Of a stretch of DNA of 64,000 nt, positions 1 through 64,000 are shown one piece after another. This DNA is from Amycolatopsis thermoflava N1165 (GTDB taxonomy: Bacteria > Actinomycetota > Actinomycetes > Mycobacteriales > Pseudonocardiaceae), in the NCBI RefSeq assembly GCF_000473265.1, contig NZ_KI421511.1, forward strand, positions 8,406,415 to 8,470,414. Reading direction: 5' to 3'. A model generated the notes under the pieces. It had not been told where the DNA came from. It did no database searches and saw nothing but the letters and a program-made list of their open reading frames with translations. The translations under genes and the position numbers were made by a program. How positions within the stretch are numbered: the first letter of the stretch is position 1; every line of letters starts with the position of its first letter.

Positions 1-78
1 CAAGGGGTACTCGCGGGGCGATGACCGCGGGCCGGGACGGCCGTAGTTTCGCGATATGCGCTACTGCGGAGGTGTCCC

Positions 79-1566
79 ATGACGAGTACCAGCACGGCAC
101 CGTCCCGGACGGTGTCGCTGCGGCCCTGTTCGGCGACGATCGAAATCGATGCGCCGCGCAAGACCGCTGCGCTCGGCGCGGTCAACGCGATGCTGAAGCG
201 AGCCGGGTTCCGGACCGTCACCGCCGGCACGGGCGCGGCGGCGTTCTGTGCGGTCCAGGTGGAGAACGCGGCGTTCGGCGTGCACGGCAGCGGTGGTTGC
301 CTGCGTCGTTCGGTCGTCCTGGAAGCTGCGACCCGGATGGCCCGGTCCGGTGGTGGCCGGATGGTGCTCGTCACCGACGCCCTACCGTGGCCGGCTGGTT
401 CGGCTCACGTCGAGCGCTCGGCGCGGCAGAGCGCGGATCTGCACTGGTGGCAGCAACTCGCCTCCCGGGTGGCGCCGTACGGCGTGCGGATGAACGCCAT
501 CCGCATCGGCTACGCGCCCTTTCTCGGCCACTCGTTGCCCCAGCCGGCGGAGGCGGTGCTCCACGCGCACCAGGTGGTCCGCCGCCCGGTGACCGAGGCT
601 GACCTGCAGGCGGCCCTGACACTGCTGCTCAGCCGTGGCCTGAACGCGATGGTCGGGGAGGTGCTGCCGCTCGACGGTGGCCTCGAGACCGGGATCGTGC
701 CGGTCAGTGCCACCGGTACAGCCAAAGTGGACGGAAGCACGGTACCGCCGGCGCGACCGTGGTCCCTGGACGGGCGGACGGTGCTGGTGACCGGAGGCAG
801 CAGCGGGATCGGTGCGGAAGCCGCTCTCGAACTGGCCAGGCGGGGCGCCGACGTCGTGCTCGCGGCACGGCGGCTCCCCGAGCTGGACGAGGTGGCGGCG
901 GCGATCCGGGAGCACCTGGGGCGGCGGGCCTGGACGGTCCGCGCCGACCTGTCCCGCGCCGGCGCCGCCGACGACCTGGTCGACGAAGCCCTGCGCCAGG
1001 CCGGCGCGGTGCACGACTTCGTGCACGCGGCCGGCGTCCTGCCGCGGGACGACCAGCCCGAGGCGCGGCGGCACCGCGAAGAGGCCTACCGGATCAACGT
1101 CCTGTCCTTCGCCGACGCCGTGGAAAGGCTCGCGCAGCGGTGGGTTTCCTCCGGTCACCGCGGCAACATCGTCGCGGTCTCGTCCACGAGCGCGCAGACC
1201 GCGCCGGTGCCGGGGTTGTACAGCTACGGCTCGGGCAAGGCCGCCGTCGCGCAGCTGAGCACGCACCTGGCGGTCACCCTGGCGCGCCACCGGATCCGGG
1301 TCAACTCCGTGCTGCCGGGCATTGTCCGCACCCCGATGACCGACACCGCCGATCCAGCGTTCGTGACCGCGTCACTGCGGCGGACCCCGTCCCGCCGGCT
1401 GTGCGATCCGGAAGACATCGCCGCGGCGGTGGCTTACCTGGTCAGCCCGGCATCCGCGATGGTGGACGGAGCCCAGCTGCGGGTGTGCGGCGGCTGGGCG
1501 ACCTTGCGATCACTGCCCGCGTTCACCCCCGGAGGCGAGCAGCCCGTCTCCGCGGCGTTCGCGTGA
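79..1566 (+). CDS. Two-domain short-chain dehydrogenase/reductase with degenerate N-terminal half
   Basis: The 495-residue protein joins two SDR-like halves. The C-terminal half (about residues 228-480) looks catalytically complete: NAD(P)-binding TGGSSGIG at 238-245, HAAG near 317-320, catalytic Ser near 369, and Y383-x3-K387. The N-terminal half (about 30-205) keeps SDR-like segments (MVLVTDALPW, VRMNAIRIG, a terminal DGG) but lacks both the glycine-rich loop and the YxxxK pair, so it is probably structural. Substrate cannot be read from sequence. The gene is convergent with the thiolase, 11 bp away, and next to an acid-uptake operon, so a role in hydroxyacyl or keto-acid oxidation is a reasonable inference. 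The 78 bases before it hold no complete gene. Confidence 0.75.
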   Translation: MTSTSTAPSRTVSLRPCSATIEIDAPRKTAALGAVNAMLKRAGFRTVTAGTGAAAFCAVQVENAAFGVHGSGGCLRRSVVLEAATRMARSGGGRMVLVTDALPWPAGSAHVERSARQSADLHWWQQLASRVAPYGVRMNAIRIGYAPFLGHSLPQPAEAVLHAHQVVRRPVTEADLQAALTLLLSRGLNAMVGEVLPLDGGLETGIVPVSATGTAKVDGSTVPPARPWSLDGRTVLVTGGSSGIGAEAALELARRGADVVLAARRLPELDEVAAAIREHLGRRAWTVRADLSRAGAADDLVDEALRQAGAVHDFVHAAGVLPRDDQPEARRHREEAYRINVLSFADAVERLAQRWVSSGHRGNIVAVSSTSAQTAPVPGLYSYGSGKAAVAQLSTHLAVTLARHRIRVNSVLPGIVRTPMTDTADPAFVTASLRRTPSRRLCDPEDIAAAVAYLVSPASAMVDGAQLRVCGGWATLRSLPAFTPGGEQPVSAAFA

Positions 1567-1577
1567 TCGGAAGCCGG

Positions 1578-2798
1578 TCACCCGGTGACCACGAAGCTCA
1601 CCGCCGTGCTGCAGCTGCCCCCGACGTTGAGGGTCGCGGCGGTGCGTGCCCCCGGTACCTGGTAGTCGCCGGCGGTTCCGGTCACCTGCCGGTGCGCGTC
1701 CAGCAGCATCCGGACTCCGGTGGCACCCACCGGGTGCCCGGCGCCGATCAGGCCGCCCGACGGGTTCACCGGCAGGCGCCCGTCGAAGTCGATGTGGCCG
1801 TCCTCGATGGCCTGCCAGGCCTTCCCGGGATCGGTGAGTCCGAAGTGGTCGATCGCGACGTACTCGGTGATCGTGAAGCAGTCGTGGGTTTCGATCACGT
1901 CGAGCTCTTCCGGTCCACGCACGCCGGCCCGGCCGTAGGCGTCGGTGATCGCTTGCCGGACGTTCGGGAACAGGTAGCGCCCCTCGTGGGTGAACTTCGC
2001 GCTCAGCGGTAGTGGTGCGGTGTGGTGGCCCCATCCGCTGATCCGGCTGGCCCTGCGGCCGGGCGACCCGCCCTGCCAGGCCTCGGTGAACCGGCTGCCG
2101 GCCAGCACGATCGCGCTCGCCCCGTCGGTGATCCGGCCGCAGTCGCTCCTCCGGGTGCGGCCGGTGACGATGGGGTTGGCGATGTCGTCGGCGTCGAAGT
2201 GGCCGGGTTCGGCCGTCCAGTCACGGGTCTGTGCCAGCGGGTTGCGGCGGGCGTTGCTGCGGTTGAGCTCGGCGATGCGGTTGAGGTGGGTTTGGTCGAG
2301 CCCGTACCGGCGGTCCACCTCCTGGCTGATGCGGTCGAAGAGGTGCGGCCAGGGCAGCTCGCCGGAATCCAGTTCCTCGGGTGTCCACGCCGCGGAGCCG
2401 AGGTTGCGTGCCGCTTCCTCACCCGCGACGTTGCGCATCAGCTCGACCCCGACGACGAGGACGACGTCGTACCGCCCGGCCTCGATCTCCGCCATCGCGG
2501 CCAGTGCCGCGGCACTACCGGACGCGCAGGCTGCTTCGTGCCTGCTGGTGGGCAGCATGGCCCAGGCCGGGGTCAGCATCGGGATCATCGCGCCGAGGTG
2601 CGACTGCCCGGCGAAGCGCTCCCCGCCGAAGTTGCCGACATGCGCGGTGTCGATGTCGGACGGTTCGAGCCCCGTCGCGCCGAGGCAGTCCCGGACAGCC
2701 TCCTCCAGCATGTCGAAGAGCGGGTTGTCGCTCTGTTTGGCCCACTTGAGGGCGAAATCGGTCTGGGCGCCGCCCAGGATGTGGACTGTGTCGGCCAT
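1578..2798 (-). CDS. Thiolase family acyltransferase (SCP-x/acetyl-CoA acetyltransferase-like)
   Basis: This 406-residue thiolase would cleave or condense a beta-ketoacyl-CoA. Visible motifs are the nucleophile Cys91 in HEAACASGSAAALAAM, an HDCF motif of the SCP-x/lipid-transfer-thiolase type (classical thiolases have HNxF there), and GHPVGATG near the C-terminus. The C-terminal cysteine motif reads NVGGSC rather than the usual CxGxG, also typical of SCP-x-like thiolases. The ATG at 2798 is preceded by AGGGAG at normal spacing; a longer in-frame extension upstream crosses the promoter region and is unlikely. It is divergent from the ABC operon and probably acts after the acyl-CoA ligase of that operon. 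Confidence 0.85.
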   Translation of the reverse strand: MADTVHILGGAQTDFALKWAKQSDNPLFDMLEEAVRDCLGATGLEPSDIDTAHVGNFGGERFAGQSHLGAMIPMLTPAWAMLPTSRHEAACASGSAAALAAMAEIEAGRYDVVLVVGVELMRNVAGEEAARNLGSAAWTPEELDSGELPWPHLFDRISQEVDRRYGLDQTHLNRIAELNRSNARRNPLAQTRDWTAEPGHFDADDIANPIVTGRTRRSDCGRITDGASAIVLAGSRFTEAWQGGSPGRRASRISGWGHHTAPLPLSAKFTHEGRYLFPNVRQAITDAYGRAGVRGPEELDVIETHDCFTITEYVAIDHFGLTDPGKAWQAIEDGHIDFDGRLPVNPSGGLIGAGHPVGATGVRMLLDAHRQVTGTAGDYQVPGARTAATLNVGGSCSTAVSFVVTG

Positions 2799-2815
2799 GG
2801 CGCTCCCTCTGTGTG

Positions 2816-2833
2816 TGAATGAACGTACATGCA
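2816..2833. promoter_or_regulatory. Candidate TetR operator upstream of the thiolase
   Basis: TGAATGAACGTACATGCA lies 18 bp upstream of the thiolase start. It shares an 11-bp identical core, TGAATGAACGT, with the imperfect palindrome directly upstream of the TetR gene that starts at 9808. This suggests one repressor controls itself and the thiolase/ABC divergon. A further perfect 11-bp palindrome, ACTTGGCAAGT, lies at 2853-2863. Confidence 0.45.
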
Positions 2834-2887
2834 ATATCGCTTCCTGCCCGGTACTTGGCAAGTCTTCCGGGCTGTTCACCATCTCTC

Positions 2888-2917
2888 TTGACGTGTCAGA
2901 AGCACGATGTATATAAA
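2888..2917 (+). promoter_or_regulatory. Promoter of the ABC uptake operon
   Basis: A -35 hexamer TTGACG (2888-2893) and an AT-rich -10 region (TATATAAA, 2910-2917; TATAAA at 2912) are spaced 16-18 bp apart, unusually consensus-like for this GC-rich DNA. The substrate-binding protein starts 50 bp downstream after a GGAGG. Confidence 0.55.
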
Positions 2918-2967
2918 CGCTCATACACGTACCCGTTTCGGGTGATCCGACGCCAACGGAGGCGCAC

Positions 2968-4203
2968 ATGGACACGAGCCTGAGCCGCGGCGGACCCGGC
3001 TTGTCCCGCCGGACCGCCCTGTCGGGGGCGCTGGCCCTGGGAACAGGGCTCCTCGGCGCCGGACTGGCGGCGTGCGCCGGCCGCGGAGCGGGATCCACGG
3101 ACGGGCAGGCCGAGCTCGGCTGGATCCAGCCGAAGACCGGTCGCCTGGCCAGTGCCTACGCCCCCACCTTCATCGGTGCCCGGCTGGCCCTGCAGGAGAT
3201 CAACGCCGCGGGCGGCCTGCTCGGCACGGCGATCGCGGTGCACGAAGAGGACGACGAGGGATCACCCGCCACGCAAGCGACGGTCGCCCAGCGGTTGCTC
3301 AGTGCGCGACCGGACTTCGTCGTCGGCCCGACCGGCAGTTCCCAGGCCGTCGCTTCGGTCACCGCGCTTGCCCGCGGCAATGCGATCCAGTCCGCGTGGG
3401 GCGGCGCCGACCTCCTCGGCGACGGGACCCGGTTCCCCGGGCACTACCAGCTGGTCTTCAACACCAGCAGGCAGGGCAGGGCGGCCGCGAAGTTCCTGTT
3501 CGAGTCCCGAGGCCTCCGCCGGATCGGCCTGCTCACCGAGAACTCCGAGTTCGGCAAGTCCATGCAGGAGTCCTTCACTCGCACCCTGCGTGAGGACTAC
3601 CGCACCGAACTCGCCGGGGTGCAGGTGTTCGAGCCGAACGCCCCGGACGTGACGCCCTACCTCAACCAGCTGGCCCGCGCCGGGGTCGAGGGGCTCGGCA
3701 TGTTCAGCGGGCAACCGCAGGCGGCCGTCCTGTCCCTTCGGGCGATGGTCAACGGCGGCTTCGCGCCGGTGATCGTGGCCCACGACCTCAACTACATCGA
3801 CGCCTACAACGAGATCCCGGTCGAGCTGCTGCGCAACTTCTACGGCACCGCCTACCGCTCGCTGACCTACCCCCGGGGTGGTGCCCCGTCGGGCCCCGCG
3901 GTCGAGTACGCGGCCAAGATCCGGGCCGAGGCCGGGCAGCTGGCGTTCTCCGCCGCCAACAGCCCGTACTACGACTTCCTGAAACTGCTGGCCACGGCGG
4001 TGGAGCAGGAGCGAACGACGGACCCGGAGCGGCTGCGGGCCGCCTTCGACCGGGTGCGGGGTTACCCGGGCGTGCGGGCACCGATCTCGTTCACCGAGAC
4101 CGACCACTGTGGAATCGGTGACGACGCGATCGCCATCGCGACGCTGCTCTCGGCCCGGGACGAGGCGTCCGCGGGCGGCATCTTCCGGGAGCTGGCCTCG
4201 TGA
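2968..4203 (+). CDS. ABC transporter substrate-binding lipoprotein (LivK-like)
   Basis: A 411-residue periplasmic-binding-protein type I receptor. The N-terminus has a twin-arginine motif (SRRTAL, residues 13-18), a hydrophobic stretch and a lipobox LAAC with lipidated Cys36, so it is probably Tat-exported and membrane-anchored. The rest matches the Leu/Ile/Val-binding fold (FIGARLALQEINAAGG, VVGPTGSSQ, a YYDFLKLLATA segment). It delivers substrate to the permeases encoded next. The association with an acyl-CoA ligase and a thiolase suggests a carboxylic acid, not an amino acid, as cargo; this is inference. The stop overlaps the next start by 4 bp. Confidence 0.85.
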   Translation: MDTSLSRGGPGLSRRTALSGALALGTGLLGAGLAACAGRGAGSTDGQAELGWIQPKTGRLASAYAPTFIGARLALQEINAAGGLLGTAIAVHEEDDEGSPATQATVAQRLLSARPDFVVGPTGSSQAVASVTALARGNAIQSAWGGADLLGDGTRFPGHYQLVFNTSRQGRAAAKFLFESRGLRRIGLLTENSEFGKSMQESFTRTLREDYRTELAGVQVFEPNAPDVTPYLNQLARAGVEGLGMFSGQPQAAVLSLRAMVNGGFAPVIVAHDLNYIDAYNEIPVELLRNFYGTAYRSLTYPRGGAPSGPAVEYAAKIRAEAGQLAFSAANSPYYDFLKLLATAVEQERTTDPERLRAAFDRVRGYPGVRAPISFTETDHCGIGDDAIAIATLLSARDEASAGGIFRELAS

Positions 4204-5084
4204 ACCCGGTCAGCGAGGTCCTCGTCCCCGGGCTGACGTTCGGCAGCCTGTACGCGCTCGTCGCGATCGGGTTCAACGTGCTCTACCGGCCGACGAACGT
4301 GCTCAACTTCGCGCAGGGCGACCTGGTGATGGTCGGGGCGATGCTGATGGCCGCGACCGGCCTCGGGGGCCTGCCGTGGCCGATCGCGCTCGTCTGCGTG
4401 GTGGTGGTCGTCGGCCTGGTCGCGCTGCTCGAGGAACGGCTGGCCGTCGCGCCCGTGCTGCGCCGGTCCAGTCACGCCGCGGGCTGGGTCATCACCACGC
4501 TCGCCTTCTCGCTGGTCCTGAGCCAGGTCGCGGGCCGGATCTGGACCGCGGAACCGCGATCGGTGGCGCCACCCGAGCCGTTGTCCCTGCGGCCGATCGA
4601 CTTGCTGGGGCTGCAGATCAGCAGTTACCAGCTCGTGGTGATCGGCGTGGTCGTAGTGCTCGTCGTCGCGCTCGAACTCGGGGACCGGACGCGGTTCGGG
4701 TGCGCGGTGCGGGCGGTCGCCGCGGACCGCGACGCGGCGCGGCTGCAGGGGATCCGGCCGGACCGGATCGGCCGCATCTCGTTCCTGGCCGGGGGCGCGC
4801 TGGCCGGGCTCGCCGGGGTGCTCGCCGCACCGCTGCTGCTGGCCTCGGTGACCATGGGGTTCGGCCTGCTCATCCGCGGGTTCTTCGCGGCCATCGTGGG
4901 CGGCGTCGGCGACCACCGGGGCGCGCTGGTCGCGGGCTGGCTGCTCGGCGTCGTCGAAGCTGCCGGGGCGCGTTACGTTTCGCCGGGCATGCAGACCGCG
5001 GTCCTCTTCGGAGTCGTCGTGGTCGTCCTGATGGTCCGGCCCACCGGGCTCCGGCGTGCGGGCGGGGTGCTGCGCCATGTCTGA
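4200..5084 (+). CDS. Branched-chain-type ABC permease (LivH-like)
   Basis: A 294-residue hydrophobic inner-membrane permease of the LivH family with about eight membrane segments. It starts with a GTG overlapping the binding-protein stop (GTGA). Family features include LTFGSLYALVAIGFNVLYR at the N-terminus, NFAQGDLVM, and the cytoplasmic coupling segment DRDAARLQGI. It forms the translocation pore with the LivM part of the next protein. The operon overlaps indicate translational coupling. Confidence 0.88.
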   Translation: MNPVSEVLVPGLTFGSLYALVAIGFNVLYRPTNVLNFAQGDLVMVGAMLMAATGLGGLPWPIALVCVVVVVGLVALLEERLAVAPVLRRSSHAAGWVITTLAFSLVLSQVAGRIWTAEPRSVAPPEPLSLRPIDLLGLQISSYQLVVIGVVVVLVVALELGDRTRFGCAVRAVAADRDAARLQGIRPDRIGRISFLAGGALAGLAGVLAAPLLLASVTMGFGLLIRGFFAAIVGGVGDHRGALVAGWLLGVVEAAGARYVSPGMQTAVLFGVVVVVLMVRPTGLRRAGGVLRHV

Positions 5085-6864
5085 CGCGACACTGGCCGCA
5101 CGACGGCCTTGGGTGGCCGGCGGGCCGCGGGCCAGGGCAGCCGGGATCGCGCTCGCCGCGGGGGCCGCGGCGGCGTTGCCCCTGGTCGCCGGTGACCCGT
5201 TCGTCGTGTACCTGGCGACGCTGGTGGGCATCTACGTCCTTGTCGCGATGGGGCTGAACCTGCTGTTCGGCTACGCCGGGCAGGTCTCGCTCGGCCACGG
5301 CGCGCTGGTCGCCGTCGGCGCCTACGTCGCGGCGGTGCTGACCACGGCGCACGAGTGGTCGTTCTGGGCCGCCCTGCCGGTCGCGATGCTCGGCGCGGGA
5401 CTGGTCGGCAGCCTGATGGCGTTGCCCGCACTGCGCCTGAGCGCCTGGTACCTCGCCCTCATCACGCTGGCGTTCGGAATGGTCGTCAACGGCCTGCTGG
5501 TCGAGATGCGGGCGATCACGGGTGGCTTTTCCGGGATCTTCGGCGTGCCGCGACCGGAGGCAGGCGGGCTGCCGCTGGACGACGCGGGCTTCTTCTGGCT
5601 CGTGCTCGCCTTCGTCGTCGTCACGTACTTGGTGCTGCGGAACCTGGTGCGCTCACGAGTCGGCCGCGCGCTCATCAGCGTTCGCGATGCCGAGGAGGCG
5701 GCCCGCTCGGCGGGCGCGAACACGGTGCGGCTCAAGGTGTTCGCGTTCTTCCTCAGCGCGGTCCTCGCCGGCGCGGCGGGCGCGTTGCTCGCGGGGCTCA
5801 AGGGCATGGTGACACCGGACGACTTCACCATCGACTTCTCGGTCTTCTTCCTGCTCGTGGTGATCGTCGGCGGGGCGGGACGGCTGGGCGGTCCGGTCGT
5901 CGGCGTGCTGGCGTTCTTCGTGCTGCCCGAGCTGCTGGGAGCGCTGGCCGAATGGCGCCTGCTTGTCTATGGCGCGGCGTTGCTCGTGGTCGCCGTCTAC
6001 GCTCCGCACGGGATCGCCGGCGCCTGGTCGCGCTGGTGGCGCTCCCGCCGGCCCCCGGCCCCGGTGGCCGGGTGCCTCCCGGATCCGCCCCGGCCGCCGC
6101 GGCGGGACGCGCTGAGCCTGACCGCCCGTGGCCTGGTCAAGGGTTTCGGCGGTGTCCGTGCCCTGCGGTCCGCCGATCTGGCGGTACCCGCCGGCACCAT
6201 CCACGCGGTGGTCGGGCCCAACGGGTCCGGCAAGACCACTCTGCTCAACACCATCACCGGCTACGTCCGCGCCGACGACGGCACCGTGCGGATCGGAGGG
6301 CGGGCGATGGCCCGGCGGTCGCCCGACCGGATGGCCCGCGCCGGCGTCGGCCGCACTTTTCAGACGCCGCGCCTGCTGCCGGAACTGAGCGCGCTGGACA
6401 ACGTCCTCCTCGGCGCCTACGCGCGGGAGCGGTCGGCCGCGGTGGTGATCGCGGCGGGCCTGCCGCCTGCCCGCCGCGAGGTCGCCGCGCTCACCGCCGA
6501 AGCCATGGCCTACCTGCGGTTCGTCGGGCTCGGCGACGTCGCGGGGCAGCAGGCAGGTGCGCTTCCGCACGGCAAGCAGCGGCTGCTGGAGATCGGCCGC
6601 GCGCTGATGGCCCGTCCAAGCCTGCTGCTCCTCGACGAGCCGGCCGCCGGCCTGTCGATGACCGAACTCGACGCGCTGGGACGGCTGTTGCGGGAGATCC
6701 GCGCCGACGGCGTCACCGTCGTGCTCATCGAGCACCACATCGAACTCGTCGCCGAGGTGGCCGACGCGGTCACGGTGCTGCACGAGGGCGTGACGCTGCT
6801 GTCGGCGCCGCCGGCGACGGCCCTGACCGACGACCGTGTTCTCGACGTCTACCTGGGGCGCTGA
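5077..6864 (+). CDS. Fused ABC permease-ATPase (LivM-LivG)
   Basis: A single 595-residue polypeptide carries a LivM permease (about residues 1-325, multiple membrane segments, NLLFGYAGQVSLGHG signature) and a LivG ATPase (about 345-595). The ATPase shows Walker A GPNGSGKTT near 381, LPHGKQRLLEIG in place of LSGGQ (normal for LivG proteins), Walker B LLLLDEPAAGLS and the switch His in IEHHIELV. A short Pro/Arg-rich linker joins them. Start chosen at the ATG at 5077, overlapping the LivH 3' end; a start 21 bp earlier is possible. In most bacteria these are two proteins, but fusions occur. Confidence 0.88.
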   Translation: MSDATLAARRPWVAGGPRARAAGIALAAGAAAALPLVAGDPFVVYLATLVGIYVLVAMGLNLLFGYAGQVSLGHGALVAVGAYVAAVLTTAHEWSFWAALPVAMLGAGLVGSLMALPALRLSAWYLALITLAFGMVVNGLLVEMRAITGGFSGIFGVPRPEAGGLPLDDAGFFWLVLAFVVVTYLVLRNLVRSRVGRALISVRDAEEAARSAGANTVRLKVFAFFLSAVLAGAAGALLAGLKGMVTPDDFTIDFSVFFLLVVIVGGAGRLGGPVVGVLAFFVLPELLGALAEWRLLVYGAALLVVAVYAPHGIAGAWSRWWRSRRPPAPVAGCLPDPPRPPRRDALSLTARGLVKGFGGVRALRSADLAVPAGTIHAVVGPNGSGKTTLLNTITGYVRADDGTVRIGGRAMARRSPDRMARAGVGRTFQTPRLLPELSALDNVLLGAYARERSAAVVIAAGLPPARREVAALTAEAMAYLRFVGLGDVAGQQAGALPHGKQRLLEIGRALMARPSLLLLDEPAAGLSMTELDALGRLLREIRADGVTVVLIEHHIELVAEVADAVTVLHEGVTLLSAPPATALTDDRVLDVYLGR

Positions 6865-7634
6865 TGACTCCTCTCCTCGAACTGTCCGAGGTCACCGCCG
6901 GCTACGGATCGGCACCGGTGGTCGAAGACATCACCCTGGCTGTCGAGCCGGGCCAGGTCTGCGCGCTCGTCGGCGCGAACGGGGCGGGCAAGAGCACGCT
7001 CCTCGGCACCATCTCCGGTCTGCGGCACCCCAGCCGCGGCCGGATCACCTTCGACGGAGCCGACCTGAGCCACGCGGCGCCGGAGACCGTCGTGCGACGG
7101 GGACTCGTGCACGTGGCGGAGGGACGGCGCATCTTCCGCGGGCTCACCGTGCGGGAGAACCTCGACCTCGGGCTGTGGCGGTCCGGTCTCGGCAAGCCGG
7201 AGCAACGCGACCGGCTGGACCGGGTGCTCGGGCTGTTCCCGTTCCTGCGCGCCCGGCTGTCCGCGCAGGCTGAAGTACTCAGCGGTGGTGAACAGCAGAT
7301 GCTGGTCATCGGGCAGGCCCTCATGCGCGAGCCGCGGATGCTGCTGCTCGACGAACCCTCCCTCGGGCTGGCGCCGGTGATGGTCGACCGCGTTTTCGAC
7401 ACGATCGAGGTGCTGCGCGCCGAAGGGCTGAGCCTCCTGCTGGTCGAGCAGGTGGTCGAGCGGGCGCTGAGCATCGCCGACCGGGGTTTCGTGATGCAGA
7501 ACGGACGCATCGTCGCCGAAGGGCCCGGTCCGGACCTGCTGCGCGGTCCCGGCTTGCGCCAGGCGTACCTGGGGGCGTTCGCTGGGGGGAGCCCGTCCGG
7601 CGACCCCGCTGATCCGACGGAAGCGAGGCAGTGA
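6864..7634 (+). CDS. ABC transporter ATPase (LivF-like)
   Basis: A 256-residue ATP-binding subunit that pairs with the LivG half of the upstream fusion to power uptake. Walker A is GANGAGKST (about residues 36-44), the signature is LSGGEQQML, and Walker B is LLLDEPSLGLAP. The ATG shares one base with the upstream stop codon, so translation is coupled. The last ~20 residues form a variable polar tail. Confidence 0.88.
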   Translation: MTPLLELSEVTAGYGSAPVVEDITLAVEPGQVCALVGANGAGKSTLLGTISGLRHPSRGRITFDGADLSHAAPETVVRRGLVHVAEGRRIFRGLTVRENLDLGLWRSGLGKPEQRDRLDRVLGLFPFLRARLSAQAEVLSGGEQQMLVIGQALMREPRMLLLDEPSLGLAPVMVDRVFDTIEVLRAEGLSLLLVEQVVERALSIADRGFVMQNGRIVAEGPGPDLLRGPGLRQAYLGAFAGGSPSGDPADPTEARQ

Positions 7635-7635
7635 C

Positions 7636-9210
7636 ATGGACTGGTGGAGTTCGGCCGTGCCCGGGCCGGAGGAGTGCGTGCTGGGGCTGCTGTTGCGGCG
7701 GCACGCCCGCGAGCGCGGGGACACCGTGCACGCGGTGTTCCAGGACGGCAGCCGCTGGACCTACGGCGAGACCTGGCGGGCGGCGAACGCGGTTGCCCGT
7801 CAACTGGCCGCGCTCGGCGTCCGGCACGGCGACCGCGTGTTGTCCTGGCTGCCGAACGGTCCGGACGCGCTGCGCGTCTGGTACGGCGCCAACCTGCTCG
7901 GCGCGATCTACATGCCGCTCAACCCCGCCTACCGCGGCGGTCTGCTCCAGCACGCGATCCGCTTGTCCGGCGCCAGGGTGATGGTCGCTCACCCGGACCT
8001 GGTACCGCGTCTGGCCACGCTGGAGGGCGGGCAACTGGACCACGTGGTGCCGCTGACCAGTCGCGAGTGGACGGACGCCGGACCGGAGGTGGTTCCCGAA
8101 GCGCCGATCCAGCCCTGGGACCCCTACGCGATCATCCTGACGTCCGGGACGACCGGGCCGTCGAAGGGCGTGGTGTGCTCCTACACGCACGTCGCCACAA
8201 CCGCCGCGGCGGCGTTCGACGAACGGTTCGGGGAGCAGGACCGGTACATGATCAACCTGCCGCTGTTCCACGCCGGCGGCACGATCGGCTGCTACGCGGC
8301 GTTGCTGAAGGGCGCGTCGATCGCGGTCGTCGACCGGTTCGACACCGCCCGCTTTTGGGACCTGGTGCGCACGACCGGGACCACCCACGTGACCCTGCTC
8401 GGCGTGATGGCGACCTTCCTCGCCAAGCAGCCGCCCGCGCCCGGCGACCGCGACCACCCCCTGCGGCACGTGTTCATGGTGCCGTTGAACGACGACGTGG
8501 CCGGTTTCGCCCGTCGCTTCGGCGTCCGTGTGACGGCGCTGTTCAACATGACCGAGACGTCGATTCCGATCATTTCCGAGGACGATCCGACGACCCCCGG
8601 GACCTGCGGCCGGGTTCGCCGCGGCGTGCAGGCACGGCTCGTCGACGAGTTCGACCGGGAAGTCCCCGACGGGACGCCAGGCGAGCTGGTGCTGCGCACC
8701 GACCGGCCCTGGGCGATGAACTCCGGCTACTGGGGCATGCCCGAGGCGACGGCGCGAGCGTGGCGGAACGGCTGGTTCCACACCGGGGATGCCTTCCGCC
8801 GCAGCCCCGACGGCGAGTACTTCTTCGTCGACCGCGTCAAGGACGCGATCCGGCGGCGCGGCGAGAACATCTCGTCGTTCGACGTGGAGGCGGAGATCCT
8901 GGCCCACCCGGCGGTGCGCGAAGCGGCGGTCGTCGCCGTGCCCAGCCCGCACGGCGAGGACGACGTGCTGGCCGTCGTCGCACCGGTCGAGGGGGCCGTC
9001 ATCGATCCGGCGGAGCTGCTGGTGTTCCTGTCCGACCGGATGGCGCACTTCATGGTGCCGCGCTACATCCGGGTGCTCGACGAGTTGCCCAAGACGCCCA
9101 CGAGCAAGATCGAAAAGCACCGGCTGCGGTCGGCCGGCGTCACCGCGGACACGTGGGACCGGGAGGCCGCCGGGCTACGGGTCAAGCAGGAGCGAATCGC
9201 TCAACACTGA
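7636..9210 (+). CDS. AMP-dependent acyl-CoA ligase (CaiC/long-chain-fatty-acid-CoA ligase-like)
   Basis: A 524-residue ANL-family ligase that adenylates a carboxylic acid and transfers it to CoA. It shows the P-loop ILTSGTTGPSKGVV (about 168-181), GWFHTGDAF with the ribose-binding Asp, the hinge segment GENISSFDVE, and the C-terminal catalytic Lys in PTSKIEK (about 493). It begins 1 bp after the LivF stop, so it belongs to the uptake operon and probably activates the imported acid. Substrate unknown. Its last 29 bp overlap tail-to-tail with the TetR gene. Confidence 0.85.
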   Translation: MDWWSSAVPGPEECVLGLLLRRHARERGDTVHAVFQDGSRWTYGETWRAANAVARQLAALGVRHGDRVLSWLPNGPDALRVWYGANLLGAIYMPLNPAYRGGLLQHAIRLSGARVMVAHPDLVPRLATLEGGQLDHVVPLTSREWTDAGPEVVPEAPIQPWDPYAIILTSGTTGPSKGVVCSYTHVATTAAAAFDERFGEQDRYMINLPLFHAGGTIGCYAALLKGASIAVVDRFDTARFWDLVRTTGTTHVTLLGVMATFLAKQPPAPGDRDHPLRHVFMVPLNDDVAGFARRFGVRVTALFNMTETSIPIISEDDPTTPGTCGRVRRGVQARLVDEFDREVPDGTPGELVLRTDRPWAMNSGYWGMPEATARAWRNGWFHTGDAFRRSPDGEYFFVDRVKDAIRRRGENISSFDVEAEILAHPAVREAAVVAVPSPHGEDDVLAVVAPVEGAVIDPAELLVFLSDRMAHFMVPRYIRVLDELPKTPTSKIEKHRLRSAGVTADTWDREAAGLRVKQERIAQH

Positions 9211-9808
9211 TGGGCGCTGCCGCACCGGCCGTGCGCAGCGCGAGCACGGCGAATTCGTCCGCGAGGTCCGGCACGCTGAAGTGGCCGCCGGGGTGGTACC
9301 AGCGGCCCACCTCGGTCCACGTGCTCAGCAGCACCTTCGCGAGCAGGGCGTTGTCGGCCGTCGGCTGGAAGACGCCGGTGCGGATGCCGCGTTCCAGCAG
9401 CCGCTCGACGAGGTGACCGAGCCGCAGACGGCTGCCCCGGATTTCGGCTGCCTGCGGCTCGGGGAGGTTGCGCCACTCCGCGTGGCTGATCGAGGTCTCC
9501 TTGCGGTAGGTGGCCGAGAACGTGGTCAACGCCTGGGCCACTTCCGCGAGCTGGCGGGCCGGGTCTTCGCCCGCGCGCAGGATCGCGTCGGCCGTGACGC
9601 GCTCGGCCTCGGAGTGTGTGCGTGAAATGATGGAGTAGAGCAGTTCTTCCTTCGAGCGGAAGTGGTTGTAGAGCGCGCCGGAGGTGAGTCGCAGCGCCGC
9701 CGTGATGTGCCGGACGCTGGTGCGGTCGTAGCCCTGCTCGAAGAACAGGTCGATCGCCGCCGCACGGACGCGGTCGGCCGCGGTGGTTCGCGCTGTGGAG
9801 TTCCCCAT
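9182..9808 (-). CDS. TetR family transcriptional regulator
   Basis: A 208-residue repressor with an N-terminal TetR helix-turn-helix (RVRAAAIDLFFEQGYDRTSV, then a recognition helix ending ALYNHFRSKEELLY) and an all-helical ligand domain. The closely spaced convergent ligase/ABC operon and the motif shared with the thiolase promoter suggest it controls this uptake module, perhaps sensing an acyl-CoA. The ATG lies 19 bp from a probable autoregulatory operator. Confidence 0.82.
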   Translation of the reverse strand: MGNSTARTTAADRVRAAAIDLFFEQGYDRTSVRHITAALRLTSGALYNHFRSKEELLYSIISRTHSEAERVTADAILRAGEDPARQLAEVAQALTTFSATYRKETSISHAEWRNLPEPQAAEIRGSRLRLGHLVERLLERGIRTGVFQPTADNALLAKVLLSTWTEVGRWYHPGGHFSVPDLADEFAVLALRTAGAAAPISVERFAPA

Positions 9809-9827
9809 AGCCCGATCGTACTGCTTG

Positions 9828-9841
9828 AATGAACGTTCGTT
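9828..9841. promoter_or_regulatory. Candidate TetR autoregulatory operator
   Basis: AATGAACGTTCGTT is an inverted repeat with one mismatch per arm, centred on AACGTT, just upstream of the TetR start at 9808. Its core recurs at 2818-2825 upstream of the thiolase. Confidence 0.5.
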
Positions 9842-10454
9842 GCCCGCTTCAGTACCCGGGGTACCACACTGACCGATGGGTGCCGGGGGTTGTAGACGAG
9901 CAGCGGTAGCATCGCGCCGATGACCGAGATGTCCGGCGTGGCGAACCCGGACGACGCGAGCCCCGCTGCTGTCGGTCTGGACGGTCCGGAATGAGTAGCT
10001 GGTCAGCCGGCGGTTGGATCATGGGGAGGTTGACGGGTTGCAGCCGACGGGGATGGGGCATGTTGCAGCAGTTGACCAAGTGGCTCCGCCGAGCGGGAGC
10101 AAGTCTGGAGCGCGGCAGGTTCGAGTCTTGAACCCGGACCATCACCGTCCCCACTCGGTTTGCCTGCGCGGATGGTTCTCGGTTCCGCAGGTCAAAGTCT
10201 CGCCGGTGTAGCCTGCTGGCTCTGGAGCCAAGGCGAGCGGGCTTCCTCGGGACCGGACTGCGGAAATCCGAGATCGAGGTGGGGTGGGACAGAAACCTTG
10301 TCCAGTGTCCGCTCGTTCTGCCACACCTGCACAGTGCCGGGGTCGCAATTGCTTCTAGCGCAACTGGTGCTCTGTCTTCCTGCCTGAGTGCGGGAATGCC
10401 AGCCTCGCCGGTGCGGGTGATGCCGATCGTTTTCACAGCTGGTCCACGACGTTG
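9842..10454. other. Gene-poor stretch, no supported coding region
   Basis: About 610 bp without a convincing gene. Open frames here lack codon bias, family motifs or ribosome sites, and base composition is patchier than in the neighbours. Together with the truncated genes that follow, it looks like a recombination or decay scar. No intact RNA gene was recognised. Confidence 0.5.
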
Positions 10455-10757
10455 TCAGCGGCCGACGGAGCGCTCGATCATCTCCAGCGCGGCGTTCTTG
10501 GCGCGCTGCAACTCCTCCGCGCTGAGGCCCGCCTTGTGCAGGAATTCGATTCCTTGCCTGACGGCGATCAGGGCGCGTGCGGTCGACTCCGGGTCGATGT
10601 CCTCGTCGATCTCGCCGCTGTCGCGCGCTTCGGTGATCCGCCGGGTGAATAGGGCGAGCGTTTCGTCGTACAGCGGGCACGCGCGGGTTCGCACGTCTTC
10701 GTCCTGCGCGCTCAGTGCTGCGACGCTGTTGGCCATCAGGCAGCCCTGCGGAGGGCA
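10455..10757 (-). pseudogene. TetR regulator remnant (C-terminal ligand domain only)
   Basis: The frame encodes the C-terminal half of a TetR protein: GCLMANSVAALSAQDEDVR, then DETLALFTRRITEARDSGEI and a final helix ending IERSVGR. The N-terminal DNA-binding domain, which should lie at higher coordinates, is missing: residues before about 10757 are arginine/threonine-rich noise. It therefore cannot bind DNA in the usual way. It sits head to head with an SDR remnant whose 5' end is also gone. Confidence 0.7.
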
Positions 10758-10892
10758 GCTCCATGCGACCGCCCTCGTCGAACGTGTCGGCCGATGTGAC
10801 GCCGTGCCACGGGCTCGGGTTCGCGGTCGCCGCGGCATCGAGCCCGGCCTGCTGGCTCCACGCCGACAGCTGACGGGCCTCTCGCGCCGGCC

Positions 10893-11027
10893 ATGCTCGG
10901 CGTCATGGCGACGGACCGGTACGGCACCGCGGCCGAGGTCGCCGCCTTCGTCTCCTACCTCGCCGGGCCGGAAGCCGCGTACATCACCGGCTCCAGCCTC
11001 AACATCGACGGCGGATTCACCGCGTAA
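10893..11027 (+). pseudogene. SDR remnant (C-terminal ~44 residues)
   Basis: The frame ending at TAA 11025-11027 encodes RYGTAAEVAAFVSYLAGPEA, then YITGSSLNIDGGFTA, the unmistakable C-terminal cap of a FabG-like SDR (RxGxxxEVAxxVxYLAG...ITGxxxxxDGG). The Rossmann half and active site are absent. TetR and FabG-like SDR genes are often divergent neighbours, so this and the TetR fragment to its left look like the two outer ends of one pair after an internal deletion. Confidence 0.75.
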
Positions 11028-11033
11028 CCCGGC

Positions 11034-12098
11034 TCAGCGGGGCGGCTCGTCGTAGCCCTCTTTTCGCAGGCCAGAGCGGTAGGTGCGGTCCATCACCCGG
11101 CGCAGCAGCCGGGTCGCACCGGGGACCGCCTTGAGTAGGAAGGCGCCGCCCGCGGCCGTCGCCGAGTTCGCGGCCACGTGTTTTCCCGCCACGGCAAGGA
11201 GATCCGGCACCGGTGCCCGGTCGACGCCGGGGTTCCACGGCTGCGCGTCCACCACCGCGTTGTTGACGGCGATCTCGGCGTCCTCGACGGTGACGAGCAG
11301 CGCCGCGTGCGGTGGCTTTCCGCGCAGCGCAAGCGGCTCCAGATGCGCCGGATCGACGGTGATCGCGCCCCGTCCGCGGACGTGCAGCACCTCGTCGCGG
11401 CCCGGGACGAGCGCGGCGAACGACAGCCGGTCGTCCTGCAGCAGGTTGTGCAGCGCGTCGGCGCGCTTGTTGCCCTTCCGGTCCGGGATGACGAGCGTGC
11501 GGCCGTCCAGTATCCGCGCCACAGCCTCCCGGTCCCCGCGCGGGCTCGTGTCGCTCCCGCCAGCCGGGTCCCAAGTGGACAGCGCGAGGAACGGCGCCGC
11601 GGCGAGGAACTCGGCGACCCCGCGCAGCGGACCGTCTCCTCCGGGCGCGGCGGACGGCCCGGCCGGATCGCGGGGCTGCCACAGCCTGGACCGGAGGATG
11701 GCCTGCGCGCAGTGGACGTAGGCCTCCGTGACGTCGGCGAAGATCCGCTCGCCCTTCCGCTTGGCCACGGAACCGTTGACACGCAACACCTCCCCGACAC
11801 CCGGCAGGAGGAAGAAGAACGAGATCGCGCCCCGCGCGTCGCCGTCCAGGGTGAACGAGATCCGGGTGGCCGAGTGGACGCGCACGAACCCCGGCGCGCC
11901 GCCGAGGAACGTCGTCCGGCTCGCGCCGTCGGCGTCCCGGTAGCCGACGGCCGCGATCGGCGAACGGGCCAGGACGGCCCGGCACCCCTCGTCGAGGGCG
12001 GAGATCTGCTTGAGCGTGATCATCGGCGCCGGGCGCCCGACGACGGACTCGACCTCGTCCGCCGTGGTGAGCTGGTGTGGTGCATCAGCGCAGGTCAT
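11034..12098 (-). CDS. Pyridoxamine 5'-phosphate oxidase-family (PPOX) flavin-binding protein
   Basis: A 354-residue protein with two split-barrel segments of the PPOX/FMN-binding type: one around residues 40-140 (AVLARSPIAAVGYRDADG, VRVHSATRISFTLDG) and one around 160-290 (AEFLAAAPFLALSTWDPAGG, RTLVIPDRKGNKRADALHNL). This tandem arrangement occurs in uncharacterised actinobacterial PPOX proteins, thought to bind FMN or F420; no substrate can be assigned. It is divergent from a TetR gene with a perfect inverted repeat between them, so it is probably the TetR target. Confidence 0.7.
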   Translation of the reverse strand: MTCADAPHQLTTADEVESVVGRPAPMITLKQISALDEGCRAVLARSPIAAVGYRDADGASRTTFLGGAPGFVRVHSATRISFTLDGDARGAISFFFLLPGVGEVLRVNGSVAKRKGERIFADVTEAYVHCAQAILRSRLWQPRDPAGPSAAPGGDGPLRGVAEFLAAAPFLALSTWDPAGGSDTSPRGDREAVARILDGRTLVIPDRKGNKRADALHNLLQDDRLSFAALVPGRDEVLHVRGRGAITVDPAHLEPLALRGKPPHAALLVTVEDAEIAVNNAVVDAQPWNPGVDRAPVPDLLAVAGKHVAANSATAAGGAFLLKAVPGATRLLRRVMDRTYRSGLRKEGYDEPPR

Positions 12099-12107
12099 GC
12101 CACTATT

Positions 12108-12123
12108 CTGAGCAATAGCTCAG
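12108..12123. promoter_or_regulatory. Perfect inverted repeat between PPOX and TetR genes
   Basis: CTGAGC-AATA-GCTCAG has two perfect 6-bp arms around a 4-bp centre. It lies 10 bp upstream of the PPOX start and 43 bp upstream of the divergent TetR start, the expected place for a shared TetR operator. Confidence 0.55.
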
Positions 12124-12165
12124 CTTTTTGGCTACTCGCTTTTCGCGCCAGGAGGAGGATGCGCG

Positions 12166-12816
12166 ATGCCGTCGGACGACCGTCGTCTTCAAGCACGTCG
12201 CAAGCCCCGGCAGGTGCGCGCGGAGCTGACCCGCGAGCGCATCCTCACCGCCGCTGCTCACGTTTTCGCCGAGCACGGCTACGCCGCCGGCACCACCAAC
12301 CGCATCGCCGAGCGCGCCGGCATCTCGATCGGCTCGCTGTACCAGTACTTCCCGAACAAGGACGCCATCCTCGCCGAACTGCTGGTGCGGCACATCGACC
12401 GCGGTCGGTGGACGTCCGCCGACCAGCTCGACCTGTCGCCGGGCACGCTGGAAGCGCTGGTCCGGGCTCTCGTCCGGGACGCGATCGACAACCACCGCGA
12501 CGATCCCCAGCTGCTGCGGATCATGATCGAGCAGGCGCCGGTTTCGCGGGACCTGCTCGACACGATCGACCGGCACGGGAAGATGCGCGTCGGGCAGGTG
12601 CGCGACCTGCTGGCCCGTCACCCGGACGTGGGTGTCCGGGACCTGGACACGGCGGCGGAGCTGATCGTGTTCACCGTGGAGACGAACACGCATCGCGCGA
12701 TGGCCGACCCGCGGACCACCGGGATCGAGGCGCTGGAGAACGAGCTGGTGGCCATGGTGACCCGGTACCTGCGCGGGGACCGCCCCGCACCGGGCGGTCA
12801 GGCGGACGCGCGCTGA
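12166..12816 (+). CDS. TetR family transcriptional regulator
   Basis: A 216-residue TetR repressor preceded by a strong GGAGGAGG. The HTH is clear (ERILTAAAHVFAEHGYAAGT, then TTNRIAERAGISIGSLYQYF with FPNKDAI following), and the rest is a helical ligand domain. It probably regulates itself and the divergent PPOX protein through the 12108-12123 palindrome. Its 3' end overlaps the converging ArsR gene by 19 bp. Confidence 0.85.
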   Translation: MPSDDRRLQARRKPRQVRAELTRERILTAAAHVFAEHGYAAGTTNRIAERAGISIGSLYQYFPNKDAILAELLVRHIDRGRWTSADQLDLSPGTLEALVRALVRDAIDNHRDDPQLLRIMIEQAPVSRDLLDTIDRHGKMRVGQVRDLLARHPDVGVRDLDTAAELIVFTVETNTHRAMADPRTTGIEALENELVAMVTRYLRGDRPAPGGQADAR

Positions 12817-13148
12817 CGGCCTGCCTCCCGGCGGGCGGACTCGATGATCGTGTCCAGCAGGCCGGGGAAGGCGCGTTCCAGGTCGGCCCGGCGGAGTTCG
12901 TTCAGCTTCACCGTGCCCTGGTAGTGCTGCCGGATGATCCCGGCCTGCCGGAGGACCTTGAAGTGGTGCGTGCTGGTCGACCGGGTGACGTTGATGTCGA
13001 ACGTGCCGCACGCCATGTCCTCGCCGGAATCGGCTAGTTGCCGCACGATGCTGCGCCGCACCGGGTCGGTCAGCGCGTCGAGCACGCCCTGCAGCGTGAT
13101 GTCCTCCGCGGCGGGGTGGTCGTTGATCCGGTCCGTCACGGCACCCAT
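12798..13148 (-). CDS. ArsR-type winged-helix repressor
   Basis: A 116-residue regulator with an ArsR HTH (VLDALTDPVRRSIVRQLADS, then TRSTSTHHFKVLRQAGIIRQ). It has one Cys (residue 47) and no typical metal-binding cysteine pair, so it is more likely a small-molecule or redox-sensing member than a metal sensor. It is divergent from an MFS exporter; two direct repeats in the exporter promoter are plausible binding sites. Confidence 0.82.
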   Translation of the reverse strand: MGAVTDRINDHPAAEDITLQGVLDALTDPVRRSIVRQLADSGEDMACGTFDINVTRSTSTHHFKVLRQAGIIRQHYQGTVKLNELRRADLERAFPGLLDTIIESARREAGRQRASA

Positions 13149-13163
13149 ATTACGATGATCGTC

Positions 13164-13198
13164 GAAGTTTGACCACCATGAAGTTTGATGGCTATCGT
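13164..13198 (+). promoter_or_regulatory. MFS exporter promoter with duplicated ArsR-type sites
   Basis: TTGACC (13169-13174) and TATCGT (13193-13198) form -35/-10 elements with an 18-bp spacer. Two identical 9-mers GAAGTTTGA (13164-13172 and 13180-13188), 16 bp apart, overlap the -35 and fill the spacer, so a bound repressor would block polymerase. The predicted start of transcription (about 13205) coincides with the GTG at 13206. A further 11-bp palindrome, ACGATGATCGT, lies at 13152-13162. Confidence 0.5.
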
Positions 13199-13205
13199 AC
13201 TAACC

Positions 13206-14573
13206 GTGCGTGACTCCTCTGGTCTGAAACTCGCCGCGCTCGCCACGGGCTTCGTCATGGCCTCGCTCGACGTGACCGTCGTCAACGTCGCGGGCAGCGC
13301 GATCCAGCAGCAACTGCACGCTTCGCTGTCCGAGCTCACCTGGATCGTCGACGGCTACGTGCTGGTGTTCGCGTCGCTGCTGATGCTCGCCGGCGGCCTG
13401 GCGAACCGCTTCGGTGCGCGGGCCGTCTACCTGGCCGGCATGGCGGTCTTCTTCGCCGCCTCACTCGCCTGCGCGCTCGCGCCCACCGCCGGGGTGCTCA
13501 TCGCCGCGCGGCTCGTCCAGGGCGCGGGCGCCGCGTTGTTCATGCCGAGTTCCCTGTCCCTGCTGGTGTTCTCGTTCCCCGACAAGCGCCAGCGCACTCG
13601 GATGCTGGGGCTCTGGTCGGCGATCGTCGCCACCTCGGCCGCGCTCGGGCCGACCCTCGGCGGCCTGTTGGTAAGCGCTTTCAGCTGGCCCAGCATCTTC
13701 CTGCTCAACCTGCCCATCGGCGTCGCCGGCATCCTGCTGACCCGGCGCTGCATCCCACCGGTCGGCGGGCGCCGTGTCCGGCTGGCCGTGCCGGGGCACG
13801 TCCTGTGGATCGCGGCGCTCGCCGCGCTGAGCTTCGTGCTCATCGAAGGCCCGCGGCTGGGCTGGCTGGCCCGCCCGGTGCTGGCCGCGTACGTGGTGCT
13901 CGGCTTCGCCGCTGCCGCGCTCGTCACCCGCGAACGGCGGGCCGAGCACGTGGTCATGCCGTGGAACCTGTTCCGCGGCGCGGGTTTCACCGGCGCGAAC
14001 CTGGTCGGCTTCGCGTTCAACTTCGCCGTCTACGGCGGCATGTTCATGCTCAGCCTGTACTTCCAGCACGCCCGCGGCGCCGGCCCGTTCCTCGCCGGGC
14101 TGGAGCTGCTGCCGATGACGATCTGGTTCCCGCTGGGCAACCTGGTCTACTCGCGCATCGCGGGCCGGATCCCGAACGGGGTGCTGCTGACGGTCTTCCT
14201 GCTGGTCGCCGGCGTCGCGTCGCTCGCCATGGCCGGAATGTCGACCGACACGCCGTACTGGGTGCTGGCCGTCGCCGTCGCGGTGGCCAACGTCGGCGCG
14301 GGCATCATCTCGCCCGGGATGACCGCCGCGCTGGTCGAGTTCGCCGGGGTGGCACACGCGAACGTGGCGGGCGCCGTGCTCAACGCCAACCGCCAGATCG
14401 GCACGCTGGTCGGCGTCGCGGCGATGAGCGTCGTGCTCGGCACCGTCACGGACTGGAACCGCGGCCCCGGCCTGTCTTTCCTGCTCCTCGGCGGCGCCTA
14501 CCTCGCCGGCGCGGCCGGCGCGTGGTGGCTGATCGCCAGGTCCGAACGTCAGGCGCGGAACGTGCGGCGGTAG
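13206..14573 (+). CDS. MFS drug-type exporter (DHA2-like)
   Basis: A 455-residue proton-driven efflux protein with about 14 membrane segments. DHA-type signatures include LDVTVVNVAGSAIQQQL in segment 1, the WIVDGYVL and GARAVYLAGM loops, and LGPTLGGLLV of motif C. Start choice: GTG 13206 fits a leaderless transcript from the promoter just upstream; the earlier in-frame TTG 13185 and ATG 13188 lie inside that promoter. Likely repressed by the divergent ArsR protein. The last 25 bp overlap the converging AraC-family gene. Confidence 0.82.
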   Translation: MRDSSGLKLAALATGFVMASLDVTVVNVAGSAIQQQLHASLSELTWIVDGYVLVFASLLMLAGGLANRFGARAVYLAGMAVFFAASLACALAPTAGVLIAARLVQGAGAALFMPSSLSLLVFSFPDKRQRTRMLGLWSAIVATSAALGPTLGGLLVSAFSWPSIFLLNLPIGVAGILLTRRCIPPVGGRRVRLAVPGHVLWIAALAALSFVLIEGPRLGWLARPVLAAYVVLGFAAAALVTRERRAEHVVMPWNLFRGAGFTGANLVGFAFNFAVYGGMFMLSLYFQHARGAGPFLAGLELLPMTIWFPLGNLVYSRIAGRIPNGVLLTVFLLVAGVASLAMAGMSTDTPYWVLAVAVAVANVGAGIISPGMTAALVEFAGVAHANVAGAVLNANRQIGTLVGVAAMSVVLGTVTDWNRGPGLSFLLLGGAYLAGAAGAWWLIARSERQARNVRR

Positions 14574-15484
14574 GTGTCCGGCGGCACCCCGACCGCGCGG
14601 TGGAAGTGGCGGCGCAGCGTCGTCGCGGTGCCCATGCCCGCCGCGGCGGCGATCGCGTCGATGCTGTCGTCCGTGCTCTCCAGCAGCTCCTGCGCGCGGC
14701 GGATCCGTTGCGCGAGCAGCCACCGCAGCGGGGTGGTGCCGGTGACGGCGCGGAAGTGCCGCGCCAGGTGCCGTGAGCTCAGGTTCGCCTGGCGGGCCAG
14801 GTCCTCCACCGTCAACGGCTGGTCCAGCCGCCGCATCACCCACGGCAGCAGCTCGGCCAGCGGATGGCCGTCGTCCTCCGGCACCGGCGTGCTGACGAAC
14901 TGCGCCTGCCCGCCTTCCCGGTGCGGCGGCACGACCAGGCGGCGGGCGACCACGTTGGCGATCGCCGAACCGTGGTCGAGCCGGACCAGGTGCAGGCACA
15001 GGTCCATCGCCGCCGCCTTGCCCGCGGAGGTGAGCACGCGGCCGTTGTCCACGTAGAGCACGTCCGGGTCCACTTCGATCCGCGGGTAGCGCGCGGCGAG
15101 TTCGTCGGTGTGGGCCCAGTGGGTGGTCGCGCGCAGCCCGTCCAGCAGGCCGGCCGCCGCGAGCACGAACGCGCCGGTGCACAGCGACACCACGCGCGCG
15201 CCCGACTCGTGAGCCGCGCGCACCGCGTCGACCAGGTCGGCGGGCGGGTCCTCGTCGACGTCGGCCAGCGCGGGGACGATCACGGTGTCCGCCTCGGCCA
15301 GCCGGTCGAAACCGCCGTCCGGCTCGACCCGGAACCGGCCGGCCCGCACCGGGCGCGGGCCGCACACGCTGAGGTCGTACCACGGGACGCGTACGGCATC
15401 CGGCGGCGAGCCGAAGACCTCGCAGGCCAGCGCCAGCTCGAAGTGCAGCATGCCGTCGGTGGTGGCGACGGCGACGGAGTTCAT
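14549..15484 (-). CDS. GlxA-type AraC family regulator (DJ-1/PfpI + AraC HTH)
   Basis: A 311-residue activator with an N-terminal DJ-1/PfpI-like domain (about 1-170, nucleophile elbow VVSLCTGAFVLAAAG) and a C-terminal double AraC HTH (about 210-311: EDLARQANLSSRHLARHF and IDAIAAAAGMGTATTLRRHF). Such regulators sense metabolites; several in other bacteria control choline, betaine or carnitine genes, which is suggestive given the bet and sox genes nearby but not proof. Start ATG at 15484. It is divergent from a saccharopine dehydrogenase-like gene. Confidence 0.85.
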   Translation of the reverse strand: MNSVAVATTDGMLHFELALACEVFGSPPDAVRVPWYDLSVCGPRPVRAGRFRVEPDGGFDRLAEADTVIVPALADVDEDPPADLVDAVRAAHESGARVVSLCTGAFVLAAAGLLDGLRATTHWAHTDELAARYPRIEVDPDVLYVDNGRVLTSAGKAAAMDLCLHLVRLDHGSAIANVVARRLVVPPHREGGQAQFVSTPVPEDDGHPLAELLPWVMRRLDQPLTVEDLARQANLSSRHLARHFRAVTGTTPLRWLLAQRIRRAQELLESTDDSIDAIAAAAGMGTATTLRRHFHRAVGVPPDTYRRTFRA

Positions 15485-15538
15485 GTCCGAAAGTGTACGG
15501 GTCGTGTCGTTCCGGACACTGGGCAGCGGCGGCCCGGC

Positions 15539-15554
15539 CGGACAGGATTGTCCG
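15539..15554. promoter_or_regulatory. Inverted repeat in the AraC/saccharopine dehydrogenase intergenic region
   Basis: CGGACA-GGAT-TGTCCG, perfect 6-bp arms, lies midway between the divergent starts (15484 and 15587). The same half-site, TGTCCG or CGGACA, also occurs at 15484-15489 and 15513-15518, giving several copies of one element in about 70 bp. It is a candidate operator. Confidence 0.4.
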
Positions 15555-15586
15555 CAGTGGATCACTTCGAGCACGTGGGAGCAGGC

Positions 15587-16606
15587 ATGGGACGGGTTGC
15601 GGTGTACGGGGCGTACGGGCACACCGGGCGGTTCGTGGTCGCGGAGCTGCGCGAGCGCGGGCACGTCCCGCTGCTGCTGGGCCGCGACCGGGAGAAGCTG
15701 CTGGCGGTGGCGCAGCCGGACCTCGAGGTGCGGCCGGCGGCGGTCGACGACCCGGCTGCCCTGGACCGCGCCCTCGCCGGGGCGGACGCCGTGATCAACT
15801 GCGCGGGGCCCTTCGCGACGACCGCCGCCCCGCTGGTCGAGGCGGCACTACGGGCGGGCATCCCGTACGTCGACGTGGCCGCCGAAATCGAGGCGAACGC
15901 CGACACCTTCGCGCACTTCGCGGAGCGGGCCGGGGACAAGGTGGTCGTCCCGGCGATGGCGTTCTTCGGCGGCCTCGGCGACCTGCTGGTCACCGCCGCC
16001 ATGGGGGACTGGACAGCGGCCGACGAGGTGCACATCGCCTACGGCCTGAGCAGCTGGCACCCCACCGCCGGAACCCTCGCCGCGGGCGCGGTGTCGCGGC
16101 AGCGCCGGGACGACCGGCGCGTCCGCTACACCGGCGGACGGCTGGAGTACCACGACGACGCCCTGCCGGCGCTGGAGTGGGAGTTCCCCGCGCCACTCGG
16201 GCCACAGGACGTCATCGGGGAGTTCAGCATGGCCGACATCGTCACCGTCCCCACCCACCTGGACGTGCCCGAGGTGCGCACCTACATGACGGCCAAGGCG
16301 GCGGCGGACCTGGCCGCGCCCGGCGCCACGGCCCCGTCCGCCGTCGACGAGCGGGGCCGCTCGGCACAGACCTTCGTCGTGGACGTCGTCGTCCGCCGCG
16401 GTGCCGAGGAGCGCCGGATCTCCGCCGCCGGGCAGGACATCTACGCGATCAGCGCGCCGCTCGCGGTGGAGGCCGTCGCCCGGATCCTGAGTGGACGGAC
16501 CAGGGCGACCGGCGTGCTCTCCGCGGGCGCGGCGTTCGACGCGCCGGACTTCCTGCGCGCGCTGGCGCCGCACCTGTCGCTGTCTCAGCCGGCGCTGTGC
16601 CGGTAG
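15587..16606 (+). CDS. Saccharopine dehydrogenase-like NAD(P)-binding protein
   Basis: A 339-residue protein with an N-terminal Rossmann fold ([28 protein letters not shown] is the dinucleotide loop) followed by [20 protein letters not shown], the pattern of the saccharopine dehydrogenase/trans-acting enoyl reductase family. Most members are not lysine-pathway enzymes, and the substrate is unknown. ATG at 15587 chosen because the Rossmann strand starts at once and upstream in-frame sequence runs antisense through the AraC gene. It overlaps betA tail to tail by 22 bp. Confidence 0.72.
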
Positions 16607-18243
16607 AAGGGCTCCTTGATCGGCGCGAGCGGCGTGTTGCCGAGGATCAGGTCCGCCGCCTTCTCCGCGGTCATGATCACCGGCGCGTAGATGTTGCCGT
16701 TGGTGATGTAGGGCATCACCGAGGCGTCCACGACCCGCAGGCCCTCCGTGCCGTGCACCCGCATCGACCCGGGGTCCACGACGGACATGTCGTCGACGCC
16801 CATCTTCGCCGTGCAGGACGGATGCAGCGCGGTCTCCGCGTCCTTCGCCACCCAGTCCAGGATCTGCTCGTCGGTCTCCACGCCGGGGCCGGGGGAGATC
16901 TCGCCGCCGTTGTAGCGGTCCAGCGCGGGCTGGTTGAGGATCTTGCGGGCCACCCGCACGGCCTCCACCCACTCGCGCCGGTCGTTCTCCGTGGACAGGT
17001 AGTTGAACCGCAGCGCCGGGTGCCGCCGCGGGTCGGTCGAGGTGATCTTCACGCTGCCCCGGGTGTCTGCGTACATCGGTCCGACGTGGACCTGGTAGCC
17101 GTGCCCGCCGGCGGGCACCGAGCCGTCGTAGCGGATCGCGATCGGCAGGAAGTGGAACATCAGGTTCGGGTAGGCCACGGTGTCGTTGCTGCGCACGAAA
17201 CCGCCGCCCTCGAAGTGGTTCGTGGCGCCCGGACCGGACCGCAGGAACAGCCATTGCGCGCCGATCAGCGGGCGCTTCCACGTCGCCAGGTGCGGCTGCA
17301 TCGACACCGGTTCCTTGCAGGCGTACTGGATGTACACCTCGAGGTGGTCCTGCAGGTTCTCACCGACTCCGGGCAGGTCGTGGACCACGTCGATGCCGAG
17401 CCGGCGCAGCTCGGCCGCGTTGCCCACGCCTGACAGCTGCAACAGTTGCGGCGTGTTGATCGCTCCGCCGCACAGCACGACCTCCTTGCCGTACACCTCG
17501 CGTGGCGCGCTCCGCCCGGTCGAGTACTCGACCCCGATGGCTCGGTTGCCGCGGAACAGGACCTGCGACACGAACGCGCGCGTCTGCACGGTCAGGTTCT
17601 TCCGGTGCCGCACCGGGTGCAGGTAGGCGCGGGCGGCGGAGAGCCTGCGGCCGCGGCGCACGTTCCGGTCGAAGGGCGCGAACCCCTCCTGCCGGTAGCC
17701 GTTCACGTCGTCCGTGCGCGGGTACCCGGCCTGCTCCGCCGCGTCGAAGAACGCCTGGAACAACGGGTTCGACGCCGGTCCGCGTTCCAGCTCCAACGGG
17801 CCGTCGTGCCCGCGCCAGCGCCCGTCCGGCGGATCGGCGAGGCAGTTCTCCATGCGCTGGAAGTAGGGCAGGCAGTGCGCGTAGTCCCACTGGGACATCC
17901 CCGGGTCGGCGGCCCACCGTTCGTAGTCCATCGGGTTGCCCCGCTGGAAGATCATGCCGTTGATGCTGCTCGACCCGCCGAGGATCTTGCCGCGCGCGTG
18001 GTAGATGCGCCGCCGGTTCATGAACGGCTCGGGCTCGCTGCGGTAGCCCCAGTCGTAGAAGCGGCTGCCGATCGGGAAGGTGAGCGCGGCGGGCATGTGC
18101 ACGAACACGTCCCACTTGGCGTCCGACCGGCCCGCCTCCAGCACCAGCACCTTCACCTTCGGATCGGCCGACAGCCGGTTGGCCAGCACGCACCCGGCCG
18201 AGCCGCCGCCGACGATGATGAAGTCGTAGTTCTCGGTGCTCAC
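16585..18243 (-). CDS. betA: Choline dehydrogenase (GMC oxidoreductase)
   Basis: A 552-residue FAD enzyme that oxidises choline to betaine aldehyde. The N-terminal FAD site is [17 protein letters not shown]; the GMC signatures are [13 protein letters not shown] and the [16 protein letters not shown] segment; the active-site region is [10 protein letters not shown] and the C-terminal [18 protein letters not shown], all as in BetA. Length is normal. The GTG at 18243 has an excellent GAGGAGG; an in-frame extension without starts runs antisense upstream. It is third in the betB-permease-betA operon. A GMC paralogue with another alcohol substrate cannot be excluded, but the operon supports choline. 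Confidence 0.88.
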
Positions 18244-18254
18244 GTTCGTCCTCC

Positions 18255-19775
18255 TCAGGAAAGCTCGTCGACGAGCCGGTCGCCACGGTCGGCCTGGTGT
18301 TCGGGGAGCGTGCCGAGGCGGTGGCGGCCCCGGAGTCGGAACCACGCCAGGCCGATCGCGGCGACGATCCCGATGAAGATCAGGGCCATCCAGCGCAGCA
18401 CCCCGCCGCCGTAGATCTGCTCGCGCGGCCACGCCAGGTTCACGGACATCCCGGCGCCCCACAGCACGGCGACGACGTTGACCGGGAGCCCGAACCGCCC
18501 GAGCGAGAAGTGACCGCCCGCGTCCCGGCCCGACCACCCGCCACGCAGCCGCTTGACCAGCATCGGCACCGTCACCAGCAGGTAGGCCAGGTAGATCATC
18601 ACCACCGCGACGCTGGTGACCGCGGTGAAGATCTGCGGGGTGCCGATGTTGACCAGGAGGATGGCCACCGCGACCGCGCCGATGAGGATCGCCGGGACCA
18701 CCGGGGTGCCGGTCTTGGCGTTGATCCGGGCCAGCCGCACCCCGAACGGCAGCGCGTTGTCGCGGGCCATCGCGAACATCAGCCGGATGCCGGCGGTGTG
18801 CACGGCCAGCGCGCACACCGTGATGGCGACGACGATGCAGCACAGGAACACCTTGCCCAGCGGCCCGCCGAGCACCTGCAGCACGATCAGCTGCAGCCCG
18901 CCCGACGACGTGCCCAGCCGCGGATCGGCCAGGTCGGGCGCGGCCATGATGGCGAACAGCAGGATCAGCCCGCCGATCACGAACGACGCGATGACCGCGC
19001 GCAGGATCGCCACCGGCGCGGTGCGCCGCGGGTTGACCGTTTCCTCGCCGAGTGAGCTCGCCGTGTCGAAGCCGTACATGACGTAGGCGGAGGCGATCGC
19101 GGCCACCAGGAACACGCCGGCGTAGCCGCCGGTGTGCCCCTCGCCGAGCCCGTGCGTGTCGACGAAGACACCGGGGCCGCGCACCACGTTCACGGCGAGG
19201 ATGACGACCAGCAGGACCGCGGCGATCAGCTCGATGAACACGCCGATGCTGTTGATGCGCGCCATCAGCTTCACGCCGAAGGCGTTGACCAGCGTGGTGA
19301 ACAGGATCAGCACCGCGCCCCAGATCACCGCGGAGATCCCGAAGTCGTGCGCGCCGCTGCCGTCGCCGACCAGCTGGAAGCCGGACCACAGCTGCGGCAG
19401 CGTGACCTGGTAGGCCAGCACCACACTGGCCAGGGTGACCACGGAGGCGGTGAACATCATCCAGCCGGCCAGCCACGACGTGGTGGGACCGGCGAGTCTC
19501 TTCGACCAGTTGTAGACCGAACCGGCGACCGGGTAGCGGGCGGCCAGCTCGGCGAAGCACAGTGCCACCGCGATCTGCCCGACGAAGACCATCGGCCAGG
19601 ACCACCAGTAGGCCGGCCCGCCGGTGCCGAAGCCGAAGTAGAACAGCTGGAACGTGCCGGTGAGGATGGAGATGTAGCTGACCCCGGCGGCGAAACTCGC
19701 GAACTTGCCGATGCTGCGGTCGAGGGACTGCCGGTACCCGAACTCGGACAGTCCGTGGTCGTTGCTGGTGCTCAC
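18255..19775 (-). CDS. APC-superfamily amino acid/amine permease
   Basis: A 506-residue transporter with about 12 membrane helices. It has the APC start region ([20 protein letters not shown]) and the [15 protein letters not shown] motif of amino-acid/GABA/choline-type permeases of the ACT subfamily. Located between betB and betA, 11 bp from betA, it is probably the choline or related amine importer of the operon (inference). GTG start with GAGGAGG. Confidence 0.85.
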
Positions 19776-19820
19776 GCGCGCCTCCTCTTCAGTACTGCGG
19801 CGTGGAGAGGGGAGTCCCGG

Positions 19821-21290
19821 TCAGCCCTTGAACCAGTGCTGCGGCCGGGGATCGATGTTGTGGTAGATGTGCTTGGTCTCGCGGTACTCGTGCAGGCCGG
19901 ACGGGCCCAGTTCGCGGCCGATGCCGGACTTGCCGAAGCCGCCCCACTCCGCCTGCGGCAGGTACGGGTGGTAGTCGTTGATCCAGACCGTGCCGTGGCG
20001 CAGCGCCCCGGCCACGCGCTGGGCGCGGCCGGCGTCGGAGGTCCACACCGCGCCGGCGAGTCCGTAGTCGGTGTCGTTGGCCAGCTCGACGGCCTCCGCC
20101 TCGGTGCCGAACCGTTCCACCGTGACAACCGGGCCGAACACTTCCTCGCGCACCACGGCCATGTCGCGGGTGCAGTCGCTGAACACCGTGGGCCGGAGGA
20201 AGAAACCGTTGCGCAGCGCGGGATCTTCGGGTCGCGTGCCGCCGGCGCGCAGGGTGGCGCCGTCGGCGATCGCCCCGGCGATGTAACCCTCGACCTTCGC
20301 GCGGTGCTGCTCGGAGATGAGCGGACCGCACTCGGTGTCCGGGTCGAGCCCGTTGCCCAGCCGGATCCGCTCGGCGCGCCGGGCGAGCTCGTCGACGAAC
20401 CGGTCGTGGATCCCGTCCTGCACGATCAGCCGCGCGCCCGCCGAACAGACCTGTCCGGAGTGGACGAACGCGGCGTTGAGGGCGTGGTCGACGGCGGTGT
20501 CGAAGTCGGCGTCGTCGAAGACCACGTTGGGGTTCTTGCCGCCGAGTTCCAGCGCCACCCGGCGGACGCCGCGCGCCGCGGCGGCCATGATCTTCTCGCC
20601 GGTCGCCAGCCCGCCGGTGAACGACACCAGGTCGACCCCGGGGTGCTCGACCATCGCCGCGCCGACCGCGCCCGGGCCGAGCAGCAGGTTCACCACGCCC
20701 GGCGGCACACCGGCCTCCTCGGCGAGCGCGACGAGCCGGATGGTGGTCAGCGGGGTGAGCTCGCTCGGCTTGAGCACCATCGTGTTCCCCGCCGCCAGCG
20801 CCGGGGCGATCTTCCAGGAGATCTGCAGCAGCGGGTAGTTCCACGGGGCGATCAGCGCGCAGACACCCACCGGCTCGTGCACGACCCGGCTGATCGCGGC
20901 CGGGCTGCCGGTGTCCACCACGCGCCCGGCTTCCTGCGCGATCGCCGCGGCGTAGTAGCGGAACACGGCGACCACGTCGTCGACGTCGATGCGTCCCTCG
21001 GCGAGGGTCTTGCCGGTGTCGAGGGTTTCCGTGCGGGCGATGTCCTCGCGGTCGCGGACCAGCAGGTCGGCGATGCGGCGGAGCAGTTCGGCGCGCTCGC
21101 CCGCGGTGGTGCGGCGCCACCGCGAGCCGGGGCGGAACGCCGCTCGCGCGGCGGTGACGGCCCGGTCCACGTCCTCCGGGCCGGCGACGGCGACCGTCTG
21201 GATGACGGAGGCGTCGTAGGGGTTGCGGACGTCGGTGCGGGACCCGTCGCGCCCCTCGGTCCAGTTCCCGTCGATGTACAGGTCCTTCAT
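19821..21290 (-). CDS. betB: Betaine aldehyde dehydrogenase
   Basis: A 489-residue NAD(P)-dependent aldehyde dehydrogenase converting betaine aldehyde to glycine betaine. It has the catalytic Glu in LELGGKNPNVVF, nucleophile Cys282 in SGQVCSAGAR, the NAD-binding FTGGLATGEKIM segment and EEVFGPVVTV. Start ATG at 21290 with AAAGGG; an in-frame ATG further upstream would read through the operator region. First gene of the bet operon, divergent from the BetI-like repressor. Substrate is inferred from betA and betI neighbours. Confidence 0.88.
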   Translation of the reverse strand: MKDLYIDGNWTEGRDGSRTDVRNPYDASVIQTVAVAGPEDVDRAVTAARAAFRPGSRWRRTTAGERAELLRRIADLLVRDREDIARTETLDTGKTLAEGRIDVDDVVAVFRYYAAAIAQEAGRVVDTGSPAAISRVVHEPVGVCALIAPWNYPLLQISWKIAPALAAGNTMVLKPSELTPLTTIRLVALAEEAGVPPGVVNLLLGPGAVGAAMVEHPGVDLVSFTGGLATGEKIMAAAARGVRRVALELGGKNPNVVFDDADFDTAVDHALNAAFVHSGQVCSAGARLIVQDGIHDRFVDELARRAERIRLGNGLDPDTECGPLISEQHRAKVEGYIAGAIADGATLRAGGTRPEDPALRNGFFLRPTVFSDCTRDMAVVREEVFGPVVTVERFGTEAEAVELANDTDYGLAGAVWTSDAGRAQRVAGALRHGTVWINDYHPYLPQAEWGGFGKSGIGRELGPSGLHEYRETKHIYHNIDPRPQHWFKG

Positions 21291-21351
21291 GAGCCCTTTC
21301 CGATGCGGTAGCGGGCAACGCCGGCGCGGGGAATGTGATGCGCGGCACGTC

Positions 21352-21382
21352 AGTGCGTACATTTGTACATGAGAGTGCGTAC
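21352..21382. promoter_or_regulatory. Tandem BetI-type operator region
   Basis: Between betB and the TetR/BetI gene lies a perfect palindrome GTACA-TT-TGTAC (21357-21368). The 9-mer AGTGCGTAC occurs at 21352-21360 and again at 21374-21382, exactly 22 bp (two DNA turns) apart. This is the arrangement expected for two repressor dimers on one face of the DNA, covering both divergent promoters. Confidence 0.55.
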
Positions 21383-21439
21383 GGATGTCCATACTCGTCG
21401 GCTACGATCGTGTTAACCGGGAGTATTCGCAGGTGAGGG

Positions 21440-22027
21440 GTGTGCGCGGTGGTGTCAGGGCAGGCGGCCGGATCGCGCCGGCAGCGTCCCAACGATCCCG
21501 GACGGCGCACGAAGATCGCGCGCGCCGCCATCGACGTGGTGGCCGAGCGGGGAATCGACGGGCTTACCCACCGGGCGGTCGCCGCGGCCGCGGGGGTGCC
21601 GCTGGGCTCGACGACGTACCACTTCCGGACGCTGGACGACCTGCTCGAGGTCGCGCTGAGCCAGGCGGCCGAGGACAACGTCCGCCGCCTGCGGGAGTGG
21701 GAGCGCGGCGTGCCGCCGGACGCGGACTTCGCGGGCGCGCTGGCGGAGCTGGTGATGCGGTACGTGCGGGACGAGGGGCCGCACACGGTGGTCGAGTACG
21801 ACCTCTACGTGGCGGCCATGCACCGCCCCCGGTTGCGCCCGGTGAGCGCGGCGTGGGACGACGCGCTGATCGAGCTGTTCGGCTCCCGGACGGACCCGCT
21901 GACCGGGCGCCTGCTCGCCGGACTGTTCTGCGGTCTGCTGATGCAGTTGGCGATCGCGGACGGCACGCCCTCTACTTCGGACATCGAGGCGCTGTTCCGC
22001 CGCGCGATCGCCGGTCCTGCCTGCTGA
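21440..22027 (+). CDS. betI: TetR family regulator, BetI-like
   Basis: A 195-residue TetR protein. The HTH reads TKIARAAIDVVAERGIDGLT, then HRAVAAAAGVPLGSTTYHF, the GxxxGSTTYHF form typical of BetI-like members. Divergence from the bet operon supports a choline-responsive repressor role. The GTG at 21440 follows AGGTGAGGGG; a GTG a few codons later is also possible. Its stop lies 17 bp before the first palindrome of the large repeat array. Confidence 0.72.
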   Translation: MCAVVSGQAAGSRRQRPNDPGRRTKIARAAIDVVAERGIDGLTHRAVAAAAGVPLGSTTYHFRTLDDLLEVALSQAAEDNVRRLREWERGVPPDADFAGALAELVMRYVRDEGPHTVVEYDLYVAAMHRPRLRPVSAAWDDALIELFGSRTDPLTGRLLAGLFCGLLMQLAIADGTPSTSDIEALFRRAIAGPAC

Positions 22028-22044
22028 GCCTTTTCCGGCCGGCG

Positions 22045-22922
22045 ATGAATGGACCGTTCATCGAGGCACGATTGGTCGGCCCCGCAGACCTATGAACGGA
22101 CCATTCATCGGGGTGCGACATGCCCACTCGCTCGGAGGCATGAGTGGACCGTTCATCCAGCCGCGACAGATCCCATGGCGGCGGTATGAGCGGATCATTC
22201 ATCAAGCCATGACATGCTGACCGGCTCCCAAGGGATGAATGGACCGTTCATCGCGGCGCCGCCGGCGCACCCGTTCGCGAAGGAGTGAACGGGTCGTTCA
22301 TCGACGCGCGACTGGCCCACCGGCGAATCGATGAACGTACCGTTCATCGGGGCGCGACATGCTCAGCCACTCGCGAAGGCATGAACGGGCCGTTCATCCA
22401 TCCACCACAGACCGCGTGGCGGCAGCATCAACGGGCCAATCATCGAGCCATGACATGCTGACCCGCTCTCAAGGGGTGAATGGACCGTTCATCGCGGCGC
22501 CACCGGCGCACCCGTTCGCGAAGGAGTGAACGGGTCGTTCATCGACGCGCGACTGGGCCACCGGTGAACCGATGAACGAACCATTCATCGGGGCGCGAGA
22601 TGCCCACCGGCTCGAAGGCATGAACGGACCGTTCATCCACCCACCACAGACCTCGCGGTGGCAGCATGAACGGACCATTCATCAAGCCATGACATGCTGA
22701 CCTGCTCTCAAGGGATGAATGGACCGTTCATCGCGGCGCCACCGGCCCATCCACTCGCGAAGGCGTGAACCGGTCATTCATCGACGCGCGACTGGCCCAC
22801 CGCCGAACCGATGAACGGACCATTCATCGAGGCGCCACCGGTCCACCCACTCGCGAAGGGATGAACGGACCGTTCATCCACGACCACAGACCCCGTCATC
22901 GCGGCATGAATGGGCCGTTCAT
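22045..22922. repeat. Array of 19 copies of a 17-bp palindrome with ~240-bp higher-order period
   Basis: Nineteen copies of consensus ATGAACGGACCGTTCAT (perfect palindrome about a central base) start at 22045, 22092, 22140, 22186, 22235, 22285, 22331, 22381, 22427, 22476, 22526, 22572, 22620, 22666, 22715, 22765, 22811, 22861 and 22906. Spacing is 45-50 bp. The intervening ~30-bp sequences are not unique: they repeat every five units (copies at 22235, 22476 and 22715 are followed by nearly the same spacer, 239-241 bp apart). Copy 22427 is the most degenerate. The array fills the gap between the converging betI-like and ferredoxin reductase genes, and the last copy supplies the reductase stop codon. 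Function unknown; protein-binding sites are the simplest reading. Confidence 0.9.
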
Positions 22923-24082
22923 ACCGGCTCCGGAGCGGCGGCGCGCAGCTCGCGGCGCCAGCGGCCGAACACCTTCGGCTGGTTCATCGCGAACACGGCC
23001 ACCGGACGGTCGCCCCGCCGGAACACGGCGCTGAACCGGCGCGCGGCCGGGTCGCCGTCGACGACCTCCATCCGGTCGCCGTCGCGGCGGTGGCCCGCGA
23101 ACTGCAGGCGCGCCCCGTACTGATCGGACCAGAAGTAGGGCGCGCGCGGGCTGGGCAGCTGCTCCTGACCGAGCAGGGTCGCCGCGGCGGTGGCCGGTTG
23201 CTCGAGCGCGTTGGTCCAGTGTTCGAGCCGGATCTCGGCGCCGGCGAACGGGTTGTGCGACACCGCGCAGTCGCCGACCGCCACCACCGACGGGATGCCG
23301 GTCGCGCACCGGGCGTCCGTCCGCACGCCCCGCTCCGCGTCCAAACCGGACCCGGCCAGCCACTCGGTGTTCGGCACCGCGCCGACCCCCACGACCACGA
23401 CGTCCGCAGCCAGTTCGCGGCCGTCGGTCAGGTGCACCGACCGCACCCGGTCCGCGCCGGTCAGCCCGGCCACGCCGACGCCGGTGATCAGCTCGACCCC
23501 GTGCTCGCCGTGCAGCGCCGCGCACACGCCGCCCAGCTCGGCGCCGAGCGGTCCGGCGAGCGGCACGGCCTGCTGCTCGACCACCGTGACCGCCAGGCCG
23601 AGCCCGCGGGCGGTCGAGGCCACCTCGGCGCCGATGAACCCGGCCCCGATCACCACCAGCCGCGCGCCCGCAACAAGCTCCGCCCGCAGCGCGATCGCGT
23701 CGTCCAGGGTGCGCAGGGTGTGCACACCGGCGAGCGGCGAGCCCGGCAGGCGGCGGGCCCGCGCGCCGGTCGCCAGGACCACGCCGTCGCAGACGATCCG
23801 CTCGCCCGAGTCGAGCACGATCGTCCGCAGCGCCGGGTCCAGGGCCACGGCCCGCGCGCCCAGGCGCCAGTCCACGTCCAGGGCCTCGTCGTCGCTCTCC
23901 AGCGCCAGCTCGGCCGCGGACATCGTGCCCGCGAGGAACTCCTTCGACAGCGGCGGCCGGTCGTAGGGCCGGTGCGGCTCGTCGCCGACGACGACCACCC
24001 GCCCGTCGAAGCCGGCCTCCCGCAGCGCGCGCGCCGTGGACAGGCCGGCCAGCGACGCGCCGGCGATGGCGATCACGCGCAT
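22919..24082 (-). CDS. FAD-dependent ferredoxin reductase (Rieske oxygenase reductase type)
   Basis: A 387-residue flavoprotein of the oxygenase-coupled NADH-ferredoxin reductase family. It has the FAD site IAGASLAGLSTARALREAGF, PYDRPPLSKEFL, the NAD(P) site LVVIGAGFIGAEVASTARGL, the GVGAVPNTEWL segment, and VVAVGDCA. It passes electrons from NAD(P)H to a Rieske ferredoxin, encoded directly upstream with a one-base TGATG overlap. In this region the likely end acceptor is the betaine-type Rieske oxygenase at 40257; that pairing is inference. Its TGA stop is formed by the last palindrome of the repeat array. Confidence 0.85.
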   Translation of the reverse strand: MRVIAIAGASLAGLSTARALREAGFDGRVVVVGDEPHRPYDRPPLSKEFLAGTMSAAELALESDDEALDVDWRLGARAVALDPALRTIVLDSGERIVCDGVVLATGARARRLPGSPLAGVHTLRTLDDAIALRAELVAGARLVVIGAGFIGAEVASTARGLGLAVTVVEQQAVPLAGPLGAELGGVCAALHGEHGVELITGVGVAGLTGADRVRSVHLTDGRELAADVVVVGVGAVPNTEWLAGSGLDAERGVRTDARCATGIPSVVAVGDCAVSHNPFAGAEIRLEHWTNALEQPATAAATLLGQEQLPSPRAPYFWSDQYGARLQFAGHRRDGDRMEVVDGDPAARRFSAVFRRGDRPVAVFAMNQPKVFGRWRRELRAAAPEPV

Positions 24083-24402
24083 CAGACCCCCATCCGCTGC
24101 GGCGCGTTGACGTTGACGTAGATCTGCCCGTCGACCACGACGACCTCGTGCGTGCGCACCGGCTTCTTGGCCGGGGGCCCGCTCGGCATTCCGGTGCGCA
24201 GGTCGAAGCAGGCGGCGTGCAAGGGGCACTCCACCGCGCAGCCGTCCAGCCAGCCGTCGGCCAGCGAGGCGTCCTGGTGGGTGCAGGTGTCGTCGATCGC
24301 GTACAGCGTGCCGTCGACGTTGAACACCGCGATCGGCACTTCGGCTTCGATGCGGACGGCTTCGCCGACGGGGAGGTCCTGGAGAGCGCAGACGGGAATC
24401 AT
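24082..24402 (-). CDS. Rieske [2Fe-2S] ferredoxin
   Basis: A 106-residue soluble Rieske ferredoxin. The cluster ligands are CTH (around residues 39-41) and CPLH (around 59-62), separated by DASLADGWLDGCAVE. It shuttles single electrons between the reductase encoded next and a terminal oxygenase. The ATG at 24402 gives the standard family length. A perfect inverted repeat overlaps the promoter, and an IclR-type gene is divergent. Confidence 0.88.
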   Translation of the reverse strand: MIPVCALQDLPVGEAVRIEAEVPIAVFNVDGTLYAIDDTCTHQDASLADGWLDGCAVECPLHAACFDLRTGMPSGPPAKKPVRTHEVVVVDGQIYVNVNAPQRMGV

Positions 24403-24413
24403 GAGGCGGCTCC

Positions 24414-24430
24414 GTTGTGTAATGCACAAC
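24414..24430. promoter_or_regulatory. Candidate IclR operator upstream of the Rieske ferredoxin
   Basis: GTTGTG-TAATG-CACAAC has perfect 6-bp arms, 12 bp upstream of the ferredoxin start. IclR regulators typically bind inverted repeats of about this size, and an IclR gene (now frameshifted) is divergent. Confidence 0.5.
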
Positions 24431-24522
24431 TACACGTGCTATCCGCAACAGAGTGCGGCAGTGCGGGGGGAGCGGTCAAGGCCTGGAAGTGGGAAATTGT
24501 GTCATGTGAGTAGAGTTGCGGT

Positions 24523-25312
24523 ATGCGGAACAACGAGCGCTCTACGAACGGGTCCGCGAGTCAGGTCCAGTCGGTGGACCGGGCGATCGCCATCCTGGAC
24601 ATCCTGGCCAGACGGGGCGAGGCCGGCGTCACCGAGATCGCCCAGGAACTGGACGTGCACAAATCCACCGCGTTCCGCCTCGTCGGCGCGCTCGAGGCGT
24701 GGCAGCTGGTGGAACAGGTCAGCGAGCGCGGCAAGTACCGCCTCGGGTTCGGCATCGTGCGCCTGGCCGGCGCCACCACGGCCCGGCTCGACCTGTCGCG
24801 GGAGAGCCGCGCGGTGTGCGAGCGGCTCGCCGCGGAACTCGACGAGACCGTGAACGTCGCCGTGGTGGACCAGGGTCAGGCGACCAACATCATGCAGGTG
24901 TACGGCTCGGCGGCGGTGACGGCGCGGAACTGGATCGGCCAGCGCACCCCCGCTGCACGCCACCTCCAGCGGCAAGGTCCTGCTGGCCTGGGCAGGCGAC
25001 GACGACCGGGAGTCCGCGCTGGCCGAGCTGCCCGCGTTCACGCCGAACACCCGCACCGACCGGGACAAGCTCGCCGAGGAGCTCGAGCAGGTCCGCGAGC
25101 GCGGCTGGGCGTGCACCGTGGAGGAGCTGGAGGTCGGCCTCAACGCGGTGGCCGCCCCGATCCGCGCCGCGAACGGGGACGTGATCGCGGCGCTGTCGGT
25201 CTCCGGGCCGGCGTACCGGATGGAGCCGTCGTCCTATCCGGACATCGCGGAGAAGATCGTCGCCGGGGCCGAGGAGATCAGCTTCCGCGTCGGCTACCTC
25301 GGCCCGCGGTGA
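24523..25312 (+). pseudogene. IclR family regulator, frameshifted in a C5 run
   Basis: The first 142 codons encode an IclR HTH (VDRAIAILDILARRGEAGVT, then EIAQELDVHKSTAFRLVGAL) and the start of the effector domain up to NWIGQRTP. The frame is then lost at the run CCCCC (24947-24951). Removing one C restores LHATSSGKVLLAW and the rest of a normal effector domain to VGYLGPR* at 25312, giving a standard length near 262 residues. As it stands the protein would have a nonsense tail ending about 25341. This is either a real null mutation or a homopolymer error. It is divergent from the Rieske ferredoxin operon. Confidence 0.85.
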
Positions 25313-25326
25313 CGGGTGGTCCGCGG

Positions 25327-25992
25327 GTCCGTTGTCCATAGTGCGCGGCGCGGCCGGTTTGCGGGCGTTGCCGGATGGCCGCGTGCCGGTGGAATGCTCG
25401 GGGGCGGGGGCGCCTCGGCATTGTGGCCCGCTCGGTTGTGGCTCGGCGGGGTCCGTTGTCCATAGTGCGCGGCGCGGCCGGTTTGCGGGCGTTGCCGGAT
25501 GGCCGCGTGTCGGCGGAATGCTCGGGGGCGGGGGCGCCTCGGCATTGTGGCCCGCTCGGTTGTGGCTCGGCGGGGTCCGTTGTCCATAGTGCGCGGCGCG
25601 GCCGGTTCGCGGGCGTTGCCGGATGGCCGCGTGCCGGCGGAATGCTCGGGCGCGGCGGTGCCTCGGCATCGCGGCCCGCTCGGGTGCGGCTCGGCGGGGT
25701 CCGTTGTCCATAGTGCGCGGCGCGGCCGGTTTGCGGGCGTTGCCGGATGGCCGCGTGTCGGCGGAATGCTCGGGGGCGGGGGCGCCTCGGCATTGTGGCC
25801 CGCTCGGTTGTGGCTCGGCGGGGTCCGTTGTCCATAGTGCGCGGCGCGGCCGGTTCGCGGGCGTTGCCGGATGGCCGCGTGCCGGCGGAATGCTCGGGCG
25901 CGGCGGTGCCTCGGCATCGCGGCCCGCTCGGGTGCGGCTCGGTGGGTCCGCTGTCCACAGTGCACGGCGCGGCCGGTTCGCGGGCGTCGCGG
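25327..25992. repeat. Tandem array of a 124-bp unit, 5 full copies plus a partial
   Basis: Units beginning GTCCGTTGTCCATAGTGCG start at 25327, 25451, 25575, 25699 and 25823 (exactly 124 bp apart) and 25946 (123 bp; partial, about 47 bp). Two subtypes are visible: A (units 1, 2, 4; containing GGGGGCGGGGGCGCC) and B (units 3 and 5; GGCGCGGCGGTGCC in that place). Because 124 is not divisible by 3, every reading frame changes from unit to unit, so it is not a protein repeat. It fills the gap between the converging iclR and purU genes, beginning 15 bp after one stop and ending at the other. Confidence 0.92.
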
Positions 25993-25993
25993 G

Positions 25994-26842
25994 TCAGGGG
26001 AAGACCACGGTGCTGTTGCCGTTGAGCAGCACGCGGCGTTCGCAGTGCCAGCGGACCGCCCGGGACAGCGCCAGCGCCTCCGCGTCGCGGCCTACCGTTT
26101 GCAGTGCGCGCGGGTCGTAGGTGTGGTCGATGCGGATGACCTCCTGCTCGATGATCGGGCCCTCGTCCAGGTCGGGCGTCACGTAGTGCGCCGTCGCGCC
26201 GACGAGCTTCACTCCCCGGTCGTAGGCCTGGTGGTAGGGCTTCGCGCCCTTGAACCCGGGCAGGAACGAGTGGTGGATGTTGATCGCCCGGCCGTGCAGC
26301 GCCTTGCACAGCTGGTCGGACAGCACCTGCATGTACCGGGCGAGCACCACCAGCTCCGCCTCGTACTCCTCCACCACCTCCAGCAGCCGCGCCTCCGCCT
26401 GGGGCTTGGTCTCCGGCGTCACCGGGATGTGCAGGAACGGCAACCCGGCCGCCTCCGCCATCGGACGCAGATCGTCGTGATTGGACACCACCGCGACGAT
26501 GTCCGCGCCCAGACTGCCCGCGCGCCAGCGGAAGATGAGGTCGTTGAGGCAGTGGCCCTGCTTGGACACCATCACCAGGACGCGCGCGTTGCGGTCCGGG
26601 TGGAACGCGTACGACATGGCGAAGTCCGCGGCGACCGGCTCGAAACCGCGGGACAGCTCGCCGAGGTCCACCTCGGTGTCGGTGGTGACCTTGGTGCGCA
26701 GGAAAAGCCGCTTGCGCACCGGGTCGTCGAACTGCTGGTACTCCTCGATGTTGCCACCATGCTCGACGACGTAGGCGCTGACGGCATGGACGATCCCGGT
26801 CCGGTTCGGGCAGTCCAGGGTGAGCGTGAACGAGCGCGTCAT
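25994..26842 (-). CDS. purU: Formyltetrahydrofolate deformylase
   Basis: A 282-residue PurU: an N-terminal ACT domain (about 1-85; TLDCPNRTGIVHAVSAYVVE) and a formyltransferase-fold hydrolase domain with INIHHSFLPGFKGAKPY and HYVTPDLDEGPIIEQ, the catalytic Asn/His/Asp region. It hydrolyses 10-formyl-THF to formate and THF. Next to sdaA and near folD, fchA and the sarcosine oxidase genes, it probably recycles THF loaded during methyl-group oxidation. Confidence 0.93.
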   Translation of the reverse strand: MTRSFTLTLDCPNRTGIVHAVSAYVVEHGGNIEEYQQFDDPVRKRLFLRTKVTTDTEVDLGELSRGFEPVAADFAMSYAFHPDRNARVLVMVSKQGHCLNDLIFRWRAGSLGADIVAVVSNHDDLRPMAEAAGLPFLHIPVTPETKPQAEARLLEVVEEYEAELVVLARYMQVLSDQLCKALHGRAINIHHSFLPGFKGAKPYHQAYDRGVKLVGATAHYVTPDLDEGPIIEQEVIRIDHTYDPRALQTVGRDAEALALSRAVRWHCERRVLLNGNSTVVFP

Positions 26843-26853
26843 CGGTTGTCTCC

Positions 26854-28227
26854 TCAGCATTCCACGATGTTGAGAGCCAGCCCGCCGCGGGCGGTCTCCT
26901 TGTACTTGTCCTTCATGTCGGCGCCGGTCTCGCGCATCGTCTTGATGGCCTTGTCCAGCGACACGTGGTGGCGGCCGTCGCCGCGCACCGCCATCCGCGC
27001 GGCGGTGATCGCCTTGACCGAGGCGATCGCGTTGCGCTCGATGCACGGGATCTGCACGAGCCCGCCCACCGGATCGCAGGTCAGGCCGAGGTTGTGCTCG
27101 ATGCCGATCTCGGCCGCGTTCTCCACCTGCTCCGGGGTCCCGCCGATGATCTCCGCGAGACCGGCCGCGGCCATCGAGCACGCGGACCCGACCTCGCCCT
27201 GGCACCCGACCTCGGCGCCGGAGATCGAGGCGTTCTCCTTGAACAGCGACCCGATCGCCCCGGCGGTGAGCAGGAACCGCACGGCCGCGTCGTCGTCGAA
27301 GGCGGGCAGGAACTTGTCCGCGTAGTGCAGCACCGCGGGCACGATCCCGGCCGCGCCGTTGGTGGGCGCGGTGACCACCCGGCCACCCGCCGCGTTCTCC
27401 TCGTTCACCGCGAGGGCGAACAGCGTGACCCACTCCATGGCGTGCAGCGCGTCCGGCTCACCCGAGTCGTGTTCCAGCCGCTCCCGCAGGTCGCTGGCGC
27501 GGCGGCGCACCTTCAGCCCGCCCGGCAGCACGCCGCCGGTGTGTGTGCCGCGGTGCACGCACTCGCGCATCACCGACCAGATCCGCAGCAGCCCGGCGCG
27601 GATCTCCGCCTCGCCCCGCCAGGACAACTCGTTGGCCAGCATGAGATCGCTGATGCGCAGGCCCGTTTCGCGCGTGTGCGCGAGCAGCCCGTCGGCGGTG
27701 GTGAACGGATAGCGCACCGGGGTGGGATCGGGCACCAGCGCCCGGCGGCCGGTTTCGTCCTGGTCGAGCACGAAACCGCCGCCGACCGAGTAGTACTCCC
27801 GCCGGTCGAGCACCTCGCCGCCGTCACCGAACGCCGTGAATACCATCCCGTTGCTGTGGAAGTCCAGCCGCTTCCGGCGGTGCAGCACGATGTCCTCGTC
27901 GACGGAGAAGGCGATCCGGTGCTTGCCGAGCAGCGAGATCGCGCTGTCCGCCCTGGCCGCGGTCACCGCGGGCTCGGCGGCGACCGGGTCGACCAGGTGC
28001 GGCTGCTCCCCGGACAGCCCCAGCACGACCGCCTTGACGCTGCCGTGCCCGTGTCCCGTCGCGCCCAGCGAGCCGAACAGCTCGCAGCGCAGCCCCGCCG
28101 TGCGGGGCAGGAGCCCGGTCTCCGCCAGGCGGGAGCCGAACAGGTATGCGGCCCGCATCGGGCCGACCGTGTGCGAACTGGACGGACCGATGCCGACCTT
28201 GAAGAGGTCGAAGACGGAGACCGTCAT
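26854..28227 (-). CDS. sdaA: L-serine ammonia-lyase (iron-sulfur type)
   Basis: A 457-residue single-chain L-serine dehydratase producing pyruvate and ammonia. The beta part ([20 protein letters not shown] at the N-terminus) and alpha part are fused as usual. Cluster-ligand regions include [16 protein letters not shown] and [19 protein letters not shown]. The end product of glycine betaine demethylation, glycine, becomes serine through GlyA; this enzyme then sends it to central metabolism. A candidate operator shared with glyA lies 19 bp upstream. purU follows after 11 bp. Confidence 0.93.
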
Positions 28228-28245
28228 GGTCCCTCCTGATGTAGG

Positions 28246-28257
28246 GTTGATATACCA
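28246..28257. promoter_or_regulatory. Candidate GntR operator upstream of sdaA
   Basis: Read toward sdaA the site is TGGTATATCAAC. It matches 11 of 12 bases with TGATATATCAAC upstream of glyA (39984-39995). It also lies just upstream of the divergent GntR regulator gene, consistent with autoregulation and joint control of both catabolic operons. Confidence 0.55.
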
Positions 28258-28288
28258 GAATGACGGATCGTGGTTTTCAGCGGATAGG

Positions 28289-28963
28289 ATGGCGTTCGTG
28301 ACCGTTCGACAGCAGGAACTCGAGGGGCCGCCGGTCTCCCTGGCCGAGCGCGCCTACACGGCGATCCAGGACCGGCTGATCATGCTGGACATCCCGCCGA
28401 TGGCGCCGATCGACGACACCGCGCTGTCCGCGTCGCTCGGGCTCGGCCGCACGCCGGTGCGGGAGGCGCTCAAACGCCTCGAGGTCGACCGGCTGGTCGT
28501 GTCCTACCCGCGTCGCGGCACGTTCGCCACCGGCGTCGACATCACCGACCTGGCCTACATCTCGGAGATCCGCGTCCAGCTCGAACCCCTCGCCGCCCGG
28601 CGCGCCGCCGAGACCGCCGGCCCTGGCGTGAAGTCCGAGCTCGCCGAACTCGCCGACGAGGTCGCCGACCTGGACGTGCGGGCGCTCGAACGCACCGAGC
28701 TGATGCGCTGCGACCTGCGGGTGCACCGCGCGATCTACCGCGCGGCGGGCAACCCGCACCTGGAGGACACGCTGGTCCGCTACGACAACCTGGCGACCCG
28801 CATCTTCTGCCTGTTCCTGGACCGGATGCCGCACTTCGACCGGCACGTCGGCGAGCACACCGCCCTGCTGCGGGCGATCGCCGACGGCGACGCGGACACC
28901 GCGGCCGAGCTGGCCCTCGTGCACGTCACCGGCTTCGAGAAGGCGATCCGCGCGATCATCTGA
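28289..28963 (+). CDS. GntR family regulator, FCD (FadR-C) subfamily
   Basis: A 224-residue regulator with an N-terminal winged helix ([20 protein letters not shown], then [20 protein letters not shown]) and a C-terminal all-helical FCD domain whose conserved Asp/His residues usually bind a metal and organic acid ([37 protein letters not shown]). It is placed between the sdaA-purU and glyA-sox-fol operons and is probably their regulator. ATG 28289 is used; GTG 28298 in the same frame is an alternative. Confidence 0.83.
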
Positions 28964-28968
28964 CCGGT

Positions 28969-29808
28969 TCACGGCAGCGCCTCCAGGACCGCGAGGCCGT
29001 CGCGTGTGGCGGCGACGTCGTGCACCCGCACGATCTTCGCGCCGCGCTGCGCGGCCAGCACCGCGGCGGTCACCGACGCGACCGTGCGCTGCCCGACCGG
29101 ACGGCCGGTGACCTGACCGAGCATCGCCTTGCGGGACAGCCCCACCATCACCGGTACGCCCAGCGACCGGAAGGCAGGCAGCGCGCCGAGCAGGGCCAGG
29201 TTGTGCTCCAGCGTCTTGCCGAAGCCGAACCCGGGATCGGCGATCAGGTGCTCCGCCGGGATGCCGGCCGCCAGGCAGGTCTCGATGCGGGCCCGCAGGA
29301 AGTTCCGCACCTCGGCGACCACGTCGGTGTAGCGCGGATCGCGCTGCATCAGGTGCGGGGGCCGGAGCATGTGGGTCAGGCACACCGGCACGCCGAGCCC
29401 GGCCGCGGCCCGCAGAGCGCCGGGGTGCCGCAGCGCGCGCACGTCGTTGATCATCGCGGCCCCGGCGTCCACCGCGGCACGCATCACGTCGGGGCGCGAC
29501 GTGTCGACCGAGATCGGCACGTCCACCACGCGGGCCAGCCGGGCGATCACCGGCACCACCCGGTCCAGCTCCTCGGCCGGGGTGGGCGGATGGGCGCCGG
29601 GCCGGGTGGACTCACCACCGACGTCGAGCAGGTCGGCTCCCTCGGCCGCCAGCCGTTCCCCGTGCTCGACCGCGGCCGCGTGGGAGTGGAAGAGGCCGCC
29701 GTCGGAGAACGAATCCGGCGTCACGTTCACGATGCCGCAGACCAGGGTGCGTGGCTCGGTCAGCAGCTCCGGCACCGGTGTCCGGACGGCGAGGGGGTTC
29801 CCGGTCAT
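28969..29808 (-). CDS. folP: Dihydropteroate synthase
   Basis: A 279-residue DHPS with both family signatures: GIVNVTPDSFSDGG (pterin/loop 1) and DLLDVGGESTRPG, followed by ISVDTSRPDVMRAAV and IADPGFGFGKTLEHN. It condenses p-aminobenzoate with dihydropterin pyrophosphate in folate synthesis. Its position as last gene of the glyA-sox-folate operon, away from folK/folB, suggests an extra copy that raises folate supply when sarcosine-type methyl oxidation needs THF; this is inference. It ends 5 bp from the converging GntR stop. Confidence 0.9.
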   Translation of the reverse strand: MTGNPLAVRTPVPELLTEPRTLVCGIVNVTPDSFSDGGLFHSHAAAVEHGERLAAEGADLLDVGGESTRPGAHPPTPAEELDRVVPVIARLARVVDVPISVDTSRPDVMRAAVDAGAAMINDVRALRHPGALRAAAGLGVPVCLTHMLRPPHLMQRDPRYTDVVAEVRNFLRARIETCLAAGIPAEHLIADPGFGFGKTLEHNLALLGALPAFRSLGVPVMVGLSRKAMLGQVTGRPVGQRTVASVTAAVLAAQRGAKIVRVHDVAATRDGLAVLEALP

Positions 29809-29815
29809 GATTGTC

Positions 29816-30655
29816 CTAACGGGACGCAGCGGTGATGGTGTGCCGGAGGAGGAGCGCGGTGGTCACCGGTCCGACCCCGCCCGGCACCGGCGTCAGCGCC
29901 GCGACGCGGCCGGACAGCGACCGCGCGTCGGCGTCCCCAGCGAGGCCGCCGTCCGGGGTGGGGTTGGTGCCCACGTCGACGACCACCGCGTGCGGGGCGA
30001 CGTGCTCGGCGGTGATCAGTCCGGCCCTGCCGACGGCCACCACGAGGACGTCGGCCTCCCGCGTGCAGGCGGCGAGGTCCGCGGTGTGGCGGTGGCAGAT
30101 CGTCACGGTCGCGTCCCTGGCCAGCAGCAGCTGCGCCGCGGGCTTGCCGACCACGGTGGAGCGGCCGACCACCACGGCGCGGCGCCCGGCCAGGGGCACC
30201 GCGTAGTGGTCGAGCAGCGCCAGCACCGCCGCGGCCGTCGCCGGCGGGTGCGCCGGCAAACCGGCGGTGAGACGGCCGAGCGACAGCGGATTCGCGCCGT
30301 CGACGTCCTTGGCCGGGTCGATGGCGGTGGCCAGCTCCTCCAGCCGGGCGCCGCCGGGCAGCGGGGTCTGCAGGATGATCCCGTGCACCGCCGGATCGGC
30401 GCTGAGCCGCGCCAGCTCGGCGGTGATCCCGGCCGGGGTGGCGGCCGCGCCGAGGTCCACGACATCGCACTGCACACCGCTGCGGGCCGCGGTCTTGGCG
30501 ATCGAGCGCACGTACCAGGCGCTGGACTCGTCGTCGGTGGCGACCACGACGGCCAGGCGGGGGTGCACGCCCCGCTCGGACAGGGCCGCGGCCTCGGCCG
30601 AGACCTCGGCCCGGATGTGCCGACCCAGCTCGGTTCCACTGAGGACGGCCGTCAT
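29816..30655 (-). CDS. folD: Methylene-THF dehydrogenase/methenyl-THF cyclohydrolase
   Basis: A 279-residue FolD that oxidises 5,10-methylene-THF to methenyl-THF and hydrolyses it to 10-formyl-THF. It shows the catalytic Y/K motif in SAWYVRSIAK, LQTPLPGG, DVDGANPLSLG, and the NADP site VVVGRSTVVGKPAAQLLL. The ATG overlaps the fchA stop (ATGA). A much longer in-frame extension upstream is antisense to real genes and was not used. The operon context points to handling of one-carbon units from sarcosine and dimethylglycine. Confidence 0.93.
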   Translation of the reverse strand: MTAVLSGTELGRHIRAEVSAEAAALSERGVHPRLAVVVATDDESSAWYVRSIAKTAARSGVQCDVVDLGAAATPAGITAELARLSADPAVHGIILQTPLPGGARLEELATAIDPAKDVDGANPLSLGRLTAGLPAHPPATAAAVLALLDHYAVPLAGRRAVVVGRSTVVGKPAAQLLLARDATVTICHRHTADLAACTREADVLVVAVGRAGLITAEHVAPHAVVVDVGTNPTPDGGLAGDADARSLSGRVAALTPVPGGVGPVTTALLLRHTITAASR

Positions 30656-31272
30656 CGCGTGATCCGCTTCCGCACGGCGGTGGTCACGTCGTCGGCGCGG
30701 GCGATCGCCTGGTCCACGGTGGCGATCGCCGCGGTCAGCTCGTCGCGGGCCGGGCCCTCGCCGATGCCGGACAAGTTGATCTCGACGTTCACCCTGGCCG
30801 TGGACAGCGCCGCCCGCGCCGCGTCGGCCGCCGCGGCGACGTCGCTGATCACGTTGCGGTTGCCGATCAGCTGGAGCCGTTCGGTGAGGTTGACGATCTG
30901 CTTGGCGACCGCGATGACGCGGGCCGGGACCCGCCCGGCCTCCACCAGGGCCGCGCCGATCGCCCGCGACCGGGCCACCTTCTCGCGCTCGGTGGATTTC
31001 GGCAGCGCGTAGGCGCGGGCGACGGCCTGGAAGGCGGCCGCGTCCTTTTCGGCCAGTGCCAGGGCGAGGGCGCGCAGATCGTCGGCGTTGGCCCGGATCT
31101 GCGCGATCGCGTCGGCGTCCTGCCGGTACTTTTCGCCGTCGCTGTACCGGGCCACCATCGCGACCAGCGCCGCACCCTGGGCGGCGTGCAGCGCGGCGGT
31201 GGCGCCGCCGCCCGGGGCGGGCACCCGGGCGGCGAGCGCGTCGAGGAACGCTTCGAGGGTGGATGTGCGCAT
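30652..31272 (-). CDS. fchA: Methenyltetrahydrofolate cyclohydrolase (FTCD C-terminal-like)
   Basis: A 206-residue member of the formiminotransferase-cyclodeaminase C-terminal family, the same family as FchA. The N-terminal AARVPAPGGGATAALHAAQG is the family hallmark, and the rest is helical. It would convert methenyl-THF to 10-formyl-THF, doubling the activity of FolD in the same operon. A formiminoglutamate-linked cyclodeaminase role is possible but no hut genes are nearby. It overlaps folD by 4 bp. Confidence 0.82.
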   Translation of the reverse strand: MRTSTLEAFLDALAARVPAPGGGATAALHAAQGAALVAMVARYSDGEKYRQDADAIAQIRANADDLRALALALAEKDAAAFQAVARAYALPKSTEREKVARSRAIGAALVEAGRVPARVIAVAKQIVNLTERLQLIGNRNVISDVAAAADAARAALSTARVNVEINLSGIGEGPARDELTAAIATVDQAIARADDVTTAVRKRITR

Positions 31273-31284
31273 CGGTGTCCGTCC

Positions 31285-34350
<3,066 letters not shown>

Positions 34351-34358
<8 letters not shown>

Positions 34359-37128
34359 CGCGGCGTGCTCCTTCCGGGTCGACCAGCACGATCCCGCCGA
34401 TCTCGGCGGGCACCAGTGCGCCGTCGACCGGGACGTGGACGGTGTCGCCGATGCGCGACTGCCCGCCCTTGACCAGGGCCAGCGCGAACGGACGGCCCAG
34501 CTCGGCGCTGTGGTAGCTGGAGGTGACGTGGCCGAGCATCGGCACCGGCGGCGGGGGCAGGGTGCCGTCCGGGCGGAACTCCACGACCTGGGAGCCCTCC
34601 GGCAGTCTGGTCCGGGCGTCGGCGGGCAGGAGCGACACGAGCTGTTTGCGCTCCGGGTTGGTGTTCTCCGGGCGGGAGAACGAGCGCTTGCCGACGAAGT
34701 CCCGCTTCTTCTTCGACACCGCCCAGCCCAGGCCGAGATCGTGCGGGCTGACGGTGCCGTCGGTGTCCTGCCCGACGATCGGGTAGCCCTTCTCGGCGCG
34801 CAGCACGTGCATGGTTTCCGTGCCGTACGGGGTGATGTTCCAGCGCGCGCCTGCCGAGAGCAGGCGCAGCCACATCGCCCTGGCGTACCACGAGTTCACG
34901 TTGACCTCGAAGGCCAGCTCACCGGAGAACGAGATGCGGGCGATGCGCACCGGCACGCCGTCGACTTCGGTGTCCTGCCAGGACATGAACGGGAACGCCT
35001 CGTTGGACACGTCCAGGTGCGGGAACGCCGCGGCGATCACGTCGCGCGAGCGCGGCCCGACGACCGGGAACACCGACCACTGCTCGGTCACCGAGGTCAG
35101 GTGCGCGCGCAGGTCCGGCCACTCGGTCTGCAGCCACTCCTCCATCCAGTCCAGCACGCGCGCCGCGCCGCCGGTGGTGGTGACGACCAGGAACCGGTCC
35201 TCGGCCAGGCGCAGCACGGTGCCGTCGTCGAACACCATGCCGTCGTTGCCGCACATGACGCCGTAGCGCACGCGCCCGACCTTGAGCGTGCTCATCATGT
35301 TGGTGTAGAGCCGGTCGAGCAGCTCGGCGGCGTCCGGGCCCTGCACGTCGATCTTGCCCAGGGTGGAGCCGTCCAGGATGCCGACCCCGCCGCGGACCGC
35401 GGCGCACTCGCGCAGCACGGCGGCGTCCATGTTCTCGTGCGGCGCCGGGTAGTAGCGGGCCCGCTTCCACTGCCCGACGTCCTCGAACACCGCCCCGGCC
35501 GCGACGTGCCAGCTGTGCAGCGAGGTGATCCGCTCGGGGTCGAACAGTTTCCCGCGCTCGCGCCCGGCCAGCGCGGCGAACGCCACCGGGGTGTAGGGCG
35601 GGCGGAACGTCGTGGTGCCGGTGTCCTCGACCGGTTTCCCGAGCAGCTCGGCGACGATGCCGGACGCGATCACCCCGGACGTCTTGCCCTGGTCGTGGGC
35701 GGTGCCGATGGTGGTGTAGCGCTTGATGTGCTCCACCGACCGCAGCCCGGCGCCCACCGCGCGCTCGATGTCGGCGACCGTCGCGTCGCGCTGGATGTCC
35801 ACGAACTGGCGGGCCGGGTCGCCCTCGGTGCGCCACAGCACCAGCGGCGCCGTCTCCGGCTCCGCAAGCGTGGCAGGTGCGTCGTCCCCGGCGCCGTCGC
35901 GCAGACAGCCGGCGAGGTCGAACGTGCCGTTCGCGGCGCCGATCACCGACACCCCGGGAACCGGCTCGGCCGGGCGGAAGGCGCCCAGCGCGGGGTCGTA
36001 CCGCAATGCGCCGCGGACGTGGCTGAACAGGTGCGCGGCGGGGTTCCAGCCACCGGAGGTCAGCAGCAGGTCGCACGGCAGCGACTCCGCCTTGCCCGCG
36101 GTGACCGTGTCCACGCCGGTGATCCGCCGGTCGCCGGTGGTGCCGACGACGGCGCTGCCCGGCCGCACGGCGATCGACCGTTCCCGGCACAGCGCGGCCC
36201 AGTGCTCCGGCGCGCTCGGGCGGGCGTCGAGGACCGTGACCCGCGCCCCGGCGTGCTCCAGGTCGAGCGCGGCGGCGTAGGCGGAATCGTTGGTGGTGAA
36301 CACGACGACCTCGCGCCCGGCGAGCACGCCGTAGCGGTGCAGGTAGTCGCGTGCGGCAGAGGCGAGCATGATGCCCGGCCGGTCGTTGTCGGCGAACACC
36401 ACCGGCCGCTCGTGTGCGCCGGTCGCGACGACGACGTGGCGCGCACGGATCCGGTGCACCCGCTGGCGGGAGAGGTTGCGCGGCGCGGCGGTGCCCAGGT
36501 GGTCGGTGCGCCGTTCCAGCGCCAGCACGAACCCGTCGTCGTACTGCCCGAACGCCGTGGTGCGCTGCAGGTGCAGCACCTCCGGGGCGGCGGCCAGCTC
36601 GGCCACCACCTCGGCGACGAACTCGCGCGACGGCCGCCCGTCGATCACCTCGGTGCCGGTCAGCGAACCGCCCGCGTCGGCCCGGTCGTCGACGAGCACG
36701 ACCCGTTCCCCGCGCCGCGCCGCGGACCGCGCGGCCAGCAATCCGGCCGGGCCCGCCCCGACGACGAGCGTGTCGCAGTGCGTGTGCTTGCGGTCGTACC
36801 GGGCGGTGTCGGCCACCTCCGCGAGCCGTCCCTGCCCGGCGAGCCCGCGCGCCACGAGCCCGTCGGTCAGTTCCACGGTCGCGGCGAGCAGCATCGGCTC
36901 CGGGAACGGCTCCTCGATCTGCACCAGCCCGGTCGGGTCCTCGACCCACGCCGCGCCGATCCCGCGCGGACGGCCGAACTTCACGCTCGTGCCCACCGCG
37001 TGCACGCCCTGCGCGAGCAGCGCCGAGGCCAGCGTGTCGCCCGGGTGGCCGGTGTAGGCAACCCCGTCGAAGGTGAACGCGACGGTGCGGGTGCGGTCGA
37101 TCCGGCCGTAACCCTTGATGCGGCTCAT
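34351..37128 (-). CDS. soxA: Sarcosine oxidase alpha subunit
   Basis: A 925-residue SoxA. The N-terminus has a ferredoxin-like domain (about 15-100) without the iron-sulfur cysteines, as in other SoxA proteins. A NAD-binding pyridine nucleotide-disulfide oxidoreductase domain follows (GAGPAG at 124-129; a second dinucleotide fold near REVVVFTTND), and C-terminal GcvT-like domains (from about residue 560) bind THF. Start ATG at 37128 overlaps the soxD stop (ATGA). An in-frame extension further upstream is antisense-like and was rejected. Confidence 0.93.
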
Positions 37129-37406
37129 GACGCCACCTCCGGTGCGGACTGGCCCATCGGGTACACGTCCAGGAACTCGTAGGTCCGGGTGTCGCGGACC
37201 GCGTTGAACCAGCGACGGCAGCCGGCGGCGTGACTCCAGCGTTCGGCGAACGGGCCCTTGGGGTTGTCGCGGAAGAAGACGAAGTGCGCCCACTCCTCGT
37301 CGGACAACGCGGCGGGGTCGTCCGGGTAGGCGAGGTGGGCCTGGCCGCCGTAGTGGAACTCCACTTCCTCGCGCGGCCCGCACCACGGGCAGGTGATGAG
37401 TTGCAT
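37125..37406 (-). CDS. soxD: Sarcosine oxidase delta subunit
   Basis: A 93-residue SoxD with the complete zinc site known from the family: Cys6 and Cys9 (CPWC) with His59 and Cys63 (SHAAGC). It is a small structural subunit that stabilises the SoxBDAG complex. It lies between soxB and soxA and overlaps soxA by 4 bp. Confidence 0.94.
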   Translation of the reverse strand: MQLITCPWCGPREEVEFHYGGQAHLAYPDDPAALSDEEWAHFVFFRDNPKGPFAERWSHAAGCRRWFNAVRDTRTYEFLDVYPMGQSAPEVAS

Positions 37407-37415
37407 GCGTGGCTC

Positions 37416-38651
37416 CTAGTGGGCGACGGCGGCGGCGCCGTGCTCGTCGACGAGCGCGCCGGTGACGAAGCGGTCCAGGCCGAACGGCTCCACGTACGGG
37501 TGCGGCTCGCCGTTGGCGATGGTGTCGGCCAGGCACCAGCCCAGGCCCGGGGTGGCCTTGAAACCGCCGGTGCCCCAGCCGCAGTTGAGGTAGACGTTGT
37601 CGTAGGGCGTGCGGCCGACGATCGGCGAGGCGTCCGGCGTGACGTCGACGATCCCGGCCCAGGTGCGCAGCAGGTGCGCCCGGGCGAACACCGGGAACAG
37701 CTCCACCGCGGCGGCCATCTGCCGCTCGATGATGTGGAACGCGCCGCGCTGGCCGTACCCGTTGTAGGAGTCCACCCCGGCGCCCATCACCAGTTCGCCC
37801 TTGTGCGCCTGGGACACGTACACGTGCACGGCGTTGGACATCACGATCGTCGGGTGCACCGGCTCCAGCAGCTCGGACACCAGGGCCTGCAGCGGGTGCG
37901 ACTGCAGCGGCGCCCGCACGCCCAGCTGGTCCAGCAGCACCGAGGTGTGCCCGGCCGCGCACAGCGCGACGGTGCCGCAGCCGATGTCGCCGCGGCTGGT
38001 GCGCAACCCGGTCACCCGGTCACCGTCCACAGTGAACCCGGTGACCTCGCAGTCCTGGATCAGGTCGATCCCGGCCTCGTCGGCCCGGCGCGCGAAACCC
38101 CAGGCGACGTAGTCGTGCTTGGCGATGCCGGCGCGCGGCTGGTAGGTCGCGCCCAGCACCGGGTACCGGATGTCGCCGGAGACGTTGACGATCGGGCAGA
38201 CCTTGGCGACCTCGTCGGGGGAGAGCCATTCGGCGTCGATGCCGTTGAGCTTGTTGGCCTCCACCCGCCGCACGCTGTCGCGGACGTCCTGCTCGGTGTG
38301 GGCCAGGTTCAGCACGCCGCGCTGGGAGAACAGGATCGGGTAACCGAGGTCGTCCTCGAGGCCTTCCCACAACTTCAGGGCGTGCTCGTAGATCGCCGCG
38401 GAGGCGTCCCACAGGTAGTTGGAGCGGATCAGCGTGGTGTTGCGGGCCATGTTCCCGCCGGCCAGCCAGCCGCGCTCCAGCACGGCGACGTTGGTGATGC
38501 CGTGGTTGCGCGCGAGGTAGTGCGCGGTGGCCAGGCCGTGCCCGCCGCCGCCGACGATCACGACGTCGTAGCTGCGCCTCGGTTCCGGGTTGCGCCACAG
38601 GAAGTCCGGGTGGTCGGGCAGGTGCGCGCCAGGGGGCTGGGGGGTGGTCAT
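37416..38651 (-). CDS. soxB: Sarcosine oxidase beta subunit
   Basis: A 411-residue SoxB, the catalytic flavoprotein. The FAD-binding motif is [20 protein letters not shown] (about 30-49). His179 in [14 protein letters not shown] corresponds to the His that covalently binds FMN in heterotetrameric sarcosine oxidases. It oxidises sarcosine; the methylene product is channelled to THF on SoxA. The start overlaps the glyA stop (ATGA), so translation is coupled to SHMT. Confidence 0.94.
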
Positions 38652-39949
38652 GCCGTCAGCTCCGGGTAGAGGGGGTGGCGGGCGGTGAGGTCGGCGACGC
38701 GGGCGGCGAGCTTGTCCAGGTCGGCGGTGGAGGCGTCCGGGCGCAGGGCCAGCGCGGCGATGTCGGCGACCTCGGCGAAGTCGTCGGGGCCGAACCCGCG
38801 GGCGGCCAGCGCGGGCGTGCCGAACCGCAGGCCCGAGCTGATCATCGGCGGGCGCGGGTCGAACGGGACGGCGTTGCGGTTGACGGTGATCCCGACCTCG
38901 TGCAGCCGGTCCTCGGCCTGCTTGCCGTCCAATTCGGACTCCCGGAGGTCGGCCAGCACCAGGTGCACGTCGGTGCCGCCGGTCAGCACCCCGATCCCGC
39001 TCTCGCGCAGGAACCGGTCGGCGAGGATCTTCGCGCCCTGCAGCGTGCGTTCCTGGCGCTCGCGGAACTCCGGCTCGGCGGCCAGCTTGAACGCCACCGC
39101 CTTACCCGCGATGACGTGTTCCAGCGGCCCGCCCTGCTGGCCGGGGAAGACACTGCTGTTGAGCTTCTTCGCCAGCGACCGCTCGGCCAGGATCACGCCG
39201 CCGCGCGGGCCGCCGAGCGTCTTGTGCGTGGTCGAGGTGACGACGTGCGCGTGCGGCACGGGGGAGGGGTGCAGGCCCGCCGCGACCAGGCCGGCGAAGT
39301 GCGCCATGTCGACCATCAGGTACGCGCCCACCTCGTCGGCGATCCGGCGGAACGCGGCGAAGTCCAGGTGACGCGGGTAGGCCGACCAGCCGGCGACGAT
39401 CAGCTTCGGCCTGCGCTCCCTGGCCAGCCGCTCGACCTCGTCCATGTCGACGCGGTGGTCCCCGGCGCGCACGTGGTAGGCCGCCACGTCGTAGAGGCGG
39501 CCGGAGAAGTTGAGCTTCATCCCGTGCGTCAGGTGCCCGCCGTGCGCGAGGTCCAGGCCGAGGATCGTGTCGCCGGGCTCCAGCAGCGCAGCCATGGCGG
39601 CGGCGTTGGCCTGGGCGCCGGAATGCGGCTGCACGTTCGCGTACTCCGCGCCGAAGAGGGCCGTGAGCCGGTTGATGGCCAGAGTCTCGATCTCGTCGAC
39701 GTGTTCGCAGCCCCCGTAGTAGCGGCGGCCGGCGTAGCCCTCGGCGTACTTGTTGGTCAGCACCGACCCCTGCGCCTGCATCACCGCCAGCGGCGCGAAG
39801 TTCTCGCTCGCGATCATCTCCAGGGTGTCCCGCTGGCGGCCGAGCTCGCGCCCGATCGCCGCGTGCACCTCCGGATCGGTTTCCGGCAGGGAACGCCCGA
39901 GCACTCGCTGGGGGCTGAGTGCGCCAGCGCGGCCGATGGCCACCGACAT
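38648..39949 (-). CDS. glyA: Serine hydroxymethyltransferase
   Basis: A 433-residue SHMT. PLP-binding Lys243 lies in [14 protein letters not shown], and the N-terminal [14 protein letters not shown] and [15 protein letters not shown] segments are diagnostic. It joins glycine and methylene-THF, both made by sarcosine oxidase, into serine for SdaA. It is the first gene of a nine-gene operon (glyA-soxBDAG-dmg-fchA-folD-folP). The ATG at 39949 has GGGAGG; the longer in-frame ATG upstream overlaps the candidate operator. Most actinobacteria also have a housekeeping glyA elsewhere, so this is probably the catabolic copy. Confidence 0.93.
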
Positions 39950-39983
39950 GCTGCCTCCCGGTCTCATACCTCTGTTCGCCGAC

Positions 39984-39995
39984 TGATATATCAAC
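39984..39995. promoter_or_regulatory. Candidate GntR operator upstream of glyA
   Basis: TGATATATCAAC contains the perfect palindrome TGATATATCA (39984-39993), an AT-rich island in GC-rich DNA. It is nearly identical to the site upstream of sdaA and is placed 35 bp before the glyA start. Confidence 0.55.
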
Positions 39996-40200
39996 TGGCC
40001 GTCACGCTACGGCTCGGCGTCCGGCGGGGTCAAGAGCCGATTCCGGCGAACCTTTGTTACTCGTGAGTCCCTTGTGTCGCAGGGATTTCGCGCTTCGTGT
40101 TGCCGGGAGGAAAACTCCGCGGCACCCCCGGTTCAGGTCTTGACAGGGCCGGTGTGCAGGCCGCACTGTGGTCCGCGTCGCAGTTGCACATCACGCAGGT

Positions 40201-40217
40201 GTTGCGGAAGAAGCAAC
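40201..40217. promoter_or_regulatory. Inverted repeat upstream of the Rieske oxygenase
   Basis: GTTGC-GGAAGAA-GCAAC lies 40 bp before the oxygenase start. A TTGACA at 40140-40145 with a weak -10 (CACTGT, 40164-40169) could be the promoter, placing the repeat downstream of the start site like a repressor or activator site. The regulator is unknown. The 260-bp glyA/oxygenase divergent gap shows no other feature. Confidence 0.3.
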
Positions 40218-40256
40218 AACCAGTCCCCGGTCACTCACACCACCACGGAGCGTTCG

Positions 40257-41414
40257 TTGACCGAGAACACCACCACCGCGCCGTCCACCGACCAGCCCGG
40301 GCTTCCGTCGAGCCTGATCCCCACCCTCGGCGGGATCACCTACACCGACGAGACGATCTTCGCCCTGGAGCAGGAGAAGATCTTCGAGCAGATGTGGTTC
40401 TGCGCGGTCCGCAGCGCGGACCTGCCGCAACCCGGCAACTTCCGCACGGTGCAGATCGGCCGTGAGAGCGTGCTGGTGACCCGGTCGCGGGACGGTGGCC
40501 TGCGGGCCTTCCTCAACATCTGCCGCCACCGCGGTGCCCGCCTGTGCGTGGAAGAGAGCGGCACGGTCAAGCGGAACTTCCAGTGCCCCTACCACGCGTG
40601 GACCTACGGCCTGGACGGCAAGCTCGTCGCGGCGCCGAACCTGACCTCGATGCCGGACATCGACCGCACCGAGTACGGCCTCAAGCCGGTGCACCTGCGG
40701 GAGTGGCTCGGCTACGCCTGGCTGTGCCTGGCCGAGGAGCCGCCCTCGTTCGAGGAGACGGTGCAGGCGGACGTGGCAGGCCGGCTCGGGCAGCTGGACG
40801 CGATCGGCAACTACGGCATCGACGAGCTGGCCCTGGGCAGGCGGATCACCTACGACGTCAAGGCCAACTGGAAGCTCATCATCGAGAACTTCATGGAGTG
40901 CTACCACTGCGCGACGATCCACCCCGAGCTGACCGAGGTGCTGCCGGAGTTCGCCGACGGTTACGCCGCGCAGTACTACGTGGGCCACGGCGCGGAGTTC
41001 GGCGAGGACGTCAGCGGGTTCACGGTGGACGGCAGCGCCGGGTTCGACCGGCTCGGCGGGGTGGACGAGCACCAGGACCGCCGCTACTACGCGATCACCG
41101 TGCGGCCGCAGGTGTTCGTCAACCTCGTGCCCGACCACGTGATCATCCACCGGATGTTCCCGATGGCGGTCGACCGCACGATCGTCGAATGCGACTGGCT
41201 CTACGCCCGCGAAGTGGTGGACTCCGGCCGCGACGTGTCACATTCGGTCGAGCTGTTCCACCGCGTGAACCAGCAGGACTTCGACGCCTGCGAACGCTGC
41301 CAGCCCGCGATGTCCTCGCGCGCCTACGCCCGCGGCGGGGTCCTGGTGCCCTCGGAACACCACATCGGCGAATTCCACGAGTGGGTCGAGCGGACACTGG
41401 CCGGCGGGCGGTGA
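40257..41414 (+). CDS. gbcA: Rieske non-heme iron oxygenase, glycine betaine demethylase-like
   Basis: A 385-residue oxygenase alpha subunit. The Rieske cluster ligands are C89/H91 (CRHRGARLC) and C110/H113 (CPYH). The mononuclear iron site is NFMECYHCATIHPEL with His217 and His222. Glu214 bridges the two centres where most Rieske oxygenases have Asp, a feature of the choline monooxygenase/GbcA/stachydrine group. In this context glycine betaine to dimethylglycine is the missing step, so GbcA is favoured; choline monooxygenase or carnitine oxygenase are alternatives. TTG start chosen for its CGGAG at good spacing; other in-frame starts lie upstream. A BCCT transporter follows after 4 bp. Confidence 0.82.
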   Translation: MTENTTTAPSTDQPGLPSSLIPTLGGITYTDETIFALEQEKIFEQMWFCAVRSADLPQPGNFRTVQIGRESVLVTRSRDGGLRAFLNICRHRGARLCVEESGTVKRNFQCPYHAWTYGLDGKLVAAPNLTSMPDIDRTEYGLKPVHLREWLGYAWLCLAEEPPSFEETVQADVAGRLGQLDAIGNYGIDELALGRRITYDVKANWKLIIENFMECYHCATIHPELTEVLPEFADGYAAQYYVGHGAEFGEDVSGFTVDGSAGFDRLGGVDEHQDRRYYAITVRPQVFVNLVPDHVIIHRMFPMAVDRTIVECDWLYAREVVDSGRDVSHSVELFHRVNQQDFDACERCQPAMSSRAYARGGVLVPSEHHIGEFHEWVERTLAGGR

Positions 41415-41418
41415 CGCG

Positions 41419-43191
41419 GTGACCATCTCGCAGAGCGCAGGGGGGCAACCGGACAACCAACTCGAGCAAGAGGCGGTGAGCGTCGTGCCCAGTACGGAAG
41501 CATCGACCCGGAAACCCGCGGAACCCAGAGCGCGCGGCGGGATGGATCGCGTGGTGTTCGTCGTGGCGGCGGTGGTCGCGGCGGCGTTCCTGGCCTGGGG
41601 CGTGTTCGCGACCGACAGCCTGTCCAGTGTGTCCGCGGGGGTGCTGGACTGGCTGATCCGGAACACCGGCTGGGCGTTCCTGCTCGCCGCGACCGGGTTC
41701 GTCCTGTTCGCGATCTGGCTGGCGTTCAGCCGGTACGGCAAGATCCCGCTCGGCCACGACGGCGAGCGGCCGGAGTTCCGCACGGTGTCGTGGATCGCGA
41801 TGATGTTCAGCGCGGGCATGGGCATCGGGCTCATGTTCTACGGGGTCGCCGAACCGTTGTCGCACTTCGTGGAGCCGCCGCCGGGCACGGTCGCGGGCAG
41901 CACCGACGCGGCGGTGGAGACCGCGATGGCGACCTCGCTGTTCCACTGGGCCATCCACCCGTGGTCGATGTACGCGGTGGTCGGGCTGGCCATCGCCTAC
42001 GGCACTTTCCGGCGCGGCCGCAAGCAGCTGATCAGTTCGGCGTTCGCGCCGCTGTTCGGCGAGCGGGTGAGCGAGGGGCCGCTGGGCAGGCTCATCGACA
42101 TCCTGGCGATCTTCGCGACGCTGTTCGGGTCCGCCGCGTCGCTCGGGCTGGGCGCGCTGCAGATCGGCAGCGGGCTCGTGCAGCGGGGCTGGCTGTCGGA
42201 CAACCCGGGCACCGGCCTGCTCATCGGCGTGATCGCGGTGCTGACGGTGGCGTTCGTCGCCTCCGCGGTGTCCGGGGTGGCGAAGGGCATCCAGTGGCTG
42301 TCCAACATCAACATGGTGCTGGCCGCCGTGCTCGCGGTGTTCGTCTTCGTGGTCGGGCCGACGATCTTCATCCTCAACCTGGTGCCCTCCACGATCGGCG
42401 ACTACTTCCGCGAGATGGGCGAGATGATCTCGCGGTCGGGCGCCTCCGGCGGCGAGAACATGGAGAGCTGGCTGTCGTCGTGGACGATCTTCTACTGGGC
42501 GTGGTGGATCTCGTGGACGCCGTTCGTGGGCATGTTCATCGCGCGGATCAGCCGCGGCCGCACGATCAAGCAGTTCGTGATCGGCGTGATCCTCGTTCCG
42601 TCCGTGGTGAGCCTGGTGTGGTTCAGCATCATGGGCGGTACGGCGATCACGCTCCAGCGCGGTGGCGCGGATCTGGCGAGCGCGGGCAGCGCGCAGTCGC
42701 AGATGTTCGGGGTGCTCGACCAGTTCCCGCTGGCCGCCGTGGCGAGCGTGCTGGTGATGGTGCTGGTGGCGATCTTCTTCGTCTCCGGCGCGGACGCCGC
42801 GTCGCTGGTGATGGGGTCGATGTCGCAACGCGGCGCGATCGAGCCGAAGCGGTGGCTGGTGGTGTTCTGGGGCGTGGCGACCGGTGGGGTGGCCGCGGTG
42901 ATGCTGCTGGTCGGCGGCGGTGGCGACGAGGCGCTCACCGGGCTGCAGAACCTGACGATCATCGCGGCGGCGCCGTTCGCGCTGGTGATGGTGGTGCTGT
43001 GCGTGGCGCTGGCGAAGGACCTCCGCAGCGACCCGATGATCCGGCGGGAGGAGAAGAGCGCGGAGATCGTGGAGCAGGCGGTGCTGACCGGAAACCGCCA
43101 CTACGACGGCGACTTCTGCCTGCAGGTGGCGCCCACGGGCGAAGGCGCGCCGAGCGGGAACGGCCGCGCGCCGGCGGAGAAGGTGGACTGA
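41419..43191 (+). CDS. BCCT family betaine/choline/carnitine transporter
   Basis: A 590-residue secondary transporter with 12 predicted helices. It has GMGIGLMFYGVAEPL (about 132-146; the GMGIG form is seen in sodium-coupled betaine carriers), HWAIHPWSMYAVVGL, and the Trp-rich substrate-site region FYWAWWISWTPFVGMFIARI. Cotranscription with the Rieske oxygenase suggests import of glycine betaine as its substrate. The hydrophilic tails (about 35 and 60 residues) are short compared with osmosensing BetP. GTG start at 41419. Confidence 0.9.
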   Translation: MTISQSAGGQPDNQLEQEAVSVVPSTEASTRKPAEPRARGGMDRVVFVVAAVVAAAFLAWGVFATDSLSSVSAGVLDWLIRNTGWAFLLAATGFVLFAIWLAFSRYGKIPLGHDGERPEFRTVSWIAMMFSAGMGIGLMFYGVAEPLSHFVEPPPGTVAGSTDAAVETAMATSLFHWAIHPWSMYAVVGLAIAYGTFRRGRKQLISSAFAPLFGERVSEGPLGRLIDILAIFATLFGSAASLGLGALQIGSGLVQRGWLSDNPGTGLLIGVIAVLTVAFVASAVSGVAKGIQWLSNINMVLAAVLAVFVFVVGPTIFILNLVPSTIGDYFREMGEMISRSGASGGENMESWLSSWTIFYWAWWISWTPFVGMFIARISRGRTIKQFVIGVILVPSVVSLVWFSIMGGTAITLQRGGADLASAGSAQSQMFGVLDQFPLAAVASVLVMVLVAIFFVSGADAASLVMGSMSQRGAIEPKRWLVVFWGVATGGVAAVMLLVGGGGDEALTGLQNLTIIAAAPFALVMVVLCVALAKDLRSDPMIRREEKSAEIVEQAVLTGNRHYDGDFCLQVAPTGEGAPSGNGRAPAEKVD

Positions 43192-43196
43192 GGAGC

Positions 43197-43220
43197 GGGC
43201 GCCCGCCCCGGCGGGCGCCC
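43197..43220. terminator. Hairpin terminator after the BCCT gene
   Basis: GGGCGCCCGC-CCCG-GCGGGCGCCC is a perfect 10-bp GC stem with a 4-base loop, 6 bp after the transporter stop and just before the end of the converging ABC pseudogene. No U-tract follows, as is usual in high-GC actinobacteria. Confidence 0.7.
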
Positions 43221-43223
43221 GGT

Positions 43224-44065
43224 TCAGTCGTTCGCCGGCTTCAGGGTCAGGTTCCAGAACCGCGCGTACCGACCGCCGCGGGACCGGAGTTCCTCGTGGG
43301 TGCCTTGTTCGGCGATGTGGCCGTCGTCCAGGAAGCCGATGTGGTCGGCGCTCCGGACGGTGCGCGGCCGGTGCGCCACCATCACCATCGTGCGGCCTGC
43401 CATCAGCCGTTCGATTCCCTCGTGCACCGCGGATTCGTTCACCGCGTCAAGCGCCGACGTCACCTCGTCCAGCCGGGCGCCGTCGCCGCGGCGCGGACCT
43501 GCACGTCCACGCCGCCGATCCGCACCGCGCCCGCGTTCACGTCGTAGAACCGCGCGATCAGCTGCAGCAGCGTGCTCTTCGCCGCACCGGACGGGCCGAC
43601 GACCGCGAGCCGCTGACCGGGCGGCGGTCATCATCAGCGGGACCATCGCCACCAGCGGCACGATGAACGCGGAGACCAGCTCGCCCGGGGGTGTGGGCAA
43701 TGAACGGGCGCACCGCCCTGACGCGCTCGCCGACCACCTCGCCGGTGCGGCGGCGGGCGAACCAAACGATCGGCACCCGGCCCAGCTGCTCGGCCAGCAG
43801 GCGGCGGCAGGACAGCTGCACCCGGTCGTCCAGGACGACCCCGGCCGACGCTGCGGTGCACAGCAGCCGGACGAGCAGGCCGGCCGCGCCCAGACCGTCC
43901 ACACGCGACCCTCGTCGGCCGGTTCCGGGGACAGCAGCGTGCGGCCCCGTTCGACGACCGCGAGCAGCGGCGCCAGCCCGGCGGCCGCGCCGATCACCTG
44001 CCGCACCACCACCGCGGTGAAGCTGCCGGCGTGCGGCCGCAGCAGGCGTCCGCGGTTTCCGTCAT
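43224..44065 (-). pseudogene. Decayed ABC exporter (fused membrane-ATPase type)
   Basis: Pieces of one ABC half-transporter lie in order but in different frames. An N-terminal start (MTETADAC) is followed by FTAVVVRQVIGAAAGLAPLL, then a shifted segment DDRVQLSCRRLLAEQLGRVP typical of the exporter membrane domain, then GELVSAFIVPLVAMVPLMM. Next is a Walker A with an unusual Ala (GPSGAAKST), then [20 protein letters not shown] and DHIGFLDDGHIAEQGTHEEL. The Q-loop and signature region between Walker A and Walker B are deleted. At about 840 bp versus ~1.75 kb expected, with several frame changes, it cannot be functional. A siderophore-type (IrtA/IrtB-like) origin is possible. Confidence 0.8.
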
Positions 44066-44832
44066 CGTGCCTCCAGCGCCGCGACGAGATGCCCGGCGAG
44101 AAAGGCGGTGATCTCCGCGCGGGCGGGCTTCGCCTGCGGGACAAGGCCGGGCATGCTGAGGAACGCGTGCGGCGCCCCGCGATGTTCGGCGAGTTCGGCG
44201 TGGGTGCCGGCGTGGCGTAGCCGCTCGGCGTACCGGCGGCCGTGGTCGGCGACCGGGTCGATCGTGGGCACCACGACGAGCGCCGGGGCCAGCCCGCCGA
44301 GGTCGTTCGCCAGCAGCGGCGACAGCGGGCGCGGGTCGGTTCCTGCCGGCGCGGCCAGGCGGTGGAACAGCCGCATCTGCTCGATCGTCAGCATCGGGCT
44401 TCGCGCGTGCTCGGTCATCGACGGGTGGTCGTAGGCGGTCTCGGTCAGGTCGAGCGCCGGGTTGACCAGCACCTGGGCCCGCAGCCGCAGGCCGGTGTCG
44501 CGGGCGCGGATCGCGGAGAGTGCGGCGATCAGCCCGCCGGTGCTCTCGCCGAACACCGCGAGCCGCGTCGGATCGCCCCAGGCTTTCGCTTGCTGGAGCA
44601 CGTCCCACGCGTCCTCGGCGGCGGCGGTCAGCGGGGCGCCCGGGGCGAGGAGGCGGTGCTCGACCGAGACGACGACGGCAGGCAGCCGGGCGGCAAGGTG
44701 GCTGTTGACCCAGTCGCATTGCACGGCCGTGCCGGTGAAGCCGCCGCCGTGCACGTGGATCACGACCGGCAGGTTCTCGCCGAGCCGCGGCCGGTACACG
44801 CGAACCGGGACCGTGCGGTCGGGCAGCGCCAC
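44062..44832 (-). CDS. HSL-family alpha/beta hydrolase (esterase), 5'-truncated
   Basis: The frame encodes an esterase core with the oxyanion motif HVHGGGFTG, nucleophile elbow FGESTGGL, Asp in TIDPVADHG and His in RGAPHAF, so the triad is intact. Family proteins have about 40-60 more residues forming the cap. Upstream the frame stays open with plausible family sequence (LARLITGRPDRGATIEWQDV) only to a TAG at 44902-44904, where homology ends abruptly against a truncated TetR gene. GTG 44832 is the best remaining start. Activity is doubtful without the cap; it may be a pseudogene. Confidence 0.65.
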   Translation of the reverse strand: MALPDRTVPVRVYRPRLGENLPVVIHVHGGGFTGTAVQCDWVNSHLAARLPAVVVSVEHRLLAPGAPLTAAAEDAWDVLQQAKAWGDPTRLAVFGESTGGLIAALSAIRARDTGLRLRAQVLVNPALDLTETAYDHPSMTEHARSPMLTIEQMRLFHRLAAPAGTDPRPLSPLLANDLGGLAPALVVVPTIDPVADHGRRYAERLRHAGTHAELAEHRGAPHAFLSMPGLVPQAKPARAEITAFLAGHLVAALEAR

Positions 44833-44905
44833 GTCCTGCCACTCGATCGTCGCGCCGCGGTCCGGGCGCCCGGTGATCAGCCGCGCCAGGCGGGAGGCGC
44901 GCTAG

Positions 44906-45289
44906 TCGAAGGGCGCGTTGATCACGGACTGCCTGGTGCACGCGTTCGGCCCGGTGCCGCTGGAGGGCGAGGGACGGCAGGAGGTGCTGACCCGCGCGGT
45001 GCACTGGGCCGCGGCGAAGATCGCCGAACCCGGGGTGGGCGCGGCGTTCGCGGGGGTCTTCGTGGACGCGGTCAACGACCCGGCGCTGCGCGAGGTGCTG
45101 ACGACGCGGTTGCAGGACCCGTACCGCGTGGTGTTGCAGGACGCGCTGGGGGAGCCGGAGAACCGGGTGCTGTTGTTCATCGACGTCGTGGTCGGCACGC
45201 TGCTGCACCGGATGGGCATCACGGGCGGCCCCATGGCGGAGGCCGATGTGGCCGCGCTGGCGGAGATGGTGGTGCGCCAGTTCCGCTGA
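44906..45289 (+). pseudogene. TetR regulator remnant (C-terminal domain only)
   Basis: The frame encodes about 127 residues of a TetR ligand domain (LVHAFGPVPLEGEGRQEVLT, then FAGVFVDAVNDPALREVLTT and VVGTLLHRMGITGG). No helix-turn-helix precedes it: the frame is closed by TAG immediately upstream, abutting the truncated esterase on the other strand. It looks like the 3' half of the divergent regulator of that esterase after the shared 5' region was deleted. Confidence 0.7.
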
Positions 45290-45351
45290 CGCGGCCGGGC
45301 TGCGCCCCTTTCGCCACGCTCGGCGTCCCTCTCGGATAGGACCGTTGACGT

Positions 45352-45393
45352 GCGGCGGCCCCGGGCCGATCCACCCAGGCCCGGGGCCGCCGC
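45352..45393. terminator. Long bidirectional hairpin terminator
   Basis: Perfect 16-bp arms, GCGGCGGCCCCGGGCC and its complement, enclose a 10-base loop (45368-45377). It lies between the converging TetR remnant (ending 45289) and the secreted hydrolase (ending 45401), the best-formed hairpin in the window. Confidence 0.8.
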
Positions 45394-45400
45394 GTGGTGA

Positions 45401-46051
45401 TCAGGGGATGTAGACCCCGTTGAACCACTGCCCGCGCGCGTCGTCGGAGTAGACGTCCACGTTGAAGTTGTAGTTGCCGTGCCTGCCTTCCCACAGGTAG
45501 CCCGGCAGGCCGGACGCCGCGTTGGCGTCGCAGATGATGTCGTCCGTGCAGAGCGTCAGGGTGGGGATGTCGCCGAAGAAGTCGTCCGCTCCGGCGAGTG
45601 GCGCGCCGACCACCGGGGCGACCAGCGGATGTGCCGCGGCGCCCGCGTTGCCCGGGCCCGCCGCCCGCTTCGGGTCGGCGATCAGCACGGCGTTCACGTT
45701 GTCGATGGTCGGCCAGTTCTCGGTCACCCAGGTGTGCACGACGGCGGCGCCGAGCGAGAACCCGACGGCCTTCACGTGCTGTCCGGGGCAGGCGTTGCGC
45801 TGGTCGCGGATCAGCCGGTTCAGCTCGTCGACGCCTTGCCGCGCGTTGATGCCGACCGGGATCGCCGGGTAGCCGACGCGCTGGCTGATGTTGCCCTGCC
45901 AGTACGGGTCGTCGGAGTCGTTGTCGCCGGTCCCGCCGACGACGATGGTGTAGGTCCCCTCGCACGGGGCGGCCTGCGCGACGGGCGAGGCCACCAGGTA
46001 CGCCGCCGCCCCGACCGCCAGTCCGGTCAGCAGTGCCGCGATCTTCTTCAT
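45401..46051 (-). CDS. Secreted PE-PPE/cutinase-like serine hydrolase
   Basis: A 216-residue exported protein. MKKIAALLTGLAVGAAAYLV... ends with a signal-peptidase I site AQA before APCEG. The mature part has the nucleophile elbow VGFSLGAAV and spaced cysteines (CEG, NACPG, LTLC, IICD) that could form disulfides. The layout fits the PE-PPE/cutinase-like alpha/beta hydrolases of mycolate-bearing and related actinobacteria. Substrate unknown, perhaps lipid esters. A 16-bp hairpin follows the gene. Confidence 0.72.
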   Translation of the reverse strand: MKKIAALLTGLAVGAAAYLVASPVAQAAPCEGTYTIVVGGTGDNDSDDPYWQGNISQRVGYPAIPVGINARQGVDELNRLIRDQRNACPGQHVKAVGFSLGAAVVHTWVTENWPTIDNVNAVLIADPKRAAGPGNAGAAAHPLVAPVVGAPLAGADDFFGDIPTLTLCTDDIICDANAASGLPGYLWEGRHGNYNFNVDVYSDDARGQWFNGVYIP

Positions 46052-46109
46052 CGAACCCTCCCGGTTCGTGTGGACGAAATCCCGGCGAACGGTAGGCGGG
46101 CGATGAAAA

Positions 46110-46134
46110 ACCGGTGAAACCGCATTTCACCGGT
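46110..46134. promoter_or_regulatory. Perfect 25-bp inverted repeat upstream of the secreted hydrolase
   Basis: ACCGGTGAAA-CCGCA-TTTCACCGGT has perfect 10-bp arms and lies 58 bp upstream of the hydrolase start, in the gap to the divergent glycosyltransferase. Its position upstream of both genes argues for an operator, not a terminator. No regulator gene is adjacent, so it may belong to an unlinked regulon. Confidence 0.5.
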
Positions 46135-46246
46135 CACCGAACGTGCCCCGCCGCGCTGCTGCTGCTCACGGCCGACCTCCTCGCGGCTGCTCCCGGTCGT
46201 GAGCTGGTTTGATGGTCACGGACATCGTCTCGATCTGGGGGATCCG

Positions 46247-46981
46247 TTGCCGAAGGTCAGTGTGATCACGGCTGTCCATGACGGGGGACACCACTTCCTG
46301 CGGGAGGCCTACACCTCGCTGCGCGACCAGGAACTGCCGTCCGGCTGGGAGTGGGAGTGGTGCCTGCAGGAGGACGGCGACAGCGGCGTGGTGGAGTGCC
46401 TGCCGCCCGATGAGCGTGTGTTGCCCGGTTCCGGGCTGCCCGGCCGGGCCGCGGTCGCGCGCACGATGGCGCTGGCGCGGGCGACCGGCTCGATCGTGCG
46501 CACGCTCGACGCCGACGACGTGCTGCTGCCCGGCGCGCTGGCCAGGGACATCGAGGCGCTGGGCCGGGTGGCGTGGTGCACCTCGGCGTGCGTCGACCTG
46601 CTGCCGGACGGCTCGACGCGGCCCGGCCCCTATGATCCGCCGCCCGGCCCGGTGCCGCCGGGCCGGTTCTACGCCGAGCAGCTCGACGACCGGTTGTCCG
46701 TGCAGGCCAACACGTTCGCGGCGCACACGGACCTGGTGCGCGCCCTGGGCGGCTGGCCGGCGCTGACCGGCGCGGAGACCGTCGGGCTGCTGCTGGCCGC
46801 CGAAGCGGTGGCGGCGGGGGAGTTCATCGCCGAGCCGAGCGTGCTCTACCGCAAGCACGACGCCCAGACCACGGCCGCCGACCGGTACTGGGACAAGGCC
46901 GAATCCGCGGCGCGCCTGGAGAGCGTGCTGGCGCGAGCCGACGCGCTGCGCCGCTCGGGCTGGCACTGGCAGTCCGGTTAG
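46247..46981 (+). CDS. Family 2 glycosyltransferase
   Basis: About 244 residues with a GT-A fold: N-terminal VSVITAVHDGGHHFLREAYT, an EWEWCLQEDGDSG segment and the metal/nucleotide-sugar motif LDADDVLLPG. Acceptor and sugar unknown. TTG at 46247 has GGGGGA five bases upstream and gives the usual LPKVSVITAV start; an in-frame GTG at 46199 would add 16 residues but lacks a clear ribosome site. The end overlaps the converging Rrf2 gene by 4 bp. Confidence 0.75.
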   Translation: MPKVSVITAVHDGGHHFLREAYTSLRDQELPSGWEWEWCLQEDGDSGVVECLPPDERVLPGSGLPGRAAVARTMALARATGSIVRTLDADDVLLPGALARDIEALGRVAWCTSACVDLLPDGSTRPGPYDPPPGPVPPGRFYAEQLDDRLSVQANTFAAHTDLVRALGGWPALTGAETVGLLLAAEAVAAGEFIAEPSVLYRKHDAQTTAADRYWDKAESAARLESVLARADALRRSGWHWQSG

Positions 46982-47457
46982 GACGGTCTGCTGAGCCACT
47001 TCCCGACCTGGCCCAGCACGTCGCCCTCGTAGTCGGTGCCGACCATGCGGCCGAGGTCGGCCACCGTCACCTGCCGCAGCGCGGCCCGCCAGGCCTTGTC
47101 CGCCTCGAACATGGTGCGCGCGATCGCGCAGGGCGCCGTGCAAGCCGACGGCGGTGTCGCCATCGGGCCGCGCTGGCGGATCTCGGTGCACACGAACGTC
47201 GACTGCGGCCCTTCGACGGCCTCGACCACCTCGAGCACCGTGATCTCTTCCGGCGAGCGGGTCAGCACGTACCCGCCTGCCTTCCCCTGCACCGAGTGGA
47301 CCAGCCCCGCGCGGGACAACGACTGAAGCTGCTTCGCCAGGTACGTCCCGGACACCCCGTGCAGCTCGGCCAGGCGCGCGGCGGGCACCGGCTCGGCCGC
47401 CGCCGTCAGCACCACGCAACAGTGCAACGCCCACTCGACCCCACCGGACAGCTTCAC
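46978..47457 (-). CDS. Rrf2 family transcriptional regulator
   Basis: A 159-residue Rrf2 protein with the winged helix (RLAELHGVSGTYLAKQLQSL, then GLVHSVQGKAGGYVLTRSPE) and three cysteines (FVC, SACTAPC) in the usual cluster-binding loop. The spacing (C-x15-C-x3-C) differs from NsrR/IscR, so a thiol or quinone sensor is as likely as an iron-sulfur one. It is divergent from an NmrA-like gene with two inverted repeats between them. Confidence 0.85.
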   Translation of the reverse strand: MKLSGGVEWALHCCVVLTAAAEPVPAARLAELHGVSGTYLAKQLQSLSRAGLVHSVQGKAGGYVLTRSPEEITVLEVVEAVEGPQSTFVCTEIRQRGPMATPPSACTAPCAIARTMFEADKAWRAALRQVTVADLGRMVGTDYEGDVLGQVGKWLSRPS

Positions 47458-47482
47458 GCGACCAGACTAACGATCACCCTTG

Positions 47483-47531
47483 ACTCGGACAACAGATGTC
47501 CGAGTAATATCTCGGACAAGATCAGTCCGAG
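47483..47531. promoter_or_regulatory. Twin Rrf2 operators
   Basis: Two inverted repeats of the same half-site: ACTCGGACA-ACAGA-TGTCCGAGT (47483-47505, perfect 9-bp arms) and CTCGGAC-AAGATCA-GTCCGAG (47511-47531, perfect 7-bp arms). They fill the gap between the divergent Rrf2 and NmrA-like genes, so the Rrf2 protein probably represses both. Confidence 0.7.
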
Positions 47532-47544
47532 TCAGGAGTTCCTC

Positions 47545-48270
47545 ATGAAGATCGCGGTCATCGGCACCGGCCTCATCGGCTCCCAGGTCGTCGACCGGCT
47601 CGTCGCCGCTGGTCACGACGCTGCCGGGCACTCACGGGCCACCGGCGTCGACCTGCTCACCGGGGAGGGGCTCGACCAGGCCGTCCGCGGCGCGGAGGTG
47701 GTGGTCGACGTGACGAACTCGCCGACCTTCGACGAGGCCTCCATCGACTTCTTCCGCACCTCGGTGACCAACCTGCTGGCCGCCGCCCACGCGGCGGGTG
47801 CCCGGCACGTCGTCGCGCTCTCGATCGTCGGCGTCGACCAGGTGCCCGACGTGGCCTACTACCGCGCCAAGACCCTGCAGGAGGACCTCGTCAAGGCCGG
47901 TCCCATCCCGTACACGATCGTGCGCGCCACCCAGTTCATGGAGTTCGTCCCCGCGGTGCTGGACTTCACCACCGACGGCGACGTCGTGCGCCTGCCGTCC
48001 ACCCCGATCCAGCCGATCAGCTCGGCCGAGGTCGCCGCCGCGGTCGCCGAGGCCGCGACCGGAGCCCCGCTCGGCGGCACCCGCGATGTCGGCGGCCCCG
48101 AGGTCTTCCCGCTCGACGAGCTGGGCCGCATCACGCTCGCCGTGACCGGCGACGGCCGCCGGGTCGTCACCGACGAGACCGCAGGGCTGTTCGCCGCGGT
48201 CAAGGGCGACGTGCTGACCGGCGGCCGTCGCGCCACCACCCGCTACCGCGACTGGCTCCAGTTCCGCTGA
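47545..48270 (+). CDS. NmrA/atypical SDR NAD(P)-binding protein
   Basis: A 241-residue atypical SDR: Rossmann loop VIGTGLIGSQVVDRLVAAGH, HVVALSIVGVD, then VAYYRAKTLQEDLVKAGPIPYTIVRATQFME cut in two family blocks (YxxxK at YYRAK and the TIVRATQF region). NmrA-like proteins bind NAD(P) and often act in quinone or redox stress. The SD AGGAG and the Rrf2 operators directly upstream support redox-responsive expression. Confidence 0.8.
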   Translation: MKIAVIGTGLIGSQVVDRLVAAGHDAAGHSRATGVDLLTGEGLDQAVRGAEVVVDVTNSPTFDEASIDFFRTSVTNLLAAAHAAGARHVVALSIVGVDQVPDVAYYRAKTLQEDLVKAGPIPYTIVRATQFMEFVPAVLDFTTDGDVVRLPSTPIQPISSAEVAAAVAEAATGAPLGGTRDVGGPEVFPLDELGRITLAVTGDGRRVVTDETAGLFAAVKGDVLTGGRRATTRYRDWLQFR

Positions 48271-48358
48271 CGTGATCCGCGGCACCAGGGCTGCTCCGGG
48301 CGTCACAACCCGGCCGGGCCGTGTCGTCCCCAGGGCGACCGAGAGGAAAGGGGTCGTG

Positions 48359-49687
48359 ATGCGCAGGATCCTCATCGTCGGCGGCGGTTACGCCGGCTTC
48401 TACACCGCCTGGAAACTGGAGAAGAAGCTGCGCCGGGGCGAGGCCGAGGTGACGCTCGTCGACCCGCGCCCGTACCTGACGTACCAGCCGTTCCTGCCCG
48501 AGGTGGTGGCCGGCTCGGTGGAGGCGCGTCACGCCGCGGTGTCGCTGCGGCGGCACCTGCGGCGGACGCGGATCGTCGCAGGCATGGTCACCGCGATCGA
48601 CCACGGGCACCGCGTGGTCACCGTCCGGCCCGCCGAGGGCGAGAGCTTCGAGCTCGGCTACGACGTCGTCGTGGTCACCGCGGGCGCGGTGACCCGGAAG
48701 TTCCCGGTGCCGGGCATCGCCGAGCAGGCGATCGGCCTCAAGCACGTCGAGGAGGCGGTGGCGATCCGGGACCGGCTGCTCACCGCGTTCGACCGCGCCG
48801 CCACCTTGCCGCCGGGGCCGCGGCGGCAGCGGCTGCTCACCGTGACCTTCGTCGGCGGCGGGTTCTCCGGGGTCGAGGGCTTCGGCGAGCTGCTGTCGCT
48901 GGCGACCGCGTTGCTCGCACGCTACCCGGAGCTGAGCCGGGACGAGCTGCGGTTCCACCTCGTGGAGGCGTCCGGCCGGATACTGCCGGAGGTCACCGAC
49001 CGCCCCGGCCGGTGGGTCGTGCGCTCGCTCGAGCGCCGGGGCGCGCGTGTGCACCTGAACACCCGAGTCACGTCGGCGGTCGGCGGGCACGTCGTGTTGT
49101 CCAGCGGCGAGGAGTTCGACTCGGAGCTGATCGTGTGGACCGCGGGCAACGGCGCGAACCCGGTCACCGGCAGGCACACCGACCTGCCGGTGGACGAGCG
49201 CGGGCTGATCGTCGTGCGGCCGGACCTGCGGGTCGGCACGCAGGCGGCGCCGGTGCCGGACGCGTGGGCGGCCGGTGACGACGCCGCGGTGCCGGACCTG
49301 GCCTCGCCCGTGCCGGGCGCCCGCACGGTGCCCAACGCGCAGCACGCGTACCGGCAGGGCAAGCTGCTTGCGCGCAACATCATCGCCACGCTGCGCGGCC
49401 GCCCGACGAAGCCGTACGTGCACCACAGCCTCGGCGCGATCGCGACGCTCGGCCTCGGCCGCGGCATCTTCCAGTACCGGCGGATCGTCGTCACCGGGCT
49501 GCCGGCGTGGCTCATGCACCGCGGCTACCACGTGCTGGCCGTGCCCAGCTGGGAACGAAAGATGCGGGTGCTGGCGGTCTGGCTGACCGCGGCGCTGTTC
49601 GGGCGGGACATCCTTTCGCTGGCATCGGTGCAGCACCCGCGGGAGGCGTTCGTGACCGGCGGGGAGCCGGTTCGCGCGGAGTCGTGA
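48359..49687 (+). CDS. Type II NADH dehydrogenase-like flavoprotein
   Basis: A 442-residue NDH-2-type protein with the FAD motif ILIVGGGYAGFYTAWKLEKK, the NADH motif VTFVGGGFSGVEGFGEL, and the VWTAGNGANPV and AWAAGDDAAVPDL segments. It would pass electrons from NADH to menaquinone at the membrane. The C-terminal ~60 residues include a hydrophobic amphipathic part (VLAVWLTAALFGRDILSL) suited to membrane attachment. The ATG at 48359 follows GAGAGGAAAGG. Some relatives act on other electron donors. Confidence 0.85.
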   Translation: MRRILIVGGGYAGFYTAWKLEKKLRRGEAEVTLVDPRPYLTYQPFLPEVVAGSVEARHAAVSLRRHLRRTRIVAGMVTAIDHGHRVVTVRPAEGESFELGYDVVVVTAGAVTRKFPVPGIAEQAIGLKHVEEAVAIRDRLLTAFDRAATLPPGPRRQRLLTVTFVGGGFSGVEGFGELLSLATALLARYPELSRDELRFHLVEASGRILPEVTDRPGRWVVRSLERRGARVHLNTRVTSAVGGHVVLSSGEEFDSELIVWTAGNGANPVTGRHTDLPVDERGLIVVRPDLRVGTQAAPVPDAWAAGDDAAVPDLASPVPGARTVPNAQHAYRQGKLLARNIIATLRGRPTKPYVHHSLGAIATLGLGRGIFQYRRIVVTGLPAWLMHRGYHVLAVPSWERKMRVLAVWLTAALFGRDILSLASVQHPREAFVTGGEPVRAES

Positions 49688-49696
49688 GCGCGGCGC

Positions 49697-49993
49697 TCAG
49701 AGGCGCTCGTCGCGCATCACTTCCAGGTTGTGGAACACCGGGTCGCCCTGGCAGAGGGCCATCATCTCCTTCGCGAACCGGTCCGTCTCCGGCAGGGACG
49801 AGTTGCGCATGGCGTCCTCATAGGACGGGAACTCGACGAACTCCATGAAGGTGCCGGGGCGTTCCCGGTCGCTCATCAGCACCGCGTGCGTGGCGGTCCG
49901 CTTGCCCTGCGTCTCCGCCAGCCAGCGGTCCATCATGTCGTTCATCTGTTCCGGGTGCTCGGTCTTGTACTCGATAACCTGTACGAAAGTCAT
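49697..49993 (-). CDS. Small conserved hypothetical protein, dimeric alpha/beta-barrel-like
   Basis: A 98-residue soluble protein (FVQVIEYKTEHPEQMNDMMD at the start; RPGTFMEFVEFPSYEDAMRN later). The pattern of a strand, a helix after the first turn, and a second similar half fits the antibiotic-biosynthesis-monooxygenase/dimeric barrel fold. No catalytic function can be assigned. Start ATG at 49993 with AAGGAG. Confidence 0.65.
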   Translation of the reverse strand: MTFVQVIEYKTEHPEQMNDMMDRWLAETQGKRTATHAVLMSDRERPGTFMEFVEFPSYEDAMRNSSLPETDRFAKEMMALCQGDPVFHNLEVMRDERL

Positions 49994-50056
49994 TTCCCGC
50001 TCCTTTTCAGACCCGGGAGAGGTCATGGTCCGCCTGCGCCGCGCGGCGGTCAACAC

Positions 50057-51481
50057 CTACACGTCGTAGGTGAGCGCGAATTCGTACGGGTGCGGCCGCA
50101 GCCGGAGCGGGTCGATCTCCGTTTCGCGCTTGAAGTCGATCCACGTCTCGATCACGTCCTCGGTGAACACGCCGCCCGCGAGGAGGAACTCGTGATCGGA
50201 TTCGAGCCGGTCGATCACCGCCTCCAGCGACGCGGGCACCTGCGCCACGTCCCGCGCCTCCTCGGGCGGCAGCTCGTACAGGTCCTTGTCGATCGGCGAC
50301 GGCGGTTCCAGCTTGTTGCGCACCCCGTCCAGCCCGGCCATCAGCATCGCGGAGAACGCCAGGTACGGGTTGCCCGACGAGTCCGGGCAGCGGAACTCGA
50401 TCCGCTTGGCCTTCGGCGACGAGCCGGTCACCGGGATCCGCACGCACGCCGACCGGTTCCGCTGCGAGTACACCAGGTTGATCGGCGCCTCGAAGCCCGG
50501 CACCAGCCGGTGGTAGGAGTTCGCCGTCGGGTTGGTGAACGCGAGCAGGCTCGGCGCGTGGTGCAGGATCCCGCCGACGTAGTGCCGCGCCAGGTCGGAC
50601 AACCCGCCGTAGCCCGCCTCGTCGTAGAACAGCGGGCCGTTCTCGTCCCACAGCGACTGGTGGCAGTGCATGCCCGAGCCGTTGTCGTTGTACAGCGGCT
50701 TCGGCATGAAAGTAACCGTCTTGCCCTGCTCCCACGCCGTGTTCTTCACGACGTACTTGAACAGCTGCAGGTCGTCGGCCGCGTGCAGCAGCGTGTTGAA
50801 CCGGTAGTTGATCTCGGCCTGGCCGCCGCTGCCGACCTCGTGGTGCGCCTTCTCCACCTCGATCCCGACGCCGGCCAGGTTGCGCACCATCTGGTCGCGC
50901 AGGTCCGCGAAGTGGTCGCGGGGCGACACCGGGAAGTAGCCCGCCTTGAACGGGGTCTTGTAGCCGAGGTTGCCGTGTTCCTCGTCGCGGCCGGTGTTCC
51001 ACCAGCCCTCCACCGAGTCGACCTCGTAGAACGCGGTGTTCTCCACGTTGCCGAACCGCACCGAGTCGAAGATGTAGAACTCCGCCTCCGGCCCGAAGAA
51101 CGCGCGGTCGGCGATGGTCGACTCGCTGATGTACTCCTCGGCCTTGCGGGCGATGTTGCGCGGGTCGCGGCTGTAGGACTCGCGGGTGAACGGGTCGTGC
51201 ACGAAGAAGTTCATCAACAGCGTCTTCTCCGCGCGGAACGGATCGACGCGCGCCGTGTAGGGGTCGGGCAGCAGCAGCATGTCGGACTCGTGGATCGACT
51301 GGAACCCGCGCACGGACGAGCCGTCGAAGGCGATCCCGTCCTCGAAGGCGTCGGCGTCGAACGCCGCGGCGGGCACCGTGAAGTGCTGCATGATGCCGGG
51401 CAGGTCGCAGAACCGGACGTCGACGAACTCCACGTTCTCGTCGGCGATGTAGCGCAGGACTTCGTCTGCGTTGGCGAACAT
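50057..51481 (-). CDS. glnA: Glutamine synthetase, type I
   Basis: A 474-residue GSI-beta-type glutamine synthetase, ATP-dependent ligation of ammonia to glutamate. It has DGSSVRGF (about 53-60), [12 protein letters not shown] with metal-binding Glu, [39 protein letters not shown], and the adenylylation-type segment [10 protein letters not shown]. Length and motifs match the main GlnA1 of actinobacteria. ATG start with AAAGGAG. No glnE, glnB or ammonium transporter gene is adjacent, so regulation cannot be read here. Confidence 0.93.
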
Positions 51482-51548
51482 GGCGGGCTCCTTTGCCGTC
51501 GCGGCCGTGGAATTCCCAGCGTCCTCGCGTCGGGGGTTCAATGGAAGG

Positions 51549-52319
51549 ATGCGGGACGGCACCATCGAGACCGCGACGTGGAACCCGGCCACCGGCTGCG
51601 ATCGGGTCAGCCCCGGATGCGACAACTGCTACGCGATGGCCTTCGCGCGGCGGCTGCAGGCCATGGGCAGCCCCGCCTACACCCGCGACGGCGACCCCCG
51701 CACCAGCGGACCGGGTTTCGCCCTCACCCTGCACCCCGGGCGGCTGGCGGTCCCCTCGCGCTGGCGAGCGCCCCGGCTGGTGTTCACCGGCTCGATGACC
51801 GACCTGTTCCACCCCGGCGTGCCCGAGGACTTCCTCGCCGACGTGCTCGACGCGATGGCGCGCGCCCCGCAGCACACGTACTTCGCGCTCACCAAACGGC
51901 CGGCGCGGATGGCGGCCGTGCTGGCGCGGCTCGCGCCGGAGCCGCTGCCGCACGTGTGGTGGGGCGTGACGATCGAGAGCAACGCCCAGGCCGGGCGCGC
52001 CGACCGGCTCCGCGAAACCCCGGCCGCGGTGCGGTTCCTGTCCCTGCAACCGCTGCTCGGCCCGCTGCCGGACCTGGACCTGACGGGGCTCGACTGGGTC
52101 TACGCCGGCGGCGAGTCGGGGCCGCACGCGCGCCCGATGGCGGCCGAGTGGGTCCGGCCGGTGCGGGACCGGTGCGTCGCGGCGGGGATCCCGTTCCTGT
52201 TCAAGCAGTGGGGCGGCCGGACCCGCAACGCAGGCGGGCGGCTCCTCGACCGCCGCACCTGGGACGAGATGCCGGGAGGATGGACACCCGGCGGCCGCCA
52301 CGCCATGGTGTCGTCATGA
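51549..52319 (+). CDS. DUF5131 (phage Gp37/Gp68-like) protein
   Basis: A 256-residue protein of the DUF5131 family, named after a phage protein but common in chromosomes. Conserved features are [23 protein letters not shown] with Cys-x6-Cys-x2-Cys (a radical-SAM-like cysteine cluster), [20 protein letters not shown] and [14 protein letters not shown] near the end. Biochemical function is not established. No other phage gene is nearby. The end overlaps the next start (ATGA). Confidence 0.8.
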
Positions 52320-52771
52320 CTTCGACGAGCGTTTCCGGGTTCGTGCGCGCACCGCGCCGGGAGGTCTACCGCGCCCTGGTCGACGGTGAGGCGATCGCGA
52401 CGTGGCGGGTGCCGGACGGGATGACGGCCAGGGTGCACGAGTTCGACGCCCGCGAGGGCGGGCGATTCCGGGTGTCGCTGGTCTACGACGACCCCGGCCG
52501 CGAGGGCAAGTCCGGCGGCGCCACCGACACCTACACCGGCCACTTCGCGGTGCTCGAGCCGGGGCGGCGCGTCGTCGAGGTGATCGAGTTCGACAGCCCC
52601 GACCCGGCTTCCCAGGGCACGATGACCATGACGACCACCCTCGCCGACGCCGAAGGCGGCACGAAGGTGGTCATCCGGCACGACGGGGTGCCGGCCTCGG
52701 TCGCCCCGGAGGACAACGAGACCGGAACCCGGATGGCGCTGGCGAAGCTGGCCGCGTTCGTCGAACGCTAG
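52316..52771 (+). CDS. SRPBCC/AHSA1-type protein
   Basis: A 151-residue START-like protein of the AHSA1 (activator of Hsp90 ATPase homologue) group: VRAPRREVYRALVDGEAIAT, FDAREGGRFRVSLVYDDPG, YTGHFAVLEPGRRVVEVIEF and a C-terminal GTRMALAKLAAFVE helix. These proteins bind small hydrophobic ligands, and in actinobacteria often pair with ArsR regulators; here the gene is coupled to DUF5131. The stop is 1 bp from the converging msrA stop. Confidence 0.8.
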   Translation: MTSTSVSGFVRAPRREVYRALVDGEAIATWRVPDGMTARVHEFDAREGGRFRVSLVYDDPGREGKSGGATDTYTGHFAVLEPGRRVVEVIEFDSPDPASQGTMTMTTTLADAEGGTKVVIRHDGVPASVAPEDNETGTRMALAKLAAFVER

Positions 52772-52772
52772 G

Positions 52773-53294
52773 TCAGACGACGTACTGCGCGAAGGACTTG
52801 CGCACCTTGTTCACCTTCGGCAGCGCGACCGCGAGGCAGTAGCCCTGGCCGGGGTTCTTGGCGAAGAAGTCCTGGTGGTACTCCTCGGCGCGGTAGAACT
52901 CGCCCAGCGGCTCCAGGGTGGTCACGATCTCGCCGTCCCACCAGTCGCCGGCGCGCTTGATGGCCGCTTCGAACTCGGCGCGCTGCGTGTCGTCGGCGTA
53001 GAACATCGCCGAGCGGTACTGCGTGCCGACGTCGGCGCCCTGACGGTTGAGCTGCCGCGGGTCGTGCAGGGTGAAGAAGACGTCGAGGATGACCTCGGCC
53101 GGGATGACCGTCTCGTCGAACGTCACCGCGACCGCCTCCGCGTGCCCGGTCCGCCCGGTGCACACCTGCTCGTAGGACGGCTGGGCCGTGTCGCCGCCGG
53201 TGTAGCCGGACACCACGTCCTGCACCCCGCGCAGCGTCCGGTAGACCGCGTCCAGGCACCAGAAGCACCCGCCGGCCAGCACGAACGTCCGCAT
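52773..53294 (-). CDS. msrA: Peptide methionine-S-sulfoxide reductase A
   Basis: A 173-residue MsrA that repairs methionine-S-sulfoxide. The catalytic Cys10 sits in GGCFWCLDAVY, with GYTGGDTAQPSYEQVCTGRTGHAEAV split in family blocks, and a likely recycling Cys near the C-terminus (GYCLAV). Length is typical. It would act in the cytosol with thioredoxin. Confidence 0.93.
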   Translation of the reverse strand: MRTFVLAGGCFWCLDAVYRTLRGVQDVVSGYTGGDTAQPSYEQVCTGRTGHAEAVAVTFDETVIPAEVILDVFFTLHDPRQLNRQGADVGTQYRSAMFYADDTQRAEFEAAIKRAGDWWDGEIVTTLEPLGEFYRAEEYHQDFFAKNPGQGYCLAVALPKVNKVRKSFAQYVV

Positions 53295-53385
53295 CTCGCA
53301 TCACCTCTCACCGAGTAGTCCGGCTTGCACCGGGTCAACCCCGCGTGCCGGTCCAGTATTCCGCGCCACGTCCCTTGTGGACTCC

Positions 53386-54186
53386 TCAGGCCGGTGCGAC
53401 GCGGAAGACCGGCCAGCCGATCTCGGTCCGCCACGCCGCCGGGTCGGCGGTGTCCCGTGGGCCGCTGAGGTAGACCTCGCGCACCGGGCCGGCCACGGCG
53501 AGCGCGTGCTCCACCACCCATCGGCCGAGCTCGCCGTAGGTGACGTCGATCGTGTCGTGGTCGCCCGGGTGGGTGGCGACCGCGAGTTCCGCGGCGGGCA
53601 GCGTCACCGGCCGCACGCGCCCGGCGGGCGCGGGTGGTTCGGTGACCGGCAGGTAGACCAGCATCCGGCCGCGGCCGTGGGTGAACAGCTCGTTGTCGTA
53701 CAGACCGCCGGGCGGGCCGGCCGGGGCCGGCACCACCGCGTCCAGCTCGGCCATCGCGCCCGCGTACCAGGCGAGCACGTCGGCCTCCGCGACGGTCCCC
53801 TCGACCGCGGCGACCGTCGTGGCCGGGGTCCGGCGCAGCTCGACCGCCAGTTCGCCGGGTTCGGGGGTGAGCAGCCTGCGCAGCGACGTGACCGCCGCGC
53901 GGGTGCGTTCCAGCTGGTCCTCCAGCCGCCGCAGGTGCTCGCCGACCAGCAGCGCGCGGGCTTCCGGGTCGGGGCTGCCCAGGATGCGGCGCACCTCGGG
54001 CAGCGGCACGTCGAGCTCGCGCAGCCGGTGGATCACCTGCGCGGCCGGGATCTGCGCCGCGTCGTAGTAGCGGTAGCCGGTGGCCGGGTCGACGCGGGCG
54101 GGTTCGAGCAGCCCGGCGTCGTGGTAGCGGCGCAGCGTGCGGATGCTCAGGTGGGTCAGCTTCGCGAACTCGCCGATGGTCAGCAC
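53386..54186 (-). CDS. MerR family regulator with GyrI-like effector domain
   Basis: About 266 residues: an N-terminal MerR HTH (TIGEFAKLTHLSIRTLRRYH, then DPATGYRYYDAAQIPAAQVI), a dimerisation coiled coil (LRRLEDQLERTRAAVTSLRR) and a C-terminal GyrI-like ligand domain. The GTG at 54186 is preferred because a MerR-type promoter with a 19-bp spacer predicts a transcript beginning almost exactly there; the GTG at 54201 lies inside that promoter. It probably regulates itself and the divergent SDR. Confidence 0.82.
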   Translation of the reverse strand: MLTIGEFAKLTHLSIRTLRRYHDAGLLEPARVDPATGYRYYDAAQIPAAQVIHRLRELDVPLPEVRRILGSPDPEARALLVGEHLRRLEDQLERTRAAVTSLRRLLTPEPGELAVELRRTPATTVAAVEGTVAEADVLAWYAGAMAELDAVVPAPAGPPGGLYDNELFTHGRGRMLVYLPVTEPPAPAGRVRPVTLPAAELAVATHPGDHDTIDVTYGELGRWVVEHALAVAGPVREVYLSGPRDTADPAAWRTEIGWPVFRVAPA

Positions 54187-54192
54187 CAGCGG

Positions 54193-54223
54193 ATTCTGCA
54201 CCCTCTCCCCGGGGGAGGGTCGA
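54193..54223 (-). promoter_or_regulatory. MerR-type autoregulated promoter with 19-bp spacer
   Basis: On the minus strand, -35 TCGACC (54218-54223) and -10 CAGAAT (54193-54198) are 19 bp apart, the over-long spacer characteristic of MerR-activated promoters. The spacer and -35 contain a near-perfect inverted repeat (ACCCTC... and ...GAGGGT, 54200-54220). A second TTGACCCTC lies at 54228-54236 facing the SDR gene. Confidence 0.65.
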
Positions 54224-54265
54224 GCGCTTGACCCTCGCGCGCGGGCACGGCGGAGTGTGCGGGGC

Positions 54266-55030
54266 ATGAACGAATCCCTGGAGGGGCGGCGCGCCCTGGT
54301 GACCGGCGGCGGGCGGGGCACCGGCGCGGCCGTCGTCGCCCGGCTGCGTGCCGCCGGTGCTGATGTCCTGGCCACCGCCCGCACTCGCCCGGAACACGCC
54401 GACGGCCCGTTCGTCGCCGCCGACGTCACGGCGCCCGGCGGGGTCGAGACGGTGGTGCGGGAGGTGCGCGACCGGTTCGGGGCGCTGGACATCCTGGTGC
54501 ACACCGTGGGCGGGTCGTCAGCGCCGGGTGGCGGGTTCGCGGCGCTGACCGACCGGCACTGGCAGGACGAGCTCGACCTCAACCTGCTCGCCGCGGTGCG
54601 CCTGGACCGGGCGCTGCTGCCGGACGTGGCCGCGGGCGGGGCGGTCGTGCACGTGTCGTCCATCCAGCGGCGGCTGCCGCTGTTCGAGGCGACGCTCGGG
54701 TACGCGGCCGCGAAGGCCGCGCTCACTACGTACAGCAAGGGGCTGGCGAAGGAGCTGGCGCCGCGCGGGGTGCGGGTGAACGTGGTCTCCCCGGGCGCGA
54801 TCCGCACCTCCGCGGCGGATGCCCTGGTCGCGCGCCTGGCCGAGGCGGACGGCGTCGACGAGCGGGCCGCCTGGGACCGGCTGACGGCCGCGCTCGGCGG
54901 CATCCCGCTGGGACGGCCCACGCTGCCCGAGGAGGTGGCGGAGCTGGTGGCGTTCCTGGTGTCCGACCGGGCGGCCGCCATCACGGGCGCGGAACACACG
55001 ATCGACGGCGGCACGATGCCGACCGTCTGA
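54266..55030 (+). CDS. Short-chain dehydrogenase/reductase
   Basis: A 254-residue classical SDR: TGGGRGTGAA (about 14-23), VHTVGGSSAPGG, Ser in VVHVSSIQRR, YAAAKAALT as Y-x3-K, NVVSPGAIRTSAADAL, and the C-terminal ITGAEHTIDGG. Substrate unknown. It is divergent from a MerR regulator and followed 9 bp later by a SnoaL-like gene, suggesting a small inducible detoxification pair. Confidence 0.83.
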   Translation: MNESLEGRRALVTGGGRGTGAAVVARLRAAGADVLATARTRPEHADGPFVAADVTAPGGVETVVREVRDRFGALDILVHTVGGSSAPGGGFAALTDRHWQDELDLNLLAAVRLDRALLPDVAAGGAVVHVSSIQRRLPLFEATLGYAAAKAALTTYSKGLAKELAPRGVRVNVVSPGAIRTSAADALVARLAEADGVDERAAWDRLTAALGGIPLGRPTLPEEVAELVAFLVSDRAAAITGAEHTIDGGTMPTV

Positions 55031-55039
55031 GGAGGAACG

Positions 55040-55345
55040 ATGACCGAACTGCCACAGGCGATCCGCGACTACCTGGATGGTCCGAGCGCCGTGGGCTTCA
55101 CCCCTGATGCCGTGGTCACCGACGACGGCCGGACGTACCGCGGGACGGAAGAGATCGACGGGTGGCTGCATCGCGCGGCCACGGAGTACCAGTACACGGC
55201 CACGCTGACGGGAGTTTCCCGTGCGGCGGGCGAGTGGACGGTGACACAGCACCTGACCGGGAACTTTCCTGGTGGGGAGGTGGAGCTGCACTACCGGTTC
55301 CGGCTGCGCGGGGAGCGGATCGCCGCGCTGACCATCGCCCCCTGA
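55040..55345 (+). CDS. SnoaL/NTF2-like small protein
   Basis: A 101-residue protein of NTF2/SnoaL-like size and pattern: AIRDYLDGPSAVGFTPDAVV, DDGRTYRGTEEIDGWL, then strands WTVTQHLTGNFPGGEVELHY and FRLRGERIAALTIAP. Such folds bind ligands or act as small isomerases; no catalytic assignment is possible. It starts 9 bp after the SDR with GAGGA and is probably in its operon. Confidence 0.75.
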   Translation: MTELPQAIRDYLDGPSAVGFTPDAVVTDDGRTYRGTEEIDGWLHRAATEYQYTATLTGVSRAAGEWTVTQHLTGNFPGGEVELHYRFRLRGERIAALTIAP

Positions 55346-55970
55346 GCTTCGAGGTGGCGCGGGGATCGCAGGCCCGGCGCCCGGTCTGCGCGGCCGGGCC
55401 CTGGGCCTGCCGCGCCCGCGGCTGCGCTGGCCGCCGGGCCTGCCGCGGCGCGGCTGCGCTGGGCCTGCGGCGCCGCTCTGCGGCGGCATTCAACGCTGGG
55501 GGCCGGCCCAGCCGCTGATCGCCCGGGCGCTCGGCCGCGCCGGTCGGCGGTGCCCGGCGATTCCGGGGTGGGCCGCGGTCATCGCTGCCTGGTCGGGGAA
55601 TCGGCCGCGCCGGTCGAGGGAGCCTGGCGCCCCTGGGTGGCGCTGCGGCTGCCGGGAATCACCGGCTCGATCGCGGTCAGCGGCCGAGGGCCGGCCGCAG
55701 ATCGCTCGGCCGCGTGCCGCTCGATGCGGCCAGGCGGTCCCGGGCCCGGCAATCGCCGGTGCCATCGCGGTCAGCGGCCGAGCGCCGGCGCGGCGGCCGA
55801 TCGCCCGGGCGCTCGGCCGCGCCGCTCGGTGTGGCGAGGCGGTCTCGGGCCGCGGCCGGGGATCACCGGTGAGATTGCGGTCGGTGGCCGTGGGCCGGCA
55901 GCAGATTCGCTCGGCCGCGCCCTTTGATGCGGCGAGGGGCCCGCGGCCGGGGTCGCCGGTGCGAGCGTGG
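55346..55970. repeat. GC-rich degenerate tandem repeat (~90-110 bp period)
   Basis: This 625-bp gap between converging genes is extremely GC-rich and repetitive. A motif like ATCGCGGTCAGCGGCCGAG recurs at about 55670, 55764, 55874 (diverged) and 55964 (diverged), and the 25-bp block starting GATCGCCCGGGCGCTCGG occurs at 55517 and again near 55797. The last unit merges into the 3' end of the ArsR-type gene: its final codons and TGA (the TCAGCGGTCGAG part) match the unit start. No protein coding is supported; frames change between units. Confidence 0.75.
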
Positions 55971-56684
55971 TCAGCGGTCGAGCACCAGGCCCGGCAGCAG
56001 GGCCCCCAGGCGGTCGCCCGCGTCGGGGTGGAGGGTCAGCGTTCGGCCGTCCGCGTCGACCTCCACCAGGCCCTCCGTGCGCAGCCGGGTCAGGATCGCG
56101 TGCCCGAGGGCGCCTCCCAGGTGCGGGCGGCGCAACGTGCGGTCCAGGCAGCTCGTCGCCGTCTTGCGGCGGCCTGTCGTCAGCGTGTCCGCGTCGATGC
56201 CCAGCCGCGCCAGCACCTCCGCCGCCCGCGGGCCGAGCTCCAGCTCGTCGGTGTCGGCCCGGCGGCGGAGCGCGTCTTCGGCCAGCAAGTGGTCCAGCAC
56301 GGCCACCCCGAGCCGCCCGGCCGCGTGGTCGTAACACAGCCGCTCCGGTGGCGCGGCCGGGCCGGGCAGCGGGAGCGCACCGCCCGCGTAGTCGGCCAGC
56401 GCGTCCAGCACCGCGGTGATCGCGGGGTCCTTCAGCCGGTACGTGACATGCCGCCCGCTCTGCGACGTCACCACCAGCCCGGCCTGCCGCAGCTTCGCCA
56501 GGTGGTTGCCCAAGCGCGCCGGTGTCACGCCGAGGACGTCCGCCAGCTGGGTCATCCCGTGCGGCCCCTCGTGCGCGAGCAGCTGCAGCACCGTCAGCCG
56601 GATCGGGTCGGCCAGCTCGCGCGCCAGCCCGGTCACTGTCGCCACCACCGGCTGCTCGGCGCTGGTCCATCCGAGGGAGGTCAC
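55971..56684 (-). CDS. ArsR-type winged-helix regulator with C-terminal domain
   Basis: A 237-residue protein: an N-terminal ArsR-like HTH (LARELADPIRLTVLQLLAHE, QLADVLGVTPARLGNHLAKL, GRHVTYRLKDPAI) and a second domain with CYDHAAGRLGVAVLDHLLA and RTLRRPHLGGALGHAI. This two-part form occurs in actinobacterial ArsR regulators paired with MFS exporters. Cys/His residues of the C-terminal domain (C144, H146) could sense a ligand or metal. Divergent from an MFS gene. Confidence 0.8.
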   Translation of the reverse strand: MTSLGWTSAEQPVVATVTGLARELADPIRLTVLQLLAHEGPHGMTQLADVLGVTPARLGNHLAKLRQAGLVVTSQSGRHVTYRLKDPAITAVLDALADYAGGALPLPGPAAPPERLCYDHAAGRLGVAVLDHLLAEDALRRRADTDELELGPRAAEVLARLGIDADTLTTGRRKTATSCLDRTLRRPHLGGALGHAILTRLRTEGLVEVDADGRTLTLHPDAGDRLGALLPGLVLDR

Positions 56685-56704
56685 GCCCAGACCCTACCAT
56701 CGAC

Positions 56705-56727
56705 TTTCACGTTTCACGGAGACGTGA
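56705..56727. promoter_or_regulatory. Candidate ArsR-type operator upstream of the MFS gene
   Basis: Two adjacent copies of TTTCACG (56705-56711 and 56712-56718) are followed by the inverted half CGTGA (56723-56727). The cluster lies midway between the divergent ArsR and MFS starts. It resembles half of a parS site by chance only. Confidence 0.4.
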
Positions 56728-56736
56728 TAGGTCTAT

Positions 56737-57963
56737 GTGATGCGTCGCTACTGGCACGAGCAGATCCCGCCGCCTGGCCCGTTCCGGGTGATGGCGCTCG
56801 GCGTGCTGGTCACCACCGCCGGCGGCGGCGCGTGGTACACGACCTGGGCGGTCTACTTCACGTCCGTCGCCGGGCTGCCTGCCCCGGTCGTCGGCCTCGG
56901 GCTGATGCTCGCGGGCGGCGCGGGCCTGCTCGCGGCGACACCGGTCGGCGCGCTGGCGGACCGGCTCGGGCCTCGGGAGCTGCTGATCGCCCTGATCGCG
57001 GTCGAGGGCGTGTCGATGGCCGCGTTCGTGTTCGCGCACCACGTCGCGGTGTTCCTGGCCGTCGCGGTCGTCAACACGGCCGCGGACCGCGCCACCGCCG
57101 GGGTCCGCACCGCCTACGTGGCGCAGCTGGCCGACGAGGAGACCCGCGTGGCGCACCTGGCCCGGCAGCGGGTCGCCAGCCACCTCGGCTACACCGTCGG
57201 TGCGGCGGCCGGCGCGGCCTGCCTGACGTTGGGCAGCCCGGCCGCGTTCCACGTCCTGATCGCGGTCAACGCGCTCACCTCACTGGCCTACGCCGCGTTG
57301 CTCACCCGCGTTCCGAGGGTGCGGCCGGTCGCGCGGGCGCGCAAGCCGCGCACCGTGCTCGCCGACCCCGCGTTCCTCGCCGTCGTCTCGACGACCGGCC
57401 TGCTTTCGCTGTGCTGGGGCCTGGTGTCGACCGCGCTCCCGCTGTGGCTGGTCCGCGACACGCACCTGCCTGCCGGGCTGGCGGGCGTGGTCGTCATCGT
57501 CAACTCGCTCGGCGTCGCGCTCCTGCAGGTCGTCGCGAGCCGCGGCTGCACCGGCTCGCGACGCGGCGCCGCGCGGGCGGTCGGGTCGGGCGCAGCCCTC
57601 GCGCTCGCCTGCCTGCTGTTCGCTGCGACGGCCGGCGGCAGCGGCGCGATCGCCGTCGGCCTGGTGCTGCTCGCCGCGGCCGCCCACCTGGCGGGCGAGC
57701 TGTGGTTCATCGCCGCGAAGTGGGCGCTCACCCTCGACCTGACCCCGCCCGGCGCGACCGGTCGCTACCAGGGCCTGGCCGCCACGGCCCAGGCCGGCGC
57801 ACAGATGCTCAGCCCGGCGCTGATGACGCTGCTCGTCGGGACCTGGGGCCGCCCCGGCTGGTTCGTGCTCGCCGCGGTGTTCCTCGCCGCCGGGCTGGGC
57901 ACGGTTCCGGCGGCTCGCTGGGCCGTCCGCACCCGGGTGGAAACCGGTTCTCGTGTTTCCTGA
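56737..57963 (+). CDS. MFS transporter
   Basis: A 408-residue, 12-helix MFS protein with GALADRLGPRELLIALI as the loop 2-3 motif A variant and VASHLGYTVGAAAGAACLTL in helix 5. Similar small MFS proteins are drug exporters, but substrate is unknown. It is probably repressed by the divergent ArsR-type protein. GTG 56737 and ATG 56740 are equivalent starts. Confidence 0.82.
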   Translation: MMRRYWHEQIPPPGPFRVMALGVLVTTAGGGAWYTTWAVYFTSVAGLPAPVVGLGLMLAGGAGLLAATPVGALADRLGPRELLIALIAVEGVSMAAFVFAHHVAVFLAVAVVNTAADRATAGVRTAYVAQLADEETRVAHLARQRVASHLGYTVGAAAGAACLTLGSPAAFHVLIAVNALTSLAYAALLTRVPRVRPVARARKPRTVLADPAFLAVVSTTGLLSLCWGLVSTALPLWLVRDTHLPAGLAGVVVIVNSLGVALLQVVASRGCTGSRRGAARAVGSGAALALACLLFAATAGGSGAIAVGLVLLAAAAHLAGELWFIAAKWALTLDLTPPGATGRYQGLAATAQAGAQMLSPALMTLLVGTWGRPGWFVLAAVFLAAGLGTVPAARWAVRTRVETGSRVS

Positions 57964-57984
57964 ACAGCACGCAGACCAGCGAGC

Positions 57985-58013
57985 TTGTCCCTGACGAGAA
58001 CATGTTCTAGTTT
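57985..58013 (+). promoter_or_regulatory. Steroid-cluster promoter with KstR-like box
   Basis: The 12-bp palindrome AGAACATGTTCT (57997-58008) matches the KstR consensus TnnAACnnGTTnnA at 7 of 8 fixed positions (GAGAACATGTTCTA, 57996-58009). It lies between -35 TTGTCC (57985-57990) and -10 TAGTTT (58008-58013), spacer 17. Predicted transcription start is close to 58020, the GTG start codon itself. The KstR2-type motif AnCAAGnnCTTGnT is not present. Confidence 0.6.
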
Positions 58014-58019
58014 TGGGGT

Positions 58020-58781
58020 GTGGAGAGCGATCTGGGCCTGGCCGGAGCCGTGGTCCTGGTGACCGGTGGTGTGCGTGGCGTGGGCCGGGGCATCACGCGG
58101 GTGTTCCAGGTCTGCGGCGCGCATGTGGTGACCTGCGCCCGGCGCGAGCCGGAGGAACCGGCGGGCGAGTTCATCGCGTGCGATGTGCGTGATCCGGAGC
58201 AGGTGTCGGCGTTGATCGGTCGGGTTGTGGAGGAGCACGGTCGGCTGGATGTGGTGGTGAACAACGCGGGTGGTAGTCCGTTCGCTTCCGCTGCGGAGGC
58301 GTCGCCGCGGTTTCACGACAAGATCGTGCGGTTGAACTTGTTGGCGCCGTTGCTGGTGGCGCAGCAGGCGAACGCGGTGATGCAGCGTCAGGACGGTGGC
58401 GGGTCGATCGTGATGATTTCCAGCGTGTCCGGGACCCGCCCGTCGCCGGGGACGGCCGCGTATGGGGCGGCCAAGGCCGGGTTGGACAACTTGACCGCGA
58501 GTTTGGCGGTGGAGTGGGCGCCGAAGGTGCGGGTGAACGCGCTGGATGTGGGTTTGGTGCGCACCGAGCAGGCGCATCTGCATTACGGCAGCGACGTGGC
58601 GGCGGTGGGGAAGACGGTGCCGTTGGGGCGGCTGGCCGAGCCGGAGGAGGTCGGGCGGTGTGCGGCGTTTTTGGCTTCGCCGCTGGCTTCGTATGTGTCG
58701 GGGGCGACGTTGAAGGTGCATGGCGGTGGTGAGGTGCCCGCGTTCCAGGCGGCCGCGGACGTCAACAGGGAGGGCCAGTGA
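58020..58781 (+). CDS. SDR of the steroid C/D-ring cluster (Rv3549c-like)
   Basis: A 253-residue SDR: TGGVRGVGRGI, NNAGGSPFAS, Ser in VMISSVSGTR, YGAAKAGLDN (Y-x3-K), and SYVSGATLKVHGGG. Order and neighbours match the two SDR genes beside echA20-ipdABC in mycobacteria, where cholesterol rings C and D are degraded. The exact step is not settled for this family. GTG start, probably leaderless from the upstream promoter; overlaps the next gene by 4 bp. Confidence 0.82.
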   Translation: MESDLGLAGAVVLVTGGVRGVGRGITRVFQVCGAHVVTCARREPEEPAGEFIACDVRDPEQVSALIGRVVEEHGRLDVVVNNAGGSPFASAAEASPRFHDKIVRLNLLAPLLVAQQANAVMQRQDGGGSIVMISSVSGTRPSPGTAAYGAAKAGLDNLTASLAVEWAPKVRVNALDVGLVRTEQAHLHYGSDVAAVGKTVPLGRLAEPEEVGRCAAFLASPLASYVSGATLKVHGGGEVPAFQAAADVNREGQ

Positions 58782-59686
58782 GCAGGTTGTGCCAGGACCG
58801 GGTCGTCATCGTGACCGGCGCGGGCCGCGGGATCGGGCGGGCGCACGCGCTGGCGTTCGCCGCCGAGGGCGCGCGGGTGGTGGTCAACGACGTCGGTGTG
58901 GCCCTGGATGGTTCCACCACCGGCGATGGTCCGGCCGCCCAGGTGGTGGCCGAGATCGAGGCTCTCGGTGGCGAGGCCGTGGCGAACACCGATGACGTGG
59001 CCGACTGGACCGGTGCGCGGAACCTGATCGGCACCGCGGTGGAGCGGTTCGGCCGGCTGGATGTGCTGGTCAACAACGCGGGTTTCGTGCGGGATCGGAT
59101 GCTGGTCAACCTGGGTGAGGAGGAGTGGGACGCGGTGATCCGGGTCCACCTCAAGGGTCATTTCGCGCCGTTGCGGCATGCGGCGGAGTACTGGCGCGCC
59201 GAGGCGAAGGCGGGGCGGATGCCGAGTGCGCGGGTGATCAACACCAGTTCCGGCGCGGGCCTGCTGGGCAGTGTCGGGCAGTCGAACTATTCGGCGGCGA
59301 AAGCAGGCATCGCCGGGCTCACCGTCGTGGCGGCGGCGGAGCTGGCCCGGTATGGCGTGACGGTGAACGCGATCGCCCCGTCGGCGCGGACCCGCATGAC
59401 CGAGGAGGTGTTCGCGGCGACGATGGCCCGGCCGGATGCGGGGTTTGACGCGATGGCGCCGGAGAACGTCTCGCCGCTGGTGGTGTGGCTCGGCAGCAGG
59501 GAGTCTGCCGGTGTGACGGGCCGGGTGTTCGAGGTGGAGGGCGGGAAGGTGTCGCTGGCGCAGGCGTGGCGGCACGGCCCGATGGTGGACAAGGGAAGCC
59601 GGTGGGAGCCGTCCGAGCTGGGGCCGGTGGTGGAGAAGCTGATCGCCGAGGTGCCCGCGCCCGAACCCGTGTATGGAGCGTCCTGA
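58778..59686 (+). CDS. SDR of the steroid C/D-ring cluster (Rv3548c-like, HSD17B4-type)
   Basis: A 302-residue SDR with the longer C-terminus of the multifunctional-enzyme-type (17-beta-HSD4) 3-hydroxyacyl-CoA dehydrogenases: TGAGRGIGRAHALAFAAEGA, NNAGFVRDRM, INTSSGAGLLGS, YSAAKAGIAG, and NAIAPSARTRM. It would oxidise a hydroxyacyl-CoA intermediate in ring degradation. GTG start overlaps the previous stop; its stop shares a base with the echA20 ATG. Confidence 0.83.
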   Translation: MSRLCQDRVVIVTGAGRGIGRAHALAFAAEGARVVVNDVGVALDGSTTGDGPAAQVVAEIEALGGEAVANTDDVADWTGARNLIGTAVERFGRLDVLVNNAGFVRDRMLVNLGEEEWDAVIRVHLKGHFAPLRHAAEYWRAEAKAGRMPSARVINTSSGAGLLGSVGQSNYSAAKAGIAGLTVVAAAELARYGVTVNAIAPSARTRMTEEVFAATMARPDAGFDAMAPENVSPLVVWLGSRESAGVTGRVFEVEGGKVSLAQAWRHGPMVDKGSRWEPSELGPVVEKLIAEVPAPEPVYGAS

Positions 59687-60426
59687 TGCCGGTGTTGACC
59701 AAACGCGACAGTCACATCGAGACGATCACGGTGGACTTTCCGCCGGTGAATGCGTTGCCGGTGCAGGGCTGGTTCGACCTTGCTGCCGCTGTGCGGGCCG
59801 CGGGGGAGGATCCGGATGTGCACGTGGTGGTGCTGCGGGCGGAGGGCCGCGGGTTCAACGCCGGGGTGGATATCAAGGAGATCCAGCGCACCGCCGGGTA
59901 TGAGGCGCTCGTGGGCGCGAACAAGGGCTGTTATGCGGCTTTTGGTGCGGTGTATGACTGTGCGGTGCCGGTGGTGGCGGCGGTGCACGGGTTCTGTCTG
60001 GGCGGCGGGATCGGCCTGGTCGGCAACGCCGATGTGGTGATCGCGTCGGAGGATGCGACGTTCGGGGTGCCGGAGGTCGAGCGGGGTGCGCTGGGCGCGG
60101 CCACGCACCTGGCGCGGTTGGTGCCGCAGCATTTGATGCGCACGTTGTACTTCACGGCCCGCACGATCACGGCGGCCGAGTTGCACCAGCACGGCTCGGT
60201 GTATCGGGTGGTGCCGCGCGAGGAGCTGGATGAGAGCGCTTTGGCGGTGGCACGGGATATCGCGGCGAAGGATCCGCGGGTGATCCGGGCGGCGAAGGAG
60301 GCGCTCAACGGCATCGACACCCAGCAGGTGCACCGCAGCTACCGGTTCGAGCAGGGGTTCACCTTCGAGCTGAACCTGCTCGGCGCGTCCGACGAGGCTC
60401 GGGAGGAGTTCCTCAATGGCCGATAA
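59686..60426 (+). CDS. echA20: Enoyl-CoA hydratase-family ring hydrolase (EchA20)
   Basis: A 246-residue crotonase-fold protein: oxyanion-hole segments GRGFNAGVDIKEIQ and HGFCLGGGIGLVGNADVVIA, and EDATFGVPEVERGALG. In mycobacteria EchA20 hydrolytically opens steroid ring D of HIEC-CoA. Identity here rests on its position immediately before ipdA and ipdB together with the fold. It overlaps ipdA by 11 bp. Confidence 0.85.
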   Translation: MPVLTKRDSHIETITVDFPPVNALPVQGWFDLAAAVRAAGEDPDVHVVVLRAEGRGFNAGVDIKEIQRTAGYEALVGANKGCYAAFGAVYDCAVPVVAAVHGFCLGGGIGLVGNADVVIASEDATFGVPEVERGALGAATHLARLVPQHLMRTLYFTARTITAAELHQHGSVYRVVPREELDESALAVARDIAAKDPRVIRAAKEALNGIDTQQVHRSYRFEQGFTFELNLLGASDEAREEFLNGR

Positions 60427-61270
60427 GCGCATGACCGCCGACGAGGTCGCGGCGGAGGTCCGGGACGGCATGACCATCGGCATCGGCGGCTGGGGCTCCC
60501 GCCGCAAACCGATGGCCCTCATCCGTGCCCTCCTGCGCACCCCGGTGAAGGACCTGACCGTGGTCTCCTACGGCGGCCCCGATGTGGGATTGTTGTGCGC
60601 GGCGGGGAAAGTCAAGCGGGTGGTGTTCGGGTTCGTCACCCTGGACTCGATCCCCTTCGACCCGTGGTTCGGCCGCGCCCGCGAAACCGGGGCGATCGAG
60701 GTGACCGAATACGACGAGGGCATGTTCGCGGCCGCGCTCTCGGCGGCGGCGCAACGGTTGCCGTTCCTGCCCCTGCGCGCCGGTTTGGGCTCGGAGGTCA
60801 TGCGGGTCAATCCCGGCCTGCGCACGGTCCGTTCGCCCTACCCCGACGGAGAAGAACTGGTGGCAGTCCCGGCGCAGGAACTCGACATTACCCTCGTGCA
60901 TCTGAACCGCGCCGATGCTCGGGGTAACGCCCAGTACCTCGGCCCGGATCCCTACTTCGACGACCTGTTCTGCCTGGCGGCGAAAAAACGATTTGTTTCC
61001 GTCGAACAGGTGGTGGAGACGGCGGAGCTGACCGGACCGGTGCAGTCGCTGCTGCTCAACCGCTCGGCGGTGGACGGGGTGGTGGAGGCGCCGCGCGGTG
61101 CGCACTTCACCACCGCGGTGCCCGACTACGGCCGGGACGAACGCTTCCAGAAGCACTACGTGGCGTGCGCGAAAGACCTGGACGCCTGGCCGGGGTTCGT
61201 GGACCGGTTCCTGTCCGGCGACGAGGCACGGTATTTGTCCGAGGTGGATCGATTCGAGGCGGCGGCATGA
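60416..61270 (+). CDS. ipdA: COCHEA-CoA hydrolase alpha subunit
   Basis: A 284-residue CoA-transferase-like subunit: GMTIGIGGWGSRRKPMALIR near the N-terminus and VSYGGPDVGLLCAAGKVKRV. With IpdB it opens steroid ring C by hydrolysis in place of CoA transfer. The adjacent, overlapping ipdB and surrounding echA20/ipdC/fadA6 genes strongly support this over a generic CoA transferase. Confidence 0.9.
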   Translation: MADKRMTADEVAAEVRDGMTIGIGGWGSRRKPMALIRALLRTPVKDLTVVSYGGPDVGLLCAAGKVKRVVFGFVTLDSIPFDPWFGRARETGAIEVTEYDEGMFAAALSAAAQRLPFLPLRAGLGSEVMRVNPGLRTVRSPYPDGEELVAVPAQELDITLVHLNRADARGNAQYLGPDPYFDDLFCLAAKKRFVSVEQVVETAELTGPVQSLLLNRSAVDGVVEAPRGAHFTTAVPDYGRDERFQKHYVACAKDLDAWPGFVDRFLSGDEARYLSEVDRFEAAA

Positions 61271-61989
61271 GCGCGACCAGGGCCGAGATCGCGGTGGTGG
61301 CGGTGGCCGAACTGTTCCGCGGCGACGGAGAGATCGTGGTCAGCCCGATGGGTTACATCCCGTCGCTGGGCGCGAAACTCGCCCGCCTGACCTTCGAACC
61401 CGACCTGCTGCTTTCTGACGGCGAGGCGTATCTGATCGATGTCGAGGGCAATGTGGAGGGGTGGCAGCCGTTCCGCAAGATGCTCGACACCATCGTCCCG
61501 CACGGGCGGCGGCACGTGGTGATGGGCGCCAACCAGATCGATCGGTTCGGCAACCAGAACATCTCCGCCATCGGCGACCACGCCCGCCCGGCCAAGCAGC
61601 TGCTCGGAGTGCGGGGCGCGCCGGGCAACACCGCCAACCACCGCACCAGCTACTGGGTGCCCCGCCACAGCCGGCGCGTGTTCGTCGAATCCGTGGACAT
61701 CGTGTCCGGCGTGGGCTACGACAACGCCGCCAAGGCCGGACTGAAGTACCACGACGTGCACCGGGTGGTGACCAACCTCGGCGTGTTCGACTTCGCCACC
61801 CCCGACCACGCCATGCGCGCCGTCTCACTGCACCCCGGCGTCAGCCCCGACGAGGTCACGGCCGCAAGCGGTTTCGACATCGACCTGTCCTCGGCAGGAG
61901 TGAGCCGCGAGCCCACTGACGAGGAGCTGCGGCTGATCCGCGAGGTGCTGGACCCGAAGGGCCTGCGGGACAAGGAAGTCCCCTCATGA
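61267..61989 (+). CDS. ipdB: COCHEA-CoA hydrolase beta subunit
   Basis: A 240-residue partner of IpdA: AELFRGDGEIVVSPMGYIPS, HVVMGANQIDRFGNQNISAI and GLKYHDVHRVVTNLGVFDFA in family order. The catalytic glutamate of true class I CoA transferases cannot be recognised at its usual place, as expected for a hydrolase. ATG overlaps the ipdA stop (ATGA), so the two subunits are made together. Confidence 0.9.
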   Translation: MSATRAEIAVVAVAELFRGDGEIVVSPMGYIPSLGAKLARLTFEPDLLLSDGEAYLIDVEGNVEGWQPFRKMLDTIVPHGRRHVVMGANQIDRFGNQNISAIGDHARPAKQLLGVRGAPGNTANHRTSYWVPRHSRRVFVESVDIVSGVGYDNAAKAGLKYHDVHRVVTNLGVFDFATPDHAMRAVSLHPGVSPDEVTAASGFDIDLSSAGVSREPTDEELRLIREVLDPKGLRDKEVPS

Positions 61990-63035
61990 CCCTGGATACC
62001 GCGCTCACGCGGCTGGTCGGCGTCCGGCACCCGGTGGTGCAGACCGGAATGGGCTGGGTCGCCGGCCCCCGCCTCGTCTCCGCCACCGCCGAAGCCGGCG
62101 GGCTCGGCATCCTGGCCTCGGCCACGATGACCTACCTTGAACTCGAAGCCGCCATCGCGGAGGTCAAGCAGCGCACCGACCAGCCCTTCGGCGTCAACCT
62201 CCGCGCCGACGCGCTGGACGCAGGCGAGCGGGTCGACCTGCTGATCAGGGAGGGGGTCAAAGTCGCGTCGTTCGCGCTGGCGCCGCGCAAGGAGATGATC
62301 GCCAAACTGCGCGACCATGGCATCGTGGTGATCCCCTCCATCGGAGCCGCGCGACACGCCGAAAAGGTCGCCGCGTGGGGCGCCGATGCGGTGATCGTGC
62401 AGGGCGGTGAGGGCGGCGGCCACACCGGCGGAGTGGCCACGACGCTGCTGCTGCCCTCGGTGCTCGACGCTGTTGACATCCCCGTCGTCGCGGCGGGCGG
62501 GTTCTTCGACGGCCGTGGACTCGCGGCGGCGCTGGCCTACGGGGCGGCCGGGGTCGCGATGGGGACGCGGTTCCTGCTGAGCAAGGAAAGCACCGTACCG
62601 GAGGAGGTCAAGCGGCTCTACCTCGCGCAGAACCTCACCGGCACCGTCGTGACACGGCGCGTCGACGGCCTGCCGCACCGCGTGTTGCGCACCGAGCTGG
62701 TCGAGAAACTGGAAGACACCGGCCGGGTCCGCGGCACCATCCACGCCGTCCGCAACGCCCTGCGATTCCGCAAACTCACCGGCCTCTCCCTGCCCGCCAT
62801 GATCCGCGAAGGCCTGGCCATGAAACACGGCAACGAGATGACCTGGAGCCAGATCATCATGGCCGCCAACACCCCGATGCTGCTGCGCGCCGGCCTCGTC
62901 GAAGGCCGCACCGACGCGGGCGTCCTCGCCTCCGGCCAAGTCGTCGGCATGATCGACGACCTCCCGACCGTGGCCGACATCATCGACACCACCGTCACAC
63001 AGGCCGAGGAGATACTTCAGCGGCTGGGGGGTTGA
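61986..63035 (+). CDS. ipdC: Flavin-dependent oxidoreductase of steroid ring degradation (IpdC-like)
   Basis: A 349-residue FMN protein of the nitronate monooxygenase/2-nitropropane dioxygenase family: HPVVQTGMGWVAGPRLVSAT, VIVQGGEGGGHTGGV (phosphate/flavin-binding) and VVAAGGFFDGRGLAAALAYG. In mycobacteria IpdC acts on the ring C/D CoA thioesters shortly before ring opening. It overlaps ipdB by 4 bp. A short hairpin terminates the operon. Confidence 0.88.
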   Translation: MTLDTALTRLVGVRHPVVQTGMGWVAGPRLVSATAEAGGLGILASATMTYLELEAAIAEVKQRTDQPFGVNLRADALDAGERVDLLIREGVKVASFALAPRKEMIAKLRDHGIVVIPSIGAARHAEKVAAWGADAVIVQGGEGGGHTGGVATTLLLPSVLDAVDIPVVAAGGFFDGRGLAAALAYGAAGVAMGTRFLLSKESTVPEEVKRLYLAQNLTGTVVTRRVDGLPHRVLRTELVEKLEDTGRVRGTIHAVRNALRFRKLTGLSLPAMIREGLAMKHGNEMTWSQIIMAANTPMLLRAGLVEGRTDAGVLASGQVVGMIDDLPTVADIIDTTVTQAEEILQRLGG

Positions 63036-63036
63036 G

Positions 63037-63057
63037 GGGAGGCGCGGTGCGCCTCCC
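63037..63057. terminator. Hairpin terminator between ipdC and fadA6
   Basis: GGGAGGCGC-GGT-GCGCCTCCC has a perfect 9-bp stem and 3-base loop. It lies in the 28-bp gap between the converging stops and can serve both strands. Confidence 0.75.
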
Positions 63058-63063
63058 GCTCGG

Positions 63064-64000
63064 TCACAACCGTTCGATGATCGTCACGTTGGCGGTGCCG
63101 CCGCCTTCGCACATGGTTTGCAGGCCGTAGCGGCCGTTGCGGCGTTCCAGTTCGTGCAGGAGGGTGGCCAGCAGTTTGGTGCCGGTGGCGCCGATGGGGT
63201 GGCCGAGGGCGATGCCGCCGCCGTTGACGTTGACTCGGTGGGGGTTGGCGCCGGTTTCGTCGAGCCAGGCCAGGACGACGCTGGCGAAGGCTTCGTTGAC
63301 CTCGAACAGGTCGATGTCGTCGACGGTGAGGCCGGTCTTCTTCAGGGCGTGGGCGGTGGCGGGGATGGGTCCGGTGAGCATCCACACCGGATCCGCCGCG
63401 CGCACCGAGATGTGGTGGATGCGGGCGCGTGGAGTGAGTCCGTGGTCCCGCACGAAGGACTCCGAGGCGATCAGCGCGGCGCTGGCGCCGTCGGAGATCT
63501 GGCTCGCCACGGCCGCGGTGAGGCGGGAACCCTCGGAGAGTGGCTTGAGTCCTTGCATGCGTTCGAGGCTGGTGTCGCGGCGCGGGCCTTCGTCGATCGA
63601 GAAGTCGTCGAGCGGGGCGATTTCTGCGGTGAATCGGCCGGTATCGATCGCCTCCAGCGCGCGCTGGTGGCTGCGCAGCGCGTAGGTTTCCATGGCTTCG
63701 CGGGTGATGTCCCAGTGCTCGGCGATCATGTCGGCGGAGCGGAACTGGGACACTTCGACGCTGCCGTAGCGTTCCTGCCAGCCTTTGGAGCCGGAGAACG
63801 GGTCGTCGAAGCCGTATTCGCGGCCGGCGAGCATGGCGGCGCTGATCGGGATGCGGCTCATGTTCTGCACCCCGCCGGCGAGTACGAGGTCTTGGGTTCC
63901 GGAGAGCACGGCCTGGGCGGCGAAGTGCACGGCCTGCTGGCTGGATCCGCATTGCCGGTCCACGGTCACCCCGGGCACGTGGTCGGGGTAGCCGGCGGCG
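63064..64000 (-). CDS. fadA6: Acetyl-CoA acetyltransferase FadA6-like (5' end beyond the window)
   Basis: The last ~312 residues of a thiolase. The nucleophile Cys is in VTVDRQCGSSQQAVHFAA; later motifs are FEVNEAFASVVLAWL (NEAF), GGIALGHPIGATG, and the C-terminal MCEGGGTANVTIIE with the second active Cys. It would cleave the beta-ketoacyl-CoA made after ring opening. It is in the usual FadA6 position, convergent with ipdC. The start codon and about 70-80 residues lie past position 64000. Confidence 0.88.
   Translation of the reverse strand, partial: AAGYPDHVPGVTVDRQCGSSQQAVHFAAQAVLSGTQDLVLAGGVQNMSRIPISAAMLAGREYGFDDPFSGSKGWQERYGSVEVSQFRSADMIAEHWDITREAMETYALRSHQRALEAIDTGRFTAEIAPLDDFSIDEGPRRDTSLERMQGLKPLSEGSRLTAAVASQISDGASAALIASESFVRDHGLTPRARIHHISVRAADPVWMLTGPIPATAHALKKTGLTVDDIDLFEVNEAFASVVLAWLDETGANPHRVNVNGGGIALGHPIGATGTKLLATLLHELERRNGRYGLQTMCEGGGTANVTIIERL

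What the first reader, a model, noticed from the sequence alone, without database searches (positions are those of the whole stretch)
22045..22922. Array of 19 near-identical 17-bp palindromes at helical-scale spacing in a 3'-3' gap
Seen directly: 19 copies of ATGAACGGACCGTTCAT-like palindromes, start-to-start 45-50 bp, covering 878 bp between converging genes. Each site is perfectly two-fold symmetric about one base, like a dimeric regulator's operator. Symmetry is kept even where bases vary, as with paired changes around the centre. This is not a terminator (one hairpin would do), not CRISPR (spacers repeat, no cas), and not iterons of a plasmid (no rep). Inference: a multivalent platform for a DNA-binding protein acting in chromosome organisation, transcription insulation or decoy titration.
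Basis: partly seen in the sequence, partly recalled or inferred. Interest (0 to 1): 0.88.

Follow-up and report, generated by a model that had tools for sequence, protein, structure and literature searches.

The report
Chromosomal arrays of short palindromic sites
A soil bacterium related to Amycolatopsis carries 19 copies of a 17-letter, nearly mirror-symmetric DNA word in the gap between two genes; relatives carry similar arrays in other gene gaps, in one genus spaced in whole turns of the DNA helix, so they are probably docking platforms for an unknown DNA-binding protein.

Summary
The array is real: 19 sites of ATGAAYGGNCCRTTCAT at 22045-22922, 45-50 bp apart, between converging TetR and ferredoxin-reductase genes. 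It is one of at least seven arrays in this 8.69-Mb Amycolatopsis-type genome. Eight of 19 genomes of the genus carry many sites; 44 arrays found fall into 20 loci, nine shared by two to six species. Between species the core is better conserved than the spacers, and the period can switch at one locus. Arm bases differ between clades but stay paired (C/G, G/C, T/A). In Actinosynnema, spacings sit on whole helical turns (best period 10.5 bp).

Best reading: a DNA-level, multivalent platform for an unidentified dimeric DNA-binding protein. Tested and not met: RAYT-type REP, dedicated-ParB centromere, plasmid iteron, T-run terminator. An RNA 3'-end role and selfish spread remain open. Closest known kind: unexplained ~52-nt noncoding tandem repeats of Bacillus; 12 of 18 consensus units tested also contain a dyad.

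The parts
22045..22922 (.). array of 19 near-palindromic 17-bp sites, spacing 45-50 bp
22088..22896 (.). super-repeat, period about 239 bp (5 sites), 3.4 copies
   Evidence: Tandem Repeats Finder
22045..22061 (.). site 1; left edge of the array relative to G014's array-free gap
22092..22108 (.). site 2
22140..22156 (.). site 3
22186..22202 (.). site 4
22235..22251 (.). site 5
22285..22301 (.). site 6
22331..22347 (.). site 7
22381..22397 (.). site 8 (perfectly symmetric)
22427..22443 (.). site 9
22476..22492 (.). site 10
22526..22542 (.). site 11
22572..22588 (.). site 12
22620..22636 (.). site 13 (perfectly symmetric)
22666..22682 (.). site 14
22715..22731 (.). site 15
22765..22781 (.). site 16 (least symmetric: 4 of 8 pairs)
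22811..22827 (.). site 17
22861..22877 (.). site 18 (perfectly symmetric)
22906..22922 (.). site 19; holds the stop codon of the reductase gene (TCA at 22919-22921 on +)
21440..22027 (+). left flanking gene, TetR-family regulator (PF00440, PF17940)
22919..24082 (-). right flanking gene, FAD ferredoxin-reductase type (PF07992, PF14759)

Best explanation
The array is a chromosomal, DNA-level binding platform. Each TGAANGGNCCNTTCA dyad is the operator of a dimeric sequence-specific DNA-binding protein that has not been identified; several dyads in a row let dimers on one DNA contact each other (in Actinosynnema at whole helical turns, in this window on alternating faces) and build a multi-dimer complex between transcription units. 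Its most likely use is architectural: holding or insulating the DNA between neighbouring genes, a job for which the exact gene neighbours do not matter. Shown: the array, its relatives, core conservation between species, helical phasing in Actinosynnema, location in intergenic gaps mostly behind 3' ends in Amycolatopsis, turnover of loci and periods. Inferred: that a protein binds, that it is a dimer, and the architectural role.
For: Actinosynnema-type arrays (7 named A. pretiosum loci and one locus of the unnamed genus g28; equal spacings within a locus merged, n=38) have spacings on whole multiples of 10.5 bp: R=0.56, phase 0.2 bp, p printed as 0.0000 in 20,000 simulations, best period 10.5 in a scan of 8-13. 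Amycolatopsis loci show the same more weakly (at most one mismatch: n=51, R=0.36, p=0.0014, best period 10.2). Between neighbouring units (241 pairs) the 12 fixed core positions are 0.88-1.00 identical, flanking spacer positions about 0.57. Against the G002 orthologue of the window array core identity is 183/192, spacer 378/462 (p=2e-6). The skeleton TGAA.GG.CC.TTCA keeps its two-fold symmetry between clades although the free arm base changes: C/G and T here, G/C in G016, T/A in Rhodococcus. Among 9 co-directional loci G.U-compatible sites do not prefer the sense strand (3 lean for, one of them mixed; 5 against; 1 tie; my reading), as expected for DNA rather than RNA recognition.
Against: No protein is identified. 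The window's own spacings range over 45-50 bp, almost half a turn, and are in antiphase, so strict alignment is not needed here. In the wider Amycolatopsis set (at most two mismatches, n=57) R is 0.25, p=0.026, and 12.0 fits better than 10.5; in Actinosynnema without the 22-25 bp spacings the best period is 10.8. Among the three block copies inside the window the core is not significantly better kept than the spacer (165/180 against 397/462, p=0.06), and the variable site positions are no better kept than spacer (35/48 in the G002 comparison). Positions 6/12 show no compensating change. G014, 96% identical in the reductase, and G005 and G011 lack this array at the same gene pair, so it is dispensable. 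Where phasing is strongest the 3'-end position is not strict: of 10 clusters in g28 and A. pretiosum, 2 convergent, 3 co-directional, 2 divergent, 3 unclassified. Sites were found by match to a consensus, and units of unequal length were compared without gaps, both of which favour core over spacer.
Confidence: 0.5

Rival explanations
1. REP/BIME-like transcribed elements: the palindromes act as RNA at transcript 3' ends, as weak bidirectional terminators or exonuclease blocks.
For: Both strands of the gap fold far better than shuffles (z -7.7 and -8.6). In Amycolatopsis 1 of 19 classified loci is divergent, like the distribution described for REPs (PMC3733652, passages read). G005 and G011 have a single strong hairpin (about -29 kcal/mol) in the same gap. 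G016 has 134 matches to the doublet pattern, those listed being mostly 45-bp inverted doublets, and one site at the tip of a 20-bp palindrome.
Against: Single sites are weak hairpins (-3.4 to -5.2 kcal/mol) and nearly unpaired on the strand where the site holds a C.A mismatch; no T-run terminator in the gap; no sense-strand preference (weak test); helical phasing in Actinosynnema has no RNA explanation. Any array of mutually complementary sites folds well, so the z-scores are not specific.
Confidence: 0.22
2. Selfish or neutral satellite: a palindromic unit that inserts and spreads by recombination between arrays, with no host function.
For: In G014 the two sides of the gap meet, to within a base, where the outer palindromes begin and end here, with no visible target duplication; arrays at different loci match each other, for example 68% over 744 bp (window and L011) and 75% over 350 bp (two G003 arrays), palindromes included; the period differs between orthologous loci; loci come and go between species; recent super-unit duplication; core not significantly better kept inside the window.
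Against: Core conserved over spacers between species; helical phasing; no IS200/RAYT-type transposase in 18 of 19 genomes; orthologous loci kept in up to six species.
Confidence: 0.2
3. Decoy: the array titrates a conventional transcription factor whose working operator is a single TGAACGGNCCGTTCA-type site elsewhere.
For: The site looks like a TetR-type operator (recalled, not tested); many sites per genome.
Against: Of the 49 rows with at most one mismatch in this genome (strands counted apart), 47 lie in the seven arrays; the free arm base changes between clades; the adjacent TetR coding sequence persists in array-free relatives.
Confidence: 0.05
4. Centromere-like cluster as in F sopC, bound by a ParB-type protein.
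For: sopC is twelve 43-bp tandem repeats with 16-bp inverted repeats (PMC6238139, passage read), a very similar layout.
Against: Each of 19 genomes has exactly one ParB_N match at E up to 0.001, arrays or not; no par gene among the six flanking proteins scanned; no plasmid match; up to seven arrays in one genome.
Confidence: 0.03

Closest known systems
Noncoding tandem repeats of constant ~52 nt (and 20-21 nt) in Bacillus and other bacteria (Subirana and Messeguer; PMC8161180: outline with abstract, sections 3.2, 4.1, figures and tables, and passages read; PMC6749651: outline with abstract, two sections and passages read)
   Same: Noncoding, several families per genome, species-specific sequence, conserved short words often with their reverse in the same unit, partial conservation between strains; function unknown, a polymerising nucleoid protein proposed. 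Of 18 of the 27 consensus units in Table 1 that I tested, 12 hold a dyad stronger than 95% of 60 base shuffles. Amycolatopsis mediterranei is listed with 23 satellites; I did not see their sequences.
   Different: Here one dyad skeleton is shared across genera of two families, the period takes several values (23, 46-50, 52, 74, 84, 94) and can differ at one locus between species; the main text of PMC8161180 has no word beginning 'palindrom'.
F-plasmid sopC centromere (PMC6238139, passages)
   Same: Tandem units of 43 bp with 16-bp inverted repeats, bound specifically by ParB
   Different: Chromosomal, several loci, no extra ParB gene
REP/BIME elements with RAYT transposases (PMC3733652, passages)
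   Same: Short palindromes, clusters, mostly between convergent or co-directional genes
   Different: No GTAG/CGTC tag, shorter, no RAYT-type gene in 18 of 19 genomes, helical phasing in one genus
Bidirectional intrinsic terminators
   Same: Position; a strong hairpin occupies the same gap in G005 and G011
   Different: No T run, weak individual hairpins, up to 19 copies

Membership tests
Subirana-Messeguer type noncoding tandem repeats | noncoding tandem array, several per genome | tested here: met
Subirana-Messeguer type noncoding tandem repeats | constant repeat length of 52 (51-53) or 20-21 nt | tested here: not met
   window 45-50 bp; other arrays 52, but also 23, 74, 84, 94
Subirana-Messeguer type noncoding tandem repeats | conserved short words and their reverse within the unit | tested here: met
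REP (GTAG/CGTC) with RAYT | GTAG or CGTC tag beside the stem | tested here: not met
   no fixed tetranucleotide beside 280 aligned sites
REP (GTAG/CGTC) with RAYT | Y1 (RAYT) transposase in the genome | tested here: not met
   PF01797 in 1 of 19 genomes (G012, which has no site), not in the own genome
REP (GTAG/CGTC) with RAYT | located mainly in convergent or co-directional gaps | tested here: met
   Amycolatopsis: 9 convergent, 9 co-directional, 1 divergent, 1 ambiguous of 20 loci (own reading of overlapping ORFs); but 2 divergent of 7 classified in g28 and A. pretiosum
sopC/parS centromere | tandem units each with an inverted repeat | tested here: met
sopC/parS centromere | dedicated ParB gene | tested here: not met
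   one ParB_N match in each of 19 genomes
sopC/parS centromere | protein binding and segregation function | not testable with these tools
   needs ChIP and genetics
intrinsic terminator | G+C-rich stem followed by a T run | tested here: not met
   0 found in 21400-23100
CRISPR | unique spacers between repeats, cas genes | tested here: not met
   spacers themselves repeat with a 239-bp period; six flanking proteins scanned: TetR, reductase, Rieske, IclR, aldehyde dehydrogenase, formyl transferase
plasmid iterons | on a plasmid beside rep | tested here: not met
   8.68-Mb contig; no plasmid match
helically phased multi-dimer operator platform (works like) | site spacing on whole helical turns | tested here: inconclusive
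   strong in Actinosynnema, weak in Amycolatopsis, antiphase in the window

The most novel reading that the evidence does not exclude
Pseudonocardiaceae and some Rhodococcus carry a chromosome-wide system of phased dyad arrays: a fast-evolving dimeric protein, not yet known, reads one free arm base per half-site (C, G or T by clade) and polymerises across dyads set at whole (or alternating half) helical turns, forming insulating or bridging nucleoprotein bodies in intergenic gaps; arrays are re-made at the same loci with new periods, and the unexplained 52-nt dyad repeats of Bacillus are the same kind of device.
Probability: 0.3. Interest if true: 0.82.

Novelty: new variant of a known kind. 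Interest (0 to 1): 0.62.

Why it matters
Constant-length noncoding tandem repeats in bacteria have been catalogued without a demonstrated mechanism (PMC8161180). Here are arrays in which the conserved word, its symmetry, its helical phasing (in one genus) and its locus turnover can all be read from sequence, in culturable soil actinomycetes (recalled). That makes the question of what binds such repeats directly testable by one pull-down.

Tried and rejected
Rejected: RAYT-mobilised REP; dedicated ParB centromere; plasmid, phage or virus origin; an Rfam family (none at gathering score); T-run terminator; RNA sense-strand selection (weak test, 9 co-directional loci); arm covariation inside the genus.

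Led nowhere: the L013 locus in G005 and G011 has another gene between the flanks, so it gives no array-free comparison. Literature: nine searches. In the listings shown I saw no description of these arrays, but lists were cut (for example 12 of 99) and most papers were seen only as titles and abstract starts; six literal core words gave 0 papers. Only openly licensed PMC papers are searchable, and the same authors' earlier survey of bacterial tandem repeats, cited in PMC8161180, was not read.

Known weaknesses: gene calls for context are my own ORF scoring; in four arrays a large ORF overlapped the array and the printed label was doubtful (I took loci 02 and 04 as co-directional from their other members and left locus 16 ambiguous). 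The 44 arrays come only from regions fetched because they held sites, so single sites and array-free loci are under-sampled. The list of 2-mismatch places was cut, so seven arrays is a minimum. L178 was left out of the final phasing test as a presumed orthologue of L177, which I did not check. Spacing p-values assume independence after merging equal spacings within a locus. In the pooled seven orthologous comparisons core identity is 701/782 and spacer 1682/2315, some regions being used in two pairs. The named-genome scan may leave out the window's own or very near records.

Full report
What is there. Window 22045-22922 holds 19 copies of a 17-bp near-palindrome, consensus ATGAAYGGNCCRTTCAT, start-to-start 45-50 bp. 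Five-site blocks of about 239 bp repeat 3.4 times, so the array grew partly by duplication of blocks. It fills the gap between a TetR gene (21440-22027, +) and an FAD ferredoxin-reductase gene (22919-24082, -); the last palindrome holds the reductase's stop codon. Symmetry is good, not perfect: 3 of 19 sites are symmetric in all 8 pairs, 8 in 7, 8 in 6 or fewer. Mean spacing is 47.8 bp = 4.56 turns; sites two apart are at 9.13 turns.

In the same genome. The core with up to two mismatches is hit 65+/78- times against 3/4 for the reversed pattern; of the 49 rows with at most one mismatch (strands counted apart) 47 fall in seven clusters at about 3.51, 6.08, 6.77, 7.20, 7.75, 7.77 and 8.43 Mb of C1. 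Fetched, these are arrays of 4-19 sites.

In relatives. TGAAYGGNCCRTTCA occurs in 14 of 41 genomes searched, all in the same genus: 11-45 copies in 8 of its 19 held genomes, 1-2 in 6, none in 5. G016 has 331 sites with the free arm base open but 1 with Y/R there: the 100 listed are TGAAGGGRCCCTTCA, and the listed doublets are mostly inverted pairs 30 bp apart. A pair pattern with all arm bases free finds 14 of 397 genomes of the order, in 3 of 85 genera, all of one family. In the collection of 84,980 species genomes a tighter pair pattern gives 29 stretches: 22 in Amycolatopsis, Actinosynnema and Saccharopolyspora, 3 in Rhodococcus, 3 in Priestia abyssalis and 1 in a Limnoglobus bin. The Rhodococcus sites are TGAATGG...CCATTCA; the Priestia ones are single large hairpins. 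So the arm base changes between clades on both arms at once, although within the genus positions 6/12 vary without compensation: 124 symmetric of 317 against 155 expected.

Turnover. I fetched regions around sites in eight genomes and found 44 arrays of three or more sites, in 20 locus groups by flanking DNA, nine of them in two to six species. One locus has median period 52-54 in five species and 84 in G003; another has medians 94, 74, 74, 74 and 112. Arrays at different loci match each other, for example 68% over 744 bp (window and L011), palindromes included (list cut). At the window locus G002 has a 16-site array. G005 and G011 keep both genes with no site but a single strong hairpin, and G014 (reductase 96% identical) has a short gap whose two sides meet, to within a base, where the palindromes begin and end here. 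The array is therefore optional, and its edges are palindrome edges.

Selection on the core. Neighbouring units (241 pairs) keep the 12 fixed core positions at 0.88-1.00 identity, flanking spacer positions at about 0.57 (sites were chosen by match and compared without gaps, which inflates this). Between the window and the G002 array, core 183/192 and spacer 378/462 are identical (p = 2e-6), while the variable site positions (35/48) are no better kept than spacer. Against selection, among the three block copies inside the window the difference is small: 165/180 against 397/462, p = 0.06.

DNA or RNA. Both strands fold better than shuffles (z -7.7, -8.6), which any array of mutually complementary sites would do. 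Single sites are weak hairpins, nearly unpaired on the strand with a C.A mismatch. In nine co-directional loci the G.U-bearing strand is the sense strand in 3 (one mixed), antisense in 5, tied in 1 (my reading). No T-run terminator is found. Helical phasing is the strongest pointer to DNA: in Actinosynnema-type arrays (7 A. pretiosum loci and L177 of genus g28; equal spacings merged; n=38) spacings such as 31, 42, 51-53, 62-64, 73, 84, 94, 105 and 115 fall on whole turns (R=0.56, best period 10.5, p printed as 0.0000 in 20,000 simulations), with 23 bp as the regular exception; without the short spacings R is 0.59 and the best period 10.8. Amycolatopsis loci show it weakly (at most one mismatch: R=0.36, p=0.0014, best period 10.2; at most two: R=0.25, p=0.026, where 12.0 fits better), and the window itself is in antiphase.

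Position. Of 20 Amycolatopsis loci, 9 are convergent, 9 co-directional, 1 divergent and 1 ambiguous (own reading). Against the window's own gaps of at least 40 bp (6 convergent, 13 co-directional, 8 divergent) neither the convergent excess (Fisher p 0.11) nor the divergent deficit (p 0.06) is significant. In other groups: G016, 14 clusters, 6 convergent, 3 co-directional, 2 divergent, 2 in an ORF, 1 unclassified; g28 and A. pretiosum, 10 clusters, 2, 3, 2, 0 and 3; the other Amycolatopsis loci and one Saccharopolyspora, 17 clusters, 7, 7, 0, 3 and 0; Rhodococcus, 4 clusters, 1, 3, 0, 0 and 0.

What it is not. No Y1/RAYT transposase in 18 of 19 genomes and no GTAG/CGTC tag, so not a RAYT-type REP family as described in PMC3733652 (passages). 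One ParB_N match in each of 19 genomes, so no extra sopC-like partition protein, though the layout resembles sopC (PMC6238139, passage). No plasmid, phage or viral match.

What it is like. The nearest described kind is the constant-length noncoding tandem repeats of Bacillus (PMC8161180; sections and passages), for which a polymerising nucleoid protein has been suggested. I tested 18 of the 27 consensus units printed in Table 1: 12 contain a dyad stronger than 95% of 60 shuffles. The present arrays are best filed as a new variant of that loosely known kind; constant length, one of its defining features, is not met.

Verdict. A real, multi-genus family of dyad arrays, most likely a multivalent protein-binding platform (confidence 0.5), with the protein and the exact use unknown; RNA 3'-end function and selfish spread are live rivals.

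Noticed in passing
window 25325-25987: A second, unrelated tandem array (124-bp unit, 5.4 copies) in the next convergent gap (IclR / formyl transferase); TTGTCCATAGTGC occurs five times, 124 bp apart, and the last partial unit reads CTGTCCACAGTGC, reminiscent of a DnaA box (recalled).
   Followed up: partly
window 24523-25341: The IclR-family ORF matches the IclR C-terminal domain only to residue 144; the frame looks shifted after that.
   Followed up: no
window 55652-55982: A third tandem array, about 105-bp unit, 3.4 copies.
   Followed up: no
G000:C1: dnaA lies at 5.864 Mb; if the chromosome is circular, six of the seven arrays are on one side of it and none lies in the third of the chromosome opposite to it.
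   Followed up: no
L055 1480-1540 (G016): A 17-mer sits at the tip of a 20-bp perfect palindrome just after an apparent stop codon, unlike the doublets.
   Followed up: no
L084, L088, L100 (Priestia abyssalis): Inverted TGAAAGGCCCCTTCA pair 44 bp apart within a longer repeated element, at three places of one scaffold.
   Followed up: no
L148, L157, L177, L108: A 23-bp spacing recurs in Amycolatopsis and Actinosynnema and is the commonest spacing off a whole helical turn in Actinosynnema.
   Followed up: no
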